Assembly (NCBI RefSeq): GCF_001896955.1
Contig: NZ_MKRN01000188.1
Location: 1 to 36,410, forward strand
Direction of reading: 5' to 3'
Source: Nitrobacter sp. 62-13
GTDB taxonomy: Bacteria > Pseudomonadota > Alphaproteobacteria > Rhizobiales > Xanthobacteraceae
Length of the DNA stretch: 36,410 bases
The position numbers and the translations under genes were made by a program. Shown here in pieces: positions 1-36,410 of the stretch (position 1 is its first letter; every line of letters starts with the position of its first letter). The notes under the pieces are model-generated. The model had not been told where the DNA came from and searched no databases. It worked only from the letters and a program-made list of their open reading frames with translations.

Positions 1-738
1 GCGGCCGGCATTGCCGCAGCGTCCGCGCTCGGCGCGAGCGCCGCGCAGGCGGCGGCTGGCGACGAATTGAAGGCGATCCCCGAACTCGCTCCCCACTGGA
101 AGAAGCTGGACCTCGCGGCGATCCTGCGCAAGCCGGCGGCGTTCGCATCGGTGAGCCAGAACAATTCGCTGTATCAGCCATGGGGCGCGCAGGCCGGCGA
201 GAAGCATTGGGAGCGTGGCAGCCTCGCGGCCACGATCAAGGTGGTGAACGCTGCGCGCAAAGCATCCAACTTCAAGTCGTTCAACTGGATCGGCTACGAG
301 GTCTTCCGCGAAAACTATCCGCAGTCCGAGTTCGACAAGGTGCAATATGAAAGCTGGACCGGCGCGCTGAATTTCTCGCCGGAGAAAAAGAAGGCCGACA
401 ACGAGCTGGTTCCCGAACTGCGCGCGCTGGTGCGGCCCGGCGATCTCGAGTTCAATGAACTGGCTTTGCAGACCGCATTCGCCGGCACGCAACTGCCGCT
501 CGAATTGTCGCGCAAGCGGATCGAGGTGCTGGTCCTGACCGGCATCCACACCGACTGGTGCATCGAGGGCAACGCACGCGCCGCGCGCGACAACGGCTAC
601 CTGCCCATTGTGATCGGCGACGCAACCGGGACGCAGAAGCCGGAGCAGCTTGCGGGTGCGTTGGAGCGCATCAACAACTTCTTCGCGCCGGTCATTTCCT
701 CCGATACCTTCGTGCGGCTGCTGGGTCAGTCGAGCTGA
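1..738 (+). CDS. Exported isochorismatase-like cysteine hydrolase, 5' end truncated by window edge
   Basis: Frame 1 is open from base 1 (AAGIAAASALGASAAQAAAGDEL..., Ala-rich signal-peptide-like), then VLVLTGIHTDWCIEGNARAARDNGYLPIVIGDAT, typical of the isochorismatase/cysteine hydrolase fold; stop at 738. Confidence 0.75.
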   Translation, partial: AAGIAAASALGASAAQAAAGDELKAIPELAPHWKKLDLAAILRKPAAFASVSQNNSLYQPWGAQAGEKHWERGSLAATIKVVNAARKASNFKSFNWIGYEVFRENYPQSEFDKVQYESWTGALNFSPEKKKADNELVPELRALVRPGDLEFNELALQTAFAGTQLPLELSRKRIEVLVLTGIHTDWCIEGNARAARDNGYLPIVIGDATGTQKPEQLAGALERINNFFAPVISSDTFVRLLGQSS

Positions 739-921
739 ACCGATCCTCCACGAGGAGGTCACGACGCTGCGGGCCGGTCTTGACCACGCCGGCCCGAGCG
801 TTGCCCCGGACTGTCCCCTTTCGGTACAAAATGTCGCATCGGTGGTGCCGGGAATCCACATTTTAACCTTTAATTAACGATGGACCTTGAAGACCGCGCG
901 CCGACTTGCTTTGATCGGGAC

Positions 922-1431
922 ATGAGCACGACCCTGATCGAACTCCGGCCGGCCAAGGTCGCGGATGCATCCGCGGTCGCCGCCACCCATGACGAAGCTT
1001 GGCGTTCGGCCTATCAGGGCATCATTCCCGGCGCGGAGCTTGAGAAGCTGATCAACCGGCGCGGTCCACACTGGTGGGACAGCGCGATCCGCAAAGGCAG
1101 CCGTATCAGCGTGCTGGTATTCGGCGACAAAGTCGCGGGCTATGCGAACTACGGTCACAACCGCGCCCGCAGCCTGCACTATGAAGGCGAAATCTACGAG
1201 CTTTACCTGCGCCCGGAATTCCAGGGCCTGGGGTTCGGCCGACGGCTGTTCACCGCCGCCCGGCGCGACCTCACGCAGAGCGGACTGAAAAGCATGGTGA
1301 CCTGGGCGCTGTCCGACAACGAGTCGGCGACGGAGTTCTACCGCGCGCTCGGCGGCCGCATGGTCGCCCGCTCATCGGAGAGGTTCGGGCCGAAGTCGCT
1401 CGACAAGGTGGCGTTCGCCTGGGCCGGTTAG
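922..1431 (+). CDS. GNAT family N-acetyltransferase
   Basis: ORF 880..1431; likely start ATG 922 (MSTTLIELRPAKVADASAVAATHDEAW). Contains IYELYLRPEFQGLGFGRRLFTAARRDL acetyl-CoA loop and ALSDNESATEFYRALGG. Confidence 0.85.
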   Translation: MSTTLIELRPAKVADASAVAATHDEAWRSAYQGIIPGAELEKLINRRGPHWWDSAIRKGSRISVLVFGDKVAGYANYGHNRARSLHYEGEIYELYLRPEFQGLGFGRRLFTAARRDLTQSGLKSMVTWALSDNESATEFYRALGGRMVARSSERFGPKSLDKVAFAWAG

Positions 1432-1458
1432 TGAAGCGGATTTAAAGATCGCGCCATC

Positions 1459-1604
1459 GTCATTCCGGCCTCCGCAGAAGCCATGCTCCGGATCCGGGAA
1501 TGCGAGGGTCCGTTTCAACGGCGTTGAACCAGACTCGTCGCTTGCCTTTTTGTTTGAGCATGATCCTTTCCGAAAGCCGGTTTCCACTTTTTCGGGATCA
1601 TGCC
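1459..1604. repeat. Two adjacent palindromic intergenic repeats (CATTCCGG...CCGGGAATG type, and GCATGATCCTTTCCGAAAG...CTTTTTCGGGATCATGC type)
   Basis: Inverted arms visible in sequence: cattccgg/ccgggaatg at 1459-1503; gcatgatcc.../...ggatcatgc with ccgaaa/tttcgg at about 1556-1604. Confidence 0.7.
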
Positions 1605-1765
1605 CTTAAAGACAATCGGCCGGTTTAGATACCGGGTTCGCGCGTCCGGCGCGCCCCGGATTGATCGAAAGTTTTTCAGCACCCCAAGTCGCCATTGAAG
1701 CCCGCCCGCTGCCCGGTCATAGTCGTTTTTCAGATTCCCATCCCAGACCCACCGCGAGGCGGCCG

Positions 1766-2296
1766 ATGCGTATCGATGCGATCTCGACCGGACCCAATCC
1801 GCCACATGAGGTGAATGTCATCATCGAGGTGCCGGTCGGCGGCGAGCCCATCAAGTACGAGATGGACAAGAACGCCGGCACGCTGGTGGTCGACCGGTTT
1901 CTCTACACCGCGATGCGCTATCCCGGGAATTACGGCTTCATCCCGCATACGCTGTCGCAGGACGGCGACCCCTGCGACGTGCTGGTCGCCAACACGCGCG
2001 GTATCGTCCCCGGCGCCGTGATCAGCGTCCGGCCGGTCGGCGTATTGTTGATGGAGGACGAGGCCGGCGGCGACGAGAAAATCATCGCGGTCCCGACCTC
2101 GAAACTGACCCAGCGCTACGACAAGGTGAAAAACTACAGCGACCTGCCCGACATCACGCTGCAGCAGATCCAGCACTTCTTCGAGCACTACAAGGATCTG
2201 GAGCCCGGCAAATGGGTCAAGGTGTTGCGCTGGGGCGGCGCAGACGACGCGCACAGGTTGATCCTGGAAGCCATCGCGCGTGCGAAGGGGAAGTAG
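1766..2296 (+). CDS. ppa: Inorganic pyrophosphatase
   Basis: [74 protein letters not shown] is family I soluble PPase; ORF track start 1661 is upstream of the likely ATG at 1766. Confidence 0.96.
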
Positions 2297-2301
2297 CTGC
2301 G

Positions 2302-3186
2302 CTACATCCCCGGCGCGGGCAATCCTTCGATCGCGCAGGCGGCGCGCAGCGTATTGACGAGAAGACAGGCCACCGTCATCTGGCCGACGCCGCCAGGCAC
2401 CGGCGTCACCGCCCCCGCGACCTTCATGGCTTCGTCGAACGCAACGTCGCCGACGAGGCGGGTCTTGCCGTCGGCCGCAGGCAGGCGGGTGATGCCGACA
2501 TCGATCACGGTCGCGCCCGGCTTGAGCCAGTCGCCGCGCACCATTTCGGCCTTGCCGACCGCCGCATAGACGAGATCGGCGCGGCGGCAGAGTTCGGGCA
2601 GGTTGCGCGAGCGTGAATGCGCGATGGTCACCGTGGCGTTTTCGTTGAGCAGCAACTGCACCAGCGGCCGTCCCACAAGATTGGAGCGACCGATCACGAT
2701 GGCATCCATGCCTTCGAGCGAGGAATGCACGCTCTTGGTCAGGATGATGCAGCCGAGCGGCGTGCACGGCGACAATGCGGGCAAACCGCCGGCGAGACGA
2801 CCGGCGTTATGCGGATGCAGGCCGTCGACATCCTTCGCCGGATCGATGGACGCAATGATGGTTTCGGTATCGAGTCCCTTCGGCAGCGGCAGTTGAACCA
2901 GAATGCCATGCACGGCGGGATCGGCGTTCAGTTTCGCGACCAGCGCCAGCAGGTCCGCCTGCGCGACATCGGCCGGCAGGACGTGTTCGAACGAGGCCAT
3001 GCCGGCCGCCTGGGTCTGCTTGTGCTTGTTGCGGACGTAAACTTCGCTCGCGGGATCGTTGCCGACCAGCACCACGGCGAGGCCCGGAGTCAGCCCGTGA
3101 TCGCGCTTCACCCGCGCCACCTCATCGGCCACCCGCGCGCGCAAATCTGCCGCGATGAGTTTTCCATCGATGATTTTGGCCGTCAT
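2302..3186 (-). CDS. folD: Bifunctional methylenetetrahydrofolate dehydrogenase/cyclohydrolase
   Basis: [23 protein letters not shown]..., [53 protein letters not shown]. Confidence 0.97.
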
Positions 3187-3202
3187 GCTGATTCCTGGGC
3201 TT

Positions 3203-3307
3203 GCTGGAGTCTTTCACCGTTTCATGGAAACGATGAAAGCCTCCAGCTTCTTGGTTTAACGCGTTTCTTCACGCGAACCGGATTCCACTTCGCTCGAAAA
3301 CGCTCTA
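3203..3307. repeat. Dispersed palindromic element with long hairpin plus 'gtttaacgcgtttcttcacgcgaaccgg...ttcgctcgaaaacgctctag' tail
   Basis: GCTGGAGtCTTTCAcCGTTTC-ATG-GAAACGaTGAAAGcCTCCAGC (3203-3247), 21-nt arms with 2 mismatches, followed by a tail I recognise as a common Bradyrhizobium-group intergenic repeat. Confidence 0.75.
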
Positions 3308-3628
3308 GTCCGGTTCGGCCGCGGTCAATGCGCGAAGGGCATTGCCGAGCTTAACGGGATCGCCGCCGACCGCGACCTGCTTCAGCCGCGACGTCGCCCC
3401 CGCACGTATCCGGACGTCGATTTTCCGCACTCCGAGCGCCTTCGCCAGTATCGCCATGACAGCGCGATTGGCTTCGCCGCCTTCGGCGAGGGCGCGAACG
3501 CGAATCTTCACCACCGGGCGTCCGTCGGCCAACGTCTCAATGCCATCGATCCCGTCGCGGCCGCCGCGCGGCGTCACCCGGAGCGCGATGCTGATGCCCT
3601 CCGGAGAATACCGCCACGGCTCCATCAA
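3305..3628 (-). CDS. DUF167 (YggU-family) protein
   Basis: MEPWRYSPEGISIALRVTPRGGRDGIDGI...VKIRVRALAEGGEANRAVMAILAKALGVRKIDVRIRAGATSRLKQVAVGG is the YggU/DUF167 signature. Confidence 0.9.
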   Translation of the reverse strand: MMEPWRYSPEGISIALRVTPRGGRDGIDGIETLADGRPVVKIRVRALAEGGEANRAVMAILAKALGVRKIDVRIRAGATSRLKQVAVGGDPVKLGNALRALTAAEPD

Positions 3629-3636
3629 GCCGCCGG

Positions 3637-3927
3637 TCAGAACACGGCGGGATAGATGTAATAGGTGATGACCCGCTGCATGAACAGGATGATCAGGATC
3701 AGGATGATCGGGGAGATGTCGAGCCCGCCGAGATTGGGCAGCATCCGGCGGATCGGCGCCAGCAGGGGTTCGGTGATCCGTTCCAGGAACTCAGCCACCG
3801 CGGCCACGAACTGATTGCGGGTATTCACCACATTGAAGGCAATCAGCCATGACAGGATCGCCGAGGCAATCAGCAGCCAGACATAGAGGTCGAGGATGAT
3901 GAGAACGATATCCAGTATGGCTCGCAT
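3637..3927 (-). CDS. YggT family membrane protein
   Basis: 96-aa MRAILDIVLIILDLYVWLLIASAILSWLIAFNVVNTRNQFV...ITEPLLAPIRRMLPNLGGLDISPIILILIILFMQRVI; start ATG 3927 rather than the longer ORF. Confidence 0.92.
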   Translation of the reverse strand: MRAILDIVLIILDLYVWLLIASAILSWLIAFNVVNTRNQFVAAVAEFLERITEPLLAPIRRMLPNLGGLDISPIILILIILFMQRVITYYIYPAVF

Positions 3928-4351
3928 GAGGACTTGGCTCGCGGGTTTGGTCGTGGATTCGACCGGTGGAGGGAGTTTGACATTCGCGACCCCACCTGGC
4001 CGCGCGTCTCGGACGCGAATATTAGAATGGGACCACTCGTGCAGCGATTCAGCCGTTCTCTTCACCTTTGGCCGAAGGGCCGTCAAGAGAACTTCTGAAC
4101 CGAACCACACCGGCAGTATCGGTCTCTCGTCTTCCCGGAATTGAAGTTCGCCCTTGGGGTGGTGACGCGACGGCGGCGAACTTGGCATCCGGACAACACG
4201 AGCCCGCTAAAATACCGTTTCGGTTCCCGCCAAACAAGGGAAGTCCGGGAAAATGAGCCTGAAATGCCGGTTTCAGCCGTTCTTGACTTGCCATTGACGA
4301 GGATTGTAAATGACGACGTTCCGGTCGCCGCGTCGTTCGCCGACCGTGGAC

Positions 4352-4427
<76 letters not shown>

Positions 4428-4865
4428 GTGATTCCGGAGAGGCAACCGTTATTCTGTGGAGCTGCCGTCGATCACGACGCGCTCGCTCGAACCGCTCGAT
4501 CGTCGAAAGTGAAGCTCGACAGGACCGCGCATAATCCACGTCATTCGTCGTGGGACATCCTGTGGCCGGGCCGCCCCCTCGGCTGGCCGGCAGCTATTCG
4601 GACCCTGATCCGCAACTCAGCGTTGTACCTCGCGGATGAAATGCATCGCAGCATGGCGGATGGTGCAGCGCGGTTACTGCCAATGCGTTCCCCAGGGGCA
4701 ACAACGCGGTCGAATCAGCACTTGCCGGCACACGGAAGCGGTGCGGAATGTCCGATCAGACAGAAGGTAAGATAATATTAGCCATAAGTAAGATGATAAT
4801 GTCGGTCACACGATTCGGTCACGGCTCTGCTGGCGACCTCCAGCGCGCAGCCGGAGGAACGGGGC

Positions 4866-7451
4866 ATGGGCAGACCGTCAATGGACAAGTCGGGCTTGGT
4901 GGCATGGCTCGCTTTGGCGTTGACGTGGGCGGCGCCAGGGGCAGCACAGGATGCCAGTTGGCTCGCTGCTCCGCCCGGCGGCGATTTTAATGACGCGGCG
5001 AACTGGACCCCGGCCACCGTGCCGACCGGCACCGCATCGTTCGGCATGTCGACCGGCACGACCATTACATTCTCGAGTGACACCACGCTGGGCGGGTGGA
5101 CCTTCAACGCCGGCGCTTCGAATTATACCTTCGCCAGCGACCATGCTCTGATGTTCACCGGCGGGGGAATCGTCCTCAACGACGGCAGCGCCGACATCAC
5201 CAACAATAATTTGCTGCAATTCTCCCACGCCAGCACAGCCGGCAGCGCCAGCATCACTGACACCAATAACGGTGTCCTGCAGTTCATCGACACCAGCACG
5301 GCCGGCAACGCCGTCATCACCAATCATGGTAGCCTGGAGTTCTATGACGCCACCAGGGCGGGCAGCGCCAACATCACCAACACCGGGACCCTGTACTTCT
5401 TCGGTGGCAGCACGGCCGACAACGCTATCATCACAAACAACGGTTCTCTGCAATTCGCCACCCGCGGCACGGCCGGCAACGCCAGTATCACCAATGGGGC
5501 TGGTGCGTCGACCGACTTCTCGGGGTCGAGCGGACCGCTCAACGACGGACAGCTTTCCGCCGGCTCGATCGCAGGCAACGGGCAATTCTACCTCGGTGCC
5601 AATCAACTGACGGTTGGCGGCAACAATCTGAGCACCACCGTCAACGGCGTCATCAGCGACTGCGGACCATCAGGCTCGAGTTGTAGTTCAACTGGCGCCA
5701 CCGGCGGCACGCTGATCAAGACCGGGACGGGAACGCTGACGCTCACCAGCGCCAACCTCTATACCGGAGCCACCACGGTTGATGCCGGCACGCTCAACGT
5801 CACCGGCTCGCTGGCGGCGTCAAGCGCGGTCAGCGTCAACACCGGCGCGGTGCTTGCCGGCACCGGCAGCGTCGGCAGCGTCGGCATCAACAGCGGCGGC
5901 ACGCTGGCGCCGGGCGACGGCACGCCGGGCTCCTCAATGAGTCTCGGCAGCCTGACCCTGCAAGCGGGCGCGGAGTATGTGGTGATGCTCAACCCCGCCA
6001 CCGCGTCTTCCGCCCATGTCACGGGTGCAGCGACGCTCAGTGGGGCCACCGTCAGGGCGATCTATGCCAACGGCAGTTACATCTCGAAGCAATATACCAT
6101 CCTCACCGCGGGCAACATCAGCGGCACGTTCGGCTCGCTGGCCAACACCAACCTTCCCGCGAACTTCACGACCGGCCTGAGTTATGACCCGACCCATGCC
6201 TACCTCAACCTGACGCTGAACTTTGTTCCGCAGCTTGCGAGTGCCTACCTCAGCACGAATCAGCGCAACGTCGCCACTACGCTGATCAATTCCTTCAACA
6301 CCACCGGCGGCATTCCGCTGGTGTTCGGTGCGCTGACGCCGGCGGGCCTGACGTATATCTCGGGTGAAGCGGCGACCGGCTCGCTACAGTCCACCTTCAA
6401 TGCGATGGACCTGTTCCTGGGGATCCTGACCGATCCCTTCATCGCCGGCCGCGGCAATGGTGCAACCGCAAACGGTGCGGCGCCGGCCCATCCCGAAGGG
6501 CGCTACGCTGTCAGCGCCTATGCGCCGGGAGACACGCCGCGCTACGAGCGTGACGCCTATGCCGCGATCTATCGTAAGGCGCCTGCAACGGCCGATCCCC
6601 TCACCCCACGCTGGAGCGTGTGGGCCACGGGCTATGGCGGCTCGCAGACCACCGACGGCAATACGTCGCTCGGGTCCAGTACCGCGACTTCCAGTGTCGC
6701 CGGCGTCGCGGTCGGCGCCGACTACCGCATTTCGCCGTTCACAACCGCGAGCTTCGCGCTGGCGGGCGGCGGAACCACCTTCAATGTCGTCAACGGAAGC
6801 GGACGGTCCGACCTGTTCCAGACGGGCACCTTCCTTCGACACACTGTCGGCTCCGCCTATCTCTCCGGTGCGCTCGCTTACGGCTGGCAGGACGTCACCA
6901 CCAACCGCCTCGTGACGATCAGCAGCGCAGACCGGTTGCAGGCGCGTTTCAGCGCCGATGCATGGTCGGGTCGTGTCGAAAACGGCTATCGCGCGGTCAG
7001 TTCCGCAACGGGCGGCGTCGGTATCACGCCTTATACGGCCGGCCAGTTCATCACCTTCGAACTGCCGGCTTATGCCGAAAGTGTTCTGTCTGGCGCCAAC
7101 ACCTTTGCGCTGGCCAACCATGCCAAAAGCGTGACGGATATCCGCAGCGAAGTCGGTATCCGCACCGACAAATCCTGCGCGGTGCAGGACGCGATCCTGA
7201 CGCTGCGCGGACGTCTTGCATGGGCGCACGATTTCAATCCGGACCGTACCGTCGTGGCGACGTTCCAGACCTTGCCCGGCGCCAGCTTCGTCGTAAACGG
7301 CGCGGCCATGGCCTCCGACGCCGCGCTTATCACCGGCGGGGCCGAGATGAAGTGGATCGACGACTGGTCGGTGGCCGCCACCTTCGAGAGCGAGTTCTCC
7401 AACGTCACGCGATCCTACGCCGGCAAGGGCACGATCCGCCACGTGTGGTGA
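4866..7451 (+). CDS. Type V (classical) autotransporter with repeat-containing beta-helical passenger and C-terminal beta-barrel
   Basis: 861 aa; N-terminal signal (LVAWLALALTWAAPGAAQ), passenger-associated repeat GGTLIKTGTGTLTLTSANLYTGATTVDAGTLNVTGSL, C-terminal barrel (WSVWATGYGGSQTTDGN...) ending GTIRHVW* with terminal aromatic residue. Confidence 0.92.
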   Translation: MGRPSMDKSGLVAWLALALTWAAPGAAQDASWLAAPPGGDFNDAANWTPATVPTGTASFGMSTGTTITFSSDTTLGGWTFNAGASNYTFASDHALMFTGGGIVLNDGSADITNNNLLQFSHASTAGSASITDTNNGVLQFIDTSTAGNAVITNHGSLEFYDATRAGSANITNTGTLYFFGGSTADNAIITNNGSLQFATRGTAGNASITNGAGASTDFSGSSGPLNDGQLSAGSIAGNGQFYLGANQLTVGGNNLSTTVNGVISDCGPSGSSCSSTGATGGTLIKTGTGTLTLTSANLYTGATTVDAGTLNVTGSLAASSAVSVNTGAVLAGTGSVGSVGINSGGTLAPGDGTPGSSMSLGSLTLQAGAEYVVMLNPATASSAHVTGAATLSGATVRAIYANGSYISKQYTILTAGNISGTFGSLANTNLPANFTTGLSYDPTHAYLNLTLNFVPQLASAYLSTNQRNVATTLINSFNTTGGIPLVFGALTPAGLTYISGEAATGSLQSTFNAMDLFLGILTDPFIAGRGNGATANGAAPAHPEGRYAVSAYAPGDTPRYERDAYAAIYRKAPATADPLTPRWSVWATGYGGSQTTDGNTSLGSSTATSSVAGVAVGADYRISPFTTASFALAGGGTTFNVVNGSGRSDLFQTGTFLRHTVGSAYLSGALAYGWQDVTTNRLVTISSADRLQARFSADAWSGRVENGYRAVSSATGGVGITPYTAGQFITFELPAYAESVLSGANTFALANHAKSVTDIRSEVGIRTDKSCAVQDAILTLRGRLAWAHDFNPDRTVVATFQTLPGASFVVNGAAMASDAALITGGAEMKWIDDWSVAATFESEFSNVTRSYAGKGTIRHVW
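5186..5495 (+). repeat. In-frame 19-aa (57-nt) degenerate tandem repeats in autotransporter passenger
   Basis: SADITNNNLLQFSHASTAG / SASITDTNNGVLQFIDTSTAG / NAVITNHGSLEFYDATRAG / SANITNTGTLYFFGGSTAD / NAIITNNGSLQFATRGTAG / NASITN. Confidence 0.85.
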
Positions 7452-7470
7452 GAAGCCGCGGGCCGAAACG

Positions 7471-8289
7471 TCACGATCGCCTTCGCATCTGGAAACCGGC
7501 GACCCCCCACAGGATGAAGTCGCGCGGAAACAGCCGAAGCAGGAACGGCACGATCTTGATCGCGCGCCCGGGCAGCACGGCCCTCTTGTTGGCCATCAGC
7601 GCCTTGTAGCCGTCCGCCGCAACGTCCTTTGCGGACACCTTGAGAATCGCGGAATCAAAGCCCGGCTTGAGCCCCGCCCGCGCCTGAAATCCGGAGGGCA
7701 CCGGCCCCGGACAGATCACGGTGACCCGGACCCCGAGCGGCCCCAGTTCGCCGCGCAGCGCCTCGCTGAACGACAGGACAAAGGCTTTCGTTGCGTAATA
7801 GACCGCCATTCCGGGACCCGGCAAAAATCCTCCGATCGATCCGACATTAAGAATGCCGCCGCGCAGCCGGATCACGCTTGGGGCGAAATGCAATGTCAGA
7901 TCGGTCAGCGCCCGGATGTTGAGGTCGATCATCGCAAGCTGATCGGCGCGATCCAGTTCGGCAGCACGGCCGAACAATCCATACCCGGCATTGTTCACGA
8001 GATACTTGACCTCGACACTCTCGGCGGTGAGTGCCGCAGCGATCCGGTCTGTCGCATCCGCTTCGCCGAGATCGCACGGGATCACGATCGGCGACATGCG
8101 GCCCGATGCGGCGATTTCAGCCGCAAGCGCATTGAGGCGGTCGGCGCGCCGGGCGACCAGGGCCACCCTGTGCCCGTGGGCGGAGAATACCCGCGCGAAT
8201 TCGGCGCCGATCCCGGAGGACGCGCCTGTTATCAATGTCACCGGATTGATCACGATACACACTCTTGAAAATGACTGTGAATAAAACAC
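7471..8289 (-). CDS. Short-chain dehydrogenase/reductase (SDR) family protein
   Basis: VTLITGASSGIGAEFARVFSAHGH, VNNAGYGLFG, YYATKAFVLSFSEALRGEL; true start may be the internal GTG near 8253. Confidence 0.92.
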   Translation of the reverse strand: MFYSQSFSRVCIVINPVTLITGASSGIGAEFARVFSAHGHRVALVARRADRLNALAAEIAASGRMSPIVIPCDLGEADATDRIAAALTAESVEVKYLVNNAGYGLFGRAAELDRADQLAMIDLNIRALTDLTLHFAPSVIRLRGGILNVGSIGGFLPGPGMAVYYATKAFVLSFSEALRGELGPLGVRVTVICPGPVPSGFQARAGLKPGFDSAILKVSAKDVAADGYKALMANKRAVLPGRAIKIVPFLLRLFPRDFILWGVAGFQMRRRS

Positions 8290-8432
8290 GGCCGGAGGGC
8301 GACCGTTTCAGCATGGAGCGGGACGGTCTTCAACACGCTGACGGGAGCGTCAGTTCGAATATTCCGCTTTACATTTGCAACCGGAAACCCTGACAAACCG
8401 GGCGCGCTCGGCGGTTCACGCCGCGCGGCTCC

Positions 8433-8909
8433 TCAGTTTGACCGACCTGCCGCTGATCGCTGGCCGACGCGGTGCTTGAGTTCGATGCGATCGCGCGAGG
8501 AGACCGCCAGGAGATCGGCGGCGCGCCACACCACGTTCTCCTCGAATTCGCTGACGTGACCGTCCGCATAAACCAGTTCCCACATCATTTCGACGATGCG
8601 CAAACGATCCTCATCGTTCAGCGATCGCATGATCACGCTGGTGAAATGATAGAGGTCGACCGCTTCGCCCTCAACCAGCGTCGCCGCCTCGATCAGCTTG
8701 TCGGCGGTGCCGGGGTCCAATTCAAAACGGGTTTCGATCAGTTCGTGCAACTTGCGAAGTTCAACATCGGAAGGCGCACCGTCGAGCGAGATGATATGGA
8801 CGAACAGCGCAGTCGCCGCGAGCTTGCACCCCGTTTCGTCGAATGACCGATGTTCCGGCGTTTCGGATGACACAACGTCGGCAATGAAATGGCGCAGTCT
8901 GTCGAGCAT
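8433..8909 (-). CDS. TerB-like family protein
   Basis: MLDRLRHFIADVV...AATALFVHIISLDGAPSDVELRKLHELI...RLRIVEMMWELVYADGHVSEFEENVVWRAADLL: helical TerB fold with acidic DG/ADGH motifs. Confidence 0.85.
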   Translation of the reverse strand: MLDRLRHFIADVVSSETPEHRSFDETGCKLAATALFVHIISLDGAPSDVELRKLHELIETRFELDPGTADKLIEAATLVEGEAVDLYHFTSVIMRSLNDEDRLRIVEMMWELVYADGHVSEFEENVVWRAADLLAVSSRDRIELKHRVGQRSAAGRSN

Positions 8910-9033
8910 CGATTCGTCTGCCGCAATGTTGGAATGTCACGCGAGCGCGTTCATCAATACGGAAGTCAACCATGCACCTTGCGCCGGAGTTCCCCGCGAA
9001 AGGATTACGCTTCGGCAAGGCAGCAGCTGAAGC

Positions 9034-9264
9034 CTACTCGCCGTGCTCGGTCAAGGTCCTGGCGCACCTCTTGCTGAGCTTGGCGCGGTGTTCCTTCAAG
9101 CACGCCAGAACGACCATATCGCCGTCGTTCATCTTGGACCGGCAATACCGCGTCACGTCTCGCGCGCAGTCGGAATGATGCTTTTCCGCAGCGCTTTGCG
9201 CCGACGCGACGCCGGTCATTCCGAGCAGGGACAGAAGCGATAAAATGGCGGCAAGGCGGGTCAT
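9034..9264 (-). CDS. Small secreted cysteine-rich repeat (GLG1/Cys_rich_FGFR-like) protein
   Basis: MTRLAAILSLLSLLGMTGVASAQS signal peptide followed by SDCARDVTRYCRSKMNDGDMVVLACLKEHRAKLSKRCARTL, with 4 Cys spaced as in cysteine-rich Golgi/FGFR repeats. Confidence 0.75.
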   Translation of the reverse strand: MTRLAAILSLLSLLGMTGVASAQSAAEKHHSDCARDVTRYCRSKMNDGDMVVLACLKEHRAKLSKRCARTLTEHGE

Positions 9265-9353
9265 CGGTGCTCCATCAGTTTCGGTTGAAATCTACCTGCA
9301 TCTTGCAAAATCGGCCGGCGGTCCTCAATCACATGCTCCTGAATCGAACAAGC

Positions 9354-9398
9354 TGGCACCGCTCACGTGACTCGAATACGCGACTTCTATCATTATGG
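9354..9398 (-). pseudogene. Degenerate 3'-half copy of tRNA-Thr (putative attachment-site remnant)
   Basis: TGGCACCGCTCACGTGACTCGAATACGCGACTTCTATCATTATGG aligned by eye to TGGTGCCGCTTGCGTGACTCGAACACGCGACCCCATCATTACGA of tRNA-Thr at 10306: about 35 of 45 columns match, one 1-nt insertion, substitutions all transitions. No 5' half is visible beyond it. Confidence 0.7.
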
Positions 9399-9505
9399 AG
9401 TGAGAAAAAGTCTGTAGCAGCAGCATGGTTCAAGCGCTTTCTCAGCCGAGGCGCCCAGCGGTCTGTCCGGGCCGGCGCGCACAGCCGATTCAATCAGCGC
9501 GAGAA

Positions 9506-9772
9506 TCAAGATGACAGCATCTCCTCCCCTGAAACGACCTTTTCCACCGCTGCGATGCCGCGATCGGCCAATTGTATTTTGTGCCTGACCCCCTCCTGGC
9601 GCCAGGCGACGATCATCGCGTGTGCCGCGTCTTGCCGCAGCTCTGCACGCCGGACCGCTTGTCCCGAGAATGTCAGGTAGCGCATCACGATGTCGAGCGC
9701 CTCGCTCAAAACAGCCGGGTCCACATCCAAGGGCCACAGGTACGGCAACATCACACACTCCTCGTCGCGCAC
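9506..9772 (-). CDS. Hypothetical protein between tRNA-Thr and its remnant
   Basis: ORF MRDEECVMLPYLWPLDVDPAVLSEALDIVMRYLTFSGQAVRRAELRQDAAHAMIVAWRQEGVRHKIQLADRGIAAVEKVVSGEEMLSS; globular-looking composition, likely start MLPYL. Confidence 0.55.
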   Translation of the reverse strand: MRDEECVMLPYLWPLDVDPAVLSEALDIVMRYLTFSGQAVRRAELRQDAAHAMIVAWRQEGVRHKIQLADRGIAAVEKVVSGEEMLSS

Positions 9773-9885
9773 GGTGTGAAAGCGTCTACGACCTAAAAGG
9801 GTTCCAGAAACTAATCAGGGACGGGCCCTTTTGGCTACTGAAAGCTTCCGGTTTTCGGTGAGATATTCAATCCACAGCCGCTCCA

Positions 9886-10074
9886 TCATTCGCTCCGCCT
9901 CTCCGGCTGGTACTCCTCTCCGTTCTTCAAGGACCTTCCCATTTGGCCTTTATGGACCGTGCCGGAGTCAGGATTGTCGAAGTGCGGCATGAATGTCGCT
10001 CCGGCAGGGATGCGCGTCATGCCTTCCGTGGTCACCATGAATTGGTCGGGCGTTCCGGGTGTCGCCCTATGCAT
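9886..10074 (-). CDS. Small hypothetical protein
   Basis: ORF MHRATPGTPDQFMVTTEGMTRIPAGATFMPHFDNPDSGTVHKGQMGRSLKNGEEYQPERRSE; not low-complexity, stop overlaps a downstream ATG (ATGATGA). Confidence 0.4.
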   Translation of the reverse strand: MHRATPGTPDQFMVTTEGMTRIPAGATFMPHFDNPDSGTVHKGQMGRSLKNGEEYQPERRSE

Positions 10075-10137
10075 CTTCTCGAGCGGCCGTCTCTCCGCGA
10101 AGTTCGAGATGGATCCGCGTCATCGCCTTCCGGCCGC

Positions 10138-10173
10138 CTTGAGCAAGAACACCCGCTTGAGCAAGGACACCCG
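10138..10173. repeat. 18-bp tandem direct repeat, 2 copies
   Basis: CTTGAGCAAGAACACCCG / CTTGAGCAAGGACACCCG, followed by a partial TATGAGC. Confidence 0.7.
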
Positions 10174-10305
10174 TATGAGCGGAACGAGCCTCGTGCAGCA
10201 AGCGAGCTTTCTTTCGCCTGGTTGCTCGCTGGCTCCTTTGACGAAACAGGGACCGGATAACCCAGCCGGCCTGACAAATTTAGTCAGTATTTTCGGCCAT
10301 AGGGT

Positions 10306-10381
10306 TGGTGCCGCTTGCGTGACTCGAACACGCGACCCCATCATTACGAATGATGTGCTCTACCAACTGAGCTAAAGCGGC
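10306..10381 (-). tRNA. tRNA-Thr (anticodon CGT), CCA encoded
   Basis: Reverse complement GCCGCTTTAGCTCAGTTGGTAGAGCACATCATTCGTAATGATGGGGTCGCGTGTTCGAGTCACGCAAGCGGCACCA: cloverleaf stems intact, anticodon loop TTCGTAA. Confidence 0.97.
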
Positions 10382-10518
10382 TTAACCCTTCACATGCCAG
10401 GGTCATTGCGGCGCGGCCGGAAACATTCCGGCGCACCTCGCTCCTGATTATCGGGCGCTGTCCCCCTTTGCAAGAACCCGACGCCGCGCCGCCGACAAAT
10501 ATCGCTGCCCGGCGGCCG

Positions 10519-12171
10519 TCAGGTGCTCCGACGCGACAGGAGACCGCGCAATCCTCCGGCCTGGCGCGCGGCCGGCGTGTTTTCCTCAGCAAATCCATCG
10601 TTTTGCTGATCTTCATCGACTCCCGGATCGTCGGGGGCGCGAACGATCGGAATCACCGCGGGAATGTCGGGCGCGCCGGTCTTGTCCGAGTCCGGTTGGG
10701 CACGGAAGCCCGGCGACGGCTCGGCCTCGACTCCGGCCGGTGACGGTTCGACCGCGATGACCGGCGTTGCGCCGTCCTGAGCGGCGGAATCCTCCGTCGG
10801 AGACGCCGGCGGCAACGCTTCGACGCGCGGCGCTTCGCCCGCGATCTGGTCCGGGAGTCCGGCCTCGACCAAAGCGGGCCGGCTCGACGGCAGCGCCGCC
10901 AGCGGGGTCTGCCACTGAAAGGCATCGAGCCGCCCGGTCACCGGCGAGACCGGACGCCAGTGGTCCGACACGTATCCGTCCGCGGTCCAGACCGGATCGT
11001 GCAGGGCACGAACCGCACGCAGCGTCCAGGCGCGGGCGCGGCCGCTATCGCCGTGTTCGTTGTGCTCGATTTCGGCCATCAGCATCGCAACGCGTTGTGT
11101 CGGCGCGGCAATCAGCGGCTCCAGTGCGGCGCGGGCGCGGGCGAATTCGCTGGCGTCGATCGCAGCGCGCGCAATGGCCATCGCGCCTTCCGGATGACCT
11201 GGCGTTTTTTCCGCCAGCGTCTCGACCCGCGCCAGCCGCTCCCGCGCCGAATCGCCGGGCGTGACATGGGCATAAGCGTCCGCGAGATCAGGGTGCGGCT
11301 GCGCCAGCCACGCGGTTTCGATCATCCGCATCGCACGCCGCATCTGGTTCGCTTCGCTCAGATACCTGCTCGCAAGCACCACGGCCGGAACGAGCGTCGG
11401 GGCGAATTTCACCGCCTCCATGACGCTCGTACGTGACGCGTCGCGATCCGACTGTTCAAGCTCCAGCGCCCGCGCGGTCAGCAGCACGCCGCGCTGACGG
11501 CGATACAGCGCCTTGTCGATGAGCCCAGACGCGACGTTCTTGTCGAGGATGGCAAGCGCGCCGGTCCAGTCGGCCCGCGCGCAACGGTAGCCGAGCGCGG
11601 CCTGCGAAGCCCACATCGACGACGGTGAAACCTTGAGCGCTTCCTCGGCGATCGCCACCGCGGCCGCGCGATCATCGGCACGCTGGGCTTCGATGAAAAG
11701 CCCGCGCAAGCCCAACAACCGCGTGTCCGCCCGTTCGGCCATGGCGCGGAAGGCGCGCTGCGCGCGGTCCGCATTGCCGTCGAGCTGCGCGGACTGCGCA
11801 TGCAGCAGCAACGTCAACGGATCGCGCGACACCAGCCGCCGGGCAGCCCTGGCATGTGATCGTGCGGCTGCAGCGTCGCCCTGACCGATCGCGAGAAGTC
11901 CACGGGTCACCGCCTCCCGGCCGCGCGCGTTGCGGCGATCCCGCCGCGCCCGCCGCATGCGCTTCGGCGCGAGCCACAGACCCCGCACGATGCTCCACAC
12001 CAGAACGGCGGCAACGACAAGCAGGCCCAATCCAAGTATGAAAGCCGGCACCGTTGCTTCGATACGCCAGACATCCCACGACATCACGATCGTGCCGGTC
12101 TGATCGGCGACCCAGGTGGCGCCCAGCGCCGCGAGTGCAATGAGAACGAGGAACAGGATAATGCGGAACAT
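10519..12171 (-). CDS. HemY N-terminal domain / TPR protein
   Basis: MFRIILFLVLIALAALGATWVADQTGTIVMSWDVWRIEATVPAFILGLGLLVVAAVLVWSIVRGLW... TPR-like helices; located after the Mic60-like gene in the hem cluster; long disordered C-terminus. Confidence 0.9.
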   Translation of the reverse strand: MFRIILFLVLIALAALGATWVADQTGTIVMSWDVWRIEATVPAFILGLGLLVVAAVLVWSIVRGLWLAPKRMRRARRDRRNARGREAVTRGLLAIGQGDAAAARSHARAARRLVSRDPLTLLLHAQSAQLDGNADRAQRAFRAMAERADTRLLGLRGLFIEAQRADDRAAAVAIAEEALKVSPSSMWASQAALGYRCARADWTGALAILDKNVASGLIDKALYRRQRGVLLTARALELEQSDRDASRTSVMEAVKFAPTLVPAVVLASRYLSEANQMRRAMRMIETAWLAQPHPDLADAYAHVTPGDSARERLARVETLAEKTPGHPEGAMAIARAAIDASEFARARAALEPLIAAPTQRVAMLMAEIEHNEHGDSGRARAWTLRAVRALHDPVWTADGYVSDHWRPVSPVTGRLDAFQWQTPLAALPSSRPALVEAGLPDQIAGEAPRVEALPPASPTEDSAAQDGATPVIAVEPSPAGVEAEPSPGFRAQPDSDKTGAPDIPAVIPIVRAPDDPGVDEDQQNDGFAEENTPAARQAGGLRGLLSRRST

Positions 12172-12178
12172 CTGAAAC

Positions 12179-13501
12179 CTATGGCGCTGGTTTGGTCAGC
12201 GCCGCCATCGCGTCGGCTGCGAATTGACGCGACGCGGCAAGAGCGGCATCGTGTGCGTCGACCCTGGCGAGCCAAGGTTCGGCGGCGGTGCGATCGGCCG
12301 CAGGAAGTGAGTTCAATTCTGCCTTCGCTGCGGCCACGTCGTTTTGCCGCGCCGCTGCGGCGATGCGCTCGACGATGGCGCTGGCGGCTTCCTTGTGCGA
12401 ACCGTCGATGCGTTCGACGTGCACCAGACGTGCGGCGCCCTCCTGCAACCGATTTATGATGCTGCTGCCGGTCGTCGCCATGACCGGCGTCGATGCCGGC
12501 GCAATCTTCGGCACGATCGCAAGCAGTTCGCGAGACAATGCGTTCGCACTTGGCACGCCCGAGTCCGCAAACACTTCCAGCGATTTTAACGTGCCGGGAT
12601 CGGCGATCAGGCCCTTCGACGCCGCCAGCAGATCGCCATAAGGCTGCCCCTGGCGCACCGCCGCATTGAGCAGCGTCGCGGCCATCGCCCGGCGGAGCGG
12701 CACGTCATCGGCCGGAGCCGGCTCATGCTTGGTTGCGTCGGCGCTCTGGGTTTGTGTTGTCTGCTCGACCTGGTGTTCGACTTGAGCGAGCCGGGCGCTG
12801 ATGGCCGCAAGATCAGACGCATCGTCGGCGTCACGAGGCGCGGCCGCGCCCTCCTTCAGTCCCGCCGCCAGCTTGTCGGACTGACCACGAACCGCGGCGA
12901 GTTCGCTGCGCAAGGATGCAACGGATTTTTCCAGGGCATCGACACGCGCAGCAGCGGCCGGATCGGACGCCGGAGCAGCCGGCTTGCCGGCTTTGGATTC
13001 GACGCTGGCTAACCGGTTCGAAAGATCGCCGAACTGCTCCTGACTGACTTGCGGCGCAGGCGCGGAGGACAATAGCGGCAAGTCCGCCAGCCGCGCGCCG
13101 GCGATCACGAACCCGGCCGCGACCGCGCCGCTGAGCGCACCAACCACGGCCGACAAGGCACGGGAGCGCGGAGGCGGAGCAACGGGCTGCTCGGAGATGG
13201 ACTGTTGATCGCCCATAGCGCCATCCGTAGCACCGGAATCGGACTCATCCGCATTAGACATTCGATTGGCTTCGAGGTCTGCGGCAGACGAGTTGTTGTG
13301 CCAGCCCCCCTCCTGCGTCACGTCATCCTGCCTGGTATCGGCGGCTCCGTCCGAAAGTCCCGAAGCGGCTTGATCCGCCTCCTTGGCGCTTTCAGTCGTT
13401 TCAATGTCCGTCGCAGGCGAGTGCTTCTGCGAGCCCCCCTCCTGCGACGCGTCATCGTGCCTGTCATCTGCCATCGTCACGGTTCCCCATTGCGGCGACA
13501 C
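12179..13501 (-). CDS. Mitofilin/Mic60-like inner membrane protein (COG4223 type)
   Basis: 440 aa: acidic N-terminus, TM segment ALSAVVGALSGAVAAGFVIAG, coiled-coil, C-terminal LRRAMAATLLNAAVRQGQPYGDLLAASKGLIADPGTLKSLEVFADSGVPSANALSRELLAI; between hemD and hemY as in alphaproteobacterial mic60 loci. Confidence 0.88.
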   Translation of the reverse strand: MSPQWGTVTMADDRHDDASQEGGSQKHSPATDIETTESAKEADQAASGLSDGAADTRQDDVTQEGGWHNNSSAADLEANRMSNADESDSGATDGAMGDQQSISEQPVAPPPRSRALSAVVGALSGAVAAGFVIAGARLADLPLLSSAPAPQVSQEQFGDLSNRLASVESKAGKPAAPASDPAAAARVDALEKSVASLRSELAAVRGQSDKLAAGLKEGAAAPRDADDASDLAAISARLAQVEHQVEQTTQTQSADATKHEPAPADDVPLRRAMAATLLNAAVRQGQPYGDLLAASKGLIADPGTLKSLEVFADSGVPSANALSRELLAIVPKIAPASTPVMATTGSSIINRLQEGAARLVHVERIDGSHKEAASAIVERIAAAARQNDVAAAKAELNSLPAADRTAAEPWLARVDAHDAALAASRQFAADAMAALTKPAP

Positions 13502-13590
13502 ATCGGTATCAGATCGAGACCCCTCTCCCTATTACCCCGATTACGGTCGCAACGCACCAACTACCGCGCCAGCGGCCGCACCGCACAATT

Positions 13591-14337
13591 TCACCGCGAT
13601 GAAGGCTGCAACGCGCCGTCAAGCGCCTCCAATACCGCATTTTCGGCCGGCGCGCGCGCCACCACCACCTGCGGAGCGCCGGCATCGCGCAGAATTGAGG
13701 CCACGGCTCCGGAGATACAGCATTGCGGGATCGCCAAAGCCGATATTTCGACGCCACCGACGCGAACGGCGTCCAGAAATGCACGGGCGCTGCGTCGCGA
13801 GTAATGCAGCACCGCCGAAATCCGGTGGGCGGCAAATGCATCGCAGACGTCGCGGGCGAGATTCGCCACCGGCGCCATCCGGTAGCAGATCGCCGTCATC
13901 ACGGCCAAACCGCGCGTTCCGAGTTCTGCGGCGAGGTCGCATGACCGGTCAGCCGCCGCAAGATAAAGTATTTTGGCCCCCCTCGGCAGGGTTTTGGCGC
14001 GAACGCTCTTGATGATGAGTTCGCGCAATGCGATCGCATCACCGCCCGCCGCGGCCACGTCCCGAAAGCCGGCATCGCGCGCCGCCTCCGCGGTATGCCG
14101 GCCGACCGCGAACACGGCCAGCCCCAGCAGCGACTCTCTGCCCGGATGTGCGGCGAGCGCGCGCAGCGCGTTGGCGCTGGTCACGATGACGGCATCGTAG
14201 CCCGCGTCCGGATCGATCTCGAACGGGACCGCTTCGAAACGCAGCACCGGCGACAGCAGAACCTCGAGCCCCTTCGCGCGGAGTGCCGCGGCCGTGGTCT
14301 CGTTGTCCGGCTCCGGCCGTGTGACGAGAACCGCCAA
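13591..14337 (-). CDS. hemD: Uroporphyrinogen-III synthase
   Basis: MAVLVTRPEPDNETTAAALRAKGLEVLLSPVLRFEAVPFE...DAVIVTSANALRAL...FAVGRHTAEAARDAGF. Predicted start TTG 14337, about 5 nt past the hemC stop; the ORF-track extension to 14511 overlaps hemC. Confidence 0.9.
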   Translation of the reverse strand: MAVLVTRPEPDNETTAAALRAKGLEVLLSPVLRFEAVPFEIDPDAGYDAVIVTSANALRALAAHPGRESLLGLAVFAVGRHTAEAARDAGFRDVAAAGGDAIALRELIIKSVRAKTLPRGAKILYLAAADRSCDLAAELGTRGLAVMTAICYRMAPVANLARDVCDAFAAHRISAVLHYSRRSARAFLDAVRVGGVEISALAIPQCCISGAVASILRDAGAPQVVVARAPAENAVLEALDGALQPSSR

Positions 14338-14341
14338 CGCC

Positions 14342-15292
14342 TTATGCTCCGGCGAACAGCGTGAAGAATTTCTCGCCGGCGCGCTCGCGCAGTTCCCGCG
14401 CGGCGTCCGCACCGAGCGCGATTGCATCGGCACGCCCACCCTCGCGCGTGGTCTCATAGGACTCCTTGCCATCGGGAGAAATGATGAGGCCGCGGAAATG
14501 GATGCGATCACCGTTCACGCGGCAATGGCCGCCGATCGGCGTGCGGCAGGAGCCGTCGAGCAGCGCCAGAAAGCTCCGCTCGGCGCTCAGCGCAACTTCC
14601 GTCTCGGAATCGCCGATCGCCTTGACGAAGGAATTGATGCGGTCATCGTCACGGCGCGACTCGATCGCGATGGCGCCCTGCCCGACCGCCGGCAGGAATT
14701 CGTCGACCTCCAGAACGCGGGTCGCCTTGTCCTGCAATCCGAGGCGATTGAGGCCAGCCAGCGCCAGCAGCGTGGCATCGGCCTCTCCCGCCGCGATCTT
14801 GCGCAAGCGCGTCTCGACATTGCCGCGCAATGAATTGACTTTCAGGTCCGGGCGCAGCCGCAGCACCATGGCTTGCCGCCGCAGCGAGGCCGTCCCAACC
14901 GTCGCGCCTGCCGGCAGATCCTTCAAAGAGCCGGCGCGCGGGCTGATAAAGACGTCGCGAACGTCCTCGCGCGGCAAAAACGCCGGCAGCCAGGTGGCGT
15001 CAGGCAGAAAGGTCGGCACGTCCTTGGACGAATGCACTGCGAAATCGATCGAGCCCGCCAGCAGGGCTTCCTCGATCTCCTTGGTAAAGAGACCCTTGCC
15101 GCCGACATCGAAAAGCGGACGATCCTGAATCGCATCGCCCGAGGTGCGGATGGTCTTGATGACGATTCGCTCGGGCTCGACCTGATGCGCCCGCGCCAGC
15201 CGGCCACGCACCTCGTGGGCCTGCGCCAGCGCCAGCGGGCTGCCGCGGGTGCCGATCGTTGCCAATATGTCTGTCTCACCCGAGGATTGCAC
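14342..15292 (-). CDS. hemC: Porphobilinogen deaminase (hydroxymethylbilane synthase)
   Basis: IGTRGSPLALAQAHEVRGRL, DVGGKGLFTKEIEEALL, DFAVHSSKDVPTFLP, GTASLRRQAMVLRLRPDLKVNSLRGNVETRL, LDGSCRTPIGGHC. Confidence 0.97.
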   Translation of the reverse strand: MQSSGETDILATIGTRGSPLALAQAHEVRGRLARAHQVEPERIVIKTIRTSGDAIQDRPLFDVGGKGLFTKEIEEALLAGSIDFAVHSSKDVPTFLPDATWLPAFLPREDVRDVFISPRAGSLKDLPAGATVGTASLRRQAMVLRLRPDLKVNSLRGNVETRLRKIAAGEADATLLALAGLNRLGLQDKATRVLEVDEFLPAVGQGAIAIESRRDDDRINSFVKAIGDSETEVALSAERSFLALLDGSCRTPIGGHCRVNGDRIHFRGLIISPDGKESYETTREGGRADAIALGADAARELRERAGEKFFTLFAGA

Positions 15293-15521
15293 GCCAGGAC
15301 CTCATAATGTTCCACCGTCAGGGAAGGGAAACGCTGGTTTACCGGATAACGCAAGACCATATCTCGTGGTCCCATTCCAGCATTCTCACGCCCTTGCCGC
15401 GGAAGCTGCTTGTAAAGGCTGGAATCAGCGGGGCAGATTCTGATTTTGACATCCGCTTGACGGGTTTGCTGCAAAGTGGGTAGCGAGTGTCAAAGTCACC
15501 CCCGCTGGATACGATATACCG

Positions 15522-16595
15522 ATGCTGGTGCTAGGGATCGAGACCACCTGCGACGAAACCGCAGCCGCCGTGGTCGAGCGCCAAGCCGACGGAAGCGCCC
15601 GGATTCTCTCCAATGTCGTGCGCTCGCAGACCCGAGAACATGCTCCCTATGGGGGCGTGGTTCCTGAAATCGCAGCGCGCGCCCATGTCGATCTGCTCGA
15701 CGGCATTATAGCCCGCGCCATCAAGGAATCGGGCGTGGACTTTCCCCAGCTTTCCGGGGTCGCGGCTGCTGCCGGACCGGGCCTGATCGGCGGCGTCATC
15801 GTGGGTCTGACCACGGCAAAGGCGATCGCACTCGTTCACCGAACGCCGCTGATCGCGGTCAATCACCTGGAGGCCCACGCGCTGACGCCACGGCTGACCG
15901 GCCGACTGGAATTTCCCTACTGCCTGTTCCTCGCCTCCGGCGGCCATACCCAGATCGTCGCGGTGCTCGGCGTCGGCCATTATGTACGGCTCGGCACCAC
16001 GGTCGATGACGCCATGGGCGAGGCCTTCGACAAGGTGGCGAAGATGCTCGGCCTGCCCTACCCCGGCGGACCGCAGGTCGAGCGCGCCGCGGCGAGCGGC
16101 GACGCCACCCGATTCAACTTTCCCCGGCCGATGCTCGGACGTCCCGACGCCAACTTCTCGCTCTCCGGCCTGAAAACCGCCGTGCGCAACGATGCCGGTC
16201 GCATCGACCCGCTGGAGCCGCAGGATATCAGCGATCTCTGCGCCGGATTCCAGGCCGCCGTGCTGGAGGCGACGGCCGATCGACTCAGCGTCGGCCTTAA
16301 ACTGTTTGAAGAGCGGTTCGGCGCGCCGCGCGCGCTGGTCGCCGCCGGAGGCGTCGCCGCCAATCAGGCGATCCGCGGGGCGCTTGAGGGCGTTGCGGCC
16401 AGCGCGAGGACCCCGCTCATCATTCCTCCGCCTGACCTGTGCACCGACAACGGCGCCATGATCGCGTGGGCCGGCGCCGAACGGCTGGCGGCCGGCTTGA
16501 CCGATACGCTCGAGGCTCCTCCGCGTGCGCGCTGGCTGCTGGATGCAAAGGCGCAGGCGCCCGCGGGCTTCGCCAACACCCGCGCCGGATTTTGA
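15522..16595 (+). CDS. tsaD: tRNA N6-adenosine threonylcarbamoyltransferase
   Basis: [21 protein letters not shown]...[14 protein letters not shown]...[13 protein letters not shown]...[10 protein letters not shown]; Kae1/TsaD motifs. Confidence 0.97.
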
Positions 16596-16608
16596 AGGCG
16601 GTGTCGCG

Positions 16609-17592
16609 ATGAGACCGCTCAACCGCATTTGCGTGATCGGCGCAGGAGCCTGGGGCACCGCGCTCGCCGGCGTCGCCGCGCGCGCCGGCCGGGAGGTGAC
16701 GCTGTATGCGCGCGATGCCGCGGTCGCCGCGGCGATCTCGGCAACGCGTGACAATCCGCGGCTGCCCGGCATTCCGCTCGACCCCGGCATCGCCGTGACC
16801 GACGACGTCGCCGCCGCCGCCGGCCGCGCCGAGATCGTCGTGATCGCGGTCCCCGCACAGAATTCGCGCGCGGCGATCACCGCGCTGGCCCCGCATCTCG
16901 CAGCCAGAACGCCGGTCATCGCCAGCGCCAAGGGCATCGAGCACGGCACGCGGCGTTTCATGACCGAGGTGATCGAGGAGGCCGCGCCACATGCCGTCCC
17001 CGCGATCCTGTCCGGACCGAGTTTTGCCGACGACGTGGCGCGGGGGCTTCCGACCGCGGTGACGCTGGCGGCGAAAGACGAAACCATGGCGATGGCACTG
17101 GTCCAGGCGCTCGGCTCGAAGACCTTCCGGCCCTATCACACAACCGATATTCGCGGTGTCGAAATCGGCGGCGCGGCGAAGAACGTGCTCGCGATTGCCG
17201 CGGGCATCGTCGCGAGCCGCCACTTAGGGGCCTCGGCGCTCGCGGCGCTGACGACGCGGGCCTTCGCCGAACTGATGCGGCTCGGGCTCGCCTGCGGCGC
17301 GCGGGCCGAGACCATCTCGGGGCTGGCGGGACTGGGCGATCTGATCCTGAGCTGCTCCAGCCCGCAATCGCGCAATTTCTCGCTCGGCGTCGCGCTCGGC
17401 CGTGGCGAGCCGTTCTCGCGCGAAAAACTCAGCGAAGGCGAATTCACCGCGCCGGTTTTGGCCGAATTGGCGGCGGCGAATGGAATCGACATACCGGTCG
17501 CACAGGCGGTCGCAGCCATTCTCGCCGGCCGATTGACGATCGACGAGGCCATCGACAATCTGCTGACGCGGCCATTCCGGGCCGAGGGATAG
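16609..17592 (+). CDS. gpsA: NAD(P)H-dependent glycerol-3-phosphate dehydrogenase
   Basis: [36 protein letters not shown]...[10 protein letters not shown]...[21 protein letters not shown]...[10 protein letters not shown]...[19 protein letters not shown]. Confidence 0.97.
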
Positions 17593-17600
17593 CTTTCGCT

Positions 17601-17685
17601 GTCATGCCCGCGCTTGTCGCGGGCATCCACGTCTTGGTAGTAGAGACAGGAAGACGTGGATGGCCGGAACAAGTCCGGCCATGAC
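17601..17685. repeat. Palindromic intergenic repeat, GTCATGCCCGCGCTTGTCGCGGGCATCCACGTCTT...AAGACGTGGATGGCCGGAACAAGTCCGGCCATGAC
   Basis: Two internal hairpins plus outer inverted GTCATG.../...CATGAC and CCACGTCTT/AAGACGTGG arms. Confidence 0.8.
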
Positions 17686-17699
17686 GTGGGATCGTTCTC

Positions 17700-18113
17700 A
17701 TGAACTACTGGCTGGTGAAATCGGAGCCTTCGGCGTGGTCGTGGGAGCAGCAGGTGGCGAAGGGCGCCAAGGGCGAGGCCTGGACCGGCGTGCGCAACTT
17801 CACGGCGCGGCAGCACCTCGTCGCCATGAAAAAGGGCGACCTGGCCTTCTTCTATCATTCCAACGAGGGCAAGGAGATCGTCGGCATCGCCGAGATCATC
17901 CGCGAGGCCTATCCCGATCCCACTGATGAAACCGGCAAGTTCGTCTGCGTCGACATCAAGGCGGACAAGCCGCTGAAGACGCCGGTGACGATCGCCGCCG
18001 TCAAGGCCGAGAAGCGCCTGGCCGACATGGCGCTGGTCAAATACTCGCGCCTCTCGGTGCAGCCTGTGACGGCGGCGGAATGGAAGCTGGTCTGCAAGAT
18101 GGGCGGGCTCTGA
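17700..18113 (+). CDS. EVE domain-containing protein (thymocyte nuclear protein 1-like)
   Basis: MNYWLVKSEPSAWSWEQQVAKGAKGEAWTGVRNFTARQHLVAMKKGDLAFFYHSNEGKEIVGIAEIIREAYPDPTD. Confidence 0.95.
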   Translation: MNYWLVKSEPSAWSWEQQVAKGAKGEAWTGVRNFTARQHLVAMKKGDLAFFYHSNEGKEIVGIAEIIREAYPDPTDETGKFVCVDIKADKPLKTPVTIAAVKAEKRLADMALVKYSRLSVQPVTAAEWKLVCKMGGL

Positions 18114-18306
18114 GCGGGGCGGGTATCACGCGAGCTGATCCCCACGACTTGCTTTGCACCCGGCAGCGCCGGCGCGCGAGCGCAATCCACGGCGACCACG
18201 CTTTTTCCACCCGGGATCGGTTGTCGCATCGTCCGGCATGGCAGCTATGCAAGCCGTTCGCCGTAAGGGGCGGGAAACCGGTCAGGCACCCATAAAGCGC
18301 AATCCG

Positions 18307-18810
18307 TCAGATCGCATGGCCCTTCTTGCGCAATTCCTCGATCATCCGCGTTCGTATCTCGCTGGCGACCGACCGGCCGAACTGCTGGCCGACCACCATG
18401 GTCTACTGGGCCAATAGCGGCGTTTTCCGAAGAAATTTTTGACCGACCGGCGTCTTGTAGAAAACAATCAGCGCGCGCAGATCGTCCGCCGTGAAATTGC
18501 TGGCATAGACCTTCACCACCGCGTCGGACAATTCGTCCATGCGGCTTTGGAAGCTCTGCAGCAGCATCGGAATCATGGCGTCGTAATCACGCTCGACGTT
18601 GGCGCGGCCCTGCACGATCGCCGGCTTCAGCGTCGTCATGATCGTCGGCATCAAGCTCTTGAATTGCTCGCCAAGCTTGATGGTGGCCACCAGTTCCTTC
18701 GCGGCGGCTATTGATTCCGACGACGGGGTTTCCGCTCGCGCGGGCATCGGCGCGAGCCATATCGTGGCCAGAGCGAGGAGGCACCCGAAGCGAGACAGAG
18801 ACTTCCACAT
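18307..18810 (-). pseudogene. DUF2059 exported protein interrupted by in-frame TAG at 18403-18405
   Basis: ORF 18403..18810 (MWKSLSRFGCLLALATIWLAPMPARAE...ALIVFYKTPVGQKFLRKTPLLAQ*) continues in the same frame past TAG as TMVVGQQFGRSVASEIRTRMIEELRKKGHAI* (stop 18307-18309), resembling the normal DUF2059 C-terminus. Confidence 0.75.
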
Positions 18811-19004
18811 CCTTGATTTCCTTCAAATCGCTGCGCGCGTCTGAATACTATAACCGCAGAATCGTCCCGCCGCGACAAACCGTGCGATCCCGACCAAGGT
18901 GGCACGCCCTTGCCCCTTGCCGAGCCAGAGGGCTGCGACGCATAATACCTTCAAGAACTAAGCAGAACTTGGCGCAAATGCGCGGAGTTTGAGTGGAGGG
19001 ACAG

Positions 19005-20963
<1,959 letters not shown>

Positions 20964-21010
20964 GTTTAGAGCAATTTACATTTAGACGGAAACGGATCGC
21001 GGGGCACAGC

Positions 21011-21122
21011 GGACTCCCTCTCCCATTGGGAGAGGGTTGGGGTGAGGGAATCCGACGTCTCGATGCTGAATTCCCCCTCACCCGGCACTCCGTGCCGACC
21101 TCTCCCCGGCGGGGAGAGGTGA
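21011..21122. repeat. Compound multi-hairpin intergenic repeat
   Basis: CCCTCTCCC-ATT-GGGAGAGGG (21016-21036), inverted GGTGAGGG/CCCTCACC arms, CGGCACTCCGTGCCG and ACCTCTCCCC-GGC-GGGGAGAGGT hairpins. Confidence 0.8.
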
Positions 21123-21171
21123 AGGTGGTCGGGTTAGGGCTGCTTTGACCAAAATCATCTCTCTCTCCCGA

Positions 21172-21828
21172 TCACTGGCTCGCCCAGACGATCCGGGCGA
21201 TCCATTCCACGTCGGATGCGGCCAGCGTGCGATTGGCGTGGCTCGGATTGAGCGACTGCAGTTCGATCATCTTCGCGGTGCGGCGCTTGAGCTCCTTCAC
21301 CATCACCTCGCCGTCCCTGGTCTTCACCACCACGCGGTCGCCGCGCCGGATCGGCGTCCCCGGCGAGACCACGATGACGTCGCCGTCGCGATAGGCCGGC
21401 TTCATCGAGTCGCCGGATATCTCCAGCGCATAGGCGTGCTCGTCGTTGACGCAGGGAAGACCCACCTCGTCCCAGCCCTTGCCGACAGGAAAGCCTCCAT
21501 CGTCGAAATAGCCGCCGGCCCCCGCCTCTGCGAAGCCGAGCAGCGGCACGGCCTGCGCGGCGCGCGCCGTATCCTCGATGAACTGCACGAATGTGTCGAT
21601 CGCGGTATCGGTGGCGGCGAGCGCCTTGGCGACCGACTCGGTTGATGGCCACCGCTCGCGGCCATCACTGGTGACGCGTTTGGATTTGTTGAAGGTGGTC
21701 GGGTCGAGCCCGGCCCTTCTCGCAAGGCCCGATGGCGACAGACCGGCGCGCTCCGCGAGACGATCCAACGCCGACCAGATCTGGGCGTGTGTCAGCATGG
21801 CCATGTGGCGCGTCCTGATTTCGCTCAT
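21172..21828 (-). CDS. HTH / S24 peptidase-like (LexA/CI-type) transcriptional regulator
   Basis: N-terminal HTH (LSPSGLARRAGLDPTTFNKSKR), C-terminal ALEISGDSMKPAYRDGDVIVVSPGTPIRRGDRVVVKTRDGEVMVKELKRR with S24 GDSM and K regions. Confidence 0.93.
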   Translation of the reverse strand: MSEIRTRHMAMLTHAQIWSALDRLAERAGLSPSGLARRAGLDPTTFNKSKRVTSDGRERWPSTESVAKALAATDTAIDTFVQFIEDTARAAQAVPLLGFAEAGAGGYFDDGGFPVGKGWDEVGLPCVNDEHAYALEISGDSMKPAYRDGDVIVVSPGTPIRRGDRVVVKTRDGEVMVKELKRRTAKMIELQSLNPSHANRTLAASDVEWIARIVWASQ

Positions 21829-22029
21829 CGGAGCGATGAATTCTGTCTCCAGCTAGGAATTATTACCTCAGTTGATGCAGACCCGCAATGCGTTGCGGAC
21901 AAAATGCGGCTCTTGAAGTGCGGGCGGGCCACCGATACGGTCACGCTTGATCCGCTGCAATTTAAGCGAGCGGAAACAAGATCATGCGCTTTTCAGTATC
22001 GTGGAGCGCAATGCGGGCTCGGGAAACGC

Positions 22030-22374
22030 GTGCGAACGATCTACAAAATCTGCCCTGCTTCGGCCTGGCGGGAGGCCGAGCGGCACGGCGTTTTTCGCGG
22101 CAGCGCCGATGACTTGCGCGACGGCTTCATCCATTTTTCCGCCGCGTCCCAGGTCGAAGGCACGGCCCGCAAACATTTCGTTGGCCAGACCGGACTGCTC
22201 CTGGTCGCGATCGATGCAGATGGACTGGGCGACGCGCTGCGCTGGGAAGTCTCGCGCGGAGGCGAGCTGTTTCCGCATCTCTATGGCGAGCTCGATCTCC
22301 GCCACGTCACGGCGGTGCAGGACATGCCCGCACGGCCGGACGGATATCACGAGATTCCGGAGCTTGCGTCGTGA
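22030..22374 (+). CDS. DUF952 family protein
   Basis: GTG start at 22030: (M)RTIYKICPASAWREAERHGVFRGSADDLRDGFIHFSAASQVEGTARKHFVGQTGLLLVAID; stop overlaps pyrD start (GTGA). Confidence 0.9.
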   Translation: MRTIYKICPASAWREAERHGVFRGSADDLRDGFIHFSAASQVEGTARKHFVGQTGLLLVAIDADGLGDALRWEVSRGGELFPHLYGELDLRHVTAVQDMPARPDGYHEIPELAS

Positions 22375-23465
22375 TCCGCGCCTTCGACAATTTCTCGCTG
22401 CCGCTGTTGCGCTGGTTCGATCCCGAGGACGCCCATCGCATGGCGATGCAGGGACTGCGGCTGCTGCCGCCGATACGGCAGCGTGCCGACGATCCGAAAC
22501 TCGCGGTTCGCGCCTTCGGCTTGAATTTTCCCAATCCGATCGGCATGGCCGCCGGCTTCGACAAAAACGCCGAGGTCCCTGACGCGCTGCTGAAACTGGG
22601 CTTCGGCTTCGTCGAGGTCGGTACCGTGACGCCGCGGCCGCAGCCCGGCAATCCGCGCCCGCGCGTGTTCCGGCTCGAACGCGACGAGGGCGTGATCAAC
22701 CGAATGGGATTCAACAATGACGGCGCCCATGTCGTGCTGCGCCGGCTGGCGGCCCGCGCGCATGCCGGCGGCATCATCGGAGTCAACATCGGCGCCAACA
22801 AGGATTCGGCCAATCGCGTCGCCGATTACGTCAGGCTGATCGAAATCTTTGCGCCGGTGGCGAGCTACTTCACCGTCAACGTATCGTCGCCCAATACGCC
22901 GGGCCTGCGCAACTTGCAGCAGGCGGACGCGCTCAACGAGTTGCTGGCGAAGGTGATCGACGCCCGCGAACGGGTCCGTCAGAATGCCGGCGATACGCCG
23001 GTGCTGCTCAAGATCGCACCCGACCTGACGCTGGCAGAACTCGACGACGTCGTTCAGATCGCGCGCTCGCGCCGTATCGACGGCATGATCGTCGGCAACA
23101 CCACGCTGGCGCGGCCATCGAGCTTGCGCGATCAATTGCGCGCGAAAGAACAGGGCGGGTTGTCGGGGCGGCCGCTGTTCCGGCTGTCGACCCGGATGGT
23201 GGCCGAGACCTATGTGCGCACCGAGGGCGCATTTCCGCTGATCGGGGTCGGCGGCATCGACTCCGGCGGCGCAGCGCTGACCAAGATGCGCGCCGGCGCC
23301 ACCCTGATCCAGCTTTATTCCTCGCTGGTCTACAAGGGATTGGGCCTGGTCGATGACATCAAGCGCGATCTGATGTCGACGCTGCTGCGGACGGGGCGCG
23401 ACTCGCTGTCGGAAATCGTCGGCGCGGATGCCGCGGCGATCACGGCGGAAGACTGGCCGGCTTAA
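22371..23465 (+). CDS. pyrD: Dihydroorotate dehydrogenase (quinone)
   Basis: NPIGMAAGFDKNAEVPDALLKLGFGFVEVGTVTPRPQPGNPRPRVFRL, NRMGFNNDG, VNVSSPNTPGLR, IGVGGIDSGGAALTKMRAGATLIQLYSSLVYKG. Confidence 0.97.
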   Translation: MIRAFDNFSLPLLRWFDPEDAHRMAMQGLRLLPPIRQRADDPKLAVRAFGLNFPNPIGMAAGFDKNAEVPDALLKLGFGFVEVGTVTPRPQPGNPRPRVFRLERDEGVINRMGFNNDGAHVVLRRLAARAHAGGIIGVNIGANKDSANRVADYVRLIEIFAPVASYFTVNVSSPNTPGLRNLQQADALNELLAKVIDARERVRQNAGDTPVLLKIAPDLTLAELDDVVQIARSRRIDGMIVGNTTLARPSSLRDQLRAKEQGGLSGRPLFRLSTRMVAETYVRTEGAFPLIGVGGIDSGGAALTKMRAGATLIQLYSSLVYKGLGLVDDIKRDLMSTLLRTGRDSLSEIVGADAAAITAEDWPA

Positions 23466-23476
23466 GCCTTACTCTT

Positions 23477-23557
23477 ATTGATCGAGCACGATCTTGTCCG
23501 AAAACCGGCTCCCGCCCGGGATCAGGTCCGGGGCAGGCTCCTTGGGATCATGCTCTA
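23477..23557. repeat. Palindromic intergenic repeat (GAGCACGATCTTGTCCGAAAACCGG...GGGATCATGCTC)
   Basis: gagcacgatc / gggatcatgctc inverted arms with CCGAAAACCGG core; same family as the element at about 1556-1604. Confidence 0.75.
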
Positions 23558-23857
23558 ACGCCCGCGCGGCGCGCCGAACACCCGCGACAACAGCCAGATC
23601 GGAACCACGACGACGGCGCCAAGCAGGAAGTAGCGCCACAATCCGTTGATGGCGTCGAAACCGAGATTCCAGACGCGTTCGACCAGCAGGCGGATGCTTT
23701 GCACGATATTCCAGGGGTCGAAACCGATCGCAGCGAGCATCACGCCGACCAGTGTCGACAGCAGGATCAGGCGAAACGCGACCCCCAGTGGCGAGCCCCC
23801 CAGGAAACGAGACAGGCTGTCGTTGTCGGCCGGAAATTTCCGGGTGTCGTTCGGCAT
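23555..23857 (-). CDS. Small membrane protein, DUF6460-like
   Basis: MPNDTRKFPADNDSLSRFLGGSPLGVAFRLILLSTLVGVMLAAIGFDPWNIVQSIRLLVERVWNLGFDAINGLWRYFLLGAVVVVPIWLLSRVFGAPRGR; start ATG 23857. Confidence 0.75.
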   Translation of the reverse strand: MPNDTRKFPADNDSLSRFLGGSPLGVAFRLILLSTLVGVMLAAIGFDPWNIVQSIRLLVERVWNLGFDAINGLWRYFLLGAVVVVPIWLLSRVFGAPRGR

Positions 23858-24004
23858 CGTGACCCTCCTGCGGGATTCGACGCCCGCGCATGTCGCAGCA
23901 TAGCCCAAAAAAACCGCGTGATGCAGATGGGGAACCGCCGTTTCCCCGTCAATGGTCCCAGTGCGCGATCGGCAAAGTGGATGCCGGTGGCGTCCGACCC
24001 GCGT

Positions 24005-25726
24005 TCATGCGGATCGAGCCGCTGCAGCGGAAGCGAGCATCCGCTCCAGCGTCTCCAGCCGGTCGGCTTCGCGCGGCGGCTTGTCCCAGCGCAGGCGGCT
24101 GATGCGGGGAAAGCGCATCGCCACGCCCGACCTGTGCCGTGCCGACCGCTGCAATCCCTCGAAGGCGACTTCCAGCACCAGCCCCCGATCCGGCTCATGC
24201 ACGACGTGGCGCACCGGGCCGAAGCTCTCGGTGGTGTTGCGACGGACGAAGCGATCGATCCGCAGCAGTTCCTCGTCGGTGAAGCCGAAATAGGCCTTGC
24301 CGACCGGCACCAGTTGCTCGTTTCCATCGGCCTCGGTCCAGACTCCGAAGGTATAGTCGGAGTAATAGGAGGAGCGCTTGCCGTGGCCGCGCTGCGCGTA
24401 CATCAACACCGCGTCGATGACATGCGGATCGCGTTTCCATTTCCACCACAGGCCCTTGGGACGTCCCGGCAGATACGGCGCGTCACGGCGCTTCAGCATG
24501 ATGCCTTCGACCGCGTCGGCGTCGGTTCCCGCCGCGGCCGGATCGGCGCGGGCTGCCGCGAGTTCGCCCCATGTGGCGAAGGGCACCTGCGGCGACAGGT
24601 CGATACGCGGATCGTCAAGCGCTGCGATGAAATCAACCAGCCGCCGCCGCCGGTCGTCAAACGGCAACTCGCGCAGATCGTTGTCGCCGTCGTCGAGCAG
24701 ATCGTAGGCGCGCAGGTGGATGGGAAATTCCTTCATCAGCCTGGGCGTCACGGTCTTGCGGTTCAGCCTCTGCTGCAGGACGTTGAACGATTGCACCCGC
24801 CCCTCGCGCACCACCAGCAACTCGCCGTCGATGGCGAACGCTTGATGCCGAAAAGTGCGAAGCGGTTTTCGGGAATCATCAAGTGTCACTTCTGAAGATT
24901 CCTGCAACCTCAGCGAGGGCAGCAAATCCGGAAAGCCGCTCGTGATGTCCTCGCCGGTGCGCGAATAAAGCCGGCTCGCGTCGTTGCCATGCTCGTCGCA
25001 GCCGCCGACGGCCTGCACGCGGATGCCGTCCCATTTCCACTCGGCCGTGAAATCGGATGCATCCAGCCGCGCAAAGTCGGCGTCCTCGATCGCGTGCGCC
25101 AGCATCACCGGCCGGAACGGCGCGGGGATGCGGTTGACCGGTTTTTCGGCGCGGCCTTCGAGCCATGCGAACAGATCGAGATATGGCGGCGCGAGACCTG
25201 GCCAGATCAGTTCGACATCGTGCGTATCTTTATCGCCGAGCGCCGCCGCGGCGGTCTTGGCGAGCCGCGCGGACACGCCGATCCGCATCGCGCCGGTGAC
25301 GAGTTTCAAGAGCGCCCAGCGACCGATTTCGTCCAACTCGTCGAGCCAGCGGGCGAGCTGCGCCGGCAGTTCGGCCTTGCCGAGGGTGCGCAGCGTGGTG
25401 ACGACATCGGTGAGCGTGGGCGGCGGCGGTTTGCCGTCGTGCTCGCGCATCAGCGCCGAGGGCCACATCAGCGCCACCGTTTCGGAGAGATCGCCGACGT
25501 AATCGTAGGACAAGGCGAACAACACCGGGTCGGCGCGCGCGGCGATCAGACCACGGACAAGAGCGGGCTTGGCGTGCTTGAACGACAATGCGCCGGTCAG
25601 CGCAGCCAGCGCGTAGCCGCGATCCGGATCCGGCGTCTCGCGAAAATATGCGGTGATCAGCCGCAGTTTGTTATTGCGGCCGGGTTCGTAGGCAAGACGG
25701 TCGAGCAGTTCGGCGAAACGGTTCAT
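24005..25726 (-). CDS. ATP-dependent DNA ligase (cisplatin damage response / ligase-associated type)
   Basis: MNRFAELLDRLAYEPGRNNKLRLITAYFRETPDPDRGYALAALTG..., EWKWDGIRVQAVGG (motif I), RLYSRTGEDI, IDGELLVVREGRVQSFNVLQQRLNRK, EGIMLKRRDAPYLPGRPKGLWWKWKRDP. Confidence 0.96.
   Translation of the reverse strand: MNRFAELLDRLAYEPGRNNKLRLITAYFRETPDPDRGYALAALTGALSFKHAKPALVRGLIAARADPVLFALSYDYVGDLSETVALMWPSALMREHDGKPPPPTLTDVVTTLRTLGKAELPAQLARWLDELDEIGRWALLKLVTGAMRIGVSARLAKTAAAALGDKDTHDVELIWPGLAPPYLDLFAWLEGRAEKPVNRIPAPFRPVMLAHAIEDADFARLDASDFTAEWKWDGIRVQAVGGCDEHGNDASRLYSRTGEDITSGFPDLLPSLRLQESSEVTLDDSRKPLRTFRHQAFAIDGELLVVREGRVQSFNVLQQRLNRKTVTPRLMKEFPIHLRAYDLLDDGDNDLRELPFDDRRRRLVDFIAALDDPRIDLSPQVPFATWGELAAARADPAAAGTDADAVEGIMLKRRDAPYLPGRPKGLWWKWKRDPHVIDAVLMYAQRGHGKRSSYYSDYTFGVWTEADGNEQLVPVGKAYFGFTDEELLRIDRFVRRNTTESFGPVRHVVHEPDRGLVLEVAFEGLQRSARHRSGVAMRFPRISRLRWDKPPREADRLETLERMLASAAAARSA
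24841..24883. repeat. Palindromic repeat embedded in frame within the DNA ligase CDS
   Basis: CTTGATGcCGAAAAgtgcgaagcggTTTTCGggaatCATCAAG: 7-bp outer and 6-bp inner inverted arms; core resembles the CCGAAAACCG-type intergenic palindromes at 1556-1604 and 23477-23557. Confidence 0.75.
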
Positions 25727-26769
25727 GAGCCGCCCTCCTCGCCCAACGCCGCCGCATCATCCTCCTCGCTGTCCTCGTCGCCGTAGCCGACCAGCGCGAG
25801 CGGGCGCGCGACGAGCCCTTGCGTCGTGCACCAATGCACCAGCGCGTCTTCCTGGCCGTGCGTCACCCAGATTTCGCCTGCCCCTGTCGCCGCGATGGTG
25901 CGGGTCAGGCCGTCCCAATCGGCATGATCGGAAATAACCAGCGGCAGTTCGACGCCGCGCTGCCGCGCCCGCGCGCGAAGGCGCATCCAGCCGGACGCAA
26001 ACGCCGTCACCGGATCGGGAAAGCGCCGCGTCCACAGATCCGCGATCGCCGTAGGCGGCGCCAGCGTGACGGTGCCCGCAAGATCGGCCTTCTTCATTCC
26101 CCTGGCCGGCCGCAATTCGCCAAGCGCGATACCGCGGCTTTGATAATACTGCGTGACCTTCGCCATCGCGCCATGCAGATAGATCGGCGTGCCGTAGCCG
26201 GCTTCGCGGATCAGCGCGATCACGCGTTGCGCCTTGCCGAGCGAATAAGCGCCGACGAGATGCGCGCGATCGGGAAACAGCGCGACCGAAGCCAGCAGCT
26301 TGTCCACTTCACACGCCGCATCGCCATGACGGAACACCGGCAGCCCGAACGTCGCCTCGGTGATGAAGACATCGCACGGCACCACCTCGAACGGGGTGCA
26401 GGTCGGATCGCGGACATCCTTGTAGTCGCCCGAGGCGACGATCCGGACACCGCCATGCGTGACCGCGACCTGCGCCGAGCCGAGCACGTGGCCTGCGGGA
26501 TGGAATTTGATCGAGACCCCGCCGAGCCGAATTTCTTCGCCGTAGGAAATCGCCTGCGTGGCGCCGGCGAAACCATCGCCGTAGCGCAGCCGCATGATAT
26601 CGAGCGTTTCCTGCGTCGCCAGCACCGCGCCGTGACCGGGTCGGGCATGATCGGAATGGCCATGGGTGATGACCGCGCGGTCCACAGGGCGCACCGGATC
26701 GATATGGAAGCCGCCGGGCTTGCAACACAATCCGGCGGCGACGGGCATCAGGATGTCTTGCGGACGCAT
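25723..26769 (-). CDS. Ligase-associated DNA exonuclease (metallo-beta-lactamase / mRNA 3'-end processing factor-like)
   Basis: MRPQDILMPVAAGLCCKPGGFHIDPVRPVDRAVITHGHSDHARPGHGAVLATQETLDIM...HPAGHVLGSAQVAV...SDHADWDGL; overlaps ligase start by 4 nt. Confidence 0.94.
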   Translation of the reverse strand: MRPQDILMPVAAGLCCKPGGFHIDPVRPVDRAVITHGHSDHARPGHGAVLATQETLDIMRLRYGDGFAGATQAISYGEEIRLGGVSIKFHPAGHVLGSAQVAVTHGGVRIVASGDYKDVRDPTCTPFEVVPCDVFITEATFGLPVFRHGDAACEVDKLLASVALFPDRAHLVGAYSLGKAQRVIALIREAGYGTPIYLHGAMAKVTQYYQSRGIALGELRPARGMKKADLAGTVTLAPPTAIADLWTRRFPDPVTAFASGWMRLRARARQRGVELPLVISDHADWDGLTRTIAATGAGEIWVTHGQEDALVHWCTTQGLVARPLALVGYGDEDSEEDDAAALGEEGGS

Positions 26770-26835
26770 GGCGGGCATATAAGCAGCCGCACGTGTCGTT
26801 CGAGTCCGGGCGCTTCGACGATAGCCCGCGCAACG

Positions 26836-26862
26836 AAAAAGCCCCGGCCTTGGCCGGGGCTT
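26836..26862 (-). terminator. Rho-independent terminator downstream of the BAX inhibitor-1 gene
   Basis: Minus strand: AAGCCCCGGCC-AA-GGCCGGGGCTTTTT, GC-rich hairpin followed by T run. Confidence 0.85.
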
Positions 26863-26921
26863 CACGTATCAGATCGTCTAGCTATTCACCAAAACCGGAC
26901 GACCGCTTTTCGAGGCTGTTC

Positions 26922-27713
26922 CTATTCGCGCTGTCCGAGCAACTGCAGCAGCAGCGTGAACAGGTTGATGAAGTTCAGGTAGAGCGACAGCGCACCGGTG
27001 ATCGCCGCGCGCTCCGCGATCTCGCCGCCCTGCGAGGCGTAGCCGTAGATGTAATCGTTCTTCAGACGCTGGGTGTCGTAGGCGGTCAGACCCGCGAACA
27101 CCAGCACACCGACCACCGACACCACGAACTGCAATGCCGAGCTTGCGATGAAGAGGTTCACCAGACTTGCGATGATGACGCCGAACAGGCCCATGATCAG
27201 GAACGAGCCCATGCCGCTCATGTCACGCTTGGTGGTGTAGCCGAACAGGCTCAGCGCGCCGAACGAGGCCGCGGTGATGAAGAAAACCCGAACGATCGAG
27301 GTGTGCGTATACACCAGGAAGATCGACGACAGCGAAATGCCCATCAATGCCGAGAACGCCCAGAACAGCATCTGCGCGGTCGCGGGCTTGAGCCGGTTGA
27401 TGCCGAAGGAGATGGCGAAGACCATCGCCAGCGGCGCGAGGATGAACACCCACTTCAAGGGGCTCACGAACATCGCGTAACCGAACGGCGTCAGATAGGC
27501 GCTGCCGATCCTGGCCGCGGCGCCCGACGGATCGCCGGTCACGGCCGCCATGTAGACGCCGAGCGCGGCCAGGCCGGTGATGGCGAGACCGATCGACATG
27601 TAGTTGTAGATCTTGAGCATATAGGACCGAAGACCGGCGTCGACGGCCGCGGTATCAACGCGCCCGGCGGCCCGGCCAAACGGGGAGGTATAGTTACGGT
27701 CTAAGTCCGACAT
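26922..27713 (-). CDS. BAX inhibitor-1 / YccA family membrane protein
   Basis: MSDLDRNYTSPFGRAAGRVDTAAVDAGLRSYMLKIYNYMSIGLAITGLAALGVYM...GLTAYDTQRLKNDY...ALSLYLNFINLFTLLLQLLG. Confidence 0.95.
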   Translation of the reverse strand: MSDLDRNYTSPFGRAAGRVDTAAVDAGLRSYMLKIYNYMSIGLAITGLAALGVYMAAVTGDPSGAAARIGSAYLTPFGYAMFVSPLKWVFILAPLAMVFAISFGINRLKPATAQMLFWAFSALMGISLSSIFLVYTHTSIVRVFFITAASFGALSLFGYTTKRDMSGMGSFLIMGLFGVIIASLVNLFIASSALQFVVSVVGVLVFAGLTAYDTQRLKNDYIYGYASQGGEIAERAAITGALSLYLNFINLFTLLLQLLGQRE

Positions 27714-28023
27714 GGTCGAATTCCCGTGGTTGTCTGACGCCGCAAATGATTTACGCGCCAGTTCGAATTCTGTCTCGGATACGTCGGTCTGCGAATGTTA
27801 ATTTTTCGTCATCAGGCCAGCGTCCGACCCAAGCTGTATGTGGGAAACTAACACGATCGGCGCAAGCTTCCATGCGCGGCTGAATGTCGCCCTCCGGACA
27901 GGCACTTGGCTTCTCCCGGGCCAGAGCGATGCGCCAAAAGCATCAAGTCCGCAAGGGGATCGATGGTCCCCTCCCCGTCGCTGCATCATGGATCCCGACC
28001 GCCGCGATGCCTGCTACATATTG

Positions 28024-30567
28024 TCATAAATGGCGGAGCACGCCGGCCGGTTTCTGGTTCAGCGCCATCAGCGTGCCGGCCAGTCCCAGCGCGACGGTGA
28101 CAAGCAGCGCAGCGGCGACCACCAGGGCCGCGCTGCCCGCCTGCCACTCGAAACCGAGCGTCATCAGCCGCGTCACGATCAGCCACGCCGCGACCGAACC
28201 GGCGGCCACGCCGAACACGGCGGTAGCCGCGCCGAGCATCAGATACTCCAGGGTGTAGGCGCCGAGCAGCCGCAACCGGGTGGCGCCGAGGGTTTTCAGG
28301 ATCACAGCATCGTAGACGCGATGGCGATGGCCCGCGGCCAGCGCGCCGCCGAGGACGAGAATCGCCGAAATCAGGGTGACGGCGCTGGCGCCGCGGATCG
28401 CCAGCACCAGGTTGGTGACGACAGTTCCGATGGTTTCCAGAGCTTCGCGGACCCGCACGCTGGTCACCATCGGAAAGGCGCCGGCAACAGCCTTGACGAT
28501 GGCGGCGTCTTCGACAGCGCCATCATGCGTCTCGGTCAGGGTCGCGATATGGGTGTGGGGCGCGCCGCGAAAAGCGTTGGGCGAGAACACCAAGACGAAA
28601 TTGATGCCGAGGCTCTGCCAGTCCACGCTTCGCATGTTGCTGATGGTGGCCGTGACGTCGCGACCAAGCACGTTCACGACGACGGCATCACCGAGCTTGA
28701 GCCCCAGTCCGTCGGCGAGCTTCTTCTCGAACGACACAAGCGGCGGCCCGTCATAGTCCGGTCCCCACCATTGCCCCTCGACCACCTTCGACCCCTTCGG
28801 AACCTCGCCGGTATAGGTCAGGCCGCGGTCGCTCTGCAGCACCCATTCGGCTTCGCGGGAGGGTTTCAGGTTCTCGGCTCTGACGCCGCGCGCCGCGACG
28901 ATGCGTCCGCGCAGCATCGGGACATCTTCCACCGTCGCTTGCGGAACCTGCTGCTTGAGAAACGCGGTAAACCGCTCCGATACCGATGACGGAATGTCGA
29001 TGAAAAAAAACGTCGGCGCGCGCTCCGGCAATGCGGCCAGGAACTGACGGCGCAGATTGCCGTCGATCTGGGTGATCGTGACCAGCACGGCAAGGCCGAG
29101 CCCGAGCGAAAGCACCACCGAGGGCGTCAGCGTTCCCGGACGATGGATGTTCGCGACCGCAAGCCGCACCGTGGTGATTCGCGATCGCGGCAGCCTGCGC
29201 GCCAGCGCCATCAGGGCAGAGGCAATGCCGCGCAACAACGCGAACACCAGCGCCGACGCCGCCACGAACACCAAAGCCACGCGCTTGTCGTAGGCAAGAC
29301 CGATCGCGATCCCGATCAGGAGCGCAATCATGAGCGCCATCCAGACCAGGTAGCTCGTCTGCGGGCGGCGACCTTCGTCGGCCACTGCGTCCCGAAACAG
29401 CGCCGCGACCGGAACGTCATGAACCCGCGCCAGCGGCCACATGCCGAAGGCCAGCGCCGTCAACAGGCCGTACACCGCCGACAACGCCAACACCTCGGGA
29501 TGCAATGCCGGGACCACCGGCAGCGGCAGGAGATGACCGAAGGCGCCGACGACGGCAAAGGGCAGCGCCGCGCCAACGGCCAGACCGGCAAGCGATCCGA
29601 GAGCGGCCAGCACCATGACCTGCGTCAGATAGATCGCAAACACATCACGTCCGGTCGCGCCCAGCGCCTTGAATGTCGCGATGACGTCGCGGCGGCGATC
29701 GACGTGGCTCTTGACGGCATTTCCGACGCCGACGCCTCCGACCAGTAGGGCAGCAAGACCGACCAGAGTCAGATACTGCGTGAATCGCGAAATGGTCCGC
29801 TCCAGTTGCGGCGACGCATTGTTGCGGCTGCGGATGTTCCAGCCCGCCTCCGGCAGCGCCACTCGCGCATCGTCGGCCAGCGCCGACGCTGCGCCGTCGT
29901 CCGCGCCATTGTCGGCAAGCCGTACCCGATAAGTCCAGCGCACCAGGCTGCCGGGCTGCAGCAAGGCGGTGGCGCGCAAGCCATCGATGCTGGCGAGGAA
30001 GCGGGGGCCCAACCCAAGACCGCCCGCCAGCTTGTCGGGCTCGGCATCCACCGCGCTGCGGATTTCAAAGGTAGCGCTGCCGATCGTGACGCGATCGCCG
30101 ACCTTGAGATCGAGCCGCGCCAGCAGCGCCGGATCGACGGCCGCGCCGAACACGCCGTCGCGCTCAGCGAGCAGATCGGCCATCGGAACGTTCGGCTCAA
30201 GCGTCAGCGCTCCGAGCATGGGATAGGCCCGGTCGACCGCCTTGAATTCGACAAGCGCCGGCTTGCCGTTCGGCGCACGCGCCATCGCGCGCAGCGTCGC
30301 CGCCACAGACACCTCTCCTCGGGCACGCAGGAATGCGATCTCCTCCGGCTTCGCCTCGCGCTGGATCAGCGAAAAGGCGACATCGCCGCCAAGCAGCGTG
30401 CGGCCCTCTCGCGCCAGCCCCTCCGACAGACTCGACGCCATCGAGCCAACGCCGGCGATCGCCATGACGCCGAGCGCAATGCAGGCGATGAAAACATAAA
30501 AGCCGCGCAAGCCGCTGCGCAATTCGCGCAAGGCCAGACGGAGGGGAAGAAACGGCATGCGAGTCAT
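28024..30567 (-). CDS. ABC transporter permease, FtsX-like (YbbP type)
   Basis: 847 aa LRLALRELRSGLRGFYVFIACIALGVMAIAGVGSMASSLSEGLAREGRTLLGGDVAFSLIQREA; FtsX domains with VGNAVKSHVDRRRDVIATFKALGATGRDVF. Confidence 0.94.
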   Translation of the reverse strand: MTRMPFLPLRLALRELRSGLRGFYVFIACIALGVMAIAGVGSMASSLSEGLAREGRTLLGGDVAFSLIQREAKPEEIAFLRARGEVSVAATLRAMARAPNGKPALVEFKAVDRAYPMLGALTLEPNVPMADLLAERDGVFGAAVDPALLARLDLKVGDRVTIGSATFEIRSAVDAEPDKLAGGLGLGPRFLASIDGLRATALLQPGSLVRWTYRVRLADNGADDGAASALADDARVALPEAGWNIRSRNNASPQLERTISRFTQYLTLVGLAALLVGGVGVGNAVKSHVDRRRDVIATFKALGATGRDVFAIYLTQVMVLAALGSLAGLAVGAALPFAVVGAFGHLLPLPVVPALHPEVLALSAVYGLLTALAFGMWPLARVHDVPVAALFRDAVADEGRRPQTSYLVWMALMIALLIGIAIGLAYDKRVALVFVAASALVFALLRGIASALMALARRLPRSRITTVRLAVANIHRPGTLTPSVVLSLGLGLAVLVTITQIDGNLRRQFLAALPERAPTFFFIDIPSSVSERFTAFLKQQVPQATVEDVPMLRGRIVAARGVRAENLKPSREAEWVLQSDRGLTYTGEVPKGSKVVEGQWWGPDYDGPPLVSFEKKLADGLGLKLGDAVVVNVLGRDVTATISNMRSVDWQSLGINFVLVFSPNAFRGAPHTHIATLTETHDGAVEDAAIVKAVAGAFPMVTSVRVREALETIGTVVTNLVLAIRGASAVTLISAILVLGGALAAGHRHRVYDAVILKTLGATRLRLLGAYTLEYLMLGAATAVFGVAAGSVAAWLIVTRLMTLGFEWQAGSAALVVAAALLVTVALGLAGTLMALNQKPAGVLRHL

Positions 30568-30579
30568 TTATGTCTACTT

Positions 30580-30622
30580 CGTCATTCCGGGGCGCAAACG
30601 ACGTTCGCGAACCGGAAATGAC
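30580..30622. repeat. Palindromic repeat between ABC permease and ATPase genes (CGTCATTCCGGGGCG...CCGGAAATGAC)
   Basis: gtcattccgg / ccggaaatgac inverted arms. Confidence 0.65.
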
Positions 30623-30652
30623 AGATGATTGTCCGAAACAACGGATGATGGG

Positions 30653-31375
30653 TCACTGCGCCGCTCCGTCGATACGCCCCGAGCGCAGCCGCACCACGCG
30701 ATCGCAGCGTTGCGCGAGCGCGTTGTCGTGGGTGACCAGCACCAGCGTCATGCCGCGCTCGGCATGCTTGGCGAAAAGCAGATCGACGATCTGCTGACCG
30801 GTCGCCTCGTCCAGATTGCCGGTCGGCTCGTCGGCGACGAGTATAGCCGGATCCGGCGCGAACGCCCGCGCCAGCGCCACGCGCTGCTGTTCGCCGCCGG
30901 ACAACTGCGCCGGATAATGATGCTGCCGTTCACCGAGGCCCACGGCCTCCAGTTCGCGCGCCGCGCGCGCCGATGCGTCGGGCGCGCCCGCAAGCTCGAG
31001 CGGCACCGCGACGTTCTCGAGCGCCGTCATGGTCGGGATCAGATGAAATGACTGGAACACGATGCCGACGTGACGGCCGCGAAAACGCGCGAGGGCGTCC
31101 TCGTCGAGAGCATTGAATCGGGCGCCATCGACCACCACCTCTCCGCTGTCAGGACGTTCAAGCCCGGCCAGCACCATGAGAAGCGTGGATTTGCCCGACC
31201 CCGACGGGCCGATCAGGCCGACAGCTTCGGCGCGGCCAATGCGGAGATTGATGTCCTTGAGGATATGGACCCGCGCCGCTCCGCTGCCGAGCGTGAGATT
31301 GACATTGGCGATGGTGATGGCATCCGGAACTTCGGAATAACCGGCCGGCGACGAGCGTTCAATGAGACTATCCAT
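30653..31375 (-). CDS. ABC transporter ATP-binding protein (YbbA/LolD type)
   Basis: MDSLIERSS...[39 protein letters not shown] (Walker A), [32 protein letters not shown]; start ATG at 31375. Confidence 0.95.
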
Positions 31376-32060
31376 GCGAAAGTCATATGGGACTTCCTTT
31401 CCAGCAGTCGAGTGGCTGAGATGCACGTTTGCGTGGCTGGCGCTGAGCGTGCTGTTCACAACGTCCGCATTCGCCCAGGCCCCGCCCGCCGGCACGATCA
31501 AGCTCGTCGTGCTCGGCGACTCCTTGAGCGCCGGCCTCGGCCTGCCGGCCGCCGACGCATTTCCGGCGCAATTGGAAAAGGCATTGCAAAACAAAGGGCT
31601 GATCGTCGCGATCAACAATGCGGGCGTTTCCGGCGACACCGCCTCCGGCGGACTCGACCGGCTCGACTGGTCGGTGCCTGCCGACACTCAGGGCGTGATT
31701 CTCGAACTGGGCGCGAACGATGCGCTCCGCGGCCTCGATCCCAAGGTGACGCGCGGCGCGCTGGAAAACATCCTGAAGCGCCTGAAGGCGCGCGGTATCG
31801 CGGTCCTGTTGTGCGGGATGGTCGCGCCGCCGAACTACGGCGCCGAATACGCCGCGCAGTTCAACACGATCTTTCCCGATCTCGCCAGGACATACGACGT
31901 GCCGCTCTATCCGTTTTTTCTCGAAGGCGTCGCGACCGACACGAAGCTCAATCAGGCCGACGGCATGCATCCGACCGCCGCCGGCATAGCGGTGATCGTG
32001 AAGAATATCATGCCGACGGTTGAGTCCTTCGTCCGCGAGATCTCTGCACAGAAGAAGTGA
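31374..32060 (+). CDS. Arylesterase / TesA-like SGNH hydrolase
   Basis: Signal peptide FAWLALSVLFTTSAFAQ, VVLGDSLSAGLGLPAADAFPAQLEKAL, LELGANDALRGLDP, QADGMHPTAAG; ATG 31374 or 31362. Confidence 0.95.
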   Translation: MRKSYGTSFPAVEWLRCTFAWLALSVLFTTSAFAQAPPAGTIKLVVLGDSLSAGLGLPAADAFPAQLEKALQNKGLIVAINNAGVSGDTASGGLDRLDWSVPADTQGVILELGANDALRGLDPKVTRGALENILKRLKARGIAVLLCGMVAPPNYGAEYAAQFNTIFPDLARTYDVPLYPFFLEGVATDTKLNQADGMHPTAAGIAVIVKNIMPTVESFVREISAQKK

Positions 32061-32188
32061 AAAACCGCGTGCTTCGCACCGTCACAGAACTACGATAAAA
32101 GCGGATACGGTGATTCGCCGCCGAAGTGGTTTCGAAGCTCGATTTTCGCCGACTTTCGGAACCTGGCCTCAGCATCGAGGATCTTGCG

Positions 32189-32725
32189 ATGCCGCGTTTG
32201 TTCACCGGGCTGGAGATACCGCCCGACGTCTGCCGCATACTGTCCGATCTGCGCGGCGGTCTGCCGGGCGCCCGCTGGATCGATCCCGAAAATTACCATC
32301 TCACGCTCCGCTTCATCGGCGATATCGACGGCGCCTCCGCCAACGAAATCGCGTCGGTGCTGCTGCGGGTGAATCGCAAACCGTTCGAGGTGACGCTGCG
32401 GGGACTATCGAGTTTCGGCGGTAAAAAACCCCGCGCCGTCGTCGCGTCGGTGGAACCGAGCGGACCGCTGGTCGAATTGCAGGCCGAACTTGAGCGGCTG
32501 ATGCAGCGCTGCGGGCTCGATCCCGAGAGCCGCAAGTTCAAGCCTCACGTCACGCTGGCGCGCTTGCGCGACGCATCCAACCACGACGTCGCGAACTATC
32601 TGTCGGTTAGGGGCTATTTTCCATCCAGAGTATTCACCGCCGAACGTTTCGTGCTGTTTTCCTCGCGTGCCTCGGTCGGCGGCGGACCCTATGTGGTGGA
32701 GGATTCCTACGCGCTCAGCCCGTAA
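32189..32725 (+). CDS. thpR: RNA 2',3'-cyclic phosphodiesterase
   Basis: MPRLFTGLEIPPDVCRILSDLRGGLPGARWIDPENYHLTLRFIGDID...FKPHVTLARLR: two HxT motifs of the 2H phosphoesterase family. Confidence 0.95.
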   Translation: MPRLFTGLEIPPDVCRILSDLRGGLPGARWIDPENYHLTLRFIGDIDGASANEIASVLLRVNRKPFEVTLRGLSSFGGKKPRAVVASVEPSGPLVELQAELERLMQRCGLDPESRKFKPHVTLARLRDASNHDVANYLSVRGYFPSRVFTAERFVLFSSRASVGGGPYVVEDSYALSP

Positions 32726-32798
32726 CCGTCCGACCCGCAAGGTTCTTCAACCAATTCACGACTTGCATTTCGGCTGACATGGAGGGGTAAGCTGTCCG

Positions 32799-33983
32799 AT
32801 GCTTTCGACCTCGCCCACGCTGTTCCGCGATCACTATCAGGATCTCGTCGCATCGGGCGCGATCGAGGCGGACCCCGCGCAGGCGCGGGTGGCGGAAGCT
32901 CTCGCCGCACTGGACGAGCGGCTCATGGCCTACAAGCCGGCCGGCAAAGGCGGCTTTCTCGACAAGCTGTTCCATCCCGACCACGCACCTCCTCCGAAGG
33001 GACTTTATATTTACGGCGACGTCGGGCGCGGCAAGTCCATGCTGATGGACCTGTTCTTCCATGAGAGCGCGGTCACGCACAAGCGCCGCGTCCATTTTCA
33101 TGAATTTATGGCCAACGTTCACGAGCGCATCTTCGCCTTTCGCCAGAGCATCGCGCGCGGCGAAATAGCCGACGCCGATGTCATTCAACTCACCGCGGCC
33201 GCGATCTTCGATGAAGCGTGGCTTTTGTGCTTCGACGAATTCCACGTCACCGATATCGCCGACGCCATGATCCTCGGCCGCCTGTTCGCGCGCCTGTTCG
33301 AACTCGGCACGGTGGTGGTGGCGACATCGAACGTCCCTCCCGAGGACCTCTATGAAGGCGGCCTCAACCGCGTGCTGTTCCTGCCGTTCATCGAGCAGAT
33401 CGAGGAGCGCATGGATATCCTGCGCCTCGATGCACGCACCGACTTCCGCATGGAAAAGCTGGCGGGCGTCACGATGTGGCTGACGCCCGCCGACGCCAAA
33501 GCCGAAGCGACGCTCGACAAGGGTTGGGCGCTCATGACCGGCGGCTCGCCGTGCAGACCTCGCGACATCGCCGTCAAAGGCCACACCTTGCGCGTGCCGT
33601 GCTCGTCCCACGGCGTTGCCCGGTTTTCCTTCGCCGATCTTTGTGAGCAGCCGCTTGGCGCCTCGGATTATCTGGGGCTCGCGCGGGACTATCATACCCT
33701 CATCATCGATCGCATCCCGGTCATGGAGGACGCCGACCGCAACGCCGCCAAGCGGTTCATCGCACTGATCGATACGCTGTACGACAACGGCGTGAAACTG
33801 ATGGCCTCAAGCGACACCGATCCATTATCGCTCTATCGCGCCACTGAAGGCTTCGAGGCGCACGAATTCAAGCGCACATCCTCGCGCCTGATCGAGATGG
33901 GCTCAGAGTCCTACCTGGCCCAGGCCCACGGCCGCGGCAATTCCGCCGCCGGCGGCTCCAGCACCGGACTGGTGGAAACATGA
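32799..33983 (+). CDS. zapE: Cell division protein ZapE (AFG1-like ATPase)
   Basis: PPKGLYIYGDVGRGKSMLMDLFF (Walker A), RVHFHEFMANVHERI, LLCFDEFHVTDIADAMILGRLF, VVATSNVPPEDLYEGGLNR. Confidence 0.96.
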   Translation: MLSTSPTLFRDHYQDLVASGAIEADPAQARVAEALAALDERLMAYKPAGKGGFLDKLFHPDHAPPPKGLYIYGDVGRGKSMLMDLFFHESAVTHKRRVHFHEFMANVHERIFAFRQSIARGEIADADVIQLTAAAIFDEAWLLCFDEFHVTDIADAMILGRLFARLFELGTVVVATSNVPPEDLYEGGLNRVLFLPFIEQIEERMDILRLDARTDFRMEKLAGVTMWLTPADAKAEATLDKGWALMTGGSPCRPRDIAVKGHTLRVPCSSHGVARFSFADLCEQPLGASDYLGLARDYHTLIIDRIPVMEDADRNAAKRFIALIDTLYDNGVKLMASSDTDPLSLYRATEGFEAHEFKRTSSRLIEMGSESYLAQAHGRGNSAAGGSSTGLVET

Positions 33984-34124
33984 CGCGGATTCGCCATCGC
34001 TGGCTTCCGGATCCCGGACAGGAGCCGGAATGCACGCTGCACGACTTGAACGGGCCGGGCGAAAGGTCTAACCACGATCGTATCAAGATTTTACTTATCC
34101 CGCCTTTTTGCCATCAAAGGATAA

Positions 34125-35099
<975 letters not shown>

Positions 35100-35242
35100 T
35101 CGGGCGCGGCCGGCATAAGGCCATCGCGAGGTGACGATCCTTTCGGCTGGTATGTCGCGGATTCATCCGTGACAGACGGAAACAGGTGAAATCGAGAATT
35201 TTCGTTGCCAATTGTCACTGCCACGGGTCGGAGACCATCGCG

Positions 35243-36410
35243 ATGAACATCCACGAGTATCAGGCCAAGGCGTTGCTGCGCGAATTCGGCGTGCCGGTCT
35301 CGCGCGGGGTGCCAGTGCTGAAGGCGTCGGAAGCCGAGGCGGCGGCGAACACGCTGGGCGGCCCGGTCTGGGTGGTGAAAAGCCAGATTCATGCGGGCGG
35401 CCGCGGCAAGGGCAAATTCAAGGAAGCCTCCGCCGGAGACAAGGGCGGCGTCCGCCTCGCCAAATCGGTCGCCGAGGTCGGCGAGTTCGCCAAACAGATG
35501 CTCGGGTCCACGCTGGTCACCGCGCAGACCGGAGCCGCCGGCAAGCGGATCAACCGACTCTACATCGAGGAAGGCTCCGACATCGACAAGGAGTTCTATC
35601 TCTCGGCGCTGGTCGACCGCGAGACCTCGCGGGTCGCCTTCGTCGTTTCCACCGAGGGCGGCATGAACATCGAGGACGTCGCTCACAAAACGCCCGAGAA
35701 AATCGTGACCTTCTCGGTCGACCCCGCTACCGGCATCATGGGGCATCACGGCCGCACCGTCGCCAAGGCGCTTGGCCTGACGGGCGACCTCGCCAAGCAG
35801 GCGGACAGGCTGGTCACACAGCTTTATAGCGCCTTCATCGCCAAGGACATGGCGCTTCTGGAGATCAACCCGCTGGTCGTAACCAAGCAGGGCCAGTTGT
35901 GCGTGCTCGACGCCAAGGTGTCGTTCGACGACAATGCGATGTTCCGTCATTCCGACGTGCTGGCGCTGCGTGACGAGACCGAGGAAGATCCCAAGGAAAT
36001 CGAGGCGTCGCGCTTCGATCTGAGCTATGTCGCGCTCGACGGCCAGATCGGCTGCATGGTCAACGGCGCCGGCCTCGCCATGGCGACCATGGACATCATC
36101 AAGCTCTACGGCATGAGCCCAGCGAACTTCCTCGACGTCGGCGGCGGCGCCACCAGGGACAAGGTCGCGGCCGCCTTCAAGATCATTACCGCCGATCCGA
36201 ACGTGAAGGGCATCCTGGTCAACATCTTCGGCGGCATCATGAAATGCGACGTCATTGCCGACGGCGTCGTCGCCGCGGTGAAGCAGGTCGGCCTCAACGT
36301 TCCGCTGGTGGTTCGGCTCGAAGGCACCAACGTCGACGCCGGCAAGAAAATCATTCGCGAGTCCGGCCTCAACGTGCTGTCCGCCGACGATCTCGACGAT
36401 GCCGCGCAGA
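35243..36410 (+). CDS. sucC: Succinate--CoA ligase (ADP-forming) beta subunit, 3' end truncated by window edge
   Basis: ATG 35243: [62 protein letters not shown]... open to the last base (absent from ORF track because it has no stop in the window). Confidence 0.96.

Follow-up and report, generated by a model that had tools for sequence, protein, structure and literature searches.

A palindromic repeat in frame in a DNA ligase loop, gained repeatedly at one codon in Nitrobacter and its relatives

Intragenic palindromic repeats are usually viewed as rare accidents that are fixed once by descent. A DNA ligase gene of Nitrobacter sp. 62-13 raises the question of what such a repeat is doing inside a conserved coding sequence, whether it is translated, and how often a repeat has arrived at the same place. 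The window, the whole stretch of 36,410 nucleotides that was analyzed (contig NZ_MKRN01000188.1), has the ligase gene next to that of an exonuclease.

24005-25726, minus strand: cisplatin damage response ATP-dependent DNA ligase gene, 573 aa plus stop (ORF list; TIGR04120, E 2.5e-238)
25723-26865, minus strand: ligase-associated exonuclease, overlapping the ligase start, an operon context (ORF list; TIGR04122, E 1.3e-142)

The ligase ORF (24005-25726, minus strand) also matches three Pfam DNA_ligase_A domains in profile searches, and the TIGR04122 exonuclease is the usual partner of the TIGR04120 ligase. In alignments of orthologs, the ligase has 23 residues (275-297) where almost all relatives have two. 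A typical ortholog joins the helix after motif Ia to the motif III strand (DGELL) by a short turn, as in LPGAIDGELL; here, the corresponding stretch, which follows motif Ia (SRTGED), reads LRLQESSEVTLDDSRKPLRTFRHQAFAIDGELL. BLAST alignments of many orthologs break precisely at residues 275 and 298 of the query.

24836-24904, minus strand: inserted segment QESSEVTLDDSRKPLRTFRHQAF, residues 275-297, replacing a two-residue turn, net +21 aa (ortholog alignments; BLAST split)
24838-24886, no strand assigned: palindromic repeat core, with arms ACGCTTGATG (24838-24847) and CATCAAGTGT (24877-24886) around CCGAAAACCGCTTCGCACTTTTCGG (minus strand, 24848-24872) (inverted-repeat search; pattern, 0 mismatches)
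24887-24904, minus strand: 5' extension of the insert (QESSEV), common to all carrier ligases (alignment; intergenic copies)

On the plus strand, the palindrome within this minus-strand ORF is CTTGATGCCGAAAAGTGCGAAGCGGTTTTCGGGAATCATCAAG at 24841-24883. A preliminary description, made from the sequence, had assumed a short linker between these motifs in related ligases and estimated an insertion of ∼20 codons. Alignments bear out both points, with a two-residue turn in most orthologs and a net gain of 21 residues.

This core is one of a family of repeats in the genome. With up to three mismatches allowed, the core pattern CCGAAAACCGNNNNNCACTTTTCGG has 56 strand-hits in 3.54 Mb of genome, falling at ∼51 distinct places, versus 2 for a reversed control, and the ligase copy matches it with no mismatch over the 20 fixed bases of the 25-bp core. 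Copies in the genome were counted by pattern search and ∼30 were examined with their flanks. These are mostly intergenic, with arms GAGCATGATC/GATCATGCTC, and the layout in this genome is GAGCATGATC...CCGAAAACCGNNNNNCACTTTTCGG...GATCATGCTC with a variable upstream part. None of the ∼30 is clearly inside a conserved domain; ORFs that cover them looked spurious or like upstream extensions (e.g., before RNase PH). The arms of the ligase copy, CGCTTGATG/CATCAAGCG, pair with each other, although their sequence is not the usual GAGCATGAT/ATCATGCTC. In other genera, a few of the intergenic copies (L262, L271-L273, and L277) have the same GATTCT upstream module as the ligase insert, and at an equal spacing. 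In Rfam, no family matched the repeat and the only matches were two tRNAs. Two intergenic copies lie in the window.

1556-1604, plus strand: intergenic copy of the same repeat family, a good copy (sequence; pattern match at 1570-1594 with 3 mismatches)
23477-23557, plus strand: diverged, expanded intergenic copy just downstream of the ligase gene (sequence)

The preliminary description had named both as relatives of the ligase palindrome; the first stands as such, and the second does too, but in diverged and expanded form. Its main claim, that an intergenic-type palindromic repeat lies in frame inside the ligase gene, is confirmed: most orthologs lack the segment and the core matches ∼50 places in the genome. 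The segment is an in-frame insertion, in a tolerant surface loop, of a palindromic repeat that is usually intergenic in this bacterial family.

Other repeats were seen along the way. The window has an inverted repeat at 17601-17685 with 35-nt arms that are 83% complementary and 15 nt apart, and five tandem copies at 5198-5513 (unit spacing of 57-63 nt) that probably encode a repeat protein. In loci L274 and L276 (G059 and G016, of the g17 genomes), the same palindromic repeat is in frame at the N-terminus of a VWA-domain-like protein, before a signal-peptide-like stretch.

An ordinary protein loop of variable length could resemble a palindrome in its DNA by chance. Loop length does vary in the distant ligases L025, L111, and L136, and the fold energy of the ligase copy in the window is within that of synonymous-codon shuffles (138/300). 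GC-rich synonymous shuffles fold as well as this copy and hairpin energy alone was dropped as proof; the evidence for it is its sequence identity to the repeat, not the strength of its hairpin. That mismatch-free identity to a genome-wide repeat argues against chance, as does the fold energy of Bradyrhizobium ligase copies, which is beyond the synonymous-codon control (0/300). Moreover, 6 of 19 pairs changed on both sides across ligases, compared to 2.9 in shuffles and 0-2 when the pairing was slid. We regard an ordinary loop as extremely improbable.

The segment could also be present in the gene and absent from the protein, if ribosomes bypass the hairpin. Ribosome bypass is known from T4 gene 60 and mitochondrial byp elements, and the insert is a hairpin inside an otherwise conserved gene. 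However, all carrier alleles are in frame and without stops, their lengths differ by whole codons only, and three Nitrobacter copies (G120, G103, and G061) have lost the hairpin through decay of the palindrome while the frame is still open. Bypass is therefore very improbable. Across Nitrobacter, pN/pS is 0.41 in the insert versus 0.13 in the rest of the gene. The preliminary description had anticipated an odd loop in a repair enzyme. An AlphaFold2 model (57 orthologs, mean pLDDT of 77.8) leaves residues 275-293 disordered (pLDDT below 50) between a helix and the strand of catalytic motif III. Because the frame is open, the segment is predicted to be disordered, and constraint is relaxed, the ligase very probably carries the translated insert as a floppy extension of 21 residues without a required role, and the loop that holds it would be exposed, translated, and tolerated.

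Inserts at this codon are found well beyond the window. The survey covered 399 genomes of the family, 272 genomes of a Bradyrhizobium group (g24), 16 of a Rhodopseudomonas-like group (g28), and 9 of Nitrobacter; the scan of named genomes covered the best 80 loci, and genus names of coded groups were inferred from named ligase records placed beside them in the tree. Six of 13 carrier ligases are from Nitrobacter and the rest are from a Rhodopseudomonas-like species, a second genus (g40), and two lineages of Bradyrhizobium. Full inserts occur in Nitrobacter G000, G151, G019, G120, G103, and G061, in g40 (G113 and also L106), in G208 of g28, and in Bradyrhizobium, where one lineage comprises G357, G402, G543, and G544 and the other consists of G536, which shares its ligase with MAG L107. 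The ortholog of N. winogradskyi NBRC 14297 has the same insert type in decayed form; two other Nitrobacter ligases (G136 and G165) have no insert. Several of the genomes are MAGs or drafts, and G208, G543, and G544 are single-contig genomes of 100% completeness. In all carriers, the insert is at the identical codon and in frame, and sister species lack it. The same codon carries an insert in several genera, which is the main point and one beyond the reach of the preliminary description.

Shorter alleles also occur at the codon, namely LQGSSSFA in G304, G221, G488, and L072, LQGSSKSFA in G478, LQDPFA in L088, and SQNPSQYKPFA in G215. They look like scars of partial deletions. L072 was considered as a true empty site of L107 and its length fits (54 nt), but it has flank bases seen only in insert alleles and reads better as a partial deletion.

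Ligases of the family vary in other ways. At the same loop, L025/L161 (G037) have an unrelated 16-residue insert, GEGAARLGDAHPPAPPVDAV, outside this repeat family. A second in-frame palindrome site is present in the linker near residue 90, after ALMWP (L128, L119, L139, L106, L096, L100, L113, and L132-L134), where large inverted repeats are read as PSPQPSPTRGEGA...VPSPLVGEGQGEG and RNA fold energies are -118 to -180 in the four that were folded; L081 looks like a deletion remnant at this linker. No ligase of this type was found in Nitrobacter G084 (∼100% complete), and other Nitrobacter genomes have one.

The distribution of carriers bears on whether the insert was gained once, in the common ancestor of the group, and then inherited vertically and lost in most species. 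All inserts occupy one and the same codon with identical boundaries, all have the 5' extension in common, and the scar alleles show that partial loss happens. Nonetheless, noncarriers keep the loop length of outgroups and mostly their LPGA-type turn, so a single ancient insertion needs precise restoration many times. In a ligase tree built with insert and linker columns removed, the carriers need at least five changes, and a single clade is rejected both for all carriers (AU p 1.3e-5) and for carriers other than Nitrobacter (AU p 3e-4). Whole-gene horizontal transfer of the ligase was also rejected, as trees place carriers beside noncarriers of their own groups. The flanks argue in the same direction, and in the two cleanest cases they match the clade to which the host itself belongs. 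In G357, the sequence on either side of the insert (25 nt on the left, 21 nt on the right) is identical to that of the noncarrier sisters B. embrapense and B. macuxiense, and 71 nt in G357 take the place of CCGGC in these sisters. Block identity and discriminating sites near the junctions in G357 or G208 revealed no site that points to another carrier as the donor. In G113 and L107, local flanks do not clearly favor the sampled sisters over other carriers, and longer recombination tracts may be involved. Finally, the palindrome is more alike than the gene across some genera. A single ancient insertion is, in our judgment, improbable. Gene tree and flanks together show that the same codon gained inserts several times: in Nitrobacter, in the g40 genus, in the Rhodopseudomonas-like species, and in two Bradyrhizobium lineages.

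Where did these inserts come from? Each could be an ordinary intergenic repeat of its host genome, inserted independently into a hotspot loop. The repeat family is abundant in most genomes compared, the loop is tolerant enough to hold the unrelated 16-residue insert of L025, and arms differ between lineages in a paired manner. There are also free copies that differ from the Bradyrhizobium-type insert by 2-3 mismatches. The inserts nevertheless resemble each other more than they resemble the other copies in their own genomes: for every ligase insert, the score against the nearest insert of another ligase (52-64) exceeds all scores against 97 further copies (maximum of 40), which include copies fetched from each insert's own genome. 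The G208 genome has only one other copy, a weak one. Among 399 genomes, the type-N arms of Nitrobacter and G113, CGCTTGATG/CATCAAGCG, are found within two mismatches in ligases only, and the single nonligase match has three mismatches and the usual ATGATG arm. Identity of the palindrome is 94-96% between G113 and Nitrobacter G000/G151/G019 and 98% between L107 and G357, versus ∼81% and 84%, respectively, for the gene. The truncated 5' extension is common to all inserts. Independent insertion from each host's repeats is therefore unlikely, and the data support derivation of the inserts from ligase-specific element lineages and not from the repeats that each genome now contains. The inserts are short, so their phylogenetic signal is weak and relationships among them are weakly resolved; their closeness could come in part from one favored repeat subtype. 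Paired changes in the arms, in turn, can mean either that the hairpin was corrected or that different copies arrived separately.

A RAYT-type mobilizer, the transposase associated with GTAG/CGTC REPs, was also searched for. PF01797 (Y1/RAYT transposase) had no match in G000 (∼90% complete), G019, G103, G113, or G208, and matches over the cut-off were found in G357, G402, G536, and G304. G113, G208, and those Nitrobacter genomes that were tested therefore lack a mobilizer of this type, which counts against the explanation favored below.

Taken as a whole, the most probable explanation is an in-frame repeat insert in the ligase loop with several gains, ligase-specific lineages, and later decay, and we hold it with good though not full confidence. 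An intergenic-type palindromic repeat entered the tolerant surface loop in frame. The likeliest route for its further movement is from ligase gene to ligase gene, either through recombination over very short tracts or through insertion into a site that the element prefers. After insertion, the hairpin may drift away while the frame stays open, or partial deletion may leave short scars; both patterns are present among the alleles, and the direction of change is the presumed one. We can only tentatively entertain a stronger version, rather unlikely at present, in which the loop is a dedicated landing site. Element lineages specific to ligases would move between the ligases of different genera at one codon in a homing-like manner, with paired changes that keep the hairpin while it is mobile, and would then decay into new protein sequence.

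Similar elements are known. Rickettsia palindromic elements, in another alphaproteobacterium, are palindromic repeats of similar size that lie in frame in protein genes and add tens of residues (described in part in PMC3733652). The ligase insert has an RPE-like trait, in that it lies in frame in a conserved gene whose intact orthologs lack it, and the analogy drawn in the preliminary description holds as far as this mode is concerned. Likened by description, the element here differs from RPEs in being mainly intergenic, and where it is coding, it is found repeatedly at a single codon of a single gene in several genera. Di Nocera et al. (2013) reported that GTAG/CGTC REPs are mostly intergenic and that some are intragenic, often in DNA repair genes including a DNA ligase of O. 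terrae, and that recB of two Xanthomonas species has different REPs at nearly the same position (PMC3733652). GTAG/CGTC REPs have a tetranucleotide tag at the foot of the stem; inspection of the aligned insert ends revealed neither GTAG nor CGTC there, and the ligase insert does not belong to that class. Compared to intragenic REPs of that class, the inserts here were gained across five lineages and form ligase-specific lineages. Br-REP1 and Br-REP2 are palindromic repeats that occur widely in Bradyrhizobium and Rhodopseudomonas, and a larger form extends to Nitrobacter, but the printed Bradyrhizobiaceae consensuses (CCGGAATCTCGAGATTCCGG and that of Br-REP2) differ from the element in the ligase (PMC5082802). 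Rhizobium-specific intergenic mosaic elements (RIME) are mosaic palindromic intergenic repeats of rhizobia, which the copies here resemble by description in also having variable upstream modules.

Palindromic repeats inside repair genes, including one DNA ligase, were thus already published (PMC3733652). What is new is that five lineages have gained an insert at the same codon and that the insert types are specific to ligases. At this single codon, related species have alleles that are filled, empty, scarred, or decayed. This series of alleles allows the movement of repeats to be tested, as recombination between genes versus targeted insertion, and also opens to study how ordinary protein sequence arises from a hairpin.
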